From Mailhella massiliensis (GTDB lineage Bacteria; Desulfobacterota; Desulfovibrionia; Desulfovibrionales; Desulfovibrionaceae), in the NCBI RefSeq assembly GCF_900155525.1, contig NZ_LT706952.1:630406-694405 (forward strand): a DNA stretch of 64,000 bases, in the 5' to 3' direction. A model generated the notes under the pieces. That model searched no databases. It was not told the DNA's origin and was given only the letters and a program-made list of their open reading frames with translations. Position 1 is the first letter of the stretch. Each line of letters begins with the position of its first letter. Of the stretch, positions 1-64,000 are shown one piece after another. The position numbers and the translations under genes are program-made.

Positions 1-1230
1 GACCAGTATGTTCATGGGGACTGAAGGAATGACATACTTTTCCGACAACTGCGACACCAGTTTATCCATGAGATACGGAATATCATCCTTTCTGTCCCGA
101 AGCGGCGGAATCTTCAGCACATAGCCCGAAAGCCGGTAGAACAAGTCCGTACGGAAGGACCCTTCCCTGATGGCACTGTCAATATCAATGTTGGTCGCCG
201 CAATGAAGCGCACGTCGACCTTCTGTGAGACGCTCTCCCCCACACGTTCAAAGGTCGATTCCTCCAGAACCTGCAGCAGCTTGCTCTGCATGTCCTTGCT
301 CAGATCGCCTATCTCGTCCAGAAACAGCGTGCCCTTCTGGGCCATTTCCAGGCGCCCTATGCGTTTTTCCTCTGCCCCGGTAAAAGCCCCCTTGCAATGT
401 CCGAAAAGCTCGCTCTCAAACAGCGTGGACGAGAGCGAAGGACAGTTCACTTTGATAAATGCGTTGTTATGTCGCGGACTTCTCAAATGAATTTCCCGGG
501 CGAGCATGGATTTGCCGGTTCCGCTCTCACCGATGATCAGCACGGGAATATCAAATTTTGATATGGATACAACCTGTTTCCTGAAAGTTTGCATGGAGGA
601 GTTATAATATAAAAAATTGCCTTTCAGGTCATTGCTCTTCAGGTCACTTTCGGAACAGGAAACCTTTGCTGGCGGCTCTCCATGTTCCTGAAGCACGAAC
701 GGCGTGGAAGAAAACTGGGGGGAAAGAATCACTCCCAGGCAGATGGATATGGCGGGGGAAATTTCCGTTAAAAAATTGGTAATAGCATAAAGATCAACAG
801 GTTGCTTGAAGAACGAACAGTGCAGCGTCGCAAAGATCCTGTCATTGAGCATCAGCGGAAAGGCCATGGTCGTCGTCAGCCCGGCTTCCACCAGAGGGTG
901 CTGAATGATATCGGGAAACGCTCCCGGCAGATCGGTAATGACCACAGGCTTGCGTTCCTCGATCACCTTTCCCGCAACGGTCTGCATAGGATCTGCAGGA
1001 CGTATGGTCGACAGCGACTTGATGACCACCCCCTCAACGGAGGTAAAATAGGAAAGCATTCTGCATTCGGAATCATACAAATTGATAGCCATTCTATCAA
1101 ATTCAAAAACCGACAACAACTCATTATAAAGCGTTTTGCAAAAGTTTGTACGAGAAACGCTTGTAGTTAAACTATGAAGTAAATTTTTTATGACATACTC
1201 TGATTTCTGGTGAAAGTTTTTAGTCTGCAT
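1..1230 (-). CDS. Sigma-54-dependent transcriptional activator, GAF + AAA+ (3' part cut by window edge)
   Basis: The reading frame is open from an ATG at 1230 (preceded on the minus strand by a GGGGG stretch) to base 1, giving the first 410 residues. Residues ~1-190 form a GAF-like sensory region. An AAA+ sigma-54 interaction domain follows, with Walker A GESGTGKS, the sigma-54 contact loop GAFTGA (in ELFGHCKGAFTGAEE), Walker B GTLFLDEIGDL and the sensor stretch RFIAATN. The Fis-type HTH expected at the C-terminus lies outside the window. There is no receiver domain, so it probably senses a ligand directly through the GAF region. It lies just downstream of the sulfolactate/DHPS operon, whose promoter at 11362-11377 is sigma-54 type, so it is the natural candidate activator (inference). 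Family assignment is secure; the target is not. Confidence 0.92.
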   Translation of the reverse strand, partial: MQTKNFHQKSEYVIKNLLHSLTTSVSRTNFCKTLYNELLSVFEFDRMAINLYDSECRMLSYFTSVEGVVIKSLSTIRPADPMQTVAGKVIEERKPVVITDLPGAFPDIIQHPLVEAGLTTTMAFPLMLNDRIFATLHCSFFKQPVDLYAITNFLTEISPAISICLGVILSPQFSSTPFVLQEHGEPPAKVSCSESDLKSNDLKGNFLYYNSSMQTFRKQVVSISKFDIPVLIIGESGTGKSMLAREIHLRSPRHNNAFIKVNCPSLSSTLFESELFGHCKGAFTGAEEKRIGRLEMAQKGTLFLDEIGDLSKDMQSKLLQVLEESTFERVGESVSQKVDVRFIAATNIDIDSAIREGSFRTDLFYRLSGYVLKIPPLRDRKDDIPYLMDKLVSQLSEKYVIPSVPMNILV

Positions 1231-1263
1231 AAAAATAGACCCCCAATACATAATATTGAATTC

Positions 1264-1293
1264 TTTATAATTCACTATTATCTATTGAATCAA
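1264..1293 (-). promoter_or_regulatory. Possible sigma-70 promoter of the sigma-54 activator gene
   Basis: On the minus strand TTGATT (1288-1293) and TATAAA (1264-1269) are separated by 18 bases, ending about 35 bases before the ATG at 1230. The surrounding DNA is very AT-rich, so chance matches are likely. Confidence 0.3.
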
Positions 1294-1850
1294 ACTTAAA
1301 AACGAGAAACTAATAGGAAAATGCTTTTAGAAAAATTGACGAAACAAATATATTATAACAAATACAACAATTCTATGGGACTGTTATGAAATTTCACACT
1401 TCCCCATACACGGAAGAAGCCTTTCTTCATATCTGAGGAAAGGCAACGTCGATTCAGGAACAGAAATTTTCCACCTTATTTTGTAAGGATAAACAGTCTA
1501 AACAACATTGTATGGCCTCTTATAATTAAAATTTCCACTGAAAGCAATAATATTCATAAAACCGTTGCAAAATTAGCTAAAAATCACATATATCCGATTT
1601 CACTTCATTCATTTTTAATACCAAAGATCCATATTAAACAATATCAATTTGGAATAATATTATAAACACACATAAATAATTTTATAAAAATTAATTCAAT
1701 TACAGTAATTGATGCTTTATTTCAATATTGAACCATACAACAGGAAAGTTACTGAACTATACAGATTAAAAAATAAAATTTCATTTACAGGAATAAATCA
1801 ATATTAATACGACATGCCGAGGCATGCTCTCTTATGTATCATAAACATGA
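1294..1850. other. AT-rich intergenic stretch without a recognisable gene
   Basis: About 550 bases of clearly AT-rich DNA between the activator gene and the terminator of the suyAB operon. No open frame with a convincing ribosome binding site and no tRNA or other RNA fold was recognised. The composition contrasts with the GC-rich genes on both sides. An unannotated small RNA or extra regulatory sites cannot be excluded. Confidence 0.6.
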
Positions 1851-1854
1851 AGGC

Positions 1855-1899
1855 ATAAAAAATCCGACGGCGGAACTTTCCGCAAGGAAAGTTCCGCCG
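1855..1899 (-). terminator. Rho-independent terminator of the DHPS/sulfolactate operon
   Basis: A 14-bp perfect stem (1868-1881 with 1886-1899) and a GCAA loop are followed on the minus strand by a run of six T. It lies about 40 bases after the suyB stop codon. Confidence 0.85.
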
Positions 1900-1937
1900 C
1901 TCCTCATCTGAAAAAGTGAAGAATACCAAAAGAAGCG

Positions 1938-3107
1938 CTATGCGCTGCGATACAGCTTGGTCATGACAAGTTCACGATGGCCGAGGGCTTCCGCGCAGGT
2001 GAAGCGACCGTTGGCGGTACGCACCATCATTTCCAGCAGCAGATCGCCGGCCTGGTCGAGGTTCATTTCCCTTCTCATGATCGGATTCACGTTCACGTCG
2101 ATGTGTTCACTCATGGTGCGCACAGTACGCGGGTTGGCGGAAATCTTGATCACGGGCACGATGGGGTTGCCGATGACGTTGCCCTGCCCCGTGGGGAAGA
2201 AGTGAACGACGGCACCGGCGGCGGCGACCAGCGTGACCATTTCGGCGGCGGCGGAAGAGGAGTTCATGAACCACAGACCGGGATGCGTCGGAGCCTCGGC
2301 ATAATCAAGGCAGCCGTCAACCATGCACTTCTTGCCGATCTTCTGGATATTGCCCAGAGCCTTTTCCTCGATGGTGGTCAGGCCGCCGAGGATATTGCCC
2401 TTGGTGGGCTGGGAATCGGACAGGTCGTTGGTCTTGTTGGCAATGATGAAATCATTGTATTCCGTCCACATGTCCATGAACTGCTTGGCGATCTCGGGAG
2501 TGCGGCAGCGCTGGGCGACGAGGTGTTCACCGCCGGTGATTTCGGAGGTTTCACCGAAGAACAGCGTGTTGCCGTTTTCATACAGCTTGTCGAAGGCGTT
2601 GCCCACGGTGGGGTTGGCCGCGATGCCGGAGGTGGTGTCGGATTCGCCGCACTTGCAGGAAACCCACAGTTCATCGATGGAGCATTCCACTCTCTGCTGT
2701 TCCGTGGCGTACTGCACCAGTTCCCGGGCCTTGCGGGAGGCTTCGCAGATGGTGTTGTGGTCGCCATGCTGTTCGATGGCGAAACCATACACCGGCTTGC
2801 CCGTCTTGGCGATGCCGTCGGTAATGACCTTGGTCCATTCAGGTTCGATACCGATGACGATGACGCCGGCAACGTTGGGGTTGCAGCCAAGACCTATGAG
2901 GGTGCGGAAATGCAGTTCAAGGTCGGCGCCGAACTGGAGACGTCCGTAATGATGAGGCAGTGCCATGGTTCCCTTGACCGCAGCTTCCACCGCCAGACAG
3001 GCGGCATTGGAAAGATCATCGAGGGGCAGGATGATGACATGGCTGCGGACACCGACTCGGCCGTTTTCACGGCGATACGCCATAACTTTCGTATTCTTGA
3101 GATCCAT
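1938..3107 (-). CDS. suyB: (2R)-sulfolactate sulfo-lyase, large (beta) subunit SuyB
   Basis: A 389-aa protein of the UxaA/altronate-dehydratase C-terminal family. It shows the family's conserved stretches [24 protein letters not shown] and [12 protein letters not shown], and the usual SuyB length (~390 aa). With SuyA it forms the cytoplasmic lyase that splits (R)-3-sulfolactate into pyruvate and sulfite. The gene starts three bases after suyA stops, so the two are translationally coupled. It is the last gene of an operon that also encodes HpsN (which makes sulfolactate) and a sulfonate-type ABC importer. The alternative reading as altronate/galactarate dehydratase is less likely, because the small subunit is a separate SuyA-like protein and no uronate genes are nearby. 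The sulfite made would feed dissimilatory sulfite reduction (inference). Confidence 0.88.
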
Positions 3108-3110
3108 GAT

Positions 3111-3395
3111 TTACCACCTTTTGGTCTTGACGTTGTGGACATGCAGATGTTCGCCCTTCTTGATGGGAGCGACGACCTTGCCGATATCCACGCCATATTT
3201 GATAACAGTATCACCCACGTTCAGGTCTTTGAGGGCCACCTTATGTCCGATGGGAATGTCGTCGAGTACGACGAATTTGATAAGGTAGTCTTCCTTCATG
3301 ACCCAGCCTTCCAGTTCCTGACCGGCCTTGACCCCCTCTACCGTGATGACGCCAACACTGTCGCCATCCTGATGGACCAAAAACTGTACGGACAT
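3111..3395 (-). CDS. suyA: (2R)-sulfolactate sulfo-lyase, small (alpha) subunit SuyA
   Basis: A 94-aa protein with a single SAF/UxaA N-terminal-type domain. It begins MSVQFLVHQDGDSVGVITV, a start typical of SuyA proteins, and contains GHKVALKDLNVGDTVIKYG, resembling the substrate-binding loop of altronate-dehydratase small domains. The start ATG at 3395 has a strong AAGGAGG site. It is followed immediately by suyB. A large AT-only inverted repeat lies just upstream (3430-3475), between this gene and the ABC transporter ATPase gene. It acts in the cytoplasm as half of sulfolactate sulfo-lyase, releasing sulfite. Confidence 0.88.
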   Translation of the reverse strand: MSVQFLVHQDGDSVGVITVEGVKAGQELEGWVMKEDYLIKFVVLDDIPIGHKVALKDLNVGDTVIKYGVDIGKVVAPIKKGEHLHVHNVKTKRW

Positions 3396-3429
3396 CGTGT
3401 GCCTCCTTTTCGATATTACTGTTATTCAG

Positions 3430-3475
3430 TTTATTTTATATTTTATATCTGATGAGACATAAAATATAAAATAAA
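3430..3475. repeat. Perfect 17-bp AT-only inverted repeat upstream of suyA
   Basis: The arms 3430-3446 and 3459-3475 are exact reverse complements made only of A and T, around a 12-base loop. It sits between the transporter ATPase gene and suyA. It could be a processing or attenuation hairpin, a weak bidirectional terminator or a protein-binding site. Confidence 0.8.
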
Positions 3476-3477
3476 TT

Positions 3478-4251
3478 TTACCACCATTTGATACGTTCCG
3501 TCACATAATCACGAATCTTGACGAATTCGGGGTCGTCATAACGCCGCGGCCTCGGCAGATCCACAATGACTTCTTCTCTTATGGTACAGGGCTTTGGAGA
3601 AAGAATAAGAATACGTTCTGCCAGGTACACAGCCTCCTCGATATTATGAGTAATGAACGCTACCGTGCTTCCAAGCTCTTTCCAGATTCGCATAAGCTCA
3701 TCTTCAAGATAGTAGCGCAACTTGACATCAAGCTGACCATACGGTTCGTCCATGAGAAGAAGGTCAGGATTGATGGCGAAATTACGGGCAATGACCACTC
3801 GCTGTTCCATACTGGCCGAAAGCTGCTGCGGATAATACGTTCTGTATTTCCGAAGGCCCACGATATCCAGCATCCGTTCCACTCGCTTTTCGATTTCATC
3901 TTCCGGGAGACGCTTGATGCGGAGCCCGAAACGGATGTTGTCCTCGACGGTCAGCCAGGGAATGGCCGAAACTTCCTGGAAGACGAAGGCAATGTTATGC
4001 GTTCTGGGGTCGGCGGGCACGCCGTCCACGAGAATGGAACCTTCCGTGATGGGGATGAAGCGGGAAAGGCAGTTGAGAAACGTCGTCTTACCGCAGCCGG
4101 TAGGGCCGACAATGCACAGCATCTCTCCCTTGTAGATGTTGAAATTGATGTCGTTGAGCACCAGCAGATCGCCATAGCATTTGGTAAGGTTCTTTACCGA
4201 TACCTTGACTTCCCTGGATTCTGAGTATTCTTTTATGTTACCGACGTGCAT
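3478..4251 (-). CDS. ABC transporter ATPase, nitrate/sulfonate/taurine type (second NBD)
   Basis: A 257-aa nucleotide-binding subunit: Walker A GPTGCGKTT (residues ~50-58), Q-loop in AFVFQEVSAIPWLT, Walker B LLLMDEPYGQLD, and a switch His in FITHNIEEAVYLAERI. The ABC signature is degenerate, LSASMEQR where LSGGxxQR is usual, which may mean an asymmetric ATPase pair with the other NBD at 4357-5151. The start at 4251 has AGGAG seven bases upstream. It belongs to the five-gene importer inside the hpsN-suyAB operon, so its likely job is energising uptake of DHPS, sulfolactate or a related C3 sulfonate across the inner membrane (inference). Confidence 0.88.
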   Translation of the reverse strand: MHVGNIKEYSESREVKVSVKNLTKCYGDLLVLNDINFNIYKGEMLCIVGPTGCGKTTFLNCLSRFIPITEGSILVDGVPADPRTHNIAFVFQEVSAIPWLTVEDNIRFGLRIKRLPEDEIEKRVERMLDIVGLRKYRTYYPQQLSASMEQRVVIARNFAINPDLLLMDEPYGQLDVKLRYYLEDELMRIWKELGSTVAFITHNIEEAVYLAERILILSPKPCTIREEVIVDLPRPRRYDDPEFVKIRDYVTERIKWW

Positions 4252-4356
4252 GACGGGCTCCTGAATCTGGTGAGCTGGTAATGATAAGAAAAACGGTCTT
4301 GAAAAAACGCCATCTACAGGGAGCGTTTCCCTGCACCGGAGCGTAAGGCTGAACTT

Positions 4357-5151
4357 TTACAGAACCAGCTCAGTATCGTCAGACACCTTTTTACGCAGAG
4401 CAAGGAAGGCCGGATCCGTATAGTTGCGCGGTGCGGGAATATCTATGGGATACTCCGTTTTCACTCTGCCGGGCAAAGCCGACATGACGACTACGCGGTC
4501 GCCAAGATAAATGGCTTCCTCGATGTTGTTGGTCACAAACAGAACCGTGCGGCGTTCCTTTTCCCAGATGGCTCTGAGTTCCTGTTCCATGGCGTAACGG
4601 GTCTGCGCGTCCAGAGCGCCGAAGGGCTCGTCCATGAGCAGGATATCAGGGTCGTTGGCATAGGCGCGCGCGATGCTCACGCGCTGCTTCATGCCGCCGG
4701 AAAGCTGTGCGGGGTACGCCTTTTCAAAGCCTTCCAGCCCCACCATCTTGATGTAGTAGTGGGCCTTGCTCAGGCGTTCCTTGAGCGGAACGCCGCGCAC
4801 GGCCAGCCCGAAGGCCACGTTGTGTTCCACAGTCTTCCAGGGGAACAGGGCGTAGCGCTGGAACACCATGCCGCGATCCGGGCCGGGGCCGGTGATGGGC
4901 TTGCCGTCGATGCGGGTTTCCCCGGCGTTCGGTTCAATGAGGCCGGCTATGCAGTTGAGCAGTACGGTCTTGCCGCTCTGGCCGGGGCCGAGAATGACCA
5001 GAAACTCATTCTCGTACACCTTCAGGGAAACCCTATCCAGCACATGCAGCAGCTGATTCTGCCCGGGAACATGAAAGGCCTTGGAGATGTTGTCGCATTC
5101 GATCTTTACCCGGGCCTGTCTGCCGTCGTGGGTCTGATTTTCATTTGCCAT
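4357..5151 (-). CDS. ABC transporter ATPase, nitrate/sulfonate/taurine type (first NBD)
   Basis: A 264-aa ATPase. The frame could open at 5226, but the ATG at 5151 has AGGAGG nine bases upstream and follows the permease stop, so it is preferred. Walker A is GPGQSGKT (slightly unusual; commonly GxSGSGKT), the Q-loop lies in MVFQRYALFPWKT, the signature is LSGGMKQR, Walker B is ILLMDEPFGALD, and the NNIEEA region carries Asn where the switch His is usual. Its partner at 3478-4251 has the opposite pattern: degenerate signature and normal His. The two together are consistent with a heterodimeric ABC motor with one intact composite site. It is in the operon for C3-sulfonate breakdown. Confidence 0.88.
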   Translation of the reverse strand: MANENQTHDGRQARVKIECDNISKAFHVPGQNQLLHVLDRVSLKVYENEFLVILGPGQSGKTVLLNCIAGLIEPNAGETRIDGKPITGPGPDRGMVFQRYALFPWKTVEHNVAFGLAVRGVPLKERLSKAHYYIKMVGLEGFEKAYPAQLSGGMKQRVSIARAYANDPDILLMDEPFGALDAQTRYAMEQELRAIWEKERRTVLFVTNNIEEAIYLGDRVVVMSALPGRVKTEYPIDIPAPRNYTDPAFLALRKKVSDDTELVL

Positions 5152-5164
5152 ACGCTGCATCCTC

Positions 5165-5941
5165 CTACACCAGTTCTCTGCGCCAGGGGCAGAGCAGCCT
5201 TTCCACCCAGCGCAAGGCCGCGGCAAGCAGAGAGCCGACGATGCCGATGATTGCCATTCCCACGAGAATCATGGCGGGCTTGTTCAGGTCCATGCCCTGA
5301 ATGATGATGAAGCCCACGCCCTGACGCGCCCCGACCATTTCCGCAGCCAGCACGCACATCCACGCCATGGAAAGCGCATTCTGCACACCGGCGAAAATGG
5401 AAGGCATGCATGCGGGAACGGCAACATTGAAGAACTGCTGGGAACGCGAGGCGCCGAAGGACTTGGCGGCGTCGATCAGCAGCGGATCAACATAGCGCAT
5501 GCCGGTATAGGCGTTGAGGATCATGATGACGAAGGCGCCCACAAAGCAGATGAAGATCTTGGAACCTTCGGCCACACCCAGCCAGAGGATGGCGATGGGA
5601 ATCCACGCGATGGGCGGAATGGGACGCAGCACTTCAAAGATGGGGGAAATGATCTTTTCAAAGATGCGGCTCCAGCCCATGTACAGACCGAGGGGAAGCC
5701 CCAGAATGATGGCCAGGAAGAAGGCGATGAGCACGCGGCTCAGGCTCCAGCCGATATGGCCGATGAGGCTCGTTCCGCTGATGTTGGCATGGAACAGACG
5801 CACGGCTTCCTTGACCACCGCCAGGGGAGAGGGAAGAAATTCCGCGCTCACATTGAGGGAGACAAGTTCCCACAGAAGAATAAAGATGCAGATGGACGCC
5901 ACAGGCGCGACAACGGCCATTTTGCGCTTGGAAAGAGTCAT
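5165..5941 (-). CDS. ABC transporter permease, SsuC/TauC-like (second TMD)
   Basis: A 258-aa inner-membrane protein. The frame extends upstream to 6133, but the ATG at 5941 (overlapping the stop of the preceding permease as ATGA) fits the family length and gives a proper N-terminus, MTLSKRKMAVVAP. Six hydrophobic segments are visible. The EAA-type cytoplasmic loop is DAAKSFGASRSQQFFNVAVPACMPSI (split here only for reading). It resembles the permease at 5938-6789, including a shared IPPIAWIPIAILWLG stretch, so the two are probably a heterodimeric membrane channel arisen by duplication. Confidence 0.88.
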   Translation of the reverse strand: MTLSKRKMAVVAPVASICIFILLWELVSLNVSAEFLPSPLAVVKEAVRLFHANISGTSLIGHIGWSLSRVLIAFFLAIILGLPLGLYMGWSRIFEKIISPIFEVLRPIPPIAWIPIAILWLGVAEGSKIFICFVGAFVIMILNAYTGMRYVDPLLIDAAKSFGASRSQQFFNVAVPACMPSIFAGVQNALSMAWMCVLAAEMVGARQGVGFIIIQGMDLNKPAMILVGMAIIGIVGSLLAAALRWVERLLCPWRRELV

Positions 5942-6789
5942 GTGAGCCTCCTGGAGGAAGCGAAGCGGGCTTCGATTCTGGTCAGTATCCAGGACATGAG
6001 CGCGCCGAGGAAACCAATGGTGAGCATACCCACGATGATGATGTCGGGTCGGGCCAGTCTTCGTCCGAGCTGAATCATGTAGCCAAGACCCATGGAGGCC
6101 GCCAGCAGCTCCGCCGCCACCAGCGTCGTCCACGCCGCATTAAGGGAAAGCTTCATACCCGTGAAAATCATGGGAACGGCCGACGGAATGCCTATTTTTA
6201 TGAATGTTTCCCAGTTGGAGGCTCCGTATATTTTCGCCACGCGGATAAGCACGGGATTCGTAAGACGGATCCCCGTATACGCGTTGATGACACAGGGGAC
6301 GAAAGCCGCAAGGAAGATAATGAAGGCCTTGGCCGTGGTGCCGATGCCCAGCCACAGGATGGCGATGGGAATCCAGGCAATGGGAGGGATGGGACGTATG
6401 GCGTCAAACAGGGGGCGTACGGCCATGTTCACCCCGGGATACCACCCCATGAACAGCCCGAGCGGCACACCTATGATGACGGCGACGACAAAGCCGACAA
6501 GGGCAAGACTCAGACTGGCGGCGGCATGCTGATACAGAAGCGCACCGTCAGGATTGGGATTGGAGAACTTGTCGATGAAAAGCGCAACGACCTGGGAAGG
6601 GGGAACAAGCTGATAGGGACCGATGATTTCAAAACGGCAGATCAGTTCCCAAGCGAGAATGAACATCACGAAGCTAACGACGGAAATCCAGTTTTCTCTC
6701 GCGGCCGAGATAAAATAGTTAGCCTTTTCAATTTCCAGATTCAGCGCTTGGGTAGGGGCATTTTTACTGCGGTCTGAAGATTCCTGCAT
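5938..6789 (-). CDS. ABC transporter permease, SsuC/TauC-like (first TMD)
   Basis: A 283-aa permease of the nitrate/sulfonate/taurine importer family, with about six membrane segments. The conserved stretch RPIPPIAWIPIAILWLGIG lies near the middle, followed by the EAA-like loop RVAKIYGASNWETFIKIGIP. It has a longer hydrophilic N-terminus (about 40 residues) than its sister permease. The start at 6789 has TAAGGAG upstream. It directly follows the binding-protein gene and overlaps the next permease by four bases. Likely role: one half of the membrane channel for a sulfonate, probably DHPS or sulfolactate (inference from operon). Confidence 0.9.
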   Translation of the reverse strand: MQESSDRSKNAPTQALNLEIEKANYFISAARENWISVVSFVMFILAWELICRFEIIGPYQLVPPSQVVALFIDKFSNPNPDGALLYQHAAASLSLALVGFVVAVIIGVPLGLFMGWYPGVNMAVRPLFDAIRPIPPIAWIPIAILWLGIGTTAKAFIIFLAAFVPCVINAYTGIRLTNPVLIRVAKIYGASNWETFIKIGIPSAVPMIFTGMKLSLNAAWTTLVAAELLAASMGLGYMIQLGRRLARPDIIIVGMLTIGFLGALMSWILTRIEARFASSRRLT

Positions 6790-6864
6790 AAAAAAGACTC
6801 CTTACCTTGTCGGTAACGGGGACGTCGGGGCAGCGTGCGCTGCCCCGGCAGCTTTTTCGACCTC

Positions 6865-7944
6865 TTACTTTGCCGCGGCGGCTGCTCGCTTTTCCGCCAG
6901 CTTCTTCATGAACGAGGAATCGATGTTGAAGTTCGCATTGACGTAGGCATCGTATTCCTTCTGGCTGATACGTCCCTGTTCAAGCATGAAGTCAGCCACC
7001 CCGCGCAGCCAGGTGGGCAGCTTGTTCGGGTCTTCCAGTGCGGCGATCTGTTCGCTCACATTGAACAGATCACGATACTTGAATTCCTTCTCCACCATAT
7101 CGCGGCTCAGTTCGAGGCCGCAGTAGTCATTGAAGTAGGACAGCAGAGGATCAACGCTTCCGGCAGGATTGTCGCGCATCATCTCAACACCGCGCATATA
7201 GACGTCGAGCCATTCCACCACGAGGTCGGGATGTTCTTCCGCAAATTCCTTGCGCACGCCGATGCCACCGGCAATGACGGCGTTGGCGGCCGTACCGGAA
7301 GACACCTTCTTCCAGCCTCTGGCTTCGGCCATGTAACTCTGGGGAGCCCACAGCATGATGATGTCGCCTTCACCGGCGTTGAACGCAGTCATGGCCTGGC
7401 CGAGTTCCATGTGAACGATGTTCACATCCTTGTCCGACAGGCCCAGAGCCTGGAGCGTGGCGGAAAGCGCATAGTGAGCCGTCGTCACCGTGGGGCCGAG
7501 AATCTTCTTGCCCTTCCAGTCGTCAGCGGTGCCGTAGATGTTGGGATACTGAGGGTTGGCGCCCTTGGTCTTCAGCAGCGGGGAATCAGGACGAACCCAC
7601 AGGTCGTTGGTTTCGGATTCGACATTGGAGATGCCGATGAGCTTGTAGCCGTAGCGCATGCTGGCCATCATCGTGGGCACGGTACCCATGGCGCCGCAGT
7701 CCCACTGTGCAGCCGCCAGAGCCTCGGTCTGTCCGCCGCCGGAGGGGAAGAACAGAAATTCGCTGGAGAAGGGAGCATCCTTCAGCCAGCCGGCCTGCTC
7801 GGCGTACCAGAGTTCCATACCGTGCAGGCAGGGCTGCGCGCTCGTGCGTACAACGGGTTTGGCTTCGGCAGTGGCAAAAGACGAGAGCAGCAGCGCGCCG
7901 CCGATGCAGACGGCAGTCAGACAGGCAAACAAACGTTTCTTCAT
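6865..7944 (-). CDS. Periplasmic substrate-binding protein of sulfonate-type ABC importer
   Basis: A 359-aa protein with a Sec signal peptide (MKKRLFACLTAVCIGGALLL, likely cleaved after ...TAEA). The mature part fits the SsuA/TauA/NMT1 class, with a recognisable QAGWLKDAPFSSEFLFFPSG segment and GTVPTMMASMRYGYKLIGI. It captures the substrate in the periplasm and hands it to the two permeases encoded next. Placement between the DHPS/sulfolactate catabolic genes argues for a C3 sulfonate ligand. The paralogue family also binds taurine, alkanesulfonates, nitrate and thiamine precursors, so specificity is inferred only from context. Its Ala-rich C-terminus (EKRAAAAAK) is unremarkable. Confidence 0.88.
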   Translation of the reverse strand: MKKRLFACLTAVCIGGALLLSSFATAEAKPVVRTSAQPCLHGMELWYAEQAGWLKDAPFSSEFLFFPSGGGQTEALAAAQWDCGAMGTVPTMMASMRYGYKLIGISNVESETNDLWVRPDSPLLKTKGANPQYPNIYGTADDWKGKKILGPTVTTAHYALSATLQALGLSDKDVNIVHMELGQAMTAFNAGEGDIIMLWAPQSYMAEARGWKKVSSGTAANAVIAGGIGVRKEFAEEHPDLVVEWLDVYMRGVEMMRDNPAGSVDPLLSYFNDYCGLELSRDMVEKEFKYRDLFNVSEQIAALEDPNKLPTWLRGVADFMLEQGRISQKEYDAYVNANFNIDSSFMKKLAEKRAAAAAK

Positions 7945-8035
7945 CCTTGACTCCTTTGGCTATGGTCCTTTGACATATGATTGACCGAGTCTGTAAACCG
8001 TGCGGGACAATGCCTCATGCCCCGCACATGCCGCC

Positions 8036-9037
8036 TCACGGAAGCAGCACGATCTTTGCAGCGGAAATCCGCCCCGCAGCCAGTTCGCGGAAGGCCTGAG
8101 GGCCTTCATCGAGCGGACGACTCTCCACCCAGGAGAGATCTCCGAAAATGCCTTCATCCAGCGCGGCGACCGTGGCCTGAAGATCCGCAAACGTGTAGGT
8201 ATAGGTTCCGAGCACCACCATCTCCGAAAGCGTGATCTTGCGCATGTCCACTTTCGTTCCCCAGTCCTGCAGGCCGATATGCATCAGAACACCGCCGGGA
8301 CAGAGCGCATGTATGGCCATGTTCCGTGTCTGCTCGCGGCCCACGGCGTCCACCACATACTGATAGGCGCTTTCCGCAGGGGGCTGGGCCGCCGGATCGA
8401 TGACCTTGACACCGGTGTGTTCAGCGACGGCGGCCCGCCGCAGGGGATTGGACTCGGCAAGATGAACGTGACGCACCCCGTAGGATGCAAGAAGCAGAGC
8501 CATGAGCATGCCTATGGCGCCCCCGCCGATGACGAGCACCTTCTGCTCCTGCACGGGCCGGAGCATTCTGGGCATGGAAATGTTAAGCGCATGCACCACA
8601 GTGGCGGCCGGTTCGGCCAGAGCCCCCGTGACGAAGGACATCCGCTCAGGCAGTACAATGATGGATGATGCGGGAATGGACATGTATTCGGCATAGGCGC
8701 CGGGTCTGGTCATGCCCACCATGCCGCGGTTCACACACAGATTGTCGTGTCCGGTGCGGCAGTAGAAGCAGTGCCCGCAGGTGATGAGCGGGTCGGCGGT
8801 GACCTTCTGTCCTTCCGTGAAAAGCGGTGATTCGCTGTGACATATTTCACCGGCGATCTCATGTCCCATGACAAGGCCCGGCTTGCGACGCGGATCATGG
8901 CCGTGGTAGGCGTGCATGTCCGAACCGCATATGCCCGAAGCCCTGAGACGGATGATGACCTCCCCCGGAGCAGGCTGCGGATCCGGATAATCCTGAAGCT
9001 GGATTTCATCCGGAGCTGTATAGACAAGAGCTTTCAT
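8036..9037 (-). CDS. Zinc-dependent alcohol dehydrogenase (MDR), candidate DHPS 2-dehydrogenase
   Basis: A 333-aa medium-chain dehydrogenase. The frame opens at 9160, but the ATG at 9037 with GGAAGGAGTG upstream gives the canonical N-terminus MKALVYTAPDEI. Catalytic-zinc ligands are visible in SGICGSDMHAYHGHD and GHEIAGE; the structural-zinc cysteines are in CGHCFYCRTGHDNLC; the nucleotide-binding motif is VIGGGAIGM. In known DHPS degraders two 2-dehydrogenases interconvert the DHPS enantiomers through the ketone so that HpsN can use both. This gene and the adjacent SDR are the natural candidates here (inference; sorbitol/threonine dehydrogenase-like activity is the alternative). Confidence 0.85.
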   Translation of the reverse strand: MKALVYTAPDEIQLQDYPDPQPAPGEVIIRLRASGICGSDMHAYHGHDPRRKPGLVMGHEIAGEICHSESPLFTEGQKVTADPLITCGHCFYCRTGHDNLCVNRGMVGMTRPGAYAEYMSIPASSIIVLPERMSFVTGALAEPAATVVHALNISMPRMLRPVQEQKVLVIGGGAIGMLMALLLASYGVRHVHLAESNPLRRAAVAEHTGVKVIDPAAQPPAESAYQYVVDAVGREQTRNMAIHALCPGGVLMHIGLQDWGTKVDMRKITLSEMVVLGTYTYTFADLQATVAALDEGIFGDLSWVESRPLDEGPQAFRELAAGRISAAKIVLLP

Positions 9038-9137
9038 GAAACACTCCTTCCAGATACTCTGAGGATTACGGCATGCCTTTGCCTGTGAGACGGGACGGCG
9101 CCCCGCTCTCACAGACTCCCGAACCGGTTGCAAGACG

Positions 9138-9905
9138 TCAGCGTGCGGTGAAACCTCCATCGACCATGATGGTCTGTCCGGTGATGTACGAGGATGCCTC
9201 GCTGGCCAGGAACACTGTGCAGCCGTACAGATCCTCCAGAACGCCGTTTCGTCCTATGCAGGTCTGCGCCGCGTTGCGCGCCGCAAGTTCCGGATCGGAA
9301 AACACGGGTCTGGTCAGTCCGGTGGGGAAGAAGCCCGGGCCCACGGCGTTGCAGGTAATGCCCTTCGACGACCATTCCTGCGCAATGGCACGGGTGAGCT
9401 GCACGACGCCGCCCTTGCCCGCACCGTAGGGCGCGCTGTTGGCAAAGGCGCGGAAGGACTGAAGCGAAGCAATGTTGATGATGCGGCCCCATTTTCTTTC
9501 CGCCATGACGGGGGCCAGCGCCTGCGTGAGGAAAAACGGCACCGTCAGATGCAGCATGATCTGTCGGCTCCAGGTTTCCGGCGTGATTTCCATGAAAGGC
9601 TGACGCAGATTGACGCCTGCGGCATTGACCAGAATGTCCATGGGGCCGAAGGCCTCCAGAGCCTTTCTGCCGCACGCGAGGGCGTTTTCGGGAGAAGAAA
9701 GGTCGGCAGGCAGGATATCCGCATGCACGCCCTCGGCACGGAACCTGTCGGCAGCTTCACGGAGAGCGGCCTCACGACGGGCCACAAGGACAAGTTTCGC
9801 ACCTGCCAGCCCGAGAGCCCGCGCCATGGCCTCTCCGATGCCGGAATTTCCGCCGGTGACCAGCGCGGTTCTGCCGGTAAGGTCAAACAGCCCTGCAATA
9901 TTCAT
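9138..9905 (-). CDS. Short-chain dehydrogenase/reductase, candidate DHPS 2-dehydrogenase
   Basis: A 255-aa classical SDR: cofactor motif TGGNSGIG near the N-terminus, NAAG, the catalytic Ser in NIASLQS, and YGAGKGG supplying the YxxxK pair. The C-terminus [13 protein letters not shown] is typical of the family. The start at 9905 has GGAGGAAAAGAT before the ATG. It lies between hpsN and the zinc dehydrogenase. In context it probably oxidises or reduces the C2 hydroxyl of DHPS, taking part in enantiomer interconversion (inference). On sequence alone it could equally be a gluconate-5-dehydrogenase-like enzyme. Confidence 0.85.
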
Positions 9906-9971
9906 ATCTTTTCCTCCAGCGACGGTGCGCTCCTGCCGCTTGGCGGAAGCAGCGCACCGTCGGAAACGGAG

Positions 9972-11297
<1,326 letters not shown>

Positions 11298-11361
11298 TTA
11301 CTGCTAAAAAGAACGGTAATTGATTATGCCCTACGACGCTTGTGAAGATATTTCCTTTTAA

Positions 11362-11377
11362 AGCAAATACCGTGCCA
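11362..11377 (-). promoter_or_regulatory. Sigma-54 (-24/-12) promoter of the hpsN-suyAB operon
   Basis: The minus strand reads TGGCACGGTATTTGCT, matching TGGCACG-N4-TTGCW at every constrained position. It lies 77-92 bases upstream of the hpsN start. Confidence 0.85.
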
Positions 11378-11443
11378 AAATATGTATGATAATAATATCA
11401 AATAGTTATTTGTGCTTAATTCCGCAAACCGTTTCCCATTTTC

Positions 11444-11477
11444 GCCCATATACGGGCAAAAGTGTTCATATACGAGC
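11444..11477. promoter_or_regulatory. Paired dyads, candidate enhancer sites for the sigma-54 activator
   Basis: Two similar inverted repeats, GCCCATATACGGGC (11444-11457) and GTTCATATACGAGC (11464-11477), share CATATACG and start exactly 20 bases apart (two helical turns). They lie 67-100 bases upstream of the sigma-54 -24 element, the usual place for activator hexamer binding. Confidence 0.6.
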
Positions 11478-12052
11478 ACACAATGCCGGGCTCCGCTCCC
11501 GCAGAAAGAACTCCGCAGGAAAAAATGCAGAAAAGCTCCTCATAAGGCGACAGAACCGCCTCTATTCGCAACTTCTGCGACAGCTATCATTCCTGCACGG
11601 GAATATTCGTCATTCCCCAGCGCACGCAAGACATTGTGACAATAAACACAAAGTATTGCATCTTCCCTCTTTTCCTTCTGGACATTCATGATGAAAATAC
11701 CGGCAGGGATGTCGCGCAACAGTACGGATTTCCTTCCGGGACACGCTTCTCAGCAACTGCGCCGGTGCAGGCATCTCTTTCCATGCCCCGGGCCGCTGTT
11801 TCAGCGCCATACACTCCGCAGTCGATGCATGGTACATCGCCGCGCCGCGCACATAAGCCGAAGATCATGCTCTTCTGCGCCGCTCCACGTCTGCATGCTG
11901 CGTACAGGCCCTCTTCTTCCATGCCTTGCTGCCGGAAAAGCCCGTGCGCGGGCCGCTCCGCACCCGCGTTTTCTGCCCGCAGAACGGCGTGAGACGCTCA
12001 CGGCCGGGCGCCTTGCCCGCGCCTTCCCCTGCATGCGGAGTCCGGAAGTTAA
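11478..12052. other. Intergenic stretch without a recognisable gene
   Basis: This lies between the regulatory region of the sulfonate operon and the terminator of the M23 peptidase gene. The short open frames in it have low-complexity or Cys/Arg-rich translations, no good ribosome binding sites and no recognisable motifs. No RNA gene was recognised. Confidence 0.55.
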
Positions 12053-12090
12053 CAAGAAAAGGCCCTGCGGAACCGGTATTCCGCAGGGCC
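12053..12090 (-). terminator. Rho-independent terminator of the M23 peptidase gene
   Basis: A 12-bp perfect GC-rich stem (12061-12072 with 12079-12090), 6-base loop, followed on the minus strand by TTTTCTTGTT. Confidence 0.8.
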
Positions 12091-12125
12091 CTGCCCATGT
12101 TTCCGCCCTGAGGCGGGGATATTTC

Positions 12126-13490
12126 CTACAGGGAAATGTTCAGACGCGAGGTGATGTTGTTCTTCACCCAGGTCGGATCCAGCCATTCCAGAGGCTGGAC
12201 GGGCACGCCGCCCACCAGCACGCCGAAGTGCAGGTGATCGCCGCCGGCAAGACCGCTCGTTCCCGTGCGGCCTATGATCTGCCCGGCCTCCACCACATCG
12301 CCCACCTTCACGCCGTATTCACTGAGGTGGGAATACTGCGTCATGAGGCCCATGCCGTGTTCCACGAGAATCATGTTGCCGTGTATGCCGAGATAGTCCA
12401 CCCAGACCACGCGGCCCGCCTGCGCGGCGGGAACCTCGGCGTGGGCCACGGAGGCAAGGTCGAGCCCCATGTGCGTCTGTTCGTCGATCTTCTGCCGGTT
12501 GCCGTCCACATAGGTACGGAAATCACCGAAATTGGCCTTCACCGCAGAACGGGGCAGGCGGCGGAAGGTACCCTTCCACAGAAAATGCGGAGAGTTGTTC
12601 GCCGGGTTCGAGCCTACTTCAATGAGGGTGGCGTCGTTGCTCAGGCGCACCTTGTTGTTGGAACAGAGGTACTGCTCCAGGGGGGTGCTCATTTCCGGGC
12701 AGAGCTGCGCAAGCTCGGAAGCCTTGAAATTAAGGAAGGGTTCGGGAATGTTCAGCGTGTCGGAACGGTAGTTGCGGTTCAGGGCACGCACGAGAAGACG
12801 GCTGGAGGTCACGTTGCCCGCAAGGTCGCGCGCCATGATCTCCGGCAGGAAGTTCCCGGTGCTTATGGAAATGGGGAAGGGGAAGAGGCACGCATAGGCC
12901 CCGTTCTGCTGCTTGTAGCCGGGGAAGAAGAGCTCGCCCACGCGAACGCCCGTCTGATCCACGTCTTCCGACACGGTGTACACGATAAGACCGCTGCCGC
13001 CCCGGTACACGGCGGGAGGCCCGGTTCTCACGGCAATACGCGGAGGCTGGGAATCGAGCACGAGGGGCAGGTTCAGCGTGGTGGCGTTGCCCCTGCCGAA
13101 ACCGGCATAGGAACCGTCCACGGCTTTGATTTCGAGTTCGAAGGCTCCTTCGGGCAGGCGCGTTTCCTTAAGATTGAAGGAAACCCTGCGCTGCGTCTCC
13201 AGCGTGCCGAAGGTCTGCTGCAGCACCGTCATGGACTGCTCGCCCCGCTTCACCGTGACCGTGACGGACTGCACGCCCGACTTGTCGGACATGTCGAGCT
13301 CCATGTTCTGGGCAAGCCCCACCCTGCCCTTGAGCTCGGGCGAGATGGTCACGGAGGGGCCGCTCATGTCGCGCAGAAGAAAATACGCACCGGCCCCGGC
13401 AAGAGCCAGAATCACGAGCATGGCAACGACGGACAGCCCGGAGGACGAGCGCCGGGACGACGAGCGGTATATGGATTGTCTTTTGAACAA
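12126..13490 (-). CDS. M23-family (LytM-like) peptidoglycan endopeptidase, membrane anchored
   Basis: The last ~130 residues form an M23 peptidase domain: HMGLDLAS, the L/F-rich core, HLSEYGVKVGDVV, and the HLHFG metal/catalytic motif. The N-terminus has a short basic segment and one membrane span (LSVVAMLVILALAGAGAYFL). The middle ~280 residues look like a beta-rich periplasmic linker. The frame continues upstream to a GTG at 13616, but the TTG at 13490 has GGAAAGGA at proper spacing and gives a sensible cytoplasmic tail, so it is preferred; the start is uncertain. Likely role: cleavage of peptidoglycan cross-links or activation of amidases during growth or division. It is a single gene with its own terminator. 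Confidence 0.85.
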   Translation of the reverse strand: MFKRQSIYRSSSRRSSSGLSVVAMLVILALAGAGAYFLLRDMSGPSVTISPELKGRVGLAQNMELDMSDKSGVQSVTVTVKRGEQSMTVLQQTFGTLETQRRVSFNLKETRLPEGAFELEIKAVDGSYAGFGRGNATTLNLPLVLDSQPPRIAVRTGPPAVYRGGSGLIVYTVSEDVDQTGVRVGELFFPGYKQQNGAYACLFPFPISISTGNFLPEIMARDLAGNVTSSRLLVRALNRNYRSDTLNIPEPFLNFKASELAQLCPEMSTPLEQYLCSNNKVRLSNDATLIEVGSNPANNSPHFLWKGTFRRLPRSAVKANFGDFRTYVDGNRQKIDEQTHMGLDLASVAHAEVPAAQAGRVVWVDYLGIHGNMILVEHGMGLMTQYSHLSEYGVKVGDVVEAGQIIGRTGTSGLAGGDHLHFGVLVGGVPVQPLEWLDPTWVKNNITSRLNISL

Positions 13491-13760
13491 GGCTGATTCC
13501 TTTCCGGGCGCAAGGCCCAAGGTCTGGCCGGGCCACCAGCTGACACGGCAGAAGGTATTTTCCGCATAGTGGGCGAACAAGTCAAGAAGCTGGGAAAGAG
13601 ATTTTTCTTTCCGCACCCTTGGCGCAAGAGCTTTTTTCCCGCGCTATTATCTTCCCCCGACACGCTTTTTCCCCTTCCCGCCCCCGCCTTCCTCCTTGCC
13701 GCGCAGGCACAGTTTGTGATAAGCCCTACCCATGATACGTTCTTGAGCGGGAGTTGAGAT

Positions 13761-14351
13761 ATGTTTCTTTCCGACATCATGCAGATCTTCAGAAAAATGG
13801 GCTGGGCCAACCGCATCACCATGATGCGCATCGGGGCGGTTCTGCCCATCCTTCTGCTCATCCACTTCCCCAACGTCTACACCTGCTGGATAGCCATGTT
13901 CCTCTTCGTGGCGGCGGCCGTCACCGACTTTCTCGACGGCTACATCGCCCGCCGTGAAAAGCAGGTGACGAACTTCGGCAAATTCCTCGATCCGCTGGCC
14001 GACAAGCTCCTCATCTGCTCCATTCTCATCGAGATGGTGGGGCTCGGCTGGGTGCCCGCATGGATCGTCATCATCATCATCATGCGCGAGCTCGCCGTCA
14101 CGGGCCTGCGCGCCGTGGCCGCCGACAAGGGCGTGGTCATTGCCGCCGACTGGTACGGCAAGTGGAAGACGGTGTTCCAGATCATCGCCATGGTGCCGCT
14201 GCTCATACACTTCCCCTTCCTGGGGCTGCCCGTGCATCTCATAGGCACCGTCATCCTCTACATCGCGCTGGTGCTCACCATCTTCTCCGGCTGCAACTAC
14301 TTCTACCTGTTCTACCGCCAGTGGCGCGATCACCTGACGGAAAACCGCTAA
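13761..14351 (+). CDS. pgsA: CDP-diacylglycerol--glycerol-3-phosphate 3-phosphatidyltransferase PgsA
   Basis: A 196-aa membrane protein with the full CDP-alcohol phosphatidyltransferase signature DGYIARR...GKFLDPLADK (DG-x2-AR-x8-G-x3-D-x3-D), starting near residue 55. About five membrane segments follow the usual order. It commits CDP-diacylglycerol to phosphatidylglycerol synthesis at the inner membrane. The ATG at 13761 has GGGAG upstream. It is the first of a run of plus-strand genes with very short gaps (next gene 13 bases on), suggesting co-transcription with the cell-division gene that follows. Other CDP-alcohol transferases (PssA, Cls type) are less likely from length and motif context. 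Confidence 0.9.
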   Translation: MFLSDIMQIFRKMGWANRITMMRIGAVLPILLLIHFPNVYTCWIAMFLFVAAAVTDFLDGYIARREKQVTNFGKFLDPLADKLLICSILIEMVGLGWVPAWIVIIIIMRELAVTGLRAVAADKGVVIAADWYGKWKTVFQIIAMVPLLIHFPFLGLPVHLIGTVILYIALVLTIFSGCNYFYLFYRQWRDHLTENR

Positions 14352-14363
14352 CCTTCTTACGGT

Positions 14364-14732
14364 ATGCCCGTGTCCACGAATCGACGTACCTCCAACAAGG
14401 CCTTCTGGTGGAAGCTCTCCCTGCTCGTGCTCGCCGTCATGCTCAACGTGGCGCTTGCAAGCCGCATCGTATGGGGTTCCCACAGTCTCTACACCTGGCG
14501 CGTGCTCAAGGAAAAGCAGAACGAGCTTTCCGAAGAGCTTGCCGCCCTCGATGAAAAGCGCGCCGCCCTCTCCCGTGAGATACGCCTGCTGAAAACCGAC
14601 CCCGCCTATGTGGAAAAGGTGATCCGTCAGCGCCTCAACTATGTGAGAAAGAACGAAATTCTTTACCTCTTCGACAAAAGCAGGGAGAATTCCGCATGGC
14701 TTGAAGCCGGAACGGACAGCAAGAATGACTGA
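14364..14732 (+). CDS. FtsB/DivIC-like septum formation initiator
   Basis: A 122-aa protein with a short basic cytoplasmic tail, one transmembrane helix (residues ~15-34) and a coiled coil (RVLKEKQNELSEELAALDEK onward), ending in the small conserved segment DPAYVEKVIRQRLNYVRKNE typical of the DivIC/FtsB family. These proteins bridge FtsL/FtsQ in the divisome. It follows pgsA by 12 bases and its stop overlaps the start of the TPR gene, so the three are probably one operon. The C-terminal ~25 residues beyond the family core are unrecognised. Confidence 0.85.
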   Translation: MPVSTNRRTSNKAFWWKLSLLVLAVMLNVALASRIVWGSHSLYTWRVLKEKQNELSEELAALDEKRAALSREIRLLKTDPAYVEKVIRQRLNYVRKNEILYLFDKSRENSAWLEAGTDSKND

Positions 14733-15801
14733 AGGCTCCTCATCCATGAATCCGCCCCTGCCGGAAAATTCCCGTCCCGAAAAGGCGCTCTGGTATCAGG
14801 AAGTGCTCTCGCTCGACCCCGCTTCCCGTATCTTTCTTCCCTATGCCCGCCTGCTCGTGGAACACGGCCGCCGTACCGAAGCGCTGGACATACTGCGCGC
14901 AGGACTCGCCAGGCACCCGGAATTTCTCGAAGCGCGGCTTTTCTTCATCGATCTGCTCCATGCCTCCGGGGAGGAAAACGCGGCTGCCCTTGAGGCCGCG
15001 CCCCTCATCGAGGCTCTTTCGCAGTGCCCTTCCCTCTGGAAGGTCTGGAGCCGCAGCCCCGGCGTAAGGCCCGATCAGGCATCCCTGCTGCTCTTTTTCG
15101 GCGCCACCTTCAAGGAAGGCGGCCCGAGCATGGCCGACGTGTTCCGTGCGGGCCTCTCGGCCCTCGGCATGGACGTTTCCGCACAAGACGCCCCGAAGGA
15201 GCACGCGGAAGAAAACGCCCTGCCCGCACGGGAAAAGGAAGAAACGCCGCCCCTTCCCGCAGATGCCGCCCCCGCGCCGCACGTAACGGAAGAAAACGCG
15301 CCCGTGCCCCCTGCGCCTGCCGCGCCCTGCTTCGTCATGAGCGAGGACACGCCCTGGTACAGCCTCGATTCCGTGCCCGATGACGACGATGTCTTCGACG
15401 AGGAAAGCGACGGAACAGCCGCGCCCGCTCCGGCGCTTTCCCCTGCGATTCAGGAGCTTTTCTTCCCCGAGCCTCCGGCGGAAGAAGCGCGGAAGGACGG
15501 GCTGGGCGATCCCGCGGCCCATGCCGTGCCCCGTTCCTCTCTGGAAGGCAAAAGCTCCCTGTGCACCCGCTCCATGGCGCGCATTCTGGAAGAACAGGGC
15601 GCCATGGTGGAAGCGGCCGATATTTACCGCGAACTTCTGGAGAGCAGCGCCTCCCCCGAGGAGCGCGCGGAACTGAATGCGAAACTCGACAGCCTCCGGC
15701 AGAGCACGGAAAACCCCGTCGCCGCCGAACCCGCCTCCTCCGGCATTCTGGACATGCTGGAAACGCTGGCCGTCAGGCTGGAAAACAAATCCCGCGCCTG
15801 A
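14725..15801 (+). CDS. Tetratricopeptide-repeat protein of unknown function
   Basis: A 358-aa soluble protein with helical TPR-like stretches at both ends (residues ~20-70: PASRIFLPYARLLVEHGRRT; residues ~280-325: TRSMARILEEQGAMVEAADI). They are separated by a long Pro/Ala/Glu-rich, probably disordered region (~150-260). No signal peptide was found, so it is probably cytoplasmic. The ATG at 14725 overlaps the end of the upstream gene (ATGACTGA); a TTG at 14701 and an ATG at 14746 are alternatives. Position between a division gene and a lipoprotein gene suggests an envelope-related scaffold, but no function can be assigned. Confidence 0.75.
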   Translation: MTEGSSSMNPPLPENSRPEKALWYQEVLSLDPASRIFLPYARLLVEHGRRTEALDILRAGLARHPEFLEARLFFIDLLHASGEENAAALEAAPLIEALSQCPSLWKVWSRSPGVRPDQASLLLFFGATFKEGGPSMADVFRAGLSALGMDVSAQDAPKEHAEENALPAREKEETPPLPADAAPAPHVTEENAPVPPAPAAPCFVMSEDTPWYSLDSVPDDDDVFDEESDGTAAPAPALSPAIQELFFPEPPAEEARKDGLGDPAAHAVPRSSLEGKSSLCTRSMARILEEQGAMVEAADIYRELLESSASPEERAELNAKLDSLRQSTENPVAAEPASSGILDMLETLAVRLENKSRA

Positions 15802-15819
15802 TGCGCGGCAGGAGATACC

Positions 15820-16587
15820 ATGCGCAGTCGCATACTCCCCGTCGTTCTCTGTCTTCTCGCAGCCTCGGCCCTTGCCCTTTCCGGCTGCGCGCAGGTCAAC
15901 AGCGCCTATAAGGAGACGAAGACCTTCTATCATACGCATATCAACCGCCCCTCCACGCTGAATACGGAAGAGCGCACCGTTCTGGAGGCCCCGCAGCGTT
16001 CCATGGTGCAGAGCATCATGCCCATCGACGAAGAGCTGACCAGGCTGGAAAAGGCGCTGGATGCTCTGGCCTCCCCGCCCGACGGCGAGGCCGCCGCAAG
16101 CTTCCTGCGCCGCTTCCCGTGGCTTTCCGGGCTTGCCATGGTGGCCCCGGACGGCACGCTCGGCGCCTCCATCCCCTCCGTGCCGCTCAAGCAGCTCGAC
16201 TACACGCCGCTTCTCGAACTTGCGCCCAAGGCCCTGCCCCGCGACCTTCGCTCCAGCGTGCAGGATACGCCCCTCGGGCCGGAAATCCTCATCGCGCGGC
16301 CCTTCCTGCAGGAAGATCAGCTTCAGGTGCTGCTTGTGGCCACCTTCGACTTCCGCGCGCTGCTGCCCTTCGCCTCCTCGCCGGGCGACATCATCGTCCG
16401 TTCCGCGGACGTGCTCATCTGGAGCGGAGACATGGACTATGCCGCGACTCCCATGGCTTCCATCAACTGGGAAGAATATCTCAAGGAACATTCCGACGGC
16501 ATTCTGACCAATGAAAACGGCTCCATCATGTGGATATCCCGCTATGTCGGCGGAAAGCCTCTGGTTTTCGCCTCCCCGCTGCGTTAG
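15820..16587 (+). CDS. Lipoprotein of unknown function
   Basis: A 255-aa protein with a clear lipoprotein signal: hydrophobic leader then the lipobox LALSGC (Cys at residue ~23), so it is predicted to be lipidated. The mature part begins AQVNSAYKETKTFYHTHIN. It contains a region (residues ~95-200) with alternating hydrophobic segments such as WLSGLAMVAPDGTLGASIP and GDIIVRSADVLIWSGD, reminiscent of a periplasmic Cache/PAS-like sensory fold, though this resemblance is weak. It is the last gene of the pgsA-containing run, 18 bases after the TPR gene. Confidence 0.75.
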   Translation: MRSRILPVVLCLLAASALALSGCAQVNSAYKETKTFYHTHINRPSTLNTEERTVLEAPQRSMVQSIMPIDEELTRLEKALDALASPPDGEAAASFLRRFPWLSGLAMVAPDGTLGASIPSVPLKQLDYTPLLELAPKALPRDLRSSVQDTPLGPEILIARPFLQEDQLQVLLVATFDFRALLPFASSPGDIIVRSADVLIWSGDMDYAATPMASINWEEYLKEHSDGILTNENGSIMWISRYVGGKPLVFASPLR

Positions 16588-16637
16588 AAAAGCCGCTTTC
16601 CGCGTTGCAGGAACTGTGAATCGTATATTGATCCTTA

Positions 16638-16667
16638 TTGCACATTCATCCTTGTTTATGGTATAGA
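16638..16667 (+). promoter_or_regulatory. Probable sigma-70 promoter of fbp
   Basis: TTGCAC (16638-16643) and TATAGA (16662-16667, extended as TATAGAT) are separated by 18 bases, about 85 bases before the fbp start. Confidence 0.45.
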
Positions 16668-16753
16668 TACCGTCAAATAACAGCTGCTCCGATCCTTCCG
16701 CAGAGCATATATCCACATGCGACAGACCGGAGCCGACACCAAGGAGCCTGGAT

Positions 16754-17761
16754 ATGTCTGAAGTCACTGCAATTGAACACCTTATCGCATCGCAACGCAG
16801 ATGGTCGCCTCAGGCAACGGGGCAGTTCACCTCGCTGATGCACGACCTTATTCTTTCGGCAAAAATCATTTCCAGAAACGTCAACCAGGCCGGTCTGGTC
16901 GACATTCTGGGTGCGACCGGCGCCGTCAATGTGCAGGGTGAACAGGTGCAGAAGCTCGATACCTTCGCCAACAACACCCTGGTTTACAGAATGCAGAGTT
17001 CCGGTGCGGTGTGCGCCGTAGGCTCCGAGGAAATGGCCGAACCCTTCTTCGTTCCCGAAAACGAACCCCACGGTCATTACGTCATCTTCTTCGATCCGCT
17101 GGACGGCTCCTCCAACATCGACGTGGGCGTGAGCATCGGTACCATCTTCTCCATCTACCGCCGCTCCGATACCCAGAACTACTGGGAACTCAACACCGAA
17201 GCGCTTCTGCGTCCCGGCCTGGAACAGGTGGCCGCCGGTTACTTCCTCTACGGCTCCTCCACCATGCTGGTCTACTCCACCGGCCACGGCGTCAACGGCT
17301 TCACGCTGGACTCCTCCATCGGTGAATTCCTGCTGACCCATCCCAACATCCAGATTCCGCGCGTGGGCAAGTACTATTCCGCCAACCACGGTTACTACAA
17401 TTACTGGGACGAAGCCACGCAGAAGGCCGTGCATTCCTTCTCCCGGCCTACGGGTATGCCTCCCCGTTCCACCCGCTATGTGGGTTCCCTGGTGGCCGAC
17501 TTCCACCGTACCCTGCTCAAGGGCGGCGTGTTCTTCTACACCGACGATTCCAAGCACCCCAACGGCAAGCTGCGCCTCATGTACGAAGCCGCGCCCATGG
17601 CGTTCCTGGCCGAACAGGCCGGAGGCAAGGCCGTGGACGGCAAGATGCGCATTCTGGAAAAGGTGCCCGCCACCATCCATGAACGCACTCCGCTCATCAT
17701 CGGTTCCGCCGACGACGTGGATCAGGTGCTCGACGTGTACAGAGAATGCGGCAAGATCTGA
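16754..17761 (+). CDS. fbp: Class I fructose-1,6-bisphosphatase
   Basis: A 335-aa enzyme of the class I FBPase family. The metal/substrate motif [17 protein letters not shown] is intact around residues 115-131, and the C-terminal catalytic stretch [20 protein letters not shown] is present. It hydrolyses fructose 1,6-bisphosphate to fructose 6-phosphate in gluconeogenesis. That suits an organism growing on C2-C3 compounds such as the pyruvate released from sulfonates in this window. It has an apparent promoter of its own, and a GC-rich hairpin follows the stop codon, so it is probably monocistronic. Start ATG at 16754, preceded by CAAGGAG. Confidence 0.95.
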
Positions 17762-17793
17762 TGTCTTCAGAACGTAAATCATAACCCCCATGC

Positions 17794-17823
17794 AGCCGCG
17801 CGCCGGTTTTCCGACGCGCGGCT
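17794..17823 (+). terminator. GC-rich hairpin after fbp, possible terminator
   Basis: A 9-bp perfect stem (17794-17802 with 17815-17823) and 12-base loop about 30 bases after the fbp stop. It is followed only by GGTTCTCTC, so the U-tract is poor. Confidence 0.45.
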
Positions 17824-18027
17824 GGTTCTCTCAGAAGGCGGAAACGGCCTCATGCCCCCGCCACGCCCGAGGACGAAACGCTTTTTTGCAAGACGGCCCG
17901 TGTTCCGGGCCGCCGAGCGCCACGGCGAAGGAAGACTCCGAATTTCCCGACACGGGCCGGACCTTGCCCCGCCGGATTTCCGCAACGCTTCACCGGCGGC
18001 GAAAGCCGCGACATGTTCAGGTTCATC

Positions 18028-19098
18028 ATGCTGGTTCTGGGTATCGAAAGTTCTTGTGACGAAACCGCGCTTGCGCTGGTGGACGACACCGGCATCCGCG
18101 CCTCCGTCATTTCCAGTCAGGCCGACATACACGCCCTTTTCGGCGGCGTGGTGCCGGAACTCGCCTCCCGGGAACACGCCCGTCTCATCGGGCCTCTTCT
18201 CGACAGCCTTCTGGAAAAGGCCGACCTCGGCCCCGATCCGTGGAAGAAGGTGGATTACATCGCCGTCACGCGGGGGCCCGGCCTCATGGGAAGCCTGCTC
18301 GTAGGCGTGGCCTTCGCCAAGGGGCTGGCCATGGCACACGACATTCCGCTCATCGGCGTCGATCACCTTCAGGGCCACCTGCTGGCGGCGGAACTGGAAA
18401 ACGACATCGCCTGGCCCGCCCTCGGCGTTCTCATCTCCGGCGGCCACACGCACCTTTACCGCATGGACGGCCCCGTGGACATGACGGTTCTCGGCAAGAC
18501 CATGGACGACGCGGCGGGCGAAGCCTGCGACAAGTTCGCCAAGGCCGCGGGGCTCCCCTATCCCGGCGGCGCGCTGCTCGACGCGCTGGGCAGACGCGGC
18601 AAGGCCGATCCGCATCTTTTCCCCCGCCCCTACACCCACAACGACAACCTCGACTTCAGCTTCAGCGGACTCAAGACGGCGGGAGCGCTCTGGCTTTCCC
18701 AGCACCCCGAAGCGCACTTCCCCGCCGGAGACACTCCGGCAAAGGAACGCCTGCACCTCGCCTCGCAAAAGCTGTGCGATGCGGCGGCATCCTACCTTCT
18801 GGCCATAGCCGAAACGCTCACCATCAAGGCGGGCCGCGCCATGGAACGCTTTTCCCCCGGGAGCATCGTGGTGGCCGGGGGCGTGGCCGCCAACAGCGTG
18901 GTACGCGAGGAATTTTCCCGCCTCGCGCAGAAGCGCGGCATCCCCCTCATCATTCCCCGCCTCTCCCTCTGCGGCGACAACGCCGTCATGATAGCGAAGG
19001 CGGGCTGGCACATGGCCGCGGCGGGACGCGTTCACGATCTTTCCCTTTCGGCCATACCCCGGGGGCAGGTCATTCCGCAGGACTGGAAAAGCTGTTAA
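18028..19098 (+). CDS. tsaD: tRNA N6-adenosine threonylcarbamoyltransferase TsaD
   Basis: A 356-aa protein with the hallmark N-terminus MLVLGIESSCDETALALVD, the metal-binding histidines in DHLQGHLLA (with SREHARL upstream), the ASKHA nucleotide-binding segments LISGGHTHL and VVAGGVAANS, and the FSFSGLKTA stretch. It transfers the threonylcarbamoyl group to A37 of ANN-decoding tRNAs, with TsaB/TsaE (not in this window). An ATG at 18013 would add MFRFI; the ATG at 18028 matches the usual TsaD N-terminus. About 130 bases separate it from trxA. Confidence 0.95.
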   Translation: MLVLGIESSCDETALALVDDTGIRASVISSQADIHALFGGVVPELASREHARLIGPLLDSLLEKADLGPDPWKKVDYIAVTRGPGLMGSLLVGVAFAKGLAMAHDIPLIGVDHLQGHLLAAELENDIAWPALGVLISGGHTHLYRMDGPVDMTVLGKTMDDAAGEACDKFAKAAGLPYPGGALLDALGRRGKADPHLFPRPYTHNDNLDFSFSGLKTAGALWLSQHPEAHFPAGDTPAKERLHLASQKLCDAAASYLLAIAETLTIKAGRAMERFSPGSIVVAGGVAANSVVREEFSRLAQKRGIPLIIPRLSLCGDNAVMIAKAGWHMAAAGRVHDLSLSAIPRGQVIPQDWKSC

Positions 19099-19228
19099 TG
19101 CCTGCCTTGACAGCAAAGTACCCTGCACCTACAATCATTCCGCATCATTTTTTTCCGTGATAAGACAAGGGTGCGCCGGGAACTGTTCCCGCGCTCCTGT
19201 AAGCCATTTTCATGAAGGAGTGAACAAC

Positions 19229-19546
19229 ATGTCCACCGCAGTCACTGATGCCAATTTTGAAAGCGTCGTCATCAAGTCCTCCATTCCCGTTCTCGTCGAC
19301 TTCTGGGCTCCCTGGTGCGGCCCCTGCCGCGGCATCGGCCCCATCGTGGAGGAACTTGCCGCCGAATACGAAGGCAAGGCTCTCGTGTGCAAGGTCAACG
19401 TGGACGAAAACACCCGTATTCCCAGCCTGTTCGGTATTCGCGCCATTCCCACCCTCATCGTCTTCAAGGACGGCGAAGTGGTCGATCAGGTGACGGGCGC
19501 CGTGGCCAAGTCCCACCTTGTGTCCATGCTTGAAAAGGCTTTCTGA
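19229..19546 (+). CDS. trxA: Thioredoxin
   Basis: A 105-aa thioredoxin with the canonical active site FWAPWCGPC (Cys pair ~residues 30-33), the cis-Pro in IRAIPTLIVF, and the normal length. The ATG at 19229 has GAAGGAG before it; an in-frame upstream start at 19157 would add 24 residues with no family similarity. Its stop overlaps the start of the thioredoxin reductase gene (TGATG), so the pair is translationally coupled as a complete NADPH-thioredoxin reductase-thioredoxin system in the cytoplasm. Confidence 0.95.
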   Translation: MSTAVTDANFESVVIKSSIPVLVDFWAPWCGPCRGIGPIVEELAAEYEGKALVCKVNVDENTRIPSLFGIRAIPTLIVFKDGEVVDQVTGAVAKSHLVSMLEKAF

Positions 19547-20475
19547 TGCTGTACGATGCCGCTGTCATCGGCGCGGGGCCGGCCGGGATCACCGCGGCCC
19601 TGTATCTGATCCGTTCCGGCCTCAGCGTGGCGCTGGTGGAGAACTCCGCCACGGGCGGGCAGATACTGAGCACGGCAGAAATAGAAAACTATCCCGGCTT
19701 TCCCAAGAGCATCAAGGGCTGGGAACTGGCCGACCTCTTCGACGCGCATCTTAACGGCTACCCCGTGGAGCGCGTGCGCGGCAAGGTGCTTGCCGTAGAG
19801 GAACAGGAAGGCAAAACCTTCCGCATCTCTCTTGCCGAAGGCAGGGAGCTGGAAGCGAAAACCGTGGTCGCCTGCACGGGCGCGCATCACCGCACGCTGG
19901 GCGCTCCCGGGGAAGACAGCTTCCTCGGCCGGGGCGTTTCCTACTGCGCCGTGTGCGACGGCAACTTCTACCGCGGCCGCGACGTGGTCGTGGTGGGCGG
20001 CGGAAACTCCGCCCTGGAAGAAGCCCTGTACCTTTCCCGCATCGTGAACAAGGTGTACATCGTGCACCGCCGCGACGCCTTCCGCGGGGCCATGGTCTAC
20101 CAGAACAAGATTCGCGAAGCCGCCAACATCGAGCTTGTGACCGGCTGCGTCGTGGAGGAAATCCGCGGCGGCAGCGCCGGCATGGACTCCGTGGTCGTCC
20201 GCCGCGTGGACAGCGGGGAAACGCGCACCATCGCCGCCGAGGGCATCTTCATCTATGTGGGCATGGAGCCCATCAGCGGTTATCTCCCCGCCGGGGTTGA
20301 CCGCGATGCCGCAGGCTTCGTGAAGACGGACGCCGAAATGTGCACGAACCTCCCCGGCATTTTCGCCGCGGGCGACATACGTTCCAAGCGCTGCCGCCAG
20401 GTCAGCAGCGCCGTGGGCGACGGAGCCACCGCGGCCACCGCGGCTTCGTCCTATCTGGAGCACTGGAATGCGTAA
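19546..20475 (+). CDS. trxB: Thioredoxin reductase
   Basis: A 309-aa flavoprotein: N-terminal FAD dinucleotide motif VIGAGPAGITAALYL, redox-active CxxC in YCAVCDGNFYRGRD, NAD(P)H motif VVVGGGNSALEEALYLS, and the C-terminal FAD motif GIFAAGDIRSKRCRQV. It reduces the adjacent TrxA. Length and motif order are those of low-Mr thioredoxin reductases. The nucleotide motif is followed by HRRDAFRG; which pyridine nucleotide it prefers cannot be decided by eye. The 3' end overlaps the bamD start by eight bases. Confidence 0.95.
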   Translation: MLYDAAVIGAGPAGITAALYLIRSGLSVALVENSATGGQILSTAEIENYPGFPKSIKGWELADLFDAHLNGYPVERVRGKVLAVEEQEGKTFRISLAEGRELEAKTVVACTGAHHRTLGAPGEDSFLGRGVSYCAVCDGNFYRGRDVVVVGGGNSALEEALYLSRIVNKVYIVHRRDAFRGAMVYQNKIREAANIELVTGCVVEEIRGGSAGMDSVVVRRVDSGETRTIAAEGIFIYVGMEPISGYLPAGVDRDAAGFVKTDAEMCTNLPGIFAAGDIRSKRCRQVSSAVGDGATAATAASSYLEHWNA

Positions 20476-21193
20476 ACTGTTTGTCATGGGGGCGCTTGTC
20501 TGCACGCTCTTTCTGAGCGGCTGCAGCATAGTGGATGAATACTTCCTGCCGCCGCCCGACGATACGGTGCAGGAAATCTTTGAGGCCGGCAACGATGCCA
20601 TGCGGGAAAAGAACTATTCCCAGGCCATCGTGTATTATACCCGCATCAAGGATGAATTCCCCTTCAGCCCCTACGTCATAGAATCCGAACTGGCGCTGGC
20701 GGACGCGCACTATCTCGATGAGGACTATATCCTTGCGGCGGAAGCCTACAAGGATTTCGAGACGCTGCACCCCCGTCACGAAGCCATCCCCTATGTGCTC
20801 TATCAGCTCGGCATGTCGCTGAAGAAATCCTATAATTCCATCGACCACTCCGCCACGGCGGTGAACGAGGCCTTGGAATACTTCACCAGGCTTCAGCAGG
20901 AATACCCCGACACGGAATACGGCAAAAACGCCGCCGAGCGTATTGCCGAATGCCGGAAAACGCTGGCCCAGCGAGAGCTGTTCATTGCCAACGTGTTCTG
21001 GGGCATGGAAAACTACCAGGCCGCGTGGACGCGTTACCAGCATGTCGTGCGTACCTACCCCGACGTGAAGGAAGAAGCGGAATACGCGAAAACCAAGGGC
21101 GAGGCGGCATACCTGAAATACCGCCAGGAAGAAGCCCAGAGCATAAGGGAACATCAGCAGGGCAGCTGGAAGGACTGGTTCCGCTGGCTGTAG
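20468..21193 (+). CDS. bamD: Outer-membrane assembly lipoprotein BamD
   Basis: A 241-aa lipoprotein: signal and lipobox LFLSGC (Cys ~residue 19), then several TPR repeats typical of BamD/YfiO (AMREKNYSQAIVYYTRIKDE, ALADAHYLDEDYILAAEAYK, ATAVNEALEYFTRLQQEYP, AERIAECRKTLAQRELFIAN). It is an essential partner of BamA in inserting beta-barrel proteins. The start overlaps trxB by eight bases, and a strong terminator follows. Together with tsaD, trxA and trxB it forms a plus-strand housekeeping run. Confidence 0.92.
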   Translation: MRKLFVMGALVCTLFLSGCSIVDEYFLPPPDDTVQEIFEAGNDAMREKNYSQAIVYYTRIKDEFPFSPYVIESELALADAHYLDEDYILAAEAYKDFETLHPRHEAIPYVLYQLGMSLKKSYNSIDHSATAVNEALEYFTRLQQEYPDTEYGKNAAERIAECRKTLAQRELFIANVFWGMENYQAAWTRYQHVVRTYPDVKEEAEYAKTKGEAAYLKYRQEEAQSIREHQQGSWKDWFRWL

Positions 21194-21213
21194 ACTGAAC
21201 CTTCCGTAAAAAA

Positions 21214-21240
21214 GCGTCGGCACAAGCCGACGCTTTTTTT
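21214..21240 (+). terminator. Strong rho-independent terminator after bamD
   Basis: An 8-bp GC stem GCGTCGGC/GCCGACGC with an ACAA loop followed by seven T. An A-run on the other side makes it potentially bidirectional. Confidence 0.95.
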
Positions 21241-21838
21241 ATGCCCGGAAACATACCTGCCGTTCCGGGGAACATGCGCTCTGCCAAAAATCCTCCTCGC
21301 CGGCAGAAAGAACAGGCGGGAGTTTTCCGTTCCGTGCGCCCCTCTCACGGCACATCGCCCCGCCTCCGCACCAGCGCACGGTACGTCCCGCGCCCAGTCC
21401 TGCGGCAAAACGCGCCGTCTCTTTTCCTGTGGCCAACCTTCCCCGAAGAACTGCTCCACGCCCAGAACAGCCCGGGGCTTCCTCGCGGTACGGCAGCGGG
21501 AAGAGGAGGCGCGGCTTCCCGAAACCGGTGCGCCACGCTGCACGGGGCACCATGAACCGGGCGCAGAACATGCCCCAAAAACATGCCGCAGAGAGAAACG
21601 CCGGGACAGGGGCTGCCCGGACACGGGAAGTCCCCGAAGCTGCGCGGACGGCATCATTCGGACCGGACAAGAGGGAAGAACGCGCGCCGCAGCAGCAAAA
21701 AACGCCGCAGGCGGCAACTCATGCGGAAAAATGGGGTTTCCGCCGCAGGAAAAGCCCCTCTTCTCTGGACAGCGGGGCCGGTTTCACTCTAGTCTAAGAA
21801 CACTTTTCATGACAGAGCAAAACTGAGGAGGACCTCCC
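21241..21838. other. GC-rich intergenic stretch without a recognisable gene
   Basis: About 600 bases between the bamD terminator and the binding-protein gene. Overlapping short open frames exist on both strands but their translations are Arg/Pro-rich, without motifs or good ribosome binding sites. The last ~75 bases must hold the promoter of the next gene; no convincing -35/-10 pair was seen. Confidence 0.5.
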
Positions 21839-22618
21839 ATGCTCAAACAGTTCCTTACGGCCTCGATCATTCTTGCCGCCGTCACCGGCCTCACCGTCAA
21901 CGATGCCGAGGCGAGAAGCCTTGCGGAAATCAAGTCCAGCGGCAAGCTTCTGGTCGGCACCACGGGCGACTACAAGCCCATGAGCTACCTGAACAAGGAA
22001 ACCGGCAAGTACGAAGGCTTCGATGCGGAAATGGCCGCCTCTCTGGCCAAGAAGCTCGGTGTGGAACTCGTGTATGTGCCCACCACCTGGAAGACCCTTC
22101 AGGAAGATACCCTGGCCGACAAGTTCGACGTGGCCATGTGCGGCATTACCGTGACCGATGCGCGCAAGCAGATGATGGCCATGTCCGACCCGTACCTCAC
22201 CTTCGGCAAGACCATCCTCGTCACCAAGACCAAGGAAGCCCAGTTCAAGTCTCTGGACGACGTGAACCAGCCTTCCGTGCGCGTGATGTACAACCCCGGC
22301 GGCACCAACGAGAAGTTCGCCAAGGAATCCACGCCCAAGGCCCAGCTCATCATGCATGAACACAACGCCGAAATTCCCGGTCTCGTGGGCGAAGGCAAGG
22401 CCGACGTCATGATCACCGAAACCATGGAAGCCGTGCGTTACGTCAAGGACAACCCCAAGGTGGCCGCTCCCCTGGTGGACAAGCCCTTCACGCAGAATCA
22501 CTTCGGCGTGCTCATGAGCAAGGAATGCCCCAGCCTCCTCAAGGCCGTGAACGAATGGATGGCCGGCATCAAGGCCGACGGCACCATGGCCAAGTGGGAA
22601 AATCAGTACATCAAGTAG
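21839..22618 (+). CDS. Periplasmic solute-binding protein family 3 (PheC-like cyclohexadienyl dehydratase or amino-acid binding protein)
   Basis: A 259-aa exported protein (signal peptide to about residue 25, ...VNDAEA). The mature protein is a two-lobed family-3 binding protein: GTTGDYKPMSYLNKETGKYE, GFDAEMAASLAKKLGVELVY, DVAMCGITVTDARKQMM and ADVMITETMEAVRYV. The opening TTGDYxP and the MITETMEA stretch recall the periplasmic cyclohexadienyl dehydratase PheC, which evolved from this fold; a plain ABC binding protein is the alternative. No permease or ATPase genes are adjacent, which favours an enzyme or a sensor-feeding role. It is monocistronic, with GAGGAGG before the ATG and a strong terminator after the stop. 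Confidence 0.82.
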   Translation: MLKQFLTASIILAAVTGLTVNDAEARSLAEIKSSGKLLVGTTGDYKPMSYLNKETGKYEGFDAEMAASLAKKLGVELVYVPTTWKTLQEDTLADKFDVAMCGITVTDARKQMMAMSDPYLTFGKTILVTKTKEAQFKSLDDVNQPSVRVMYNPGGTNEKFAKESTPKAQLIMHEHNAEIPGLVGEGKADVMITETMEAVRYVKDNPKVAAPLVDKPFTQNHFGVLMSKECPSLLKAVNEWMAGIKADGTMAKWENQYIK

Positions 22619-22676
22619 GCAGCACGATGCACGCCGCCGGGGTTCCCTGCGGTACCCCTGCGGCATGACTGCGCAT

Positions 22677-22712
22677 AAAAGCCGGGTCGGAGACAGCTCC
22701 GCCCGGCTTTTT
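22677..22712 (+). terminator. Rho-independent terminator after the family-3 binding protein gene
   Basis: A long stem, 22677-22692 with 22697-22711, one mismatch, ACAG loop, with A-run on one side and TTTTT on the other. Confidence 0.88.
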
Positions 22713-23026
22713 CCATCGCGTGTAACCCAAAGAACGAAGGAACAGCATTCCGGTACGGGGAAACGTATGGCAAAACCAAAACCATGCGGCAATCCCTCAT
22801 CATGCAGCCTCCCCCTTTCCCGGAACGGAGGCGGGGCCTTTTACGACCTGCCGCTCGGACATGCCGAAAGCGCATAGACCGCGGCAGGATTCGGGCTTTT
22901 CCCCCCTTCTCTTCTCTGCGACAAAAGGCAACTTCTCCCTGTTCCGTGGAATGGCCCTGTTTTCCGCACGATTCTGAGACTCCCCCCCCCGCACGCTCTT
23001 GCGGCAGGCAGACCTGAAAAGCAAAA
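22713..23026. other. Intergenic stretch between convergent genes, no gene seen
   Basis: About 310 bases between the terminator and the 3' end of the sensor kinase gene on the minus strand. No supported open frame, RNA gene or repeat was recognised. Confidence 0.5.
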
Positions 23027-24973
23027 CTACGGCGTTTCTCTTTCCGCACGGAAGGAAAGAGACATGGTGGAGCCTGCCCCCACGGCGGAATGGGCCTCGA
23101 TATGCCCCTCGTGCAGTTCCACGATATGCCGGGAAATGTACAGCCCCAGGCCGAAGCCGCGGCTCCCCTTGGTGGAGAAGAACGGCTCGAAAATCTTCTT
23201 TCTGTTCTCCTCATCTATGCCGCTGCCGCAGTCCGATACCTCCAGCACCACGCGCCCCTCCTCGCAGCGGCCCTCCAGCACCAGCGCGCGGAAATCCTTC
23301 TCTTCCATGCTGTCCAGCGCGTTGATCATGAGGTTCAGCACCAGTTGTTCCAGAAGCGTGCGGTTGCCCCGCATGGGCAGGCTTTGCGGCAGCAGACTCT
23401 CATCCACCCTTACCGTACGCAGGCGCGGCCTGAGGAAGAAAAGAGCCTCCCGAGCGATGAGGGCAAGGTTCTGACTTTCATACTGCACGGAATCGGGCAG
23501 GGCCAGATGCATGAGGCGGCGCGTGGTGTTCACCGCCCTTTCTCCGTTGCGGTGTATGGCCTTCAGAAGCGGCCGCAGGGGACTTTCTTCCGGGCAGTCT
23601 TCCAGCGCCAGTTCCGCGTTGGCCATGACGATGCCTATGGGATTGTTGATTTCGTGCGCCACCCCGGCGGCCATTTTACCGAGCACGGCCAGCCTTTCCA
23701 TTTCCATGACCTGCCTGTCCAGCCTGCGCCGCTCCGTCATGTCGCGCCCGATGAGGCAGATGGCGTAGGGAGAAGCCTCCATATCGGCCATGAAGAGGTT
23801 GATCTCCAGCACGAGTTCCTTGTCCGTACCCGGGGCCAGAGTGATTTCCCGGCGCAGGGCGCCCTTCTGCGGAATAAGTTCCACAAAGCGTTCCAGGCAT
23901 CCGTTGGTTTCCTGGCAGAGCGCCTCCATAAGCACGGCGCTGTGCCCGCTCTCACCGATATGCAGCACGCTTCGCGCCGCCCTGTTGGAAAGCCTGATCT
24001 GTCCGTCCGCATCCAGCAGAAGGATGATATCCGGCGATTCCTCGATAAGGTCGCGATATTTTCTTTCCGAACGTATGAGCCTGCGCGAGACTTTGCGCAC
24101 CTGTCGCTTGAGCGCGTATATCCAGGTGACCGTGGCGAGAAAAACGCAGAAAAGCAGCGCCGCCGTACAAAGAATATGGTAACGGTACAGTTCCCAGATG
24201 CCGGGCACATACAGCGAACGTCCCAGCCACTTGGAACGCAGAGACTCCACCTCTCCGCTTTCCTCAAGATGTACCAGAGCGCTCGTCATGCGCTCCAGAA
24301 GGCCGGACTGCCGACCCACCATCATGACCATGGGAATACGTTCGAGGGAACCTCCCATCACACGGATATTCTTGTATTTCTTGCTCTGTACGATATGGAA
24401 GGCCATCTCCACGGAACTGGCAATGTAGGCTTCCGCCTCGCCCCCCACCAGACGGTTCAGCGCATTGGTGATGGAATCGGCCTGCACCACGGTGCAGCCC
24501 ATGTCCAGCATCTTGGGAATGTAGGTATCGCCGCGCTGAAGAATGACCCTGCGCCCGGCAAGGTCGCGCTCCATGGTGAACTGATGCTCCTGCCCCGCCA
24601 CCAGAATGGCGCGGTTCAGAGCCAGCGGCGTGACCAGAACATCGGAAAAATCGTTCTTCAAATTGACGGGCAGAAGGCCCACCATGGCGTCGATTTCGCC
24701 GCGCTGAAGCTTCTGTTCCAGTTTCCGCGCGTTGCTCTGCACGAAAACAATATCCATCTTGAGTTCCCGGGCCATTTTCACGCTGAGGTCCACGGCAAGT
24801 CCGAGCAGACCGTCGCGGCTTTCGTTCAGAAAGGAAAGAGGCGCGGAATGAGGAGGCACGCCGATGACGAGCCTCCTCGTTCCGTTTCCCTGACCGGAGG
24901 GAGCGCTCCACAAAAGCGACGGCACAAGACACAGCATCAGAACGGCGACAAGTGCAAAGAACGTACGACGCAT
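23027..24973 (-). CDS. Sensor histidine kinase with periplasmic solute-binding (family 3) domain and PAS domain
   Basis: A 648-aa kinase. The frame opens at 25048, but the ATG at 24973 (MRRTFFALVAVLML) has GAGGAG seven bases upstream and starts a signal/anchor sequence. Order: N-terminal hydrophobic segment (~5-22), periplasmic SBP_bac_3 domain (~35-255), transmembrane helix (~264-288), PAS (~300-412), HisKA with phospho-acceptor His440 in AAGVAHEINNPIG, N box NLMINALDS, G boxes DCGSGID and GFGLGLY. It should sense a small ligand in the periplasm and phosphorylate a response regulator, most likely the NtrC-type protein at 29599-30993, since both flank the sulfotransferase genes (inference). 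It is divergent from the first of these, with shared dyads between them. Confidence 0.9.
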   Translation of the reverse strand: MRRTFFALVAVLMLCLVPSLLWSAPSGQGNGTRRLVIGVPPHSAPLSFLNESRDGLLGLAVDLSVKMARELKMDIVFVQSNARKLEQKLQRGEIDAMVGLLPVNLKNDFSDVLVTPLALNRAILVAGQEHQFTMERDLAGRRVILQRGDTYIPKMLDMGCTVVQADSITNALNRLVGGEAEAYIASSVEMAFHIVQSKKYKNIRVMGGSLERIPMVMMVGRQSGLLERMTSALVHLEESGEVESLRSKWLGRSLYVPGIWELYRYHILCTAALLFCVFLATVTWIYALKRQVRKVSRRLIRSERKYRDLIEESPDIILLLDADGQIRLSNRAARSVLHIGESGHSAVLMEALCQETNGCLERFVELIPQKGALRREITLAPGTDKELVLEINLFMADMEASPYAICLIGRDMTERRRLDRQVMEMERLAVLGKMAAGVAHEINNPIGIVMANAELALEDCPEESPLRPLLKAIHRNGERAVNTTRRLMHLALPDSVQYESQNLALIAREALFFLRPRLRTVRVDESLLPQSLPMRGNRTLLEQLVLNLMINALDSMEEKDFRALVLEGRCEEGRVVLEVSDCGSGIDEENRKKIFEPFFSTKGSRGFGLGLYISRHIVELHEGHIEAHSAVGAGSTMSLSFRAERETP

Positions 24974-25031
24974 GGCAAAACTCCTCGCCATGATAAAACA
25001 CCATGCGCCCTTTTGCCGCAAGGGAAAAAAG

Positions 25032-25080
25032 CGTGCGGTTTTTCGCACACAAGGCTCTTCTCTGTGCGGAAATCCTCACG
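25032..25080. promoter_or_regulatory. Two inverted-repeat sites, candidate enhancer for the ASST regulon
   Basis: Site 1 (25032-25049) reads on the minus strand TGTGCGAAAAACCGCACG. Site 2 (25063-25080) reads on the plus strand TGTGCGGAAATCCTCACG. They share TGTGCG-N6-YKCACG and lie 53-100 bases upstream of the sigma-54 -24 box at 25133. A similar dyad recurs upstream of 27546 and, weaker, upstream of 31191. Confidence 0.6.
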
Positions 25081-25132
25081 CATCCGGTTGCAAAAAATAA
25101 AAATCCCCCTGATATAACAATAAAAATCACAA

Positions 25133-25148
25133 TGGCACGTTCTTTGCT
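25133..25148 (+). promoter_or_regulatory. Sigma-54 promoter of the first ASST gene
   Basis: TGGCACGTTCTTTGCT matches TGGCACG-N4-TTGCW exactly, 47-62 bases before the ATG at 25195. Confidence 0.88.
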
Positions 25149-25194
25149 AAAGCATGGATAAACACGTTCCGCCTTCAACCACAAAGGAAGATAC

Positions 25195-26655
25195 ATGAAC
25201 CGTCGTCAATTTCTCATGGGGCTGTCCGCGGCCGCTGCCGCCACGGCAGCGCCTTCTTTAAGCTGGGCGTTCCCATCCGTGTTCCCCCACGGCACTACCA
25301 TCTACAAGCCGGAAAAATGCTGGAACGGCTATACCGTGTTCGGTGTGGAAACGGCCGGACAGGGCTGCGTGCTCATCGACATGAACGGCAACGTCGTGCA
25401 TGAATGGAAAAACGTGAACGAGCTCGAACACCCCTCAAAACTGCTCAGGGGCGGTTACATCATGGGCGCCACCCGCCAGAAGCCGGAAATGAAGGGCCGC
25501 ACCTACGGCGACCCCATGTCCGCCGACCTTTCCATCTGCGACTGGAACGGCAAGATCGTACGCAACATTCCCCTTGCGGGTATGCATCACGACTTTCAGG
25601 TGGAAGGCAACCCCACCGGATACCACAGCCCGGACATGCCCGTGGAATACAAGCCGGAAGGCAAAATTCTCGTGCTTTCGCACCTGTTCACCGAAAACCC
25701 GGCCATTACGAAGAAAAAGCCCCTGGACGACGACTATATCTTCGAGATGGACAAGGACAACAACATCATCTGGGACTGGAAGGCCTGCGAGCACTTCGAC
25801 GAGCTGAAGCTCCCCGAAGATCTCAAGAAAACCATGTACAAGTTCCCCACCTGGCAGATGACCCGCACCCCGGGCGTGAAGGCGGCGGACTGGATGCACA
25901 TGAACTCCGCCTCCACCCTCGGCCCCAACCACTGGTATGACGAAGACCCGGTGAAGTACGCGGTCTTCCACCCCGACAACATCATCTGCTCCTGCCGTCA
26001 GCTCAACACCTGCTTCATCATCGACAAGGCGAGCAAGAAAATCGTGTGGCAGATAGGCCCCACCTTCTACCCCGACGACAAGTGGGAATTCGGCGGCAAG
26101 GAATACAAGCGCGCCCTGTACAGGCTCGGCCAGATCGTTGGTCAGCACCACTGCCACATGATTCCCAGGGGCCTGCCCGGAGCAGGAAACATTCTCGTGT
26201 ACGACAACGGCGGCTTCGCCGGCTACGGCGAACGGAACCCCACCTCCCCCATGGGCTGGAGCAACGCACGGCGCGACTATTCCCGCGTCCTCGAGTTCGA
26301 CCCGGTCACGCTCAAAAAGGTGTGGGAGCACTCCGCCGCCACCATGGGCCTGCGCGAAACCTACAAGTTCTACAGCGATTATGTAAGCTCCGCCCAGCGC
26401 CTGCCCAACGGCAACACCCTCATCACCAACGGCGCCGTGGGGCAGTTCCAGGAAGTCACTCCCGATCACGAAATCGTGTGGGAATACATAAGCCCCTGGT
26501 ACAACCCCAACGGCAGATTCAACCTGGTGTACCGCGCCTACCGCGTGCCCTACGACTATGTGCCCCAGCTCAAGAAGCCGCAGGAATTCGCCGTGACCCC
26601 GCCGGAAAACACCACCTTCACCATTCCCGCCAGCAAGACGCCCTACAAGGCATAA
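25195..26655 (+). CDS. Arylsulfate sulfotransferase (ASST) family protein, Tat-exported
   Basis: A 486-aa protein with a twin-arginine leader (MNRRQFLMGLSAAAAATAAP). The mature part is a beta-propeller of the ASST family (PF05935-type), with the characteristic segments DWMHMNSASTLG, HHCHMIPRGLPGAGN and ILVYDNGGFAGYG, and repeated blade endings such as KIVWQIGP, KKVWEHS and EIVWEY. Known ASSTs transfer sulfuryl groups from aryl sulfate donors to phenolic acceptors in the periplasm through a sulfo-histidine, without PAPS. The substrate here is unknown. It is driven by a perfect sigma-54 promoter and followed by two small HhH protein genes. The DsbL/DsbI pair that accompanies enterobacterial AssT is absent. 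Confidence 0.85.
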   Translation: MNRRQFLMGLSAAAAATAAPSLSWAFPSVFPHGTTIYKPEKCWNGYTVFGVETAGQGCVLIDMNGNVVHEWKNVNELEHPSKLLRGGYIMGATRQKPEMKGRTYGDPMSADLSICDWNGKIVRNIPLAGMHHDFQVEGNPTGYHSPDMPVEYKPEGKILVLSHLFTENPAITKKKPLDDDYIFEMDKDNNIIWDWKACEHFDELKLPEDLKKTMYKFPTWQMTRTPGVKAADWMHMNSASTLGPNHWYDEDPVKYAVFHPDNIICSCRQLNTCFIIDKASKKIVWQIGPTFYPDDKWEFGGKEYKRALYRLGQIVGQHHCHMIPRGLPGAGNILVYDNGGFAGYGERNPTSPMGWSNARRDYSRVLEFDPVTLKKVWEHSAATMGLRETYKFYSDYVSSAQRLPNGNTLITNGAVGQFQEVTPDHEIVWEYISPWYNPNGRFNLVYRAYRVPYDYVPQLKKPQEFAVTPPENTTFTIPASKTPYKA

Positions 26656-26767
26656 CCTCCTGCGTAACGGCATCCGCCTTCGCCTCCATCTCTTCCTCCT
26701 CCCTGCGGGGAAGGGGAAGGCGGATGCCCGAACGAATAAAACACTCCAACGCTCTTGCGGAGCCTTT

Positions 26768-27103
26768 ATGAAAAAAACGCTCTCTTCCCTTCTTCTCGGC
26801 GCATTCCTCTGTGCCGCCTCTCCGGCCCTGGCCGAAGACGTGGAACTCGGCCCCGACGCCTTCGACCTGAACAAGGCAACGGCCGAACAGCTCATGGAAA
26901 TTCCCGACGCCAACATCACCCCGGAAATGGCAAACACCATCGTGGACATGGCCAAAAACAAGCCTTTTGAACTTCCTGAAGATTTTCTGAAGGTTCCGGG
27001 ACTGGACAACCATACGCTCCAGGCCATCAATCCCATTGAGCATGATGGCACACTGTGGTACGATCCTGACGCCGAACTGACGCTGGCCCCGTCAAAGTGC
27101 TGA
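26768..27103 (+). CDS. Small exported helix-hairpin-helix protein A
   Basis: A 111-aa protein: Sec signal (MKKTLSSLLLGAFLCAASPA), then a ComEA-like helix-hairpin-helix unit, DLNKATAEQLMEIPDANITP...FLKVPGLDNHTLQAI, and a unique tail DGTLWYDPDAELTLAPSKC ending in Cys. ComEA-type HhH proteins usually bind DNA during uptake, but no competence genes are here; the hairpin may instead mediate protein contacts. It lies 112 bases after the first ASST gene and 21 bases before a second HhH gene. The weak ribosome site GGAG lies close to the ATG. Confidence 0.78.
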   Translation: MKKTLSSLLLGAFLCAASPALAEDVELGPDAFDLNKATAEQLMEIPDANITPEMANTIVDMAKNKPFELPEDFLKVPGLDNHTLQAINPIEHDGTLWYDPDAELTLAPSKC

Positions 27104-27124
27104 TTTTACCGGAGATTTTTATAC

Positions 27125-27436
27125 ATGACCCGTATTGCCGTACCGCTGCTTGCAGTCTGCATCATGACTGCCCCCGCGTATGCCGGGTCTTTCAGCTTCA
27201 ACAGGGCCGGTGCGGAAAAAATGGTGCGCGACTGCGCGGAGGAAGGCGTTACCCTTCCCATGGATGTCGCCAACGCCATCGTAGCGGCGCGTGAGACAAA
27301 ACGCTTCACCACCTCGGGCGACCTTACCGGCATCCCCGGCATGACGGAAGAGCTCATCAAGGAACTCGACCCCATCGAGGAAGAAAACGACCTCGTTTTC
27401 AACCCCAATGCGCTGCCCGGCATGAGATCGTACTAA
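27125..27436 (+). CDS. Small exported helix-hairpin-helix protein B
   Basis: A 103-aa protein with a short signal peptide (MTRIAVPLLAVCIMTAPAYA) and an HhH-like region: PMDVANAIVAARETKRFTT...DLTGIPGMTEELIKELDPI. Like protein A it ends with an acidic then aromatic tail (EENDLVFNPNALPG) that parallels A's DGTLWYDPDAEL, so the two are diverged duplicates sharing an extra C-terminal motif beyond the HhH. GGAG stands 13 bases before the ATG. It is the last gene before a terminator-like hairpin and a second sigma-54 promoter. Confidence 0.75.
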   Translation: MTRIAVPLLAVCIMTAPAYAGSFSFNRAGAEKMVRDCAEEGVTLPMDVANAIVAARETKRFTTSGDLTGIPGMTEELIKELDPIEEENDLVFNPNALPGMRSY

Positions 27437-27466
27437 CAGCATCGCATTCTCTTGCAACAATGCTGC

Positions 27467-27484
27467 TGTGCGACAGACTGCACA
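27467..27484 (+). promoter_or_regulatory. Inverted-repeat site upstream of the second ASST promoter
   Basis: TGTGCGACAGACTGCACA, a near-perfect dyad matching site 1 at 25032-25049 in half-sites and 6-base spacer (ANANAC). It lies 62-79 bases upstream of the -24 box at 27546. Confidence 0.58.
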
Positions 27485-27511
27485 GCAACGTTCTCTGTGC
27501 GGTTGTTTTTT
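27477..27511 (+). terminator. Probable rho-independent terminator after HhH protein B
   Basis: A 9-bp stem (27477-27485 with 27495-27503, one G-T pair) followed by TGTTTTTT. It overlaps the dyad at 27467-27484, so one of the two readings may be incidental. Confidence 0.55.
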
Positions 27512-27545
27512 CATCGTTTATCAAATCAACATGAAAAAATACAAC

Positions 27546-27561
27546 AGGCACATTTTTTGCA
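27546..27561 (+). promoter_or_regulatory. Sigma-54 promoter of the second ASST gene
   Basis: AGGCACATTTTTTGCA keeps GG at -24 and TTGC at -12 with exact spacing, 74-89 bases before the ATG at 27635. Confidence 0.75.
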
Positions 27562-27634
27562 TAGCATCTCCGTATGTATTTCATATGCGGCACAGCTTAT
27601 TTACTTCATCCACACATCAACTAAGGAGTAGTGT

Positions 27635-28927
27635 ATGAACTTCCTGAAGGCTACCTGCACGGCATGTGGACTCGCAGCTCTGCTTCTGGCTTCTTCTGCC
27701 GACGCCAGACCGACCGTCTATCCTACCGGCACCACGATCTTCAACCCTGAAAAGGCCATGAGTAATGTATTTATCATGGCTGTCCACAACGACAGAGTGA
27801 CGATTATGGACCGCAACGGCAACGAGTATCACAGTTGGAAGGTTCCCGCCAACTGGCAAAATCTCCGTGCACGTCTGGATAAAAGCGGCAACCTCCTTCT
27901 TGCCGGTACCGTCATGGATATGAGCTCCACCGCAGCGCTGACCGAAGAACATCCCTCTTATATAGTAGAATTCAGCTGGGACGGTAAAGAAAACTGGCGT
28001 CATGCCGTGCCCAAGGGACTGGACTGGCACAACGACGTGACCAAGCTGAAAAACGGCAACATCGTCTACACCGCCTATTCCGTCATTCCTGAAGAATATC
28101 AGAAAAAAATCAAAGACGTGGAACTGCCTTGGGGAACCTTCAAGCGTAGCGGCGTAAACATGCGCGGCGACGTTCTGCTTGAAGTCAATCCCAAAACGGA
28201 TAAAATTGTCTGGCGTTGGAATACATGGGAACACCTTGACCTGAACAAGTTCTCCCCCGTGTGCCCCAACTCCGACTGGACTCATATGAACAGTATTCAG
28301 GAGCTGCCGGAAAACAAATGGTATGACGGCGGCGACAAGCGCTTCAAGCCCGGCAACCTTCTCGTGAACCCCCGCAACCTCGATGAATTCTACATCATTG
28401 ACAAGGAAACCGGAAAGGTGGTCTGGGCGGGCAACCACTCCTACAAGACCGGTCTTGCTCATTGCCATGAACCTCAGATGATTGAAAAGGGTCTGCCCGG
28501 TGAAGGCAACATCATCTTCTTCGACAACGGCCTCTTTGCCAAGACCAGAGACCGTGTGGGCCTGACGCTGCTCGGCGAACTCAACCCCGTCACCGGCGAG
28601 CTGGAATGGCAGTATGAAAGCAAGGGCTATTCCAACATGCACTTCTTCAGCAAGACCATGGGCTCCGAATCCCGTCTGCCCAACGGCAACACCTTCATTT
28701 CCGAAGACAACACCGGCCGTCTGTTTGAAGTTACCCGTGATGTGAAGAATCCTGAAGGCGGCGAAATCGTCTGGGAATACATGATGCCTACCTACTCTCA
28801 GCGCAGCCGCATCTATCTTGACGACTACTGCCCGCAGTTCAAGCAGATCAAGCGTGTGACCAAGCCCTTCGCCGTGGTTCCTCCCAAGAATGAAGACTTC
28901 CACATCGCTCCCACCATCCAGAAATAA
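27635..28927 (+). CDS. Arylsulfate sulfotransferase (ASST) family protein, Sec-exported
   Basis: A 430-aa protein with a Sec leader (MNFLKATCTACGLAALLLAS, cut near SADA) and the ASST propeller: DWTHMNSIQELPENKW, GLAHCHEPQMIEKGLPGEGN, IIFFDNGLFAKTRD, and blade endings KIVWRWNTW, KVVWAGN and EIVWEY. It is clearly related to the Tat-exported protein at 25195-26655 but diverged and shorter, and it uses a different export route, which suggests a different cofactor or folding need. AAGGAG precedes the ATG. It has its own sigma-54 promoter and is followed by a small exported protein gene. Substrate unknown. Confidence 0.84.
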   Translation: MNFLKATCTACGLAALLLASSADARPTVYPTGTTIFNPEKAMSNVFIMAVHNDRVTIMDRNGNEYHSWKVPANWQNLRARLDKSGNLLLAGTVMDMSSTAALTEEHPSYIVEFSWDGKENWRHAVPKGLDWHNDVTKLKNGNIVYTAYSVIPEEYQKKIKDVELPWGTFKRSGVNMRGDVLLEVNPKTDKIVWRWNTWEHLDLNKFSPVCPNSDWTHMNSIQELPENKWYDGGDKRFKPGNLLVNPRNLDEFYIIDKETGKVVWAGNHSYKTGLAHCHEPQMIEKGLPGEGNIIFFDNGLFAKTRDRVGLTLLGELNPVTGELEWQYESKGYSNMHFFSKTMGSESRLPNGNTFISEDNTGRLFEVTRDVKNPEGGEIVWEYMMPTYSQRSRIYLDDYCPQFKQIKRVTKPFAVVPPKNEDFHIAPTIQK

Positions 28928-28977
28928 CTGACAAGCGGGGCGGAACCGTGTTCCGCCCCGCACCAAGGACAAGTAGT

Positions 28978-29460
28978 ATGAAACTGATTGCTGCCATCAA
29001 AACTTTTGTATTGTTTCTCGCCGTGTGTTCCATGGTTACCCCGGCCCTTGCCGAGGAAAATGAGGATATCACGGCCTATGTCGTCGCTTCCGATACCGTG
29101 TTCAACAGCCTCACCGGTATGAAAAGCTACTGTGAAAACGAAGGCGTACCATTCGTTCAGATCAAGGATAAAAAACAGCTCAAGGACGTGGAGAAATGCC
29201 TCGTCATAGGCAATCCTTCCGAAGAATCTCTGGCCGGCGATATCATTCGTGCCTGCCTGAACGAAAAGGAAATGAAGGATGCCAACACCATGGGCAAAGG
29301 CGTACTGGCTGAAAAAAACTATGAAGGGAAGCAGGTGCTTGTCTTTGCTACGGCATACAGCATCAACACCTTCGTCAAAAGTCACGCCGACGAATGGAAG
29401 GATGTCTTTGAAGCCTGGTATTATATCGCCCGTTCCATAACAAGCATTATCGGCTACTGA
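28978..29460 (+). CDS. Exported protein of unknown function in the ASST cluster
   Basis: A 160-aa protein: Sec signal (MKLIAAIKTFVLFLAVCSMV...PALA), then an alpha/beta-looking domain with alternating hydrophobic strands (ITAYVVASDTVFNSLTGM, VEKCLVIGNPSEESLAGD, GKQVLVFATAYSINTFVKS). It has Cys residues at ~50, 75 and 91. The pattern VIGNP...LAGDII...GKQVLVFA faintly resembles the repeated domain at the N-terminus of archaeal S-layer proteins, but this is not strong enough to name it. It follows the second ASST gene by 50 bases with AAGGA upstream and ends at a strong bidirectional terminator. Confidence 0.7.
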   Translation: MKLIAAIKTFVLFLAVCSMVTPALAEENEDITAYVVASDTVFNSLTGMKSYCENEGVPFVQIKDKKQLKDVEKCLVIGNPSEESLAGDIIRACLNEKEMKDANTMGKGVLAEKNYEGKQVLVFATAYSINTFVKSHADEWKDVFEAWYYIARSITSIIGY

Positions 29461-29503
29461 ACAAAAAATCAGAACTGCTTATTTCATACACATTCGTTAT
29501 GAA

Positions 29504-29540
29504 AAAAGGCCTGCATGAAATCTCGTCATGCAGGCCTTTT
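29504..29540. terminator. Bidirectional rho-independent terminator between convergent genes
   Basis: A 15-bp perfect stem (29504-29518 with 29526-29540) with A-run and T-run flanks. It serves the exported-protein gene on the plus strand and the response-regulator gene on the minus strand. Confidence 0.92.
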
Positions 29541-29598
29541 GATGTTTCACATTATCTACCGAAATCGGTCTGCAGAAGGGCAGGAAAAACGCTGTGCT

Positions 29599-30993
29599 CT
29601 ATCCCTTCCTTTCCATAAGTCCGAACTGTTCAAGCTTGTCGTAAAGCGTTCTTCGGCCTATGCCCAGAAGTTCGGCCGCCTGCGTCTTATTTCCGTTGCA
29701 CAGGGAAAGAGCCTGCTGAAGGGCCTGCACTTCCGCATTGCGTACCGCATCGGAAAGGGAAAGGGGCGTTTCCGGAGCTTCCTGCCCGGAGGCGGACGAA
29801 GAAACAAGAGGGGCGCCGTCCGTAAGCATACCCAGGGATTCGGGCATGAGCCTGTCGCCTTCCGTCAGCAGAAAGGCGCGCTCCAGCACGTTTTCCAGTT
29901 CGCGTATGTTCCCCTTCCACGGCTGACTGTAGAGAATGTTCATGGCCGCCGGGCTTATCTGCGTTACATTGCGGCCGTAGCGCTCGTTGAAACGGTTGAT
30001 GAAGAAGCCGATGAGCGCGGCCAGATCCTCCCGGCGTTCGCGCAGCGGCGGAAGATACAGGGGAATGACGGAAAGACGGTAGAAAAGATCCTCGCGGAAG
30101 CGCCCCGTCTTCACATCCTCTTCCAGCCTGCGGTGTGTGGCGGCAATGAAGCGCACGTTGATGCTCACGCTTCTGTTGCTGCCTACGGGGCGAATCTCAT
30201 GTTCCTGAATGGCGCGCAGAAGTTTGGCCTGCGTGGAGGGCGAAAGCTCGCCTATCTCGTCCAGAAACACCGTGCCTCCCTGAGCTTCCTCCAGAAGGCC
30301 GCGCCTGCTGTTCACCGCACCGGTGAAGGCCCCCTTCACATGCCCGAAAAGCTCGCTTTCCAGAAGCGATTCGGGAAGCGCCGCACAGTCGATGGTGAGA
30401 AAGGGCATATTCCGAAAGGCGCTTGCACGGTGTATGTATTCCGCCAGCCTGCTCTTGCCCGTACCCGTTTCCCCGGTGATGAGGATGGGCACGCTGGTGC
30501 TCGCCACCTTGCGGATGATTTCCAGCATCTGCTTCATGGCAGGACTGTTGTACACCAGAGAAACCGGCCCCTGCTCCTCGCGGGGGCGTTCCTGAAGCTG
30601 GCTGTGCAGGCGGGCGTGTTCCGCCGCACGCTGCACGAGGGCGGCAAGCTCCGCATTGTTCACGGGCTTGGTCAGATAGCTGTAGGCACCGAGCTGCACG
30701 GCCTCCACCGCACTTTCAATGGTGCCCACGCCCGTCATCATGATGAAGGGCAGGCGGGAATTCATGGCGCGAACGCGCCGGAGCACCTCCAGCCCGCTCA
30801 TGCCGGGCATGGAAAGATCGCACACCACCACGTCGATACCGCCTGCGGCGATGCGCGAAAGCGCCCTTTCCCCGGAAAGAACGGTTTCCGTTCTCCAGCC
30901 CTTGCGGGAAAAAAGAAGGGCAAGAATCTCATGCCATTCCGGGTCGTCATCCACCACCAGAATCTGATATCCGCTCTGTTTCTTTTCGCTCAT
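29599..30993 (-). CDS. NtrC-family response regulator (receiver + AAA+ sigma-54 + Fis HTH)
   Basis: A 464-aa regulator. The frame opens at 31143, but the ATG at 30993 (MSEKKQSGYQILVVDDDPEW) gives the normal receiver start. The receiver has the acidic pair DDD, phospho-acceptor Asp in VVVCDLSMPGMSG, and Lys in YLTKPV. The AAA+ domain has GETGTGKS, GAFTGA and GGTVFLDEIGEL. The C-terminal Fis-type HTH is NKTQAAELLGIGRRTLYDKL. It should activate sigma-54 promoters after phosphorylation, probably by the kinase at 23027-24973. The three -24/-12 promoters around it (25133, 27546, 31191), each with an upstream dyad, are the obvious targets (inference). Confidence 0.93.
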   Translation of the reverse strand: MSEKKQSGYQILVVDDDPEWHEILALLFSRKGWRTETVLSGERALSRIAAGGIDVVVCDLSMPGMSGLEVLRRVRAMNSRLPFIMMTGVGTIESAVEAVQLGAYSYLTKPVNNAELAALVQRAAEHARLHSQLQERPREEQGPVSLVYNSPAMKQMLEIIRKVASTSVPILITGETGTGKSRLAEYIHRASAFRNMPFLTIDCAALPESLLESELFGHVKGAFTGAVNSRRGLLEEAQGGTVFLDEIGELSPSTQAKLLRAIQEHEIRPVGSNRSVSINVRFIAATHRRLEEDVKTGRFREDLFYRLSVIPLYLPPLRERREDLAALIGFFINRFNERYGRNVTQISPAAMNILYSQPWKGNIRELENVLERAFLLTEGDRLMPESLGMLTDGAPLVSSSASGQEAPETPLSLSDAVRNAEVQALQQALSLCNGNKTQAAELLGIGRRTLYDKLEQFGLMERKG

Positions 30994-31096
30994 ATCCTTA
31001 CCTTGAGGCCGTTTTAGCGCTGTCATAGTAACGGCAAGACGTGCCCTCGTAAAGAAAAACCCCTGCCGGTACGGCTCTGCGCGGGGAAGGGCACAG

Positions 31097-31114
31097 TGTG
31101 CAGCGCGCCGTACA
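31097..31114 (+). promoter_or_regulatory. Weaker copy of the ASST-regulon dyad
   Basis: TGTGCAGCGCGCCGTACA keeps the half-site layout TGTGCR-N6-CRYACA, 77-94 bases upstream of the sigma-54-like element at 31191. The distance matches the other two promoters. Confidence 0.4.
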
Positions 31115-31190
31115 TTCCCGCCCGTGCGCGCGGCGCGGCCCATATCGCCGTTACATCATAACACATTGTCATCATTCATAATAATGAATT

Positions 31191-31206
31191 TGGAATGATT
31201 CATGCA
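31191..31206 (+). promoter_or_regulatory. Sigma-54-like promoter of the 965-aa protein gene
   Basis: TGGAATGATTCATGCA keeps TGG at -24 and TGC at -12 with correct spacing but lacks CAC and the first T of TTGC. A short dyad ATTCAT-AATA-ATGAAT lies immediately upstream. Confidence 0.5.
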
Positions 31207-31304
31207 TATCTCTTGTGCGGCGGCCTTTCCCCGTTTCCTTCGGCGCACATGAAGGCGGGGAAAGACGCCTCCCGCCAGACACTTCAAACCACAAGGAAGT
31301 TTTG

Positions 31305-34202
31305 ATGAGCAAACTTCTCGTTTCCGGCGTCGCCGCCGCCCTTGTATGCCTTCTCGTTTCCGGCGCGCCGGCCTCGGAAAGTCCGCACGGCCTGGCCCCG
31401 GCGGGCGACATGCCCTTCATTCCCGACCTTGGCGGCCTGCGGCACAAGGCCTTCAAAAACCAGTACGGTCAGCAGCGCAACCTTTCCGAAGCCGTGCTCG
31501 TGCGGCAAAGCTCCGTCAAGGACGGCAAGGCCCTCGTTCCTGCGGGCGGGCTCTGCTACATTTCGGAAACGGAACAGGATGCGGCGCCCTTCAGGCGCGA
31601 TCCGTTCCTTGTTCTCGGGGAACACGCCTATCTGGTGGACAGCAAGGCAGGCGTGCGTACCGTGCGCGACATCTCGCTGAAAAAGGGCCAGAAGGTCACG
31701 GTGGACGATGCAGGCTACCGCCTGTGGTTCGACTACGCCACCGACCACTATGACCTGCCCTATATTCAGATGGCGCTCATCGCCCCTTCGGGCCACTGGC
31801 CCATGGAATTCTCCGTCTCCTCCAAATTCCCGGCCATCAGGGATCTGCCCGACCGCAGCCACATGGAAGGCGACGTGGAGCAGCTTGACGAATTCTTCCT
31901 CGACCCCGTGTTCGAATACGGAGCCAGCCGCTTCGAGGTGAAGGATCATGACTTTGAAATGGCGCATTTCGCCGCCCTTTCCTACCCCGTCATCGAAGAA
32001 GCCACCTTCTCCCTTTCCCGCCCGGTGGTGCTCGACCTCAGGCAGGAGGAGTACCGCCTCTACGGTACGAAACGCATTTACGCCTTCCGCGAGAACGCAG
32101 GCTTCCGCGTGCGCGTGACCGACCTTTCCGGCGACAGGGTGCTGGCGGAAAAGCTGGTGCGTCCCGTAAGCTCCCAGGGCTACAAGGACAGGGATGAGGA
32201 AAAAGACGCCTACAGCCTTACCGTGCCCGGCGAGGACATGCGCATTGAAATAGCCGTGCAGCCGGAATACCTGCGTCATTCCGACTTCATGCCCTGGTCC
32301 ACGGACGTGCCCCACGACTGGCATGACGGCATGTTGAGCCTCGTCGTCTACCGCGACCTCGTCACCGTGAAAAACGGCGAAGCCTGGCCTCTGGACGACC
32401 GCTACACCGTGGGTCTTGAGGCGAATCTTCTCACCGGCAAACTTCAGCGTCTTACCCTGGAAAACGCCGAGGCCTTCACTCTCGACAGCGGCAACGACAG
32501 CTTCGACGGCCCGGTGAAGTATTCCGATATCTGGAACCGCCCGGCCTTCCGCCTGGTGGCCGACGACATCAGAGACGGCAGGGTCTTCAGCTACTATGTG
32601 CGCGACGCCTTCTTCCAGCGCACGGACAACCTTGCCTTCACGGACAAGGGCCGCAGGAATATCGACTGCTTCATCGGCCGCACGCCGACCTTCATTTCCA
32701 TTCTGGAAGACAGCTTCCTCACCCGCCTCGCCACGCCGAAATTCGGTACCGAAGTACAGGGTTCGCACTTCACGTCCTTCCCCTCCGTCATGCCCGACAT
32801 GGCCTTCCACGCGCCCGATCCCACGGCGCCCTTCGGCGGACTCATGCGCGGCTTCGGCCGCGAACAGGTGACCAACCGCCGCGGCGAGAGACTCACCTCC
32901 TCCGAAGGCCTCGTCATACGCGGCAGCTATGTGGACTGGAAGAACAACCGCATCGTGATTCCGCCCTCCGGCCTCTTCTACACCTCGCGCAACGCCCGCA
33001 ACGTGCGCGCGCTGAACGGAGAAACCTTCTACATGCTGGGCCGACGCGCCTATATCGCCACCTTTGAATCCACCACCTTCACGCGGCGCAACTTCGACAT
33101 CGACTTCTGGCGCGTACAGCCCGATGCCAGCCTGCACCCCGTCTACTGGCAGGATCAGCCCCTTGGCGTAAACAACAAGGTGCTGCGTTTCACGGAAAAG
33201 CACCTGCTCGACGACAGGCCCATGGCGCAGATCAACGTGGTGAAGTATTCGGGCAACAACTTCGGCGCGCCCTTCGAACTGGCCCAGGGACTCAGCCGCG
33301 AACAGGGCGACCGCTACTACCTGCACGACCGCTTCGCGGAAGGCGCGACCTGGATCGAGCCGGAATTCGTGGGCGAGGACTATGTGCGCGTGAAGAGCTT
33401 CGGCACCCCGGCCATACAGAGCGTGGAATACACCTATCAGAAGCCCGTGCGCGTGCTGCTCGCCCCCGGCGAGGAAAAGGCCCTCGGCAAACATCACACC
33501 CTGAAGCTTGTCGCCCTGGACGAAGCGGCCGGTACCAGCGAGGTGGAAATCCGCAGAAACGACGGCTCCCTCGTACAGACGAAGGTGCTCGGCCCGCTCA
33601 ATGCCGAAACGCGCGCCTTCCTGCCCCAGCATCAGCGCGTGGTGAATTCCCTGCAGTTCCCCTTCGATGAAGGGAAAAACAGGGTGCTCGCGGAAGTGGA
33701 CGTGAAAACGCCCTTTGAAAAGGGCAAAGCCGCCTTCTACACCTATGTGGACCTGAAAAAACTCGAAAGCGACACTCCCTTCGAGGGCGATCCCCGCTTC
33801 ATGGTACGGCCGGACGTGTGCGGCCACTGTTACCAGCTCAACGAAGTGCTGCTCGACAATCCCGAACCCATCATTCTCGACAGGGAGCATCCCCGCTTCG
33901 ACGGCCCGCTTACCGCCGACGGCAAGCCGCAGTTCAGCATCGTCATCGACAGCTTCGACGGGGAAATGATCCATGCCTGGCACATCGAAACCAATTACCG
34001 CAAGCGCGTGTTCAAAAGCGCCAATCTGGCCTTCCAGCCGCGCAACAACGTCGACGTGCTCATGGGCGTGAACGGTACCATCGAAGGTTTTCTGCGCGCC
34101 TCGCTCATGGAGCGTTCCGCCTGGCAGGAATACTGGCGCACCGGCGCCCATCCCCACCCCGAACGCGGGCTCGACGCATGGCTGAGCCGCAAGTTCCAAT
34201 AG
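31305..34202 (+). CDS. Large exported protein of unknown function with an internal repeat
   Basis: A 965-aa protein starting at the ATG at 31305 (AAGGAAG upstream). It has a Sec signal (~1-24, ...SGAPASE) and no later membrane span, so it is periplasmic or secreted. A segment at ~60-125 (LSEAVLVRQSSVKDGKALVP...LCYISETEQD...LGEHAYLVD) recurs diverged at ~530-600 (SEGLVIRGSYVDWKNNRIVI...LFYTSRNARN...LGRRAYIAT). This suggests two beta-rich modules from duplication. A CGHC motif (Cys839/Cys842) near the C-terminus is the only close Cys pair and may be redox- or metal-active. I do not recognise the family. It is first of a run with a YeiH-like exporter and three small genes, under a sigma-54-like promoter. 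Confidence 0.85.
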   Translation: MSKLLVSGVAAALVCLLVSGAPASESPHGLAPAGDMPFIPDLGGLRHKAFKNQYGQQRNLSEAVLVRQSSVKDGKALVPAGGLCYISETEQDAAPFRRDPFLVLGEHAYLVDSKAGVRTVRDISLKKGQKVTVDDAGYRLWFDYATDHYDLPYIQMALIAPSGHWPMEFSVSSKFPAIRDLPDRSHMEGDVEQLDEFFLDPVFEYGASRFEVKDHDFEMAHFAALSYPVIEEATFSLSRPVVLDLRQEEYRLYGTKRIYAFRENAGFRVRVTDLSGDRVLAEKLVRPVSSQGYKDRDEEKDAYSLTVPGEDMRIEIAVQPEYLRHSDFMPWSTDVPHDWHDGMLSLVVYRDLVTVKNGEAWPLDDRYTVGLEANLLTGKLQRLTLENAEAFTLDSGNDSFDGPVKYSDIWNRPAFRLVADDIRDGRVFSYYVRDAFFQRTDNLAFTDKGRRNIDCFIGRTPTFISILEDSFLTRLATPKFGTEVQGSHFTSFPSVMPDMAFHAPDPTAPFGGLMRGFGREQVTNRRGERLTSSEGLVIRGSYVDWKNNRIVIPPSGLFYTSRNARNVRALNGETFYMLGRRAYIATFESTTFTRRNFDIDFWRVQPDASLHPVYWQDQPLGVNNKVLRFTEKHLLDDRPMAQINVVKYSGNNFGAPFELAQGLSREQGDRYYLHDRFAEGATWIEPEFVGEDYVRVKSFGTPAIQSVEYTYQKPVRVLLAPGEEKALGKHHTLKLVALDEAAGTSEVEIRRNDGSLVQTKVLGPLNAETRAFLPQHQRVVNSLQFPFDEGKNRVLAEVDVKTPFEKGKAAFYTYVDLKKLESDTPFEGDPRFMVRPDVCGHCYQLNEVLLDNPEPIILDREHPRFDGPLTADGKPQFSIVIDSFDGEMIHAWHIETNYRKRVFKSANLAFQPRNNVDVLMGVNGTIEGFLRASLMERSAWQEYWRTGAHPHPERGLDAWLSRKFQ

Positions 34203-34215
34203 GCAGGTAAATACC

Positions 34216-35361
34216 ATGAACGTATCCTACGAAGAACGCCGCCGCTCCTTCCTGAGCTGCCTCTACGGCATGAGCGAAGTCCTGCCCGGTCTGCTGGCCA
34301 TGTTCTTCATCGCGCTGTTTTCCAACAACCTCGCGGGAAGCCCCAATCCCTTCACCCTGGAAAACCTGTTTCACTGGCTCGACAACGTGATCGGCCCGGT
34401 GAACCACCAGCCTCTTTTCCAGATACTCAACTCCAACTTCGTGTGGAATCCCTTCCTTCTGGGACTTGTCATCGGCAACGTGTTCGGCGTGCCGGACTGC
34501 TGGAAGCGCGGGCTTTCCTACATTCACATACTCATGCCCCTCGGCATCATCATGCTGGCGCCGCATTTCGTTTTCAGCCATGCGGAAAAGGCGGGACTGC
34601 CCCTTATTCTCTTCGCCTTCGCCATCATGATTCTCACCTCCGCCCTCACGCTGGCGCTCGGCAGGCTCCTTTCCATGGACGACCGCCACTATTCCACCAT
34701 CGCAGGCGCGCTCTCCACGGGCGACCCCCATGTGGTGGCCATACTCATGCCCATGCTGAAGTCCAAGGGCGGGCAGGTCATCAACGCCCTCTCCTGCATC
34801 CTGCTCTTCGGGCTTGTCGCCTCCTTCCTGCTGCCGGTACTGGGCCGTGCCTTCAACATGGACGATGAGGCCTTCGCCGTACTTTCCGTGTTCGGCATCG
34901 GCAACACGGGGCAGATGTTCAACGCGGCCTTCGGCTACAGCTACGAGGCCGGGCACTGGGCGCACTATGTGGAACCCGTGCGCCACGCCCTCATGCCCGC
35001 AGGTTTTCTGTTCGTGTTCCTCGTCATGTTCCTGCGTGCCCGCATCCGGCGCAACGATGAGAACGTGCACGCCACGCGCGCCCACAGGTCGTTCCCGCTT
35101 TTCATTGCGGTGTTCATCGCGGTCTGGATCGCCGTACAGTTCCATGTGGTGAAGGAACCCGCACACCTTGCGATATTCGAACTTGTGAAGTGGGACTTCT
35201 CCCTTGCGGCCGCCGCGCTGGGACTTTCGCTTCCCCTGCGGGAAATCGCTCAGTGGGGACTGAAGGGACTTATCCTCACCTTCGCCTCGGGCATATTCCG
35301 CATCGTCCTTCTTGCCGCCTGTCTGCTCGCGGCGGCAAAGTTCCACTTCCCGCTCATCTGA
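34216..35361 (+). CDS. YeiH/UPF0324-like membrane protein, putative sulfate/anion exporter
   Basis: A 381-aa integral membrane protein with about ten hydrophobic helices. The conserved-looking stretches LGLVIGNVFGVPDCWKRGL and HYSTIAGALSTGDPHVVAI fit the YeiH/TauZ-like putative sulfate exporter family (PF03601), though the middle (SVFGIGNTGQMFNAAFGY) is diverged. Members near sulfonate-degradation genes are thought to export sulfite or sulfate. Here it lies 13 bases after the 965-aa protein gene, so the two surely act together. Removal of inorganic sulfur anion generated in the periplasm or cytoplasm is a reasonable guess. The family call is moderate; transport of some other anion is possible. 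Confidence 0.65.
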   Translation: MNVSYEERRRSFLSCLYGMSEVLPGLLAMFFIALFSNNLAGSPNPFTLENLFHWLDNVIGPVNHQPLFQILNSNFVWNPFLLGLVIGNVFGVPDCWKRGLSYIHILMPLGIIMLAPHFVFSHAEKAGLPLILFAFAIMILTSALTLALGRLLSMDDRHYSTIAGALSTGDPHVVAILMPMLKSKGGQVINALSCILLFGLVASFLLPVLGRAFNMDDEAFAVLSVFGIGNTGQMFNAAFGYSYEAGHWAHYVEPVRHALMPAGFLFVFLVMFLRARIRRNDENVHATRAHRSFPLFIAVFIAVWIAVQFHVVKEPAHLAIFELVKWDFSLAAAALGLSLPLREIAQWGLKGLILTFASGIFRIVLLAACLLAAAKFHFPLI

Positions 35362-35371
35362 GGAAAACGCC

Positions 35372-35521
35372 ATGAAACATTCCCACACCACCGACGCGGA
35401 AGGCTTCGACTATATGGACAACACCGGACAGGAGGAACACGACCGCGACATGGTGGGCATTCTCCTTGCCGTTGCGTTCCTTCTTCTTGCGGTGCTCTTC
35501 CAGAGCACGGGCCTGCTGTAA
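35372..35521 (+). CDS. Single-span membrane mini-protein (49 aa)
   Basis: A 49-aa protein with an acidic, His-containing N-terminus (MKHSHTTDAEGFDYMDNTGQ) and one C-terminal transmembrane helix (VGILLAVAFLLLAVLFQSTG). It follows the exporter-like gene by 10 bases with TGAGGAAAA before the ATG, which supports it being translated. It is probably an accessory subunit of the upstream membrane protein; no family recognised. Confidence 0.65.
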   Translation: MKHSHTTDAEGFDYMDNTGQEEHDRDMVGILLAVAFLLLAVLFQSTGLL

Positions 35522-35656
35522 AAGCCCCGCCCCCCGTTTCCTGACGGAGCACTCACCGCGTCAGGAACTCCGAAACGCCCGGCCGGGGTACCAGACCCGG
35601 CCGGAACCGAAACATCGCCCCGGCCGCGGCTGCGGCCGGATTCCCGAGGAACCGTT

Positions 35657-35860
35657 ATGACAGGCATCACGTTCTACCTTCAGATACTGTTCGCCCTGCT
35701 GCTCTTCCAGGCTGTGGCGGCGGCCCTTTACCTGGGCGTATTCCGCGCCGGACGCAAAGGGTACGGCACAGGAGGCAGGTATCTCCGCCTTGCCGCGTCC
35801 TCCCTGCTTTCCTTCGTCGTCTGCTTTTTCCTGTATTCCTGGTCCTACCTCAGCTGGTAG
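35657..35860 (+). CDS. Two-span membrane mini-protein (67 aa)
   Basis: A 67-aa protein with two hydrophobic segments (ITFYLQILFALLLFQAVAAA and SSLLSFVVCFFLYSWSYLSW) around a short basic loop (RAGRKGYGTGGRY), i.e. a hairpin in the inner membrane with positive loop inside. GAGGAACC stands before the ATG. It sits in the same run as the YeiH-like exporter and 49-aa protein; a small subunit role is likely but unproven. Confidence 0.65.
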   Translation: MTGITFYLQILFALLLFQAVAAALYLGVFRAGRKGYGTGGRYLRLAASSLLSFVVCFFLYSWSYLSW

Positions 35861-35956
35861 TCCCCTCTCCGCAAACCCGCTCATTTCCGAAAAGCGGCCC
35901 GGAAACGCCGTGCCCGCGCCTTTTTCGGAAGGCAAAACGTTCCCAAGGAGCCTTGT

Positions 35957-36253
35957 ATGAAACACTTTACCGCTTCCGCCCTTGCCCTGGCCCTCATGCT
36001 CAGCCTCGCCCCCGCCGCCTTTGCCGAAGAAGAAGGCGTCAACGTAAACACCGCCACGCAGGAGGAACTTGCCTCCGTTCCCGGCCTGAACGCCGACATG
36101 GCCAAAGCCATTGTTTCCTACCGTGAGGAAATGGGCGACTTCATGTCCATCGACGAGCTTTCCGACGTGCCCGGCATGGACAGACAGGCCCTGGAACAGG
36201 CCAAGCAGTCGCTGCGCGTGGACGCCGTTTCCGGCGCGGAATGCAACTGCTGA
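35957..36253 (+). CDS. Small exported helix-hairpin-helix protein C (ComEA-like)
   Basis: A 98-aa protein: Sec signal (MKHFTASALALALMLSLAPA), then a canonical ComEA HhH pair, VNVNTATQEELASVPGLNAD...YREEMGDFMSIDELSDVPGM, and a short tail with CNC at the C-terminus. It is the best-conserved of the three exported HhH proteins in this cluster. ComEA homologues bind double-stranded DNA in natural transformation, but none of the pilus or ComEC genes are here, so a structural role with the neighbouring exported proteins is possible. AAGGAG precedes the ATG; a strong bidirectional terminator follows. Confidence 0.82.
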   Translation: MKHFTASALALALMLSLAPAAFAEEEGVNVNTATQEELASVPGLNADMAKAIVSYREEMGDFMSIDELSDVPGMDRQALEQAKQSLRVDAVSGAECNC

Positions 36254-36269
36254 TACGTTCCCCCTTCTC

Positions 36270-36308
36270 ATGAAAAAAGGCGTCCGGATGTCCGGTCGCC
36301 TTTTTCAT
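36270..36308. terminator. Bidirectional terminator between HhH gene C and miaB
   Basis: Stem ATGAAAAAAGGCG/CGCCTTTTTCAT with an inner CCGGA/TCCGG hairpin, lying between convergent genes. Confidence 0.9.
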
Positions 36309-36331
36309 GACTTCTACGGGAAAGGCCGGGC

Positions 36332-37678
36332 TTACGCCTGCACGGGCGAAGCCTTGAGCGAATGCTTAAGGGCCTTTTCCATCTTCACATCCACAAATTC
36401 TCCGGGTCGGCCCTGCCCTTCGGGCAGGCTCACATTCACCATGTCGCCCCAGGCGTCGCGCCCCTGCCATTCGTTGTTGCCCTCTGCGCTTCTCTGGCTC
36501 GGCGCTTCCAGAAGCACGTCGGTCACAAGGCCCACGCGGCTTTGCAGCCATGCTTCCGCACGGTCGTTCTGCAGGCTCTGGAGCCTCTCCAGCCTTTCCA
36601 GCTGCACCTCATGGGGAATCTTGAACGGCATGGCCGAAGCGCGCGTACCCGGCCTGTCGGAATAGCAGAAGGAAAAGCTGGACATGAAGCCGCAGCTGTC
36701 CACGGCCTTCAGAGTATCCTCGAATTCCTCCTCCGTTTCCGAAGGGAAGCCCACGATGAGGTCGGTGGAAAGGGCGATGTCCGGCCGCGCCTTCCTGAGC
36801 GCCTCCACCACGGAAAGATAGCGTTCCATGGTATAGCCGCGCCCCATTTTTCTGAGCATGGAATCGGAACCGGACTGCAGGGGCAGGTGCAGACGCGGGC
36901 AGAGCTGCGGAAGCTCCGCGAACATGTCGATGGTTTCCTGCGAGAAATCGCGCGGATGGGCGGAAACGAAACGTATGCGCCGAAGGCCCGGAATGGCCGC
37001 CACCTGACGCATAAGTTCGGGGAAGGAAGTGCCGTCGCCGCTCTTATCCTTGCCGAAGACGTTGACGTTCTGCCCGAGCAGGGTGATATCCCCCGCGCCG
37101 CGGGACACCCAGGCGCGGCATTCATCGAGCACGGCTTTGGTGGAGCGGGATTTGCGCGGCCCGCGGGTATAGGGCACGATGCAGTAGGCGCAGAAATTGT
37201 CGCATCCCTGCATGATGTTCACATAGGCCACGGGCGTGACGCCGCCTTTTGCCGTTTCGCCTTCAAGGCAGGGATCGCGGTCGGGAAAGACGTCGGTGAA
37301 ATCAAGGAAGGAAAGGCGCAGCTTCGGCTCGTGCAGAAGGCGCACGAAGGCTTCGGGAATGGAGGAAACGCCGTCGCTCCCCGCCACCAGGCGCACCTGC
37401 GGGTGGCGGCGCATGAGCTCTTCGCCGAGCTGCTGAGCCACGCAGCCCGCCACCCCCACCACGGCGCGGGGGTTGGCCTGCCGCACGCGCCCGAGGGCGC
37501 TGTACACCTTCTGTTCCGGCTTCTCGCGTACGGAACAGGTATTGAGAAGCACCACGTCGGCCTCTTCCAGGGGCTTTTCCTCAAAGCCGAGGCGCATGAG
37601 CGCTCTTTCGACCCACTGAGAATCGTTGACGTTCATCTGACAGCCGAAGGTGATGCAGTGAAATCCGGGCTTGCCCAT
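36332..37678 (-). CDS. miaB: tRNA-2-methylthio-N6-dimethylallyladenosine synthase MiaB
   Basis: A 448-aa methylthiotransferase. The N-terminal UPF0004 domain has its three cluster cysteines (FGCQMN, NTCSVRE, VAGCVAQ), followed by the radical SAM motif GCDNFCAYCIVPYTRG and a C-terminal TRAM domain (~residues 375-440). It inserts a methylthio group into i6A37 of tRNA. The length and the YTRGPRKSR stretch fit MiaB rather than MtaB or RimO. It is the last gene of a minus-strand run hypE, GT9, tatD, miaB, about 100 bases after the tatD-family gene. Confidence 0.94.
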   Translation of the reverse strand: MGKPGFHCITFGCQMNVNDSQWVERALMRLGFEEKPLEEADVVLLNTCSVREKPEQKVYSALGRVRQANPRAVVGVAGCVAQQLGEELMRRHPQVRLVAGSDGVSSIPEAFVRLLHEPKLRLSFLDFTDVFPDRDPCLEGETAKGGVTPVAYVNIMQGCDNFCAYCIVPYTRGPRKSRSTKAVLDECRAWVSRGAGDITLLGQNVNVFGKDKSGDGTSFPELMRQVAAIPGLRRIRFVSAHPRDFSQETIDMFAELPQLCPRLHLPLQSGSDSMLRKMGRGYTMERYLSVVEALRKARPDIALSTDLIVGFPSETEEEFEDTLKAVDSCGFMSSFSFCYSDRPGTRASAMPFKIPHEVQLERLERLQSLQNDRAEAWLQSRVGLVTDVLLEAPSQRSAEGNNEWQGRDAWGDMVNVSLPEGQGRPGEFVDVKMEKALKHSLKASPVQA

Positions 37679-37778
37679 CGTGTCTCCTGAAAAAATATCC
37701 GCTCGCCGGAGCGTTGGTGTCTTGGGAAGATATGAGGCCGTTGAGAGCTTTTTTACCCCGCGGTCGAAATGCGCCCCG

Positions 37779-38624
37779 CTACATGCCGAAGAAGCGACGC
37801 GTGTTTTTCCCGGTCAGCGTCCAGAGTTCTTCCGTGCTCATGCCAAGTTCTCCGGCAAGGCATTCCGCCGTGAACACGGTAAGCGCCGGTTCGTTGGTTT
37901 TGCCCCGCCACGGCTGAGGCGCAAGGTAGGGGCAGTCCGTTTCAAGGTGCAGCCTGTCCAGAGGTACCTCATGCAGCGCCTCGCGCACGAAGGCATTGGC
38001 CTTGAAGGTGGACGCGCCGCCGAAGGCGATATGCCAGCCGCGTTCCACGATCTGCCGCGCCCGTGCCGCGTCGCCGCCGAAGCAGTGCCACAGAATCGGG
38101 CGGCCCTGCATGTTCTCCTCGTCGAGTATGGCGAACGTCTCGTCCCAGGCGTCGCGGGAATGAATGACGACGGGCTTGTCCAGCTCCTTCGCCAGTCTGA
38201 GCTGGCGGCGGAACCACGGCACCTGCAATGAGGAGGGAGAGTAGCCTTCCTCATAATGATTATCCAGCCCTATCTCACCCACGGCCCGGATGAGCGGATC
38301 GTTCCTCACAGCCTCTGCGAGGTGTTCCCATTCCTCCTCGCCCGCACGACGCACGTCTTCCGGGTGCAGGCCGCGGGCAAAGCAGATGGCCGGGGCCTGG
38401 GGAAGAGCTGCGGCCGCTTGGAGAAGAGTATCGCGGTTGGCCGCATAGCGTTCATGCAGCAGAAACATGTGTACGATGAGGGATACGCCGGAAGAAGCGG
38501 CGCGCTCCAGCATGCCGGAAAGGTCGGGCAGGAGGCGTTCGTCGTCAAGATGGGCGTGGCTGTCCGCGCCGGTGAAGGGAAGGCCCAGGCTCTGAGGCAG
38601 GGGCCGCTGCTTGGAAGAAGACAT
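37779..38624 (-). CDS. TatD-family metal-dependent hydrolase/DNase
   Basis: A 281-aa TIM-barrel protein with the TatD family's metal ligands: N-terminal DSHAHLDD, the Glu in IRAVGEIGLDNHYE, VIHSRDAWDE, LWHCFGG and the final Asp in LHLETDCPYLAPQPWRG. These proteins act as 3'-5' DNases or RNases in the cytoplasm. It starts three bases before the stop-proximal region of the glycosyltransferase gene (gap of three bases), so the two are co-translated. Assignment to a TatD/YcfH-type protein is clear; the exact in vivo substrate is not. Confidence 0.92.
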   Translation of the reverse strand: MSSSKQRPLPQSLGLPFTGADSHAHLDDERLLPDLSGMLERAASSGVSLIVHMFLLHERYAANRDTLLQAAAALPQAPAICFARGLHPEDVRRAGEEEWEHLAEAVRNDPLIRAVGEIGLDNHYEEGYSPSSLQVPWFRRQLRLAKELDKPVVIHSRDAWDETFAILDEENMQGRPILWHCFGGDAARARQIVERGWHIAFGGASTFKANAFVREALHEVPLDRLHLETDCPYLAPQPWRGKTNEPALTVFTAECLAGELGMSTEELWTLTGKNTRRFFGM

Positions 38625-38627
38625 GAT

Positions 38628-39686
38628 TCATTCCTGATTGCGCGCCGCAAGCTTCTGCTCCACGTCGCGCCATACAACTTCGGGGTCGATACGCTTCATA
38701 CAGTCAAAATGCCCCTTCGGGCAGGCCTTGTGGCCGTGCAGGCCGCAGGGGCGGCAGGGAAGCTCCACTTCCAGCACGCTGCTTTCTGCGCCTCGCGGCG
38801 CAAAGCCCAGCGCGCGCACCGTGGGGCCGAACAGTGCCGTCACCGGCGTGCCCTGCGCCCAGGCAAGGTGCATGGGGCCGGAATCGTTGGTGACGTAATC
38901 GTCGAGCATACCCAGCACGGCGGCCAGGGAAGGAAGCGAGGTTCTGCCGGAAAGATCGAGAAAATGCGCTTCCTTTCCGCTCAGTCCGGCAAGGGTACGC
39001 ACATGTTCCGCCGTTTCCTCCTCGCCGGGGCCGGCAAGAAGCACGGCGTTGATTCCGCTCTCCAGCGCACGGCGCAGAATAAAGGCAAAGCCTTCCGGCG
39101 TCCAGCGCTTGGTGGGCCATACCGAGCCGGGGTGCAGGCCTATGGTCGGCCCTTCGGGCAGGGAGGCAAGCAGTTCACGGGCATCCTCCCGGGCGCGGGC
39201 GGGCAGCACGAGCTTCGGCCAGTGCAGAGACTCATCCTCCAGCAGGGAGGAAGGCACGCCGAGCGCTCCGGCAAGCAGCAGAAGGCGCTCTATTTCCTGA
39301 AGTTCATGAAATCTGCGGCCGACGCTCTTCGTGAAGACCAGCCCGGAGAGGCAGGCTTCGCGGTAGCCCACGCGTACGGGCGCGCGGGAGGCCCATGCCA
39401 TGAAGGAACTGCGCAGGCTGAGGTGGGCGTCCACCCAGATATCGTACTTCCGCTCCGCCACGGCCCTGCCCTGACGCAGCACGGCGGCAATCCCCCTGTC
39501 CTTTCCGCGTTTGTCGCAGGCATGGACGCGGGCTATTTCGGGCTGCTCCTCATACAGGGCGGCAAGTCCGCCGCGCACATAGAAATCCACCTCCGCTTCG
39601 GGCCACGCGGCCTTGAGCGTGCGTATGAGCGGCAGGGTAAGAACGGAATCTCCCAGAAACGCGGTATTCCAGACGGCGATACGCAT
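38628..39686 (-). CDS. Glycosyltransferase family 9 (ADP-heptose:LPS heptosyltransferase-like)
   Basis: A 352-aa protein of the heptosyltransferase family: N-terminus RIAVWNTAFLGDSVLTLPLI, the mid-protein IGLHPGSVWPTKRWTPEGFA, and the nucleotide-sugar region VTNDSGPMHLAWAQGTPVTALFGPT near the C-terminus. It probably adds heptose to the lipopolysaccharide core at the inner face of the cytoplasmic membrane. A Cys-rich stretch, ELPCRPCGLHGHKACPKGHF, near the C-terminus is common in this subgroup. It lies between hypE (gap of seven bases) and the tatD-family gene. Confidence 0.9.
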   Translation of the reverse strand: MRIAVWNTAFLGDSVLTLPLIRTLKAAWPEAEVDFYVRGGLAALYEEQPEIARVHACDKRGKDRGIAAVLRQGRAVAERKYDIWVDAHLSLRSSFMAWASRAPVRVGYREACLSGLVFTKSVGRRFHELQEIERLLLLAGALGVPSSLLEDESLHWPKLVLPARAREDARELLASLPEGPTIGLHPGSVWPTKRWTPEGFAFILRRALESGINAVLLAGPGEEETAEHVRTLAGLSGKEAHFLDLSGRTSLPSLAAVLGMLDDYVTNDSGPMHLAWAQGTPVTALFGPTVRALGFAPRGAESSVLEVELPCRPCGLHGHKACPKGHFDCMKRIDPEVVWRDVEQKLAARNQE

Positions 39687-39693
39687 GGGAACC

Positions 39694-40686
39694 TCAGCAG
39701 ATGCGGGGCAGCTGCGCCCCTTCGAGCATGGAAAGAAGGCGCGTCCCTCCCATGAGGGTGCGAAGTTCCACCCGGGGCTTTTCCGCCTCCGTCACCTCGC
39801 CCACCACGGCGGCCTCGGCTCCGAACCGGCACCCGCGCATGACGGCAAGCGCCGCCTCCGCCTTTTCGCGGGGAAGAATGCAGATGAGCTTGCCCTCGTT
39901 GGCAAGATACAAGGGGTCCATCCCCAGAATATCGCAGCCTGCGCGCACGTTGTCGTGCACGGGCACGGCCGCTTCGTCCACCGTGATGCCCACGCCGGAC
40001 TGCTCGGCTATTTCGTTCAGCGTGGTGGCAAGGCCGCCGCGCGTGGGATCGCGCAGCACATGAATATCCCCCACTTCGAGGATAAGGCGCTCCACCATGC
40101 GGTTCAGGGGGGCGCTGTCGCTCTTCACGTCGCTCACAAAGGAAAGGCGGCCCGCCATGACGGCAAGCCCGTGATCGCCCATGGAGCCGCTTACCAGCAC
40201 GGCGTCGCCCGGCCTGGCGGCGTGACCCGAAGGCGCGGCTCCGGGAATGATTTCCCCCACGCCCGCCGTGGTGATGAACAGAGAATCGCACGCCCCGCGG
40301 GGAACCACCTTGGTATCGCCCGTGACTATCTGCACCCCCGCTTCACGCGCGGCAAGGGCCATGTCGGTCACGGCCCTTTCCAGCACCTCAAGTTCCAGGC
40401 CTTCTTCCAGAATGAAGGCGCAGGAAAGATACCTCGGCCGTGCGCCCATCATGGCCACGTCGTTCACCGTGCCGTGTACGGCAAGCGTACCGATGCTGCC
40501 GCCGGGAAAGAACAGCGGCGTCACGGTGTAGCCGTCGGTGCTCATGGCCACGGGGCCGGAAATCTCCAGCCTTGCGGCGTCGTCCATGCGGCGCAGGATG
40601 CCGTTGTCGAAATGCCTGAGAAAAACGTCGGCAATGAGCCGTTGCGACGCCCTGCCGCCGCTGCCGCTGTCGAGAAGAATCTTCAT
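39694..40686 (-). CDS. hypE: Hydrogenase maturation factor HypE
   Basis: A 330-aa member of the PurM-like family. The frame opens far upstream (40962), but the ATG at 40686 gives MKILLDSGSGGRASQRLI, the standard HypE start. Landmarks are GTVNDVAMMGARP, VTGDTKVV, LRDPTRGGLATTLNEIA, and the C-terminal PRIC, whose Cys is carbamoylated and dehydrated to thiocyanate to build the Fe-CN ligands of [NiFe] hydrogenase. HypF and HypCD are not in the window. It leads the minus-strand run into GT9, tatD and miaB. Confidence 0.95.
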   Translation of the reverse strand: MKILLDSGSGGRASQRLIADVFLRHFDNGILRRMDDAARLEISGPVAMSTDGYTVTPLFFPGGSIGTLAVHGTVNDVAMMGARPRYLSCAFILEEGLELEVLERAVTDMALAAREAGVQIVTGDTKVVPRGACDSLFITTAGVGEIIPGAAPSGHAARPGDAVLVSGSMGDHGLAVMAGRLSFVSDVKSDSAPLNRMVERLILEVGDIHVLRDPTRGGLATTLNEIAEQSGVGITVDEAAVPVHDNVRAGCDILGMDPLYLANEGKLICILPREKAEAALAVMRGCRFGAEAAVVGEVTEAEKPRVELRTLMGGTRLLSMLEGAQLPRIC

Positions 40687-40916
40687 GTCTGGCCCTGGGA
40701 AAAAAATGATGGCGGCATCCTGCCGCGGCCCGCCCTTGTTCAGGCGGCGGGAAAAGCCTGCGGTCGCAAGACTAGCACAAAGCCGCGCGAAGGGGAACGC
40801 CCTCCCCTCACGCCCCTCTGCCGGGATATCCGGCTCCGCAGAAAAACGCCGCCGGCCATGCAGGAAGAAGCCCCTGTTCTCTTGCTTTTCGCCTTCTCCG
40901 TGCCGCCGGGAAATGC

Positions 40917-40956
40917 ACAAAAAGCCCCGGCCGGCGGGCACCGGAACCGGGGCTTT
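40917..40956 (-). terminator. Rho-independent terminator after the 171-aa gene
   Basis: A 10-bp stem (40921-40930 with 40947-40956) followed on the minus strand by TTTTTGTG. It closes the transcription unit that starts near 48 kb or the single gene before it. Confidence 0.8.
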
Positions 40957-40982
40957 CAACATAGGTTCTGCGGACTGAAAAC

Positions 40983-41498
40983 TCAGCGCTTGAAGGTCAG
41001 GCCGTCGGCCTCAAAGGGCAGATAACGGGGATTTACGCCGTCCGGCCTGCCGTAATAGGCCATCCAGTACGGACGAAAGAAGGTTTCGTGCTGCACCTCG
41101 CCGAAGCGGGGCAGATTGCGGCACATGCGCATGATGATGCGCCGCGCGAAGTTCATGGCGAGCTCGTCGGCTTCGCCCGCCTCCATCTCGAAACGGCCTC
41201 CCTGAAAATGCTCGCCCTGCACAGGAGCGAGGGCAAGCTCCGTATCCTTCACGGCGCAGCGTCCGTACAGCGCGTTGACGGCCACGGACATGACGCCGCC
41301 CGTTTCATGCCTGCGGAAGGGAAAGCGGCGCGCCTCCACCTCATACGGAAGGCGGATCATGTAGAACCGGACGTATTCCAGCCTGAGTTCCGTAAGAGGC
41401 GCCCTGACGAAAAGCCTGCCCAGAAGGCCTCCTTTACCCTTCGCCCTGCGAAGCACCTCTTCCCTGGCAAGCGTGACGGGCGTGGCCATCATGTCCAT
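40983..41498 (-). CDS. Conserved-looking protein of unknown function (171 aa)
   Basis: A 171-aa soluble protein starting at the ATG at 41498 (AGGAG well placed; an upstream start at 41564 is less likely). No signal peptide or membrane span. It has mixed alpha/beta character, an aromatic/basic segment LRLEYVRFYMIRLPYEVEAR, and a C-terminus HETFFRPYWMAYYGRPDGVN, the sort of pattern seen in proteins that handle a substrate delivered by a neighbouring transporter; no family is recognised. It lies 40 bases downstream of the small symporter-associated protein and ends at a good terminator, so it may be the last gene of the ammonia-lyase-homologue operon. Confidence 0.72.
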   Translation of the reverse strand: MDMMATPVTLAREEVLRRAKGKGGLLGRLFVRAPLTELRLEYVRFYMIRLPYEVEARRFPFRRHETGGVMSVAVNALYGRCAVKDTELALAPVQGEHFQGGRFEMEAGEADELAMNFARRIIMRMCRNLPRFGEVQHETFFRPYWMAYYGRPDGVNPRYLPFEADGLTFKR

Positions 41499-41538
41499 GA
41501 ACGACTCCTGATTGCGCCCCGCAGGGCAGTAAAAGACA

Positions 41539-41724
41539 TCAGCGGTGCTGACGGAAGAAATCACGAATGCCGAGAACGGTGATGGTCGTGCAGACTATGG
41601 CCACGATCACCGGCAGGATATAGCCGAGCAGGCTCACGCCGCTGACCAGCCCCCACACGAGGACCACGGCTTCCAGAATGATGGCCACAACAAACCTGAT
41701 ATCGGCGGAAAGGATCTGATCCAT
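41539..41724 (-). CDS. Small two-helix membrane protein next to the symporter (61 aa)
   Basis: A 61-aa protein with two hydrophobic helices (FVVAIILEAVVLVWGLVSGV and LLGYILPVIVAIVCTTITVL) and a basic C-terminus (RDFFRQHR). AGGGGG precedes the ATG at 41724, only 11 bases after the symporter stop. Small membrane partners are known for several sodium/solute symporters (the PanF/YhdT type), so an accessory subunit role is likely. No named family can be assigned by eye. Confidence 0.7.
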   Translation of the reverse strand: MDQILSADIRFVVAIILEAVVLVWGLVSGVSLLGYILPVIVAIVCTTITVLGIRDFFRQHR

Positions 41725-41735
41725 GAGAAACCCCC

Positions 41736-43154
41736 TTATTCACATTCATTGACGGGTTCGGCGTCGCGGTCGATGGGCTTGCCTATCATGTTGCCCAGCA
41801 GGAACAGGATGAAGGAAACGGGCAGCGCCACCAGCATGGGCTTCAGGCCGAAGGGATTGCCCATGAACTGCCATACGAGCGTGGTGCCCATGCCGCCGAG
41901 CATACTGAGGAAGCCGCCCGCCACGGTGAAGCGCCAGCGCCAGAACAGGCCGCCCAGCACGGGGACAAAGGCGGAAGCCAGATACAGGCCGCCGAGGAAG
42001 ATGACGGCGTCCAGCACGGCGGAGAACTGGAAGGCAAGCAGGCATCCGCACAGGCCGATGCAGACCATGAAGAAACGCGTCAGGCGGATCTGTTCCTTAT
42101 CCGTCATGCAGGGCCGCAGCAGCGGCTTGATGAGGTCGCAGGTGAGCGTGGTGGCGCCCACGAGGAAGAAGGAACTCATGGTGGACATGATGACCGCGAG
42201 AATGGAGCATATCCAGAGCCCGGTAAGGAAGGGAGGCATGGCGTTGATGGCCATGGTGAGGAAGGCCTTGCTGCCCTGCAGGTTCGGATACATGGCGCGG
42301 GCGCCGAGGCCGAGCATGGTCATGACGGTATCGAAGGCCATCCAGATGAGCAGGCAGGTCAGATAGGCGCGCTTGGCGGTCTTGGCGCTGTTGGAAGCGC
42401 CGAAACGCTGATAGGCGGCGGGGTCGGCATAAACCTGGAAGCCCAGCAGGAAGAAAACGAGAAGCTGGCTTATGGGCAGGCCGCCCGTGGGAGAAAAGTG
42501 CCCGGCGGGAAGCGCCGCGCGCAGCCCCTCGAAGCCGCCCACGCTGCTCCATACGCCCGGAAGCAGAAGGAGCGTGAGGCTGGTCATGAGGAAGAACTGG
42601 AGCACGTCCGTCATGACCACGGACCACAGTCCGCCGAACATGGAATAGCAGATGACCACGCCCACGATCACCGCGCCGATGACCCAGTTGGGCAGGCCCG
42701 TGACGGTATTGCCCATGATGCCCACGGAAACGATGTCCATGAGGCGGCTGGAATAGCACACGATGAGCACCGCGCCGAGGAAGGCCACGGGGCGGGCATA
42801 CAGCCTGCCGAGAAGCGCGGGAATGGTGTTTTCCTTCACGCCGCGCACCCGGGGAGCCACCCACAGGGCCAGGGGAATACGGCCGAGATGCGCGGGTACG
42901 CACCATACCACGAAGGCCGCGATACCGGCATTGAAGGCCAGTTCCGCCGTACCGAACACGGCGCCGGAACCGTACCAGGTGGCGGCCACCGTCGCCACCA
43001 CCATGGGGTAGGACAGCGCCCTGCCCGCCATGAGATAGTCTTCCGAGTTCCGCACCTTGCGGGAAACGTACCACCCCACCAGAATCATGATGCCGAGGTA
43101 CAAGAAGATGGCCAGCCAGTCGAGACCGGTCCAGTTAACTACCACATCCTGCAT
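41736..43154 (-). CDS. Sodium:solute symporter (SSS family)
   Basis: A 472-aa transporter with about 13 membrane helices. It starts with the SSS-like DWLAIFLYLGIMILVGWYVS, then SEDYLMAGRALSYPMVVATV, YGSGAVFGTAELAF, and the YSMFGGLWSVVMTDVLQFFL core segment. The ATG at 43154 (GGGAGAG upstream) is preferred to 43169. It takes up an organic solute with Na+. Directly downstream of the ammonia-lyase homologue (31 bases), it most likely imports that enzyme's substrate. If the enzyme is ergothionase-like, this would be a betaine-type imidazole-thione importer (inference). Confidence 0.9.
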   Translation of the reverse strand: MQDVVVNWTGLDWLAIFLYLGIMILVGWYVSRKVRNSEDYLMAGRALSYPMVVATVAATWYGSGAVFGTAELAFNAGIAAFVVWCVPAHLGRIPLALWVAPRVRGVKENTIPALLGRLYARPVAFLGAVLIVCYSSRLMDIVSVGIMGNTVTGLPNWVIGAVIVGVVICYSMFGGLWSVVMTDVLQFFLMTSLTLLLLPGVWSSVGGFEGLRAALPAGHFSPTGGLPISQLLVFFLLGFQVYADPAAYQRFGASNSAKTAKRAYLTCLLIWMAFDTVMTMLGLGARAMYPNLQGSKAFLTMAINAMPPFLTGLWICSILAVIMSTMSSFFLVGATTLTCDLIKPLLRPCMTDKEQIRLTRFFMVCIGLCGCLLAFQFSAVLDAVIFLGGLYLASAFVPVLGGLFWRWRFTVAGGFLSMLGGMGTTLVWQFMGNPFGLKPMLVALPVSFILFLLGNMIGKPIDRDAEPVNECE

Positions 43155-43185
43155 AACACACTCTCCCATGTTGAAATGTCGGATT

Positions 43186-44712
43186 TCAGACTCCGGTCAT
43201 GTCGCGTGCGATCTCCGACATGCGTCCCGAAGCCATGAGGTCATAGCCGCGTTCAATATCCGCGCTGATCACGCGGTCATGTTCAAGGAAGGGGATGACG
43301 GCGCGCACGGCCTCATAGGCCCGCGCCGTGACCGCGCCGAGGGGAGCCAGACCGCGAAGATCCACGGCCTGGGCGGCATGGTAGGCCTCCATGCCCAGCA
43401 TATAACGGAGATTGTCCAGAATCCGTGCGGTCTTGCGCACGACCAGAGGCGCGTTGGAGGCATGGTCCTCCACCTCGCCGGAAAGAGCCATGTAGTCCAC
43501 GCTCACCGGATTGGACAGATGCCGTATCTCCGCTTCCAGCGCGGAGAAGGTCTTCTGATTGGTGGTATAGGCCATGACGCTCGTGCCGTCCGGGCTGAGG
43601 AAACGGGGCAGACGGCTGAAACCGTTGCTGTCCATCTTGATGACCTGATAGCAGATGTTGCGCGCCAGATGGCTGAGGGCCTGCCCCAGCATTTCAAAGC
43701 CGAGCACCCACGAGGTGACCTCGAAGTTGGAATTGTGGGCGAAGCGCCTCTCCTCCGCCAGCACGCAGGGGTTGTCGTCCGTGGCGTTGATGTGCAGCAG
43801 AAGATGAGGCTTCAGGTAGGAAATCGCGTCGCGCACGGCGCCGTGCACATGACAGGCGGAACGGAAGCACAGCGGGTCCTGCATGGTGGCGGCCACGCCG
43901 CCCTTCCAGAGAAAACTGCCTTCAAGGTAACGGCGCACGCGCGCCGCCGTCTGCGTGGGGCCGGGCACGGGGCGGCGGGCATAGCAGGCCGGGTCCAGCG
44001 GCGACACATTGCCGCCGTACCCTTCCAGCGCCAGCGCATAGATGAGGTCGGCCGCGTCCATGAGCCGTTCGCAGTCTTCCAGCACCAGAGCGGCCATGCC
44101 CGCCGCCATGGCGTTGCTGCTGACGATGGCGAGCCCTTCCTTGCAGCCGAGCACGAGAGGCTCAAGTCCCGCAAGTTCCAGGGCACGCTTTGCGCTCATG
44201 CGTTCGCCGCGGAACACGACATCGCCCTCGCCCATGACGGCCAGCCCAATGTGGGCCAGGGAAACGAGGTCGGCTTCACCTATGGAACCGCGGCCCGGCA
44301 TGACGGGGTGCATGTGCAGGTTGAGAAAATCGCGGTAGCGCTCCACCAGTTCCCAGGAAACACCCGTGCCGTCGGCCAGAAGGCAGTTGAGGCGCACAAG
44401 AAGCGTGGCGCGGACATCGGCTTCGCAAAGTTCCGGTCCCACGGCGGCGCTGTGCGAACGGATGAGCATGGTGTTGAACGCGGCAAGGCCTTCCCGGCTG
44501 ATATCCCAGTCCTTGTTCATGCCCACGCCGGTGTTGAAGCCGTAGATGCGCGGCAGACTGCGGTCCTCGGCCATGGAAAGAACCATGCTTCTGGTGCGGC
44601 GGATGCGCTCCTCCGCTTCCGGCGCAATCTCCACGACCGCGCCCTGCCGGGCCACAAGGGCAACCTGTTCCAGCGTCAGGTCGGAACCGGTCAGACGTAT
44701 GATGACATTCAT
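43186..44712 (-). CDS. Aromatic amino acid/histidine ammonia-lyase homologue lacking the MIO triad (ergothionase-like candidate)
   Basis: A 508-aa member of the HAL/PAL family over its whole length: YGFNTGVGMN, LIRSHSAAVG, TDDNP and GEVEDHAS are all present. The Ala-Ser-Gly that self-cyclises to the MIO electrophile (GSVGASGDLAPLAH in HutH) is replaced by GSIGEADLVSLAH, with one residue fewer (Gly145-Glu146-Ala147). The MIO-pocket Asn (NGT becomes SSN in EGLAIVSSNAM) and the catalytic Tyr (QDAYSLR becomes QDPLCFR) are also gone, while Arg, the His of SHSAAVG and the late Glu remain. It therefore cannot work like HutH. MIO-less relatives known to me are ergothionases, which eliminate trimethylamine from ergothioneine; this is a hypothesis. 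GGAG precedes the ATG. Confidence 0.85.
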   Translation of the reverse strand: MNVIIRLTGSDLTLEQVALVARQGAVVEIAPEAEERIRRTRSMVLSMAEDRSLPRIYGFNTGVGMNKDWDISREGLAAFNTMLIRSHSAAVGPELCEADVRATLLVRLNCLLADGTGVSWELVERYRDFLNLHMHPVMPGRGSIGEADLVSLAHIGLAVMGEGDVVFRGERMSAKRALELAGLEPLVLGCKEGLAIVSSNAMAAGMAALVLEDCERLMDAADLIYALALEGYGGNVSPLDPACYARRPVPGPTQTAARVRRYLEGSFLWKGGVAATMQDPLCFRSACHVHGAVRDAISYLKPHLLLHINATDDNPCVLAEERRFAHNSNFEVTSWVLGFEMLGQALSHLARNICYQVIKMDSNGFSRLPRFLSPDGTSVMAYTTNQKTFSALEAEIRHLSNPVSVDYMALSGEVEDHASNAPLVVRKTARILDNLRYMLGMEAYHAAQAVDLRGLAPLGAVTARAYEAVRAVIPFLEHDRVISADIERGYDLMASGRMSEIARDMTGV

Positions 44713-44729
44713 ATTCGCTCCGAGGGCCT

Positions 44730-45995
44730 TCAGGCCCGGCTGCGCCCGCGCAGCATCAAGGCCGCAACGAGGCTGATGACGGAAAAGACGAGATAGATGA
44801 GGAAAGCCCGGGAATACGCCGCTTCCGTGCCGAGGGGGGCCAGTCGTTCCAGCATTTCCCCGATGACGGCCTGAAGGCAGGCCGTGCAGGCGAAAATGGA
44901 AAAGCTGAGCATGGAGGTGGAAAGTCCGAGCACCGAAGACGGAAGCGCCTCACGCGCGGCGGTGAACACCACCGACGCCGTGGCGTTGCCCGCGATGCAG
45001 ATGCCGCCGAACTGAAGCCACAGCGCCCATACCGGAAGAGGCGCGGGGCAGAAACAGAGCGAAAGCGAGCTTGCCGTCGCGCAGAGCGAGCCTGCCGCCA
45101 GCACGATCTTGCGGGAATGCAGCCTGTCGGAAAGCCACGCCCCGGCAGGCGTGCCGATGACGAGACTCAGAGCGCCGAGAGAAAGCAGCGCCCCCGTGGA
45201 TTCGGCGGAAAGATGATGCACGTTGCGGTAATAATCCCCGGCCCACAGCCCGGCGAAGGAAAAGAACAGCGACGCGCCCGTAAGGTACCAGAGCACCACA
45301 AGCCTGTACTGCCGCGAGGAAAACAGCACCCGGAAGGCCCCCGGCCCGCGTTCCGCGGCGGAAGGAGCGGAAGGCGCCGCATCGTCAGGCAGGCCCAGTT
45401 CCCGCCTCTGCGCGGGGGAAGGCGCGTCCTTCACCAGGAAAAAGAGCACCGCGCCCCAGAAAAGGGAAAAAACGGCGATGAACCAGAACACCGGCCGCCA
45501 GCCGAAGCCGGCGCTGAGCGAAGCCAGAGGGGCTGCGGCAAAAAAGGTGCCGAGTCCGCCCACGGCCATGAATATGGACACGAGGCGCGCATAGATGCCC
45601 TCGCGGAACCAGCGGCTCATGATCTTGAAGGATGCCGTGGTGACCACGGCCATGCCCATGCCGACAAGGGCCCTGCCCGCAAAGGCCTGCCCCGCGCCTT
45701 CGGCCGAGGCGAAGAGTATGCCGCCCACGCCGCCGAGTCCGAAAAGCAGCAGCATGGTCCGGCGGGGACCCCAGCCGTCCACCATGAGTCCGGCCGGTAT
45801 CTGCGTGGCCGCGTAGGCATACAGGAAGGCGGACCCCAGCCAGCCCGTCATGGCCGGGGCAAGCTGAAGCTCCGCGGCAAGTTCCGGCATGATGACGCCG
45901 AGACTGAGTCTCTGGAAGAAGACGAGAAAATAGGCGCCGCACAGCGCGGCAAAAAGCAGGCAGGCATAGGAGAAGGAACGGGAACGCATGGTCAT
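44730..45995 (-). CDS. Major facilitator superfamily transporter
   Basis: A 421-aa transporter with twelve predicted helices in two halves. The loop-2/3 MFS motif appears as GLMVDGWGPRRTMLLL, and the mirrored motif in the second half as AWLSDRLHSRKIVLAAG. N-terminus GAYFLVFFQRLSLGVIMPEL resembles anion:cation or nitrate/glucarate-type MFS members. The ATG at 45995 is chosen; 45989 is possible and neither has a strong ribosome site. It sits between the ornithine-cyclodeaminase-like gene and the ammonia-lyase homologue. It may import a second substrate or export a product of the pathway (inference). Confidence 0.88.
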   Translation of the reverse strand: MTMRSRSFSYACLLFAALCGAYFLVFFQRLSLGVIMPELAAELQLAPAMTGWLGSAFLYAYAATQIPAGLMVDGWGPRRTMLLLFGLGGVGGILFASAEGAGQAFAGRALVGMGMAVVTTASFKIMSRWFREGIYARLVSIFMAVGGLGTFFAAAPLASLSAGFGWRPVFWFIAVFSLFWGAVLFFLVKDAPSPAQRRELGLPDDAAPSAPSAAERGPGAFRVLFSSRQYRLVVLWYLTGASLFFSFAGLWAGDYYRNVHHLSAESTGALLSLGALSLVIGTPAGAWLSDRLHSRKIVLAAGSLCATASSLSLCFCPAPLPVWALWLQFGGICIAGNATASVVFTAAREALPSSVLGLSTSMLSFSIFACTACLQAVIGEMLERLAPLGTEAAYSRAFLIYLVFSVISLVAALMLRGRSRA

Positions 45996-46075
45996 ACCAG
46001 CCGGGGACGAAAAGAGGGGGAATAAAAAAGGATTCGGGGAAAAGGCGAAGCGGCGCGAGCCGCTTCGCCCGTACA

Positions 46076-47080
46076 TCAGCGGTAGCGCAGCTTCTGGCCT
46101 ATGCCGAGCTTTTCGGCCTTTTCCAGCATGGCGCAGCCGAGGGCGATGTCGTTGGTGCTCAGGCCGCGATGCCAGAAGAGAATGGTTTCGTCGTCGCTTT
46201 CACGGCCGGGCCTGAGTCCCGCCACGATCTGCCCCATTTCGGCGTGCAGGTTTTCCTGCGTGAGCTTGTCCGCTTCCACATGAGGGCGCAGGGAACCGTA
46301 GGGCAGGCCCTTGCGGCACTGGCCCCAGTCGTCCACCACGATCTTGTCCATGATGTCGGTGAGCGAAAGCTCCACCGCGCTCATGGTGCCGTAGGGAACC
46401 ACGAAGGCGCCCTTCTTGATCCATTCCGTCTTCAGCATGGGGCAGGGAGCGGGCAGACGCGTGGCTTCCACCACGATGTCGGCCCCCCTCACGCAGGATT
46501 CCCAGTCGTCCACCACGCGCACAGGTTTGCCCAGGTCTTCGGAAAGTCTTCTGCCGAAGGCCTCGCGGCTTTCCGGCCTGCGCGAATGCACGCGGATTTC
46601 CTCGAAATCGAAAAGCGAATCGAGAAGGCGCACGTTCCAGTACGAGGTGCCGCGGGAACCGATGTGGCCGAGAATGCGGGAATTCCTGCGGGCCATGTAT
46701 TTTGCGCCCAGGGCCGTCACCGCGCCGGTACGCATGTCCGTGATGGACGTGGCGTCGAGAATGGCCTTCACCATGCCGGTTTCGGGGTCGAACAGATTCA
46801 TGACCGCCATTTCCGAGGGCAGGCCCTGCTTGTAGTTGTCCACATAGTCGCCCACGATTTTCACGCCCGCCACGTGCAGGGGCTGTATGTAGCCGCGCAG
46901 CACATTGAAATGCCCCTTGGCGGAATCCTCCGGCACAAGATGCACCCTGGGTTCAATGCGCGTCTGGCCGAGGCCCTGGGCGCGGAGACTTTCCTCCACG
47001 GCGGCGAGAATTTCGGCGTCGGTCATCTTCAGGGCGGCCACGTCGGGCCCGTTGAGATAGGTAAGGTAACTTTCCTGCAT
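46076..47080 (-). CDS. Ornithine cyclodeaminase/mu-crystallin family NAD(P)-dependent protein
   Basis: A 334-aa protein with the family's substrate region (KGHFNVLRGYIQPLHVAGVK), the catalytic-site stretch DATSITDMRTGAVTALGAKYM, a Rossmann segment starting RILGHIGSRGTSYWN (GxGxxx slightly altered), and the late SLTDIMDKIVVDDWGQC. Members deaminate ornithine or reduce cyclic imines and ketimines, or act as alanine/tauropine-like dehydrogenases. The canonical GxGxQA is here GSRGTSY, so nucleotide binding may be altered. In an operon with an ammonia-lyase homologue it could process an imino or amino product, but the substrate cannot be named. GGAG lies upstream of the ATG. Confidence 0.85.
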   Translation of the reverse strand: MQESYLTYLNGPDVAALKMTDAEILAAVEESLRAQGLGQTRIEPRVHLVPEDSAKGHFNVLRGYIQPLHVAGVKIVGDYVDNYKQGLPSEMAVMNLFDPETGMVKAILDATSITDMRTGAVTALGAKYMARRNSRILGHIGSRGTSYWNVRLLDSLFDFEEIRVHSRRPESREAFGRRLSEDLGKPVRVVDDWESCVRGADIVVEATRLPAPCPMLKTEWIKKGAFVVPYGTMSAVELSLTDIMDKIVVDDWGQCRKGLPYGSLRPHVEADKLTQENLHAEMGQIVAGLRPGRESDDETILFWHRGLSTNDIALGCAMLEKAEKLGIGQKLRYR

Positions 47081-47110
47081 GGTGTGGACTCCGGAAGGTT
47101 CAGGTGAATA

Positions 47111-47911
47111 TCAGACGGGGCAGGGATAGCCGAGGCGAAGCGCCGCGGCCTCCTGCTCCGCCAGTACCGCGTAGTCGGAAACAGACGGCAGGGAAAAACT
47201 CTTCATACACAGCGCACGGCGAAGCTCTTCGCCTCCCGGGGCGAGGCTCCACTCCGCCAGAGCCCCCCGCAGCGCCGCGACGACGGCATCCTCCGCCTCC
47301 GGCGACGCTGCGAGAAAGGGCATGGCCGTCAGGGGAGAACGGCCGAGTATGACGAGCTCTTCCCGCAGTTCTTTTCGCGCGGAAACAAGCAGATGATAAA
47401 AGTAGCTGTCCAGCGGAACGACGTCGACGCGCCCTTCCCGCAGGGCATTCAGACATGCGGCCGGGGTTTCGAGTTCCACGCTTTCGGCGTAGAGCTTCCG
47501 GCCCGAAGCGTGGGGAGCAAGCAGAAAACGGAGCGCATTGTACCCCGACTGCGAATGCGCGCCCATGTGCCCGAGCCTTGCGCCGAAGCTCTCCTCCACC
47601 TTCGTCCAGCCGCTTCCGGCGCGCGCCAGAAGAAGCGTGCGGTAGACGGCCTTTTCCCCGGAATCGGGGCCGAGAGGCGCGCCGATGATGCGGTGCCTTG
47701 CTCCGGCCTGCACATAGGGCCGCCCGCAAAGGAACACCAGCCCCATGTCGGGCCGCTTCCACAGCTCCCCGAGAGGCGCGGGCGCCCGCCATTCCACGAC
47801 GCGCAGATCCACCCCGGCAAGTCTGCCCGCCTCGGCAAACACGGTCCGCCATGCCTCCGCATGGAAGGGGGTAGCGTCATACAGTCGGGAACAGGCGATA
47901 AGCGTAGTCAT
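47111..47911 (-). CDS. PhnD-like phosphate/phosphonate-type binding protein without signal peptide
   Basis: A 266-aa protein of the periplasmic-binding-protein fold (PhnD-like, PF12974 type): MGLVFLCGRPYVQAGARHRI, GARLGHMGAHSQSGYNALRF and LREGRVDVVPLDSYFYHLL are its landmark segments. Unlike transport-linked relatives it starts directly with MTTLIACSRLYDAT and shows no signal peptide or lipobox, so it should stay in the cytoplasm. No ABC permease or ATPase is near. It is the first gene of the operon, divergent from a LysR regulator. A cytoplasmic ligand-binding, chaperone or enzymatic role is more likely than uptake; alternatively the true start was missed. GAGAGG precedes the ATG. Confidence 0.75.
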   Translation of the reverse strand: MTTLIACSRLYDATPFHAEAWRTVFAEAGRLAGVDLRVVEWRAPAPLGELWKRPDMGLVFLCGRPYVQAGARHRIIGAPLGPDSGEKAVYRTLLLARAGSGWTKVEESFGARLGHMGAHSQSGYNALRFLLAPHASGRKLYAESVELETPAACLNALREGRVDVVPLDSYFYHLLVSARKELREELVILGRSPLTAMPFLAASPEAEDAVVAALRGALAEWSLAPGGEELRRALCMKSFSLPSVSDYAVLAEQEAAALRLGYPCPV

Positions 47912-47987
47912 AACGGCCTCTCGAAAACATTGCCGGGGAAAACGACTCCGGGCGGGACGCCCGGCTTCCGCCGGAGGGTCAGGTCCG

Positions 47988-48016
47988 TTCTAACACTCTA
48001 AAAATTTTTTTGTCAA
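47988..48016 (-). promoter_or_regulatory. Sigma-70 promoter of the ammonia-lyase-homologue operon
   Basis: On the minus strand a perfect TTGACA (48011-48016) is followed after 17 bases by TTAGAA (47988-47993), about 75 bases before the PhnD-like gene. The AT-rich spacer region is shared with the divergent LysR gene, which probably binds here. Confidence 0.6.
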
Positions 48017-48143
48017 AACAATTATTGATAAAATGTATTGATTGATATATAGAGAGCTTTGATAGCAGCTCCCATCGCTCCGTTCTGCGCCCCTTTTCAG
48101 CACAGGGGCACGGACAAAACCGCGTTTGTCCGGGGAAAACGCC

Positions 48144-49076
48144 ATGATAGAACCTTTCAGCGGAAACTTTCTGCAATGGCTGCGCGGCTTCTACGCCGTG
48201 GCGGAATACGGCAACATGTCGCAGGCGGCGGAAAGCCTCCATCTGAAGCAGCCCGCCGTAAGCTACCTTGTGCAGTGCCTTGAGGCGGAACTCGGGGTGC
48301 AGCTCTTCCACCGGCGGAACAAGAGCATGGAACTTACGGACGAGGGGCGCATTCTTCACGAGAAGGCCATCACCATGTTCGATCTGGTGAAGGAAATCCG
48401 CTCCGAGGTGGGCAGCGGAGGCAAGGCGGAATACAAGGGGGAGATATCGCTTTCCACCACCCACAGCGTTTCGGCCAACATCATAGCCGGGCCTCTGGCG
48501 CTCTTTCATCAGAAGTATCCGCGCACGCGCTTCACCCTGCAATCCGGCGGGGAATCGAGCTTCACGCTGGATCTGGTCAACAGTTCCGCCATCGACTTCG
48601 GCATTCTGGCGGGCAGGGAATTTCCTCCCACCATAGAGGCGCGCCCGCTGTTTCTCTCCCGTCTCGTCCTGGTCTGCCCGCGCGGCAGCGGCTTCACACG
48701 CGATGAAAACGGCGTGCTGTGCGACCCGCGGGAACTGGACGGCGTGCCCTTCGTCGCCTTCTCCTCGGCAAGCACGCTGAGCAGAGTGGTTACGGACGAA
48801 CTGCACAAAAGCGGAGCCACGCCCTCCGTCGCCGCCACGGCCAACAATTCCGCCGTCATTCTCTCCTATGTGCGGGCCGGCATGGGCGTGACCATTCTGG
48901 AAGACTTCACCGTCCGCCGGTACCAAGATACGCTGGACATCTATCCTCTGCCCGGAGAAGGCGTGCTGCGCCAGTATTCTCTGATCACGCGGCGGCGCAG
49001 GCACCTGCCGCCCCAGAGCGCGGCCTGCATAGACATGCTGTTCCGGGAGCTTTCCGGCAGCATCGTGCCGCTCTGA
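48144..49076 (+). CDS. LysR-family transcriptional regulator
   Basis: A 310-aa LysR protein: N-terminal winged HTH (FYAVAEYGNMSQAAESLHLK, QPAVSYLVQCLEAELGVQLF, HRRNKSMELTDEG) and a substrate-binding domain from about residue 95 (GEISLSTTHSVSANIIAGPL onward). The ATG at 48144 has GGGGAAAACG upstream; a TTG at 48126 is the alternative. It is divergent from the PhnD-like/OCD/MFS/lyase-homologue/symporter operon with ~230 bases between, the classic LysR arrangement, so it most likely controls that operon in response to the substrate or product. Confidence 0.93.
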   Translation: MIEPFSGNFLQWLRGFYAVAEYGNMSQAAESLHLKQPAVSYLVQCLEAELGVQLFHRRNKSMELTDEGRILHEKAITMFDLVKEIRSEVGSGGKAEYKGEISLSTTHSVSANIIAGPLALFHQKYPRTRFTLQSGGESSFTLDLVNSSAIDFGILAGREFPPTIEARPLFLSRLVLVCPRGSGFTRDENGVLCDPRELDGVPFVAFSSASTLSRVVTDELHKSGATPSVAATANNSAVILSYVRAGMGVTILEDFTVRRYQDTLDIYPLPGEGVLRQYSLITRRRRHLPPQSAACIDMLFRELSGSIVPL

Positions 49077-49122
49077 GCCTGCGGGAAAAAACGCCCGCGC
49101 CACTCCTGAGCCGAGGGCATGA

Positions 49123-49180
49123 AAAAACGCCTTTTCGAAACGCACGGAACCTGGGATTCCGTGAATCGAAAAGGCGTTTT
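49123..49180. terminator. Bidirectional terminator between LysR and iron alcohol dehydrogenase genes
   Basis: Long stem (49123-49138 with 49166-49180; AAAACGCCTTTTCGA paired with its complement) plus an inner CACGGAA/TTCCGTG hairpin, between convergent genes. Confidence 0.88.
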
Positions 49181-49263
49181 CCGTAACCGTCCGTTTTCCC
49201 GGGCTGCGCCAAAAAGGCGCGCCTAGAGAAACGGCGGCCGTACCGGCTCGGCCCGGCCTCATG

Positions 49264-50382
49264 CTACAGGAGGGAAGCGTATATCTTCGCTATCTCCTCC
49301 TCGGAAAGCGGCCTGAAATTATTGGCAAGCAGCCGCTGCTGCGAAACAATGACGGTGCGGGCGAAAAGGGAAACATCCTGCTCCGTCATGCCGTATTCGC
49401 GCAGTCTCTTCAAAGGAAGGATGGCCGCAAGAAGCTCCGCAAGCCGTGCAAATGCTTCCTCTCTGCGGCAGGCAAGGAGCGCGGCGAGCGTATCCGCAAG
49501 TTCCGCAAGGCGGCCTTCAAGCCCTGCTTCCCCGTAGACTTCGAGCACGGCCGTGAAAAGCGCGTAGTTGGATTCCCCGTGGGGCACATGGTACGTTCCG
49601 CCCAGCGGGTAGCTCAACGCATGAACGGCGGCACAGCCCGCGGTACCGAAGGCCAGTCCCGCAAAGTTGCTGGCGATGAGGAAATCCTTCATGAACCTTC
49701 CGCGCGCTTCCCGGCCCTCGTTCCGTATGGCCTGATAGCCGCGCAGGATGAGTTCCATGGCCCTGTGACTGAAAAGAAGCGTATAGGGCGTGGCCTTTGG
49801 AGAAAGGGCCGATTCCACGGCATGGACCAGCGCGTCGATGGAACTTGTGGCGAACACCCCCCACGGCAGGGCGGAAAGCAGCTCGGGCACGAGCACGGCC
49901 TGACGGGCGAACATGGCCGGGGAAACCAGGCCCGTCTTGCTGCCCAGCCTGGTCCGGTTGAGGATGGAAATATTGGTCACCTCGCTCCCCGTGCCGCAGG
50001 TGGTCGGCAGAATGACAAGCTCCCGGTGCGCCTCAAGATGCGCCATGTCGCGGTAAAGATCGTCCGTGCGCGCGCCCGCAGGAGCCACGGCCAGCACCTT
50101 GGCGATATCGATGACGGTGCCGCCGCCGATGGCGATGATGCGGCCTTTGCCGAAGCCTTCCATACGCTCCAGAATGGCGTCCACCATCACGTCGGTCGGT
50201 TCCCCGGCTCCGAACTCCTCCTGATGGATCACCCGGGCGGGAAGGTTCAGATGCCCGAAGAAAGGCTCGTAAATATACCTGTTGCTGAGTACGACGTCAT
50301 CCGCCGTGATGCGGAACTGTTCCGCAAATTCCCGGCAGGTATCGAAATAATGAAGTTCCGGCTTGAACTGAAGTTGCAGCAT
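49264..50382 (-). CDS. Iron-containing (group III) alcohol dehydrogenase
   Basis: A 372-aa enzyme with the iron-ADH fold: nucleotide motif IIAIGGGTVIDIAKVLAV, PTTCGTGSEVTNISIL, the metal ligands in SSIDALVHAVES and HALSYPLGGTYHVPHGESN. The ATG at 50382 (GGGGG upstream) is preferred to the GTG at 50427. It is the last gene of the glycyl-radical operon. In related sulfonate pathways such enzymes reduce sulfoacetaldehyde to isethionate or reduce the carbonyl product (acetaldehyde or hydroxyacetone) of C-S cleavage with NADH. One of these roles is likely, but which cannot be decided from sequence. It resembles the 4-hydroxybutyrate/1,3-propanediol dehydrogenase branch. Confidence 0.9.
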   Translation of the reverse strand: MLQLQFKPELHYFDTCREFAEQFRITADDVVLSNRYIYEPFFGHLNLPARVIHQEEFGAGEPTDVMVDAILERMEGFGKGRIIAIGGGTVIDIAKVLAVAPAGARTDDLYRDMAHLEAHRELVILPTTCGTGSEVTNISILNRTRLGSKTGLVSPAMFARQAVLVPELLSALPWGVFATSSIDALVHAVESALSPKATPYTLLFSHRAMELILRGYQAIRNEGREARGRFMKDFLIASNFAGLAFGTAGCAAVHALSYPLGGTYHVPHGESNYALFTAVLEVYGEAGLEGRLAELADTLAALLACRREEAFARLAELLAAILPLKRLREYGMTEQDVSLFARTVIVSQQRLLANNFRPLSEEEIAKIYASLL

Positions 50383-50692
50383 GGCTTGCCCCCACGTTGA
50401 AATGAACAATGCCGAAGTCTTCTGCACATTTCATGCCATACGCTGTTTTTTCTTCTTTTTCAGCGTGTTGTAGACATTCTTTCCGTTTTTCCGCCCTGTC
50501 GCTTGCACAAACGCAAAAGCCCCGGAAGCCGCGCCTTCCTCTTTCCCGGCCGAAAAACGGAAGGCCGGGCCCTTCCTGCGCTCTTCCGCCGCGCCGGAGC
50601 CCGCCCGGCGGCACGCCGCTCCCGGCGTTTGCAAAAACGCATACGCGGAAACACGGAAAGCCAGCCCGGAACGGTTCTTCCGCTCCGGCCCT
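50383..50692. other. Spacer between the second activase and the iron alcohol dehydrogenase genes
   Basis: About 310 bases, GC-rich and then AT-rich towards the dehydrogenase start, with several GC inverted repeats. No supported open frame. The long gap, unlike the tight spacing elsewhere in the operon, may mean the dehydrogenase has its own promoter; none is convincing by eye. Confidence 0.5.
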
Positions 50693-51619
50693 TCAGCGGA
50701 TTTCCACGGAAAGGCCTTCTTCCTGGAATACGTCCGCAATGGCTTCCAGCCTGTCCTGCGGCAGGGAAAGACGGTCGTAGCCGAAAGGCAGGCCCATCTG
50801 GGCGTACTTGTCCCCGCAGAGGGTGGAACATGTTTCCAGAATATGGAAGAAGGACCCCGTCTTTTTCACGATGCGGGCGATGTTGCGCATGGTGACCGTA
50901 TCGTCGTTGAAACCGGGAACGACAAGGGTGCGGCTGTTGATCTCAAGGCCGGGAAATTCTTCCACGATGCGCTGGAAGTTGCAGAGAATGCGGGAATTGT
51001 CCACCCCCGTGCCCCTGCGGTGCGCCAGAGGATCGCTGTGCTTGATGTCGAAGAAAAGAAGATCCGTCTCACGCAGCGCGGCTATGGTATGCGGTGCGTC
51101 GAGGTCGAAGAAGCCGCAGGTTTCCATGGCCGTATGCAGCCCTTCCTCATGGGCAAGGCGCATGAGATCGGCCGCCTGCTGCGGGTGCATCATGGGTTCC
51201 CCGCCGCTCAGGGTAATGCCGCCGCCGTTCATGATGTAATCCTTGTCCTTGAGGATATCCTCCATGATCTCTTCAAGGCTCATGGCGCGGCCGCTCATGA
51301 ACAGCGCGCCCGAAGGACAGCGGGACACGCATTCCCCGCAGTCGGTACAGCGGTCGCGCGCCACGCGGATGGCGTTCTTGCTCACATAAATGGCGTCGTG
51401 CGGGCAGGCTCCCACGCAGTGCCTGCAAACGGCAGGCCCGATGCACTTTTCCGTATTGCAAACGAGCACGGGCCTGTTGCGGCGGCATTCGGGATTGCAG
51501 CACCAGTAGCAGCGCAGCGGGCAGCCCGTGAAGAACACGGTGGTACGCAGGCCGTGCCCGGGACAGGGAGAAAAATGCTGGATTCCACTGATGAGCAGCG
51601 GCATGGATTCACGGGACAT
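50693..51619 (-). CDS. Glycyl radical enzyme activase, radical SAM (second of the operon)
   Basis: A 308-aa radical SAM protein starting at the ATG at 51619 (AGGAG seven bases upstream, overlapping the regulator's 3' end). The SAM-cluster motif is CPLRCYWC (Cys33, 37, 40). An inserted two-cluster ferredoxin-like domain follows, with CIGPAVCRHCVGACP and CTDCGECVSRCP. SGGEPM and LFFDIKHSD are typical of the family. The segment before the cluster is PGHGLRTTVFFTGC instead of the usual DGPGIRTxxFxKGC, so it is a diverged activase. It sits with the Cys-less GRE homologue (53501-55897) and the sigma-54 gene, which suggests it serves that protein. Confidence 0.9.
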   Translation of the reverse strand: MSRESMPLLISGIQHFSPCPGHGLRTTVFFTGCPLRCYWCCNPECRRNRPVLVCNTEKCIGPAVCRHCVGACPHDAIYVSKNAIRVARDRCTDCGECVSRCPSGALFMSGRAMSLEEIMEDILKDKDYIMNGGGITLSGGEPMMHPQQAADLMRLAHEEGLHTAMETCGFFDLDAPHTIAALRETDLLFFDIKHSDPLAHRRGTGVDNSRILCNFQRIVEEFPGLEINSRTLVVPGFNDDTVTMRNIARIVKKTGSFFHILETCSTLCGDKYAQMGLPFGYDRLSLPQDRLEAIADVFQEEGLSVEIR

Positions 51620-53525
51620 ATTTTTTCTCCTGCGCGGCATGTTTCTGCACCAGTTCATACTTCACCAGCTTGCGCCACAGCGTGGAGAAATGCACGTCCA
51701 GCGCTTCGGAAACGGCCTGAATGGTGCCGTACTTTTCCATGGCCCTTTCCAGATATTCCTTTTCAAAGGCGGCCATGGCGTCCTTGAGAGACAAGGTTCC
51801 TTCCTGAAGCCCCGCGGAAAAGCAAGCCCCTCCCGAAGGGGGCGGAGGCTGGGAAATATCGGGCAGAGAAACGGGCTCCATGCGCTCCTTTGCGGTGAGC
51901 TGATACTCCTGCTGCAGGCGCGCGGGCAGATCGTGCAGGCCGAGGGTATCGCCCTCGCTCATGACCAGCAGCCATTCCATGATGTTGACGAGCTCGCGCA
52001 TGTTGCCCCGGAAGGGGTAACGCAGAAGCCAGCGCAGAAGTTCCGGCGACATGGTCTTGGAGGCGTCGTTCTGCGTGTTGTACTGCTCTATGAGCTGATC
52101 GATCATGGCGCGGACGTCTTCCGGCCGCTCGCGCAGGGGCGGAATGACGTTGGGAATGACGTTGAGCCTGTAGAAAAGGTCGCGCCGGAAACTCCCCTTC
52201 TCCACCTCTTCGGCCAGATTCTTGTTGGTGGCGGCAAGGATGCGTATGTCCACCGAGGTGCGCTTCGTGCCGCCTACGCGGATGAAGGACTTTTTCTCAA
52301 ACACTTCCAGCAGCTTGGACTGAAGACTGTATTGCAGCTCGCCGATTTCGTCCAGAAAAAGCGTGCCCTTGTCCGCCGTTTCGATAAGTCCCATCTTGCC
52401 GTGGGCGCTGGCGCCGGTGAAGGCCCCCTTCTCGTAGCCGAAAAGCTCGCTTTCCAGAAGCTGTTCGGGAATGGCGCCGCAGTTGATGACCACGAAGGGC
52501 CGGGAACTGCGGCTGCTGTTGTTGTGGATGAGGGAGGCCAGCATGGTCTTGCCCACTCCCGATTCGCCGGTGATGAGCACGCAGGAATTCGTCTTGCTCA
52601 CCTTGAGGGCCTGCTGCACCACCTGATTCTTGACGGAACTGTGCACCGTAAAACCCGAGGCATTGCAGATGCGCTGAAGCTCCGCGGAGGGGATGCCGGG
52701 CTTGGGAGCGGCGGAAACGGCGCTCGTTTCCGCTTCCGGCTGAGGCGCGGCCTCGCTTTTGAGCTGGAGCATCACGCGGAAAAGATTGCCCGAATCATCG
52801 AAGGCGGGGGTGGCGCTGCCCTGATAGGTCTGCCCCGTGGGCAGCGTGACGGGCATGGTGACCCGCGTTCCCGAAGCTCCCGCCTTTTTGAAAAGCGCCA
52901 CGAGGTTGCGGGGAGAACGCTGAATGTCTTCGATATGCCTCCCCACAAGTCCCTGCCTGCCCAGAAGAATGAGCTTTTCGTAGGCGGAATTCACGTTGCG
53001 GATGACGCCGCGGCTGTTCAGCGTGAGGAAAATATCCTCGAACTGATCGACCACGGTTTCAAATTCCCGCGCCAGATTCGCATATTCGGGAAACTCGTGG
53101 ATGATGGCGCTGAAGTTGTTGATGTCCTGCATCATGGTAATGACGCCCGCCGTGACGCCGTTGTACTCCAGAGGCATACGGCTGACCACCACCGTGGCCA
53201 TGGGCAGGCGCAGGAGGGAACAGATCTGCGGAATGCCCGTGGCAAGAACCTTGCGCACCTCCACCCAGTCGTGCGGGCTGGCATCGGCCAGGGGAAAACC
53301 CGTCTTCGGAATGCTTCCCCCCTGGTGCAGGAGCCGTGCGGCCTGATTGATATGGTAGACTACGCCCTCGGCATCCACCAGCAGCACCCCGGAAGAGAGC
53401 GCGTCGGTAAAGGCGCGCACGCTTTCATGGGGAAGAAAGGAAAGCGATGACTGGGGAAGCTTCTCGTCTCTCATGGTTTTCGACATGACAGGCCCGCCGT
53501 CTACCGGGCTTTCTGAAGCGGACAT
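51609..53525 (-). CDS. Sigma-54-dependent activator with two PAS domains
   Basis: A 638-aa activator: two PAS-like sensory domains (~residues 35-150 and 150-275), then AAA+ with Walker A GESGVGKT, GAFTGASAHG, Walker B GTLFLDEIGEL, and an HTH region at the end (YGTIQAVSEALDVHFSTLWR). There is no receiver, so the PAS pair presumably binds the inducer. It overlaps the GRE homologue by 25 bases at its start and the activase by 11 bases at its end, so it is embedded in the operon it probably controls, along with the sigma-54 promoters at 60379 and 60748 (inference). The start could also be the internal ATG at 53486; no ribosome site is clear. Confidence 0.9.
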   Translation of the reverse strand: MSASESPVDGGPVMSKTMRDEKLPQSSLSFLPHESVRAFTDALSSGVLLVDAEGVVYHINQAARLLHQGGSIPKTGFPLADASPHDWVEVRKVLATGIPQICSLLRLPMATVVVSRMPLEYNGVTAGVITMMQDINNFSAIIHEFPEYANLAREFETVVDQFEDIFLTLNSRGVIRNVNSAYEKLILLGRQGLVGRHIEDIQRSPRNLVALFKKAGASGTRVTMPVTLPTGQTYQGSATPAFDDSGNLFRVMLQLKSEAAPQPEAETSAVSAAPKPGIPSAELQRICNASGFTVHSSVKNQVVQQALKVSKTNSCVLITGESGVGKTMLASLIHNNSSRSSRPFVVINCGAIPEQLLESELFGYEKGAFTGASAHGKMGLIETADKGTLFLDEIGELQYSLQSKLLEVFEKKSFIRVGGTKRTSVDIRILAATNKNLAEEVEKGSFRRDLFYRLNVIPNVIPPLRERPEDVRAMIDQLIEQYNTQNDASKTMSPELLRWLLRYPFRGNMRELVNIMEWLLVMSEGDTLGLHDLPARLQQEYQLTAKERMEPVSLPDISQPPPPSGGACFSAGLQEGTLSLKDAMAAFEKEYLERAMEKYGTIQAVSEALDVHFSTLWRKLVKYELVQKHAAQEKKYVP

Positions 53526-55897
53526 CTGCAGGAAAACGCCGCCGAAGGGAAGGAATAGCCCTGCGCGTTGAGGCCGGGAACATTCAAAAACAGGCTGTTG
53601 TATTCATACGGTGAATTGCGCAGCACCGTCAATTCCGCCGGCGTCAATATCTGAAAACGCAGGAACCAGTGCTGCTGACGGCACCATGTCTGAAGCAGGC
53701 TCATGAGCGCCTCCACGCCCGCCTCTCCGCATATCTGCCCGGGCAGAAGCGTGGAGAACATGACCCGCGCCCCGAGGGAGGGAATATCGGGATTCTGCAC
53801 CGCCGTTTCCGAACTGAGCGACACCGTGGGACCGAGCGTCCTCACCAGGTGCGAGGGGGTGACGCCGAAAGAAAAATTGTTGCCTGCGAAACGCCCGTCC
53901 GCCGTGGCTCCCGAAACGCGGCCCATGGCGATGTGCGCCTTCACCGGCACATAGAAGATTTCCCCCCTGCCGCCGTAGCTGTTCACCTCGCTCCTCGCTC
54001 TTGTGAGGAGCAGCCTGTCGATGTGGCGGCCGATGTCGTCCACCCAGGGGATGCGGTTGCCGTATTTGGGCGAGTTCAGGCAGAGCTGACGCACGTCCTC
54101 ATGCCCTTCGAAGTTCACCGCGAGAATATCCAGAAGTTCACGCAGGGAAAGCTTCTTCTGCCGGAAGACCAGCGTGTCTATGGCGGCCAGGGAATCCACC
54201 ACGGTGGCGAAGCCGATGATGCCGAGAAAACCGCCGATGCTGCGGCCTTCGGGCACGGCCCCCACGGACATGTCCACCCCGTGTTTCATGCACAGATCAT
54301 GCAGGCAGGAAAGCAGCGGAGAAGCGATGTGCCGAGGCCGCAGGCGCTCCAGTATGCCCTGCTGCCGGAAGGCCATGTCGAGAATGTGCAGAAGCTGACG
54401 CCGGAAAAGCTCCATGAGCTGTTCAAAGGAGCCTATGGCCTCGGCAGGCCCCGTGGAAAGGCCCGTGCGGCGGGAAGGCTTGGGGGAACAGTAGCCGTCG
54501 TGCAGGGCCATTTCCAGCACGGCGGGCAGGTTCAGCCAGGTGGCTCCCACGAAATAGGTGTCCTTGTTGATGAGCCTCGCCTCGGAATAGCCGCTGCCGC
54601 AGTAGTCGCGCGCCTCCTCCGCCGTGGCTCCGTTGGCCGTCTGCCGCGCGATGATGGTCTCGTCGTTGAAAAGCACGGGACTTGCGCCGTTTTTCTGGGT
54701 GGCGCGGCATATCTCCCTCAGAAATTCCTCCGGCGTGTCCTTATGGATACGCACGCCGAGATACGGATAGTCCAGCGGAAATTCCGAGGCCGAACGCAGA
54801 ATCAGGAAGGAAAGAGCGTTGGTGGCGTCGCCGCCGGAAGCGAGCCTGCCGCCCAGGGTGGTGAATTCCCAGTGGGCGAGATCCTCATAAATCTTGGCGC
54901 CCGTGGGCGAAGGCTTGAGGCGCACGAACTGGGCAAGGTGACACCACAGATCGTCGAGATACTCACGCGCCTTCTGCTGCGTCAGCACGCCGGAGGCAAT
55001 GTCCTTCTCGTACAGAGGCCGGAGATACTGGTCCATGCGGCCGTTGCTGATGTTGCCGCCGTACTCCGCCTCCATGCGGGAAACCATCTGCGTGAACCAC
55101 TGGGCCTGAACGGCGTCGGCAAAGCTTTCCGCAGGTTCCCACGGCACGCGGCGGCAGCGTTCGGCAAGGGCGAGACGCTCCTTGCGGAATTCCTCCGTCG
55201 CCGCCCCGAGAGCCTGTTCCTCGGCAAGGGCGGCAAAGCGTTCGGCAAAACGCCGTACCCCCCGGCAGATTTCCAGCACCGCCTCGTAAAAATCCCGCTT
55301 TTCCGCCGGAGCTTCCGCGAGCTTTTTCTCCGCCTCCTCCGCAATGCCCCGGAATCCCCGCCGCAGCACCTTGTCGTAGTCCAGCGCCCACTGGAGCGAA
55401 TGACGCACCGTGGCCGTTTCCTGCACGATGAAGGCGGGATGCGAGGCGTCGCCGTTGATGTAGAGAAGGTTCTTCAGCTCCGGCGGCAGCTCGGAATAAA
55501 AATGCTCCTGATAGGTGCGGCCGTGCCAGTAGGGAAGTATCCGCGTGCGGGCAAGCTCCATGTCGCCGCCTGAAATCAGAAACTCCTCGGGAGCGAAATC
55601 CTCGTCTTCCAGAAAGGCGCTGTCGAGTTCGGGATAGAAGATGCCGCAGCGGCCGGAACCGAAGGAACCGGCAAGCATCTCGTCGGGAGAAAGTTCCACG
55701 GGAACATGATCGAGCACATGCACGAGAGCCTTCGCCCAGCGCAGGGGAAGAGGCAGATTCTCCGTTTCCCGCATGGACTCGGTGAAGTACAGCGCCCTGC
55801 CCATGAACAGGCGGGGACGCGAAGCGGCTATGCGGCTGATGCGCCGGGCAAGACGCGAAGGCCTCCTGTACGGCGCGGGAAGAGAGATCTGATTCAT
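53501..55897 (-). CDS. Glycyl radical enzyme homologue with Tyr in place of the catalytic Cys
   Basis: A 798-aa protein collinear with pyruvate-formate-lyase-type GREs, closest by eye to the sulfite-lyase group: ALYFTESMRETENLPLPLRW, the TVRHSLQW segment, AHWEFTTLGG and VVDSLAAIDTLVF. Where the thiyl-radical Cys stands (SGCxE), it has SGYSEAR: Tyr437, with Glu439 kept. A Cys occurs four residues earlier (Cys433). The glycyl loop aligns as VPGLNAQ (Gly775) in place of RIAGYSA. The distance from residue 437 to 775 is 338, exactly that between Cys469 and Gly807 of the GRE at 56871-59369, so this is divergence, not a frameshift. It may be an inactive partner or a GRE with novel chemistry. Confidence 0.85.
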   Translation of the reverse strand: MNQISLPAPYRRPSRLARRISRIAASRPRLFMGRALYFTESMRETENLPLPLRWAKALVHVLDHVPVELSPDEMLAGSFGSGRCGIFYPELDSAFLEDEDFAPEEFLISGGDMELARTRILPYWHGRTYQEHFYSELPPELKNLLYINGDASHPAFIVQETATVRHSLQWALDYDKVLRRGFRGIAEEAEKKLAEAPAEKRDFYEAVLEICRGVRRFAERFAALAEEQALGAATEEFRKERLALAERCRRVPWEPAESFADAVQAQWFTQMVSRMEAEYGGNISNGRMDQYLRPLYEKDIASGVLTQQKAREYLDDLWCHLAQFVRLKPSPTGAKIYEDLAHWEFTTLGGRLASGGDATNALSFLILRSASEFPLDYPYLGVRIHKDTPEEFLREICRATQKNGASPVLFNDETIIARQTANGATAEEARDYCGSGYSEARLINKDTYFVGATWLNLPAVLEMALHDGYCSPKPSRRTGLSTGPAEAIGSFEQLMELFRRQLLHILDMAFRQQGILERLRPRHIASPLLSCLHDLCMKHGVDMSVGAVPEGRSIGGFLGIIGFATVVDSLAAIDTLVFRQKKLSLRELLDILAVNFEGHEDVRQLCLNSPKYGNRIPWVDDIGRHIDRLLLTRARSEVNSYGGRGEIFYVPVKAHIAMGRVSGATADGRFAGNNFSFGVTPSHLVRTLGPTVSLSSETAVQNPDIPSLGARVMFSTLLPGQICGEAGVEALMSLLQTWCRQQHWFLRFQILTPAELTVLRNSPYEYNSLFLNVPGLNAQGYSFPSAAFSCRCPLQKAR

Positions 55898-55922
55898 GCT
55901 TTCCCCCGAAGAAGCAAGGATA

Positions 55923-56813
55923 TTATAGGGAAGCGACCTTTTTTTTCAAGGCTTCAAAGTCCGCTCCGGGAAGCTGTACATCGCCCATGGGATAGCTTCT
56001 GCCCAGCGACTCGTACTTGGAACGCCCCATGCTGTGATAGGCCAGAAGCTCGTATTCCGCGCCGAGGGAACGGGCGAAATCGGCCGTGGCGAGCAGGTTG
56101 TCCTCGTCGTCGTTGATGCCGGGAATCACGGGCGTGCGTATTCTGAGGGGCAGGGAGGGAAATTCCCGGCGGAGCGCCTCAAGGTTGGAGAGAATGCGCT
56201 TGTTGGAAACCCCCGTGGCCTTCATGTGCGCCTGCTCGTCCATATGCTTTACGTCCACCATGAGGTGACGGATATGGGGCATGACGGAAAGGAAGGTCTC
56301 CTCGGGGGCGAAGGCGCTCGTTTCCATGGCCACGTCTATTCTTCTGCGCCCGGCCTCCCGGCAGAGCGCCAGCAGAAACGCCGGCTGCATGAGCGGTTCT
56401 CCCCCGCTCACGGTAAGCCCGCCGCCGGAACGGGTATAGAAAAGGGCGTCCTGCTCCACCACCTTCAGCACTTCTTCCACGGTATAGGGCCTGCCGTAGA
56501 ACACCAGCGCCTTGTCGGGGCAGACCTTGACGCAGTCGGGGCATTCGGCCCGGCACAGATCGCGCCGTATGGCAAGGGTGCGGTCTTCCTTCAGGGAAAG
56601 CACGCCTTTCCCGCAGCGGACCACGCATCGGCCGCAGCCGAAGCATTTTTCGGGCCTGTACCCGTGTTCCGGCTCCGGGGACTGGGATTCGGGGTTGCAG
56701 CACCACAGACAGCGCAGGGGACAGCCCTTGAAGAAGACCAGCGTGCGTATCCCCGGGCCGTCGTGTATGGAAAATTTCTGAATATTGAAAATGATGCCGT
56801 GCGTCGCGCTCAT
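55923..56813 (-). CDS. Glycyl radical enzyme activase, radical SAM (first of the operon)
   Basis: A 296-aa canonical GRE activase: IHDGPGIRTLVFFKGCPLRC with SAM-cluster cysteines Cys31, 35 and 38 (CPLRCLWC), then a ferredoxin-like insert with CFGCGRCVVRC and CRAECPDCVKVCP, VSGGEPL and HLMVDVKHMD. It uses SAM to install the glycyl radical on its partner. It lies 57 bases after the sulfite-lyase-type GRE gene and 25 bases before the Cys-less homologue. By motif quality and position it most likely activates the former. The start ATG at 56813 has GGAG close upstream. Confidence 0.93.
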   Translation of the reverse strand: MSATHGIIFNIQKFSIHDGPGIRTLVFFKGCPLRCLWCCNPESQSPEPEHGYRPEKCFGCGRCVVRCGKGVLSLKEDRTLAIRRDLCRAECPDCVKVCPDKALVFYGRPYTVEEVLKVVEQDALFYTRSGGGLTVSGGEPLMQPAFLLALCREAGRRRIDVAMETSAFAPEETFLSVMPHIRHLMVDVKHMDEQAHMKATGVSNKRILSNLEALRREFPSLPLRIRTPVIPGINDDEDNLLATADFARSLGAEYELLAYHSMGRSKYESLGRSYPMGDVQLPGADFEALKKKVASL

Positions 56814-56870
56814 GGAGGCTCCTGAAAACCGGCCCGGAGCGGAGACTCCGGGCCGGCGGAAGGAAAAGAA

Positions 56871-59369
56871 CTACATCTTGTCGTGTTCCGTTCTGGCGAT
56901 CAGGTCGTTCTGCAGATCGCGGGAAAGTTCCGTAAAGTAGGCGCTGTAGCCCGCGATACGGACGATGAGTCCCTTGTAGAGCTCGGGATGCTGCTGGGCC
57001 TGAATGAGCGTTTCACGGTTGATGACGTTGAACTGCACATGCCACAGACGCAGATCGCAGAACACGCGGATGAAGTCTACGAGCTTTCTGGTGCCGTCCT
57101 CCCCTTCCAGGCACTTGGGGGAGAACTTCACATTGAGAAGACGCGCGGCCCTCTGGCTCATGTTGTAGTTCTTGGTGTTGAAGTTGGAACGCAGCACGGC
57201 GGTGGGTCCGTTGATATCCGCGCCGTGGGAGGCGGAGGAACCGTCGGAAAGCGGCGTCCAGGCCTTGCGCCCGTTGGGCGTGGCCGAAACCACACGGCCG
57301 AAGGGCACATGGGAGGTGAAGGGCACCATGCGGAAGTCGCAGCGGATGCCGAGCCTGTGCGCGTATTTCGCGCTGAACTCCTGGGCCAGACGGTCGATTT
57401 CAAGGCCGATGGAATCGGCGTATTCATCATCGTTGCCGTACTTGGGCGCGTTGGCGAGTATGGCCTGCACGTCCTCCTTGCCCACGAAGTCGCACTCAAG
57501 AGCGTCCAGCACTTCCTGCATGGACAGGATGCCGTCTTCGTACACCACCTTCTTGATGGCGGCGAGGGAGTCGATGGCCGTGCTGTAGCCCAGGCATTCA
57601 AAGTAACCGAGGTTCAGGCCGCCCTTGTACTGATGATCCTGATGCAGGTCCACACATTCGCGCATGGCAAGCACATGCAGGGAATCGGATACCGGCGTGG
57701 CGAAGTGGGCAGCACGGGTTCTGATGATGTGGTACTGCTGGAGGAAGGCGTGACGGATGATGAACATCTGCTGCTTCACATAGGCGTTCCAGAACTTCTC
57801 CCAGGTATCAAAGGTACGCACGTCGCCGGTTTCCAGCGTGAGCAGCTCGTCGCCGAACTTCTTCATGCGGCCGTTGTACAGGGTGAGTTCCACCGCGGCG
57901 CCCAGGCTGAACTGGGCATGACCGCTCGTGTAGGTATCCACGCGGGGCATACGGATTTCAGCGCAGCCCGAGGCCGCGTAGTCGTAGATCTCTTCCAGAG
58001 GCGCGCCCTTGGCCAGATGCAGAGGGATGATTTCCTCATCGTTCAGAAGCTTGGGGAAACCGCAGCCCTGCTTGATGGTTTCGGCAACCTCGTAAAGGTA
58101 GCGTTCCGGGCTGCGGGCATGAATGCGCGCGGCAAGGTCGGGATAATGCAGGGGGCATTCGCGCTTGGAGCGCAGCACCACATAGGTGAGTTCGTTGGTG
58201 GCGTCGCGGCCGTCGCGGGTCTGGCCGCCTATGGTCACGGCCTCCCAGTGGGAATAGCCTTCATGGGTGGCCTTGTTGTAGGGAGTGATGGCCAGGTCCA
58301 GGCACTGGGCCATGTTCACCCACATGCACTGGAAAAGTTCCACGGCCCTGTCTTCATCCATGATCCCTTCGCGCACGTCCTTTTCATAATAGGGCCAGAA
58401 AAGCTGGTCCATGCGGCCGTTGGTGGGATTGGAGCTGATTTTCTGTTCGAGGCGGGCAAAGGCCTGCACGAACCAGTGGGCCTGCAACGCTTCGTAGAAG
58501 GTGCGGGGCGGATTTTCGGGCACCCATTCGCAGTTTTCCGCAATCTGCAGAAGCTCCGCGCGGCGCTTCCCGTCCTTTTCCGCGGCGGCCAGCTCACGGG
58601 CCCTGGCCGCATAGCGGTGCGCCCAGGTCACGATGCCTTCGCTCAGCAGCACCATGGCTTCCAGGTAGGGACGCTTTTCGCACTGGTCCAGAGGATCGTC
58701 GGGGTCAAGAGCGGCAAGAGCGGCAAGAGCCTCCTCCTTGATGCCCTTGTACCCCAGCTTGAACAGACGTTCGTAGTCGAGGCACCACTGAAGGCTGGAA
58801 CGGTTGGAGGCCGTTTCGCAGCAGATGTAGCGCGACTGATAGCCGCCCTCGTCGGCATAGGCCAGACGATGAGAATCCCCGGGCAGGCGCTTGTTCAGAT
58901 CCTGATGGAAGGTCTTGTCCTTCCAGTAGGGAGTGATGAGCTCTTCCACCACGCGGGCGTCTTCTTCCGTGACTTCAAAGGGAGAGGCGGGATCGGAGGG
59001 AAGTTCCTTCAGGGCCGAGGCCTGATAGTCGCCGTCCAGTTCCGGGTACAGGATGCCGTAACGGGAACCCTGATGTCCCATGCGGCCCACGATGAGCTGA
59101 TCGTCGTCGATGTAGACGGTCATCTTCTCACCCATGTGCTTCAGTGCCTTGGCCCAGCGCAGCACCAGCATTTCGCCTTCGGTTTCCTTCATGGATTCCG
59201 TGAACAGACGGGCGCGCTCCACGTCGATGAACGGCTTTTTGCCGTCAAAGACGCTGATGAGCTTGTACAGGCGCGGATGCTTCGCTTCGTTGGGGTCCTT
59301 CTTGCCCGCGATGCGGTCGAGAATGGTCTGTTCCTGGCCGGAATAGGCCAGATGTTCACAGCAGGACAT
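56871..59369 (-). CDS. Glycyl radical C-S lyase, isethionate/DHPS sulfite-lyase type (IslA/HpsG-like)
   Basis: An 832-aa GRE; the ATG at 59369 (AAGGAG well placed) is preferred over the upstream frame start. The thiyl Cys469 and Glu471 are in SGCAEIRMP and the glycyl radical Gly807 in VRIAGYSAYF, both canonical. The segment NRSSLQW and the stretch RMVPFTSHVPFG keep the Arg/Gln and Arg/Phe positions I associate with sulfonate binding in isethionate sulfite-lyase. Length, Cys numbering (469 versus ~468) and the C-terminus DLQNDLIARTEHDKM also fit that family. The reaction would release sulfite plus acetaldehyde (from isethionate) or hydroxyacetone (from DHPS); sequence alone does not tell which. 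Cytoplasmic, strictly anaerobic. Neighbours: its activase and a TRAP importer. Confidence 0.9.
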   Translation of the reverse strand: MSCCEHLAYSGQEQTILDRIAGKKDPNEAKHPRLYKLISVFDGKKPFIDVERARLFTESMKETEGEMLVLRWAKALKHMGEKMTVYIDDDQLIVGRMGHQGSRYGILYPELDGDYQASALKELPSDPASPFEVTEEDARVVEELITPYWKDKTFHQDLNKRLPGDSHRLAYADEGGYQSRYICCETASNRSSLQWCLDYERLFKLGYKGIKEEALAALAALDPDDPLDQCEKRPYLEAMVLLSEGIVTWAHRYAARARELAAAEKDGKRRAELLQIAENCEWVPENPPRTFYEALQAHWFVQAFARLEQKISSNPTNGRMDQLFWPYYEKDVREGIMDEDRAVELFQCMWVNMAQCLDLAITPYNKATHEGYSHWEAVTIGGQTRDGRDATNELTYVVLRSKRECPLHYPDLAARIHARSPERYLYEVAETIKQGCGFPKLLNDEEIIPLHLAKGAPLEEIYDYAASGCAEIRMPRVDTYTSGHAQFSLGAAVELTLYNGRMKKFGDELLTLETGDVRTFDTWEKFWNAYVKQQMFIIRHAFLQQYHIIRTRAAHFATPVSDSLHVLAMRECVDLHQDHQYKGGLNLGYFECLGYSTAIDSLAAIKKVVYEDGILSMQEVLDALECDFVGKEDVQAILANAPKYGNDDEYADSIGLEIDRLAQEFSAKYAHRLGIRCDFRMVPFTSHVPFGRVVSATPNGRKAWTPLSDGSSASHGADINGPTAVLRSNFNTKNYNMSQRAARLLNVKFSPKCLEGEDGTRKLVDFIRVFCDLRLWHVQFNVINRETLIQAQQHPELYKGLIVRIAGYSAYFTELSRDLQNDLIARTEHDKM

Positions 59370-59519
59370 GACAATGCTCCTTGGAACGGCTTGTCGTGAA
59401 AAAGCCGCCGGAAGGACGCGGGAGCGGACACCCGCGCCGGGGTACAAAAAATGCGCGTTTTCCGCAGTACGCGGGCAGTGCGGCCGCTGAACGACGTTTT
59501 CAGGGCCGCCTGCGCTGAT

Positions 59520-60350
59520 TTAAAGTCCGAGAAATTCCCGGCCGTTGACGTGGGAAATCCGTTCCATGACTTCCGGGCTGAAAGGCATGTTGCGGAAGGC
59601 GGAAACCGCCCGGCTCACGTCCACAAAGGGGTTGGCGCTGGCAAAAAGCACCTTGCGGGAAATGACGGAGCCTGCGGCCTCGATGAGCGTCTGCGACTGG
59701 GGCTTGCCCACGCAGGTTGAGAAATCGAGATACACGTTGCGGTTGCGCTGCGTCACGGCCACGGCCTCGAGCATCCACGGATAACCGCCGTGACTGATGA
59801 GAATGCGCAGCTCGGGAAAATCGCGCGCCACGTTGTCGATGTACACGGGGTGCATGGGGTCGAGGGAAACGTCGGGCATGAAGGGAGAAAGCCCCGCCGT
59901 GATGATGACGGGCACGTTCAGCTCGCAGCATACCGTATAAAGGGGATAGTAGAGCGCGTCGTCGGCGCGGATATGCGCCATGCACGGCTCTATGGACGCA
60001 CCGCGCATCCCGTCTTCTTCCACCGCACGGCGGAACTCGCGCACGCCCGCCATTTTCTTGTGCGGGTCGAAACCGTAAAAGCCGATGAAAAGGTCGGGAA
60101 AGGCCCGCATACACTCCAGCACCAGATCGTTGGAGGGCGGATAGGCATAGGTGCTTTCACAGTCGCGGCCGGTGTACACGGCCTTCTCGATGCCCAGAGA
60201 CTGCAGCTCTTCCACGCAGGCTTCAAGGCTCTTTGCAGGCGTGGAAGCAAAGGGGGTGAGCTTGACGTATTCCCTGTACACGGGATGCCTGATGAAACTG
60301 TCCAGCGACGCTCTGGTCGAGGGCCGGTAACGGAAATCTATGATGGACAT
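59520..60350 (-). CDS. Amidohydrolase-2-like TIM-barrel protein lacking the N-terminal HxH
   Basis: A 276-aa protein of the amidohydrolase 2/ACMSD-like group, starting at the ATG at 60350 (GAGAGGAAAA upstream; an extra 23 residues upstream are unlikely). The barrel start reads MSIIDFRYRPST, where metal-dependent members have DxHxH; later elements include MRGASIEPCM, VPVIITAGL, ILISHGGYPW and VLFASANPF. The IDFRxRP start is a subgroup trait and implies altered or absent metal binding. It is the first gene of the glycyl-radical operon, so it should act on the substrate or a carbonyl product; no specific reaction can be named. Confidence 0.82.
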   Translation of the reverse strand: MSIIDFRYRPSTRASLDSFIRHPVYREYVKLTPFASTPAKSLEACVEELQSLGIEKAVYTGRDCESTYAYPPSNDLVLECMRAFPDLFIGFYGFDPHKKMAGVREFRRAVEEDGMRGASIEPCMAHIRADDALYYPLYTVCCELNVPVIITAGLSPFMPDVSLDPMHPVYIDNVARDFPELRILISHGGYPWMLEAVAVTQRNRNVYLDFSTCVGKPQSQTLIEAAGSVISRKVLFASANPFVDVSRAVSAFRNMPFSPEVMERISHVNGREFLGL

Positions 60351-60378
60351 GTCTTTTTCCTCTCTTGGGCATCTTATT

Positions 60379-60394
60379 TTCAAAAAACATGCCA
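60379..60394 (-). promoter_or_regulatory. Sigma-54-like promoter of the glycyl-radical operon
   Basis: The minus strand reads TGGCATGTTTTTTGAA: perfect -24 half, -12 half TTGA instead of TTGC, exact spacing; 29-44 bases before the ATG at 60350. Confidence 0.5.
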
Positions 60395-60747
60395 ACATAT
60401 AAAATATTATATATATCAATATATTACAAGAATACCCCTTTTCCCCAAAACTCTTCTGCGAGTTCTTTCATTTGGGCGTTTGCAATACCGGCAACCCATA
60501 AAACATGACCATATCTGCATGGAATCCATCATGTTGGAGCCATTGTCCCACCTTGCTGCTCGAACTGGAACCGGTCCTCTGAGAAGAACGTGTTTGCAAA
60601 AACAAAAATGCCCTTCTTTCCTCCCCCCTTTATTTGCAATAAAAATAACAATGCACCCCTTACACGGATCTGCACGACGCTATTCCTGACAGACCCATCA
60701 AAATAAAAAGTATAAAATTCAATAAAATATAAAAATTACCAATATAT

Positions 60748-60763
60748 TGGCACGGATTTTGCA
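60748..60763 (+). promoter_or_regulatory. Sigma-54 promoter of the TRAP transporter genes
   Basis: TGGCACGGATTTTGCA matches TGGCACG-N4-TTGCW exactly, 95-110 bases before the TAXI protein start. The ~350 bases between this and the divergent promoter at 60379-60394 hold no gene and must carry the activator sites; no single dyad stands out. Confidence 0.85.
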
Positions 60764-60857
60764 AAATTACTTCACAAAAGCGTTCCGTGCGAAAAAGCTT
60801 ACCTGCAAAGCTATGCTTGCTTTCCTGCGAACGGACTTTTAACCCCAGGGAGTTTTT

Positions 60858-61820
60858 ATGAATCGTTTCCTGCACTCAGCTCTGGTAATGGCCCTCGCCC
60901 TGTGTTTCGGCTCTTCCGCCGCGACGGCCGCCCCGCGGGGCGGCTCCGTTGGCACCGCCACCGTAGGCGGCACCTACTATATCTGGTCCGGCCCGTGGAA
61001 TCAGATCGTCCGTGAAGCCATCCCCGACTACGCGATGAATATTGAGGTAACCGGCGGTCCCGTGCACAACATCAAACTGATTGAAAGCCGGGAACTGGAT
61101 TTCGGCACGGTAAGTATGCCCGCCGTCTTCGATGCATGGAATGGTCAGGACTGGGCAAAGAGAAAGTACCACAGCATCCGCACGCTCTTCCCCATGTATC
61201 CGAGCTACGCGACCTTCTATGCCCTGGCCGACTCCGGCCTCAAGAACATCCGCGATCTTGAAGGCAAGATTTTTGCTCCCGGGCCCAAGGGAGGGACTCC
61301 CGACCAGTATTACCGCAGCCTGCTGAAGCTCCTCAACATCACTCCCAAAAAAATCGTCAACACGGGCATGAACGACATTCCCGGCCAGATGACGGACGGC
61401 ATGATCGACGCGGCTGCAGGCAGCGGCGGCGAACCCTTCGCCCCCGCCGTCGAAGTGGACTCCACCAACACGGTGCAGATTCTCGACATCTCTCAGGAAG
61501 ATATGGAAACCTTCATCAAGGCATACCCCTCCTGGTACATAGGTATGAGACCTGCCGGCGGCTACAAAAACTTCACGACGCCCCGCCCCACGCTCATGTA
61601 CTGGAACCTGTTCATCTGTCATGAGTCTCTCGACGACGATCTGGCCTACAAGCTCATCGACGCCTTCTTCAGCCATCTCGACGCCTTCGAAAGCATTTAC
61701 AAGGATACCTGCAACACCCGCCCGGAAGACGTGCTCACCTCCTGCATCCCCATCCATCCCGGCGCCGCGCGCTGGTATAAGGAGCACGGTGTCAATATTC
61801 CCGACAATCTCATCCGATAA
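60858..61820 (+). CDS. TAXI-family TRAP transporter substrate-binding protein
   Basis: A 320-aa periplasmic protein with a Sec signal (MNRFLHSALVMALALCFGSS...ATAA) and the TAXI-type start GSVGTATVGGTYYIWSGPWN. Later family-like segments are VTGGPVHNIKLIESRELDFG, GPKGGTPDQYYRSLLKLL and AAGSGGEPFAPAV. It delivers substrate to the fused membrane component encoded next. It is divergent from the glycyl-radical operon and has a perfect sigma-54 promoter, so it probably imports that operon's sulfonate (isethionate, DHPS or a relative). Known isethionate importers are usually DctP-type, so a TAXI protein here would be unusual. GGGAG precedes the ATG. Confidence 0.92.
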   Translation: MNRFLHSALVMALALCFGSSAATAAPRGGSVGTATVGGTYYIWSGPWNQIVREAIPDYAMNIEVTGGPVHNIKLIESRELDFGTVSMPAVFDAWNGQDWAKRKYHSIRTLFPMYPSYATFYALADSGLKNIRDLEGKIFAPGPKGGTPDQYYRSLLKLLNITPKKIVNTGMNDIPGQMTDGMIDAAAGSGGEPFAPAVEVDSTNTVQILDISQEDMETFIKAYPSWYIGMRPAGGYKNFTTPRPTLMYWNLFICHESLDDDLAYKLIDAFFSHLDAFESIYKDTCNTRPEDVLTSCIPIHPGAARWYKEHGVNIPDNLIR

Positions 61821-61896
61821 CGCCCTCAGGCCCTTCATTCTTTCGGCACCCGCGGGGGAGGCCACGCCTCTCCCGCCTCCCGCCACCGGAGTACGC

Positions 61897-63852
61897 ATGA
61901 ACCAGCATGATCCTCAGGCCAAAACCGACGAAGTCGTGATTCCGCAGGAGGAACACGTCAGTCTGAAAAGAACGATATCAGGAAAAACTCTGATCTTCGT
62001 TTATCTCGTCACCGTATTAATGGCCATCTATCATATTTATATACTTGCCTTTTCCCCGACCGATCCATGGATATTCAGCATCACGCATCTGAACTTCGTC
62101 ATGGTGATCGGTTTCATTTACTATGCGGCCCATAAGCATTTTCTTCATTCCGTAAGCATCCTCGATATTCTTCTCATTCTCGCGAGCCTGTCGACATATG
62201 TCTATGTCATGTACCACTTCACGGAACTCATAGACAGAGCCGGCGTTCTTCCCGAAGGCTACGACATGCTGTTCGGCTGCCTCGCCATCATAACGGTGCT
62301 CGAGCTGAGCCGCCGCACGGCAGGCTGGGTGCTCACGCTGCTCGTCGTCGTATTTCTGATCTACTGCGTCGTAGGACCGTGGCTCCCCGGGCTTCTGTGG
62401 CATAAGGGGTATTCGCTGGAACGTATCGTAAGCTATATGTTCAGCCCGCAGGGCATTTACAACATTCCCCTCGGTACCACGGCCCGATTCGTCTATATTT
62501 TCGTCCTGTTCGGGGCCTTTCTCGAGCTTTCCGGCGCAGCTCCCTTCTTTATGGACTTCGCCTACGCCGCCGCAGGCCGTTCCCGCGGAGGTCCCGCCAA
62601 AGTGGCCATCATTTCCAGCGGCCTTCTCGGCATGGTCAACGGCACGAGTACGGGCAACGTGGTCACCACCGGTACGCTGACCATCCCTCTGATGAAAAGA
62701 ACGGGCTATAGTCCCTCATTCGCAGGCGCGGTGGAAGCCTGCGCCTCCACAGGCGGACAGATCATGCCCCCCGTCATGGGCGCGGCTGTGTTCCTTATGG
62801 CACAGATGATCAACATGCCCTACACGGAAATCATGGTGGCCGCCACTCTGCCCGCGCTGCTCTACTATGTGGCACTCTACATGTCCGTGGATCTTGAAGC
62901 CGGCCGTATCCGTCTGATGGGTGTTTCCCGCGACAAACTGCCCCCGTGGAAGAACATACGACGCAAGGCCTATCTTTCCCTGCCCGTCTTCGTTCTTCTG
63001 TACTGTCTTCTCATCATGCAGGCTTCCGTCGTCTTCTCCGGCCTGGTGGCCCTTGTCTCCGCCATCGGCATCGGCATTGTGGAACGACGTCTCTCCTCCG
63101 GCAGCATGTTCACTATGAAGGAATGGTGTGAAACCATCAAAGACGGCGGTATGAACGTCATACAGATAACGGCGACGTGTGCGGCCGCAGGCATGATCAT
63201 GGGGGCGCTCACCCTCACCGGTCTCGGCCTGAAGATAGCATCCATCGTGGTCAGTCTGTCGGGCGGCAACCTCTTCGTATGCCTCGTGCTGACCATGCTG
63301 CTGACCATTCTGCTCGGCATGGGCCTGCCCACCATCGCCGCCTATGCCATCCCCGCCTCCGTGGTGGTTCCCGCCCTGGTCGACATGGGAGTTCCCGAAC
63401 TTGCAGCGCACATGTTCGTTCTGTACTACGCCTCCCTTTCCGCCATCACGCCGCCCGTAGCTCTTGCCTCCTTCGCGGCAGCGGCCATCGCCCACTCCAA
63501 TCCGCTCAAGGTTTCCTGCGTCAGCGTCAGACTGGGCATAGCCGGCTTCATCATTCCCTATATGTTCGTGTACGGACCGCAGCTTCTGCTGGTTGGCGAT
63601 CCGCTCTCCATTGCTCAGGCCTGCATTACCGCCATCGTCGGCGTGATCGCCCTCTCCATCGCCATCATCGGCTACCTGAAAACCTCTGTGAGTCATGCGG
63701 AACGCGCGCTGTATGTGGCATGCGCCATGCTGCTCATCAAGCCGGGCTTCATCACCGACATCGCGGGCTGCGGACTGCTCGTCGCCCTGATTCTGTGGAA
63801 CGTCAGAAAAAGCAGGCAGGCCCGGACCGACGGCGAAAAGGTTCAGGCATGA
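61897..63852 (+). CDS. TRAP transporter fused permease (DctQ-DctM type)
   Basis: A 651-aa membrane protein starting at the ATG at 61897 (GGAG six bases upstream); the longer frame upstream is out of context. About four N-terminal helices correspond to the small DctQ-like part. The large DctM-like part follows, with the hallmark stretches GMVNGTSTGNVVTTGTLTIP, GGQIMPPVMGAAVFLMAQMI, GMGLPTIAAYAIPASVVVPA and the late ITPPVALASFAAAAIA. Fused permeases of this kind accompany TAXI binding proteins. It drives uptake with a Na+ or H+ gradient. It is 76 bases after the TAXI gene; a long hairpin follows the stop. Confidence 0.93.
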   Translation: MNQHDPQAKTDEVVIPQEEHVSLKRTISGKTLIFVYLVTVLMAIYHIYILAFSPTDPWIFSITHLNFVMVIGFIYYAAHKHFLHSVSILDILLILASLSTYVYVMYHFTELIDRAGVLPEGYDMLFGCLAIITVLELSRRTAGWVLTLLVVVFLIYCVVGPWLPGLLWHKGYSLERIVSYMFSPQGIYNIPLGTTARFVYIFVLFGAFLELSGAAPFFMDFAYAAAGRSRGGPAKVAIISSGLLGMVNGTSTGNVVTTGTLTIPLMKRTGYSPSFAGAVEACASTGGQIMPPVMGAAVFLMAQMINMPYTEIMVAATLPALLYYVALYMSVDLEAGRIRLMGVSRDKLPPWKNIRRKAYLSLPVFVLLYCLLIMQASVVFSGLVALVSAIGIGIVERRLSSGSMFTMKEWCETIKDGGMNVIQITATCAAAGMIMGALTLTGLGLKIASIVVSLSGGNLFVCLVLTMLLTILLGMGLPTIAAYAIPASVVVPALVDMGVPELAAHMFVLYYASLSAITPPVALASFAAAAIAHSNPLKVSCVSVRLGIAGFIIPYMFVYGPQLLLVGDPLSIAQACITAIVGVIALSIAIIGYLKTSVSHAERALYVACAMLLIKPGFITDIAGCGLLVALILWNVRKSRQARTDGEKVQA

Positions 63853-63944
63853 CGGATATCAGCTTCTCCGAGGGAGCAGCCGGAGCAAAAGCCAACACTC
63901 TTCCTCTGCCTTGTCACCGTGCATGACGGTGTCCCTCATTCCCG

Positions 63945-63978
63945 CAAGGGCCGCTGCGAACATTCGCAGCGGCCCTTG
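63945..63978. terminator. Long perfect hairpin after the TRAP permease gene
   Basis: A 15-bp stem (63945-63959 with 63964-63978) and a 4-base loop, GC-rich, but followed by GTCAGAAGG rather than a U-tract. It could be a rho-assisted terminator, an mRNA-stabilising hairpin or an attenuator for the next gene. Confidence 0.55.
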
Positions 63979-63993
63979 TCAGAAGGAACTTTC

Positions 63994-64000
63994 ATGATGG
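63994..64000 (+). CDS. Start of a further gene, cut by the window edge
   Basis: AAGGAACTTTC followed by ATGATGG looks like a ribosome binding site and start codon (63994 or 63997). Only the first two codons are inside the window, so nothing can be said about the product. It would be the next gene after the TRAP transporter. Confidence 0.35.

Follow-up and report, generated by a model that had tools for sequence, protein, structure and literature searches.

The 64,000-nucleotide stretch of the Mailhella massiliensis genome analyzed here (the window) encodes a large exported protein, P0001, which an earlier note had described as a product of unrecognized family with an internal duplication and a CGHC motif. 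The locus raises the question of what this protein is and whether the cysteine pair has a redox function. The features on which the analysis is based are listed in Table 1.

Table 1. Features of the P0001 locus in the window
Feature	Position	Strand	Basis
Histidine kinase with periplasmic SBP_bac_3 sensor	23027..25048	-	
Perfect sigma-54 box TGGCAC-N5-TTGCT before propeller 1	25134..25149	+	
Tat-exported arylsulfotransferase-type propeller 1	25195..26655	+	
Small exported HHH_3 protein	26768..27103	+	
Second small exported HHH-like protein, below Pfam cut-off	27125..27436	+	
Putative sigma-54 box AGGCAC-N5-TTGCA before propeller 2	27547..27562	+	
Exported arylsulfotransferase-type propeller 2	27635..28927	+	
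Small exported protein of unknown family, between propeller 2 and regulator	28978..29460	+	
Sigma-54-dependent response regulator (receiver, AAA, HTH_8), divergent from P0001	29599..31143	-	
Putative sigma-54 promoter of P0001, conserved in Mailhella orthologues	31190..31206	+	
P0001, exported two-repeat protein, 965 aa	31305..34202	+	ORF, profile alignment, hydropathy
Signal peptide, about residues 1–25	31305..31379	+	Hydropathy and alignment
N-terminal repeat, residues 36–483, without the Cys motif and other active-repeat residues	31410..32753	+	
C-terminal (active) repeat, residues 508–942	32826..34130	+	
C839-G-H-C842 motif, aligned to U-x-x-C of half-length paralogues	33819..33830	+	
YeiH-like (PF03601) membrane protein, directly downstream of P0001	34216..35361	+	Pfam, loci inspected

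Results

Gene model and sequence features of P0001

The start of P0001 is assigned to the ATG at position 31305 because it is preceded by AAGGAAG, the signal peptide begins there, and the relatives keep this start; an upstream GTG is an alternative start that would give a protein of 995 aa. An antisense ORF of 977 aa (31284–34217, minus strand) overlaps the gene. It is taken as a shadow of the high G+C content, since the plus-strand protein is what the 53% identical orthologues conserve. The leader is the sole strong 19-residue hydrophobic span (hydropathy of 2.18 at residue 4), and the maximum beyond residue 35 is 0.91. The protein has five cysteines (residues 15, 84, 455, 839, and 842), and C839-G-H-C842 is the only close pair. 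The earlier description of an exported protein with one close cysteine pair and no membrane span after the leader is thus borne out, as is its failure to recognize the family: sequence and profile searches gave no match to a Pfam, NCBIfam, or PDB sequence family. The best family scores obtained with P0001 and profile A3 were regarded as chance matches (SlpA, 12.6 bits against a cut-off of 23; OspA, E about 1; ribosomal L32e, E = 0.72). Heme c attachment at the CGHC motif was also rejected, because the motif is followed by Tyr and does not conform to CxxCH, and paralogues have UATC.

Internal duplication and decay of the N-terminal repeat

BLASTP self-comparison did not detect the repeat. A profile–profile comparison of the N-terminal and C-terminal halves gave a probability of 99.8 and an E value of 7e-28 over 412 columns, aligning residues 36–483 with 508–942. 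The duplication therefore spans the whole protein and is larger than initially claimed; the two segments first noticed, in which LGEHAYLVD aligns with LGRRAYIAT, are its best-kept part. Nothing in the N repeat corresponds to the cysteine pair. Residues that are invariant in all active repeats and lost in every N repeat include R562, N566, K647, N651, C839, C842, E847, W892, H893, and E895, and the N repeats mostly keep structural Gly, Pro, Phe, Asp, and Arg residues. We regard the listed residues as candidates for the active site.

Half-length paralogues with selenocysteine

Relatives of about half the length (about 480–500 aa) exist, and one of them is encoded in the same genome (G000:C27:524390-525748; L002, L083). 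Almost all half-length proteins have one in-frame TGA, which aligns exactly to Cys839; among the half-length loci read, 18 have TGA and two have Cys at this site (G193:C20 and G190:C23). The TGA contexts are RPET-TGA-A-T-C, RPDT-TGA-A-S-C, RPDT-TGA-S-T-C, and IPET-TGA-A-T-C, so that a half-length RPET-[TGA]-ATC stands where P0001 has RPDV-C-GHC. The proteins extend about 100 residues beyond the TGA with high similarity, and the dN/dS ratio of the 60 codons after it is 0.06–0.28, indicating that coding constraint continues. The selB gene scored above the cut-off in all 22 carriers checked, and the M. massiliensis genome has both selB and tRNA-Sec. RNAalifold analysis of 11 loci found no conserved SECIS-like stem after the TGA.

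Given the TGA at the position of Cys839, the constraint past it, selB in the carriers, and tRNA-Sec in this genome, the P0001 motif is, as judged from sequence, the U/C-x-x-C site of a selenoprotein family that is missing from the inventory of 119 families. The P0001 family is absent from the 119-entry selenoprotein table of PMC13188914, and no NCBIfam model matched it. In Desulfomicrobium orale DSM 12838, six known selenoprotein genes and no new ones were reported (PMC12013277). Gene callers that stop at TGA will return shortened half-length proteins, and the family may have escaped notice for this reason. In another family of the phylum (L119, L120, L126, and L127), a small exported protein is encoded directly upstream of the Sec half-length gene; as read in L119 and L127, it contains Cys.

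In a maximum-likelihood tree, for which a midpoint root was used for drawing only, the N repeats, the C repeats, and the half-length proteins form three well-supported groups. The C repeats are closer to the half-length proteins than the N repeats are, and the two half-length proteins with Cys fall inside those with Sec. The simplest reading of these sequence relationships would be one duplication–fusion followed by decay of the N copy.

Orthologues and distribution

The CGHC motif is invariant in 22 of the 22 full-length orthologues examined, and the earlier suggestion to check its conservation is thereby answered; with no confident family match obtained either, neither outcome that the earlier note gave as refuting its reading came about. 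Full-length orthologues are 66–93% identical within the genus, about 54–58% in two other genera of the family, and about 53% in other Desulfobacterota and one Acidobacteria metagenome-assembled genome (MAG), and more distant full-length homologues in G373 and G630 show about 43% identity. The family is sporadic, occurring in 36 of 348 genomes in the class and in 10 of 395 sampled across the phylum. The Acidobacteria MAG (L013; JAFGTD010000278.1) has the full-length homologue, with 53% identity, together with a YeiH-like gene; transfer or mis-binning is possible. A full-length-form match in G373 (G373:C79:48212-49567; L100) was reported with two in-frame TAA codons. A search of the open-access literature found no paper that treats the P0001 family or describes clusters of this kind in sulfate reducers.

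Predicted fold

A model of the C repeat, predicted with the C and N repeats as the alignment, had a mean pLDDT of 78 and a pTM of 0.77. It was nearly all β, with only short or C-terminal helices. The model of full-length P0001 was weak (pLDDT 57, pTM 0.42), and the repeat model was relied on instead. Its best PDB match was the C-terminal DUF1608 domain of a Methanosarcina acetivorans S-layer protein (Foldseek E = 1.2e-6, probability 1.00). The VIA Z score was 10.1 for 227 aligned residues, with an rmsd of 6.5 Å, which is large and refers to a predicted model. The weak full-length model matched the same DUF1608 entry (3u2g) through residues 507–899 (Z = 10.8, 226 aligned, rmsd 6.3 Å) and is used as support only. 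Class II viral envelope proteins were the next matches (Z = 6–8, one sandwich); these scores are taken as shared sandwich topology only.

In DUF1608 proteins, a signal peptide is followed by the domain in one or two copies, and no bacterial example turned up in a 2012 survey (PMC3361143). Neither P0001 nor its homologues matched PF07752 (DUF1608) in Pfam scans, and PF07752 had no match in the M. massiliensis genome at E values up to 1; the Methanosarcina control did match. The repeats thus appear to be DUF1608-like in fold only, because membership by sequence fails. No thioredoxin-family Pfam profile matched P0001 at E values up to 1, and a thioredoxin fold was rejected because the repeat model consists nearly entirely of strands. 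Of the thioredoxin-type character first ascribed to the motif, the spacing stands and the fold does not, since the latter is predicted to be all β.

Gene context and putative sigma-54 regulon

The YeiH-like protein encoded downstream of P0001 is a weak match to PF03601 (59 bits against a cut-off of 232.6). Each of the inspected loci that extends far enough has its gene adjoining the full-length gene and running the same way; the exception is L006, in which the automatic gene call was displaced by an overlapping antisense shadow ORF. Upstream, the two propellers match PF05935 with 92.7 and 38.7 bits (cut-off 24.2), and the DxxHxNS and QH motifs of the propeller 1 group align with those of a solved sulfotransferase (PDB 9kf4). 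The putative sigma-54 box of propeller 1 agrees with the consensus at 11 of 11 positions in four species, and that of propeller 2 at 10 of 11. The box of P0001 agrees at 8 of 11 positions here and at 9 of 11 in six relatives, and it is a conserved block amid an otherwise diverged intergenic region. In random 200-base stretches, a score of 9 was reached in 2.2% and a score of 11 in 0.35%. The two propellers, the two HHH-like proteins, the sigma-54 regulator, and the putative boxes in positions 25195–31143 are likely to constitute a regulon, and P0001 and the arylsulfotransferase-type propellers are assigned to a putative sigma-54 regulon. The earlier idea that P0001 is a periplasmic sensor found no evidence; the sensor of the locus is the separate histidine kinase.

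The half-length gene of M. massiliensis lies after an HHH_3 protein gene and before genes for a Tat-type molybdenum (Mo) oxidoreductase, a 4Fe-4S protein, and a cytochrome b. No named model came close to its cut-off with this Mo oxidoreductase. Half-length genes adjoin these three partners in several genomes, and some have other neighbors, so the link with the Mo oxidoreductase is not universal. An Mo oxidoreductase of the same family adjoins the full-length gene in G277, G304, G373, and G630. The P0001 locus of Mailhella is without it; the oxidoreductase sits elsewhere in the genome with the Sec paralogue. In G630, the whole set stands together: kinase, regulator, two propellers, HHH_3, full-length protein, YeiH-like protein, Mo oxidoreductase, HHH_3, and Fe-S protein. 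The occurrence of the Mo oxidoreductase beside both forms and the complete set in G630 tie the full-length and half-length forms to one process, and HHH_3 exported proteins also accompany both. DUF1573 proteins, whose domain is a listed selenoprotein domain, recur near the full-length gene (L079, L012, L013, and L124), as does an unnamed gene for about 280 aa in some of these loci.

Discussion

Proposed function of P0001

Here, we propose that P0001 acts in the periplasm as a dithiol/selenol redox partner during the metabolism of sulfur compounds, an account that, as a whole, we consider to have a somewhat better than even chance of being correct. Its redox activity is the firmer part. A catalytic redox role of the cysteine pair is favored by selenocysteine standing in for one Cys, by a partner repeat that has lost the motif, and by the coupling to oxidoreductases; the view of the earlier note that CGHC may be redox-active is strongly supported by the invariance of the motif in full-length orthologues and the alignment of its first Cys with TGA-encoded selenocysteine. 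A link with sulfur is proposed from the propellers, the YeiH-like protein, and the way of life of the carriers.

The duplication, the conservation of the motif, the equivalence of TGA and Cys, the decay of the N repeat, the gene context, and the putative promoters come from the computational analysis itself; we infer the location, redox chemistry, direction of flow, partners, and sulfur chemistry of the system as follows. P0001 would be an exported redox protein made of two tandem β-sandwich units resembling the S-layer DUF1608 domain. The C-terminal copy may form the active site with C839-x-x-C842, E847, and W892-H893-x-E895, and R562, N566, K647, and N651 are further candidates, while the N-terminal copy would be a degenerate structural partner. 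In the wider family, single-repeat members probably use selenocysteine in place of the first Cys. The reversible dithiol or selenol–thiol center in the periplasm would relay electrons, or else a sulfur group bound to it, between the exported proteins that handle substrate (the arylsulfotransferase-type propellers and HHH_3) and a membrane-anchored molybdenum/tungsten oxidoreductase. The YeiH-like protein may move a sulfur product across the inner membrane, and the sigma-54 two-component system would switch the gene set on. To our knowledge, no redox chemistry is known for a DUF1608-type fold. A bolder version, which we regard as speculative and rather doubtful, is that this new exported selenoprotein/Cys family on an S-layer-type β-sandwich is the redox heart of an undescribed periplasmic system (propellers, HHH_3, Mo oxidoreductase, and YeiH-like transporter) that draws sulfate or electrons from organic sulfate esters in anaerobes.

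Alternative explanations

A SoxYZ-like sulfur carrier, with the sulfur or sulfo group of the substrate bound covalently to Cys839 (or Sec) for processing by partner enzymes, would suit the YeiH-like neighbor, the known sulfate-reducing lineages among the carriers, and the propellers, which retain the D-x-x-H-x-N-S and Q-H motifs of the solved sulfotransferase. However, nothing in the searches connected P0001 with Sox proteins in sequence or fold, it has no equivalent of SoxY's swinging terminal Cys, and a vicinal pair fits disulfide exchange equally well; this function is unlikely, although it survives best among the alternatives. Some arylsulfotransferases have dedicated Dsb partners, and P0001 could likewise be a thiol–disulfide or metal-delivery helper that matures the exported propellers or the Mo enzyme and takes no part in turnover, as the CxxC spacing and the co-occurrence with exported enzymes might suggest. 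This role appears still less probable, because the predicted fold is not that of thioredoxin, the size of 965 aa and the conserved R/N/K/N/E/W/H/E set are unusual for a Dsb protein, and no DsbB-like partner was found among the neighbors scanned.

Least credible is a structural surface-layer or cell-envelope protein, with tandem DUF1608-like repeats as an outer coat and CxxC as a stabilizing disulfide: the earlier mention of a surface protein agrees with the best fold match (Foldseek E about 1e-6, probability 1.00; VIA Z 10.1–10.8) and with the signal peptide and one or two copies of DUF1608 proteins (PMC3361143), but PF07752 has no sequence match in P0001 or elsewhere in the genome, P0001 has no anchor, its gene occurs once and lies next to metabolic genes that are under a two-component system, and a structural disulfide would hardly account for selenocysteine at this site in the paralogues.

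P0001 and its relatives would be an unrecognized family of redox proteins outside the inner membrane, and they add an apparently unlisted selenoprotein family, with a UxxC center predicted to lie on an S-layer-type fold. The family offers a natural experiment, with active and decayed repeats in one polypeptide and Sec and Cys versions in one genome, and it points to an uncharacterized sulfur-linked gene cluster in gut and sediment anaerobes.

Comparison with known systems

Bacterial UxxC/CxxC selenoprotein oxidoreductases (Sec thioredoxin, DsbG-like, and thiol:disulfide interchange proteins; PMC13188914, Table 1) likewise have U-x-x-C in place of C-x-x-C at one conserved site and likewise come from anaerobic sulfur bacteria rich in selenoproteins. 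Unlike them, the P0001 family is predicted to be all β and not of the thioredoxin fold, has no Pfam or NCBIfam match, and is outside the 119-family table. The DUF1608/PF07752 S-layer tiles of Methanosarcina (MA0829; PDB 3u2g and 3u2h) share with P0001 the signal peptide and, going by the predicted model, a make-up of one or two β-sandwich units, whereas P0001 does not match them in sequence, conserves a Cys/Sec site that is lost in the N repeat, is without a membrane anchor, and is bacterial with a metabolic gene context. Arylsulfate sulfotransferase loci with DsbL/DsbI are known in uropathogenic Escherichia coli. As at the P0001 locus, an exported arylsulfotransferase-type propeller is encoded near a CxxC protein there, whereas the partner at the P0001 locus is not DsbA-like and is, in relatives, also tied to an Mo oxidoreductase and the YeiH-like protein.
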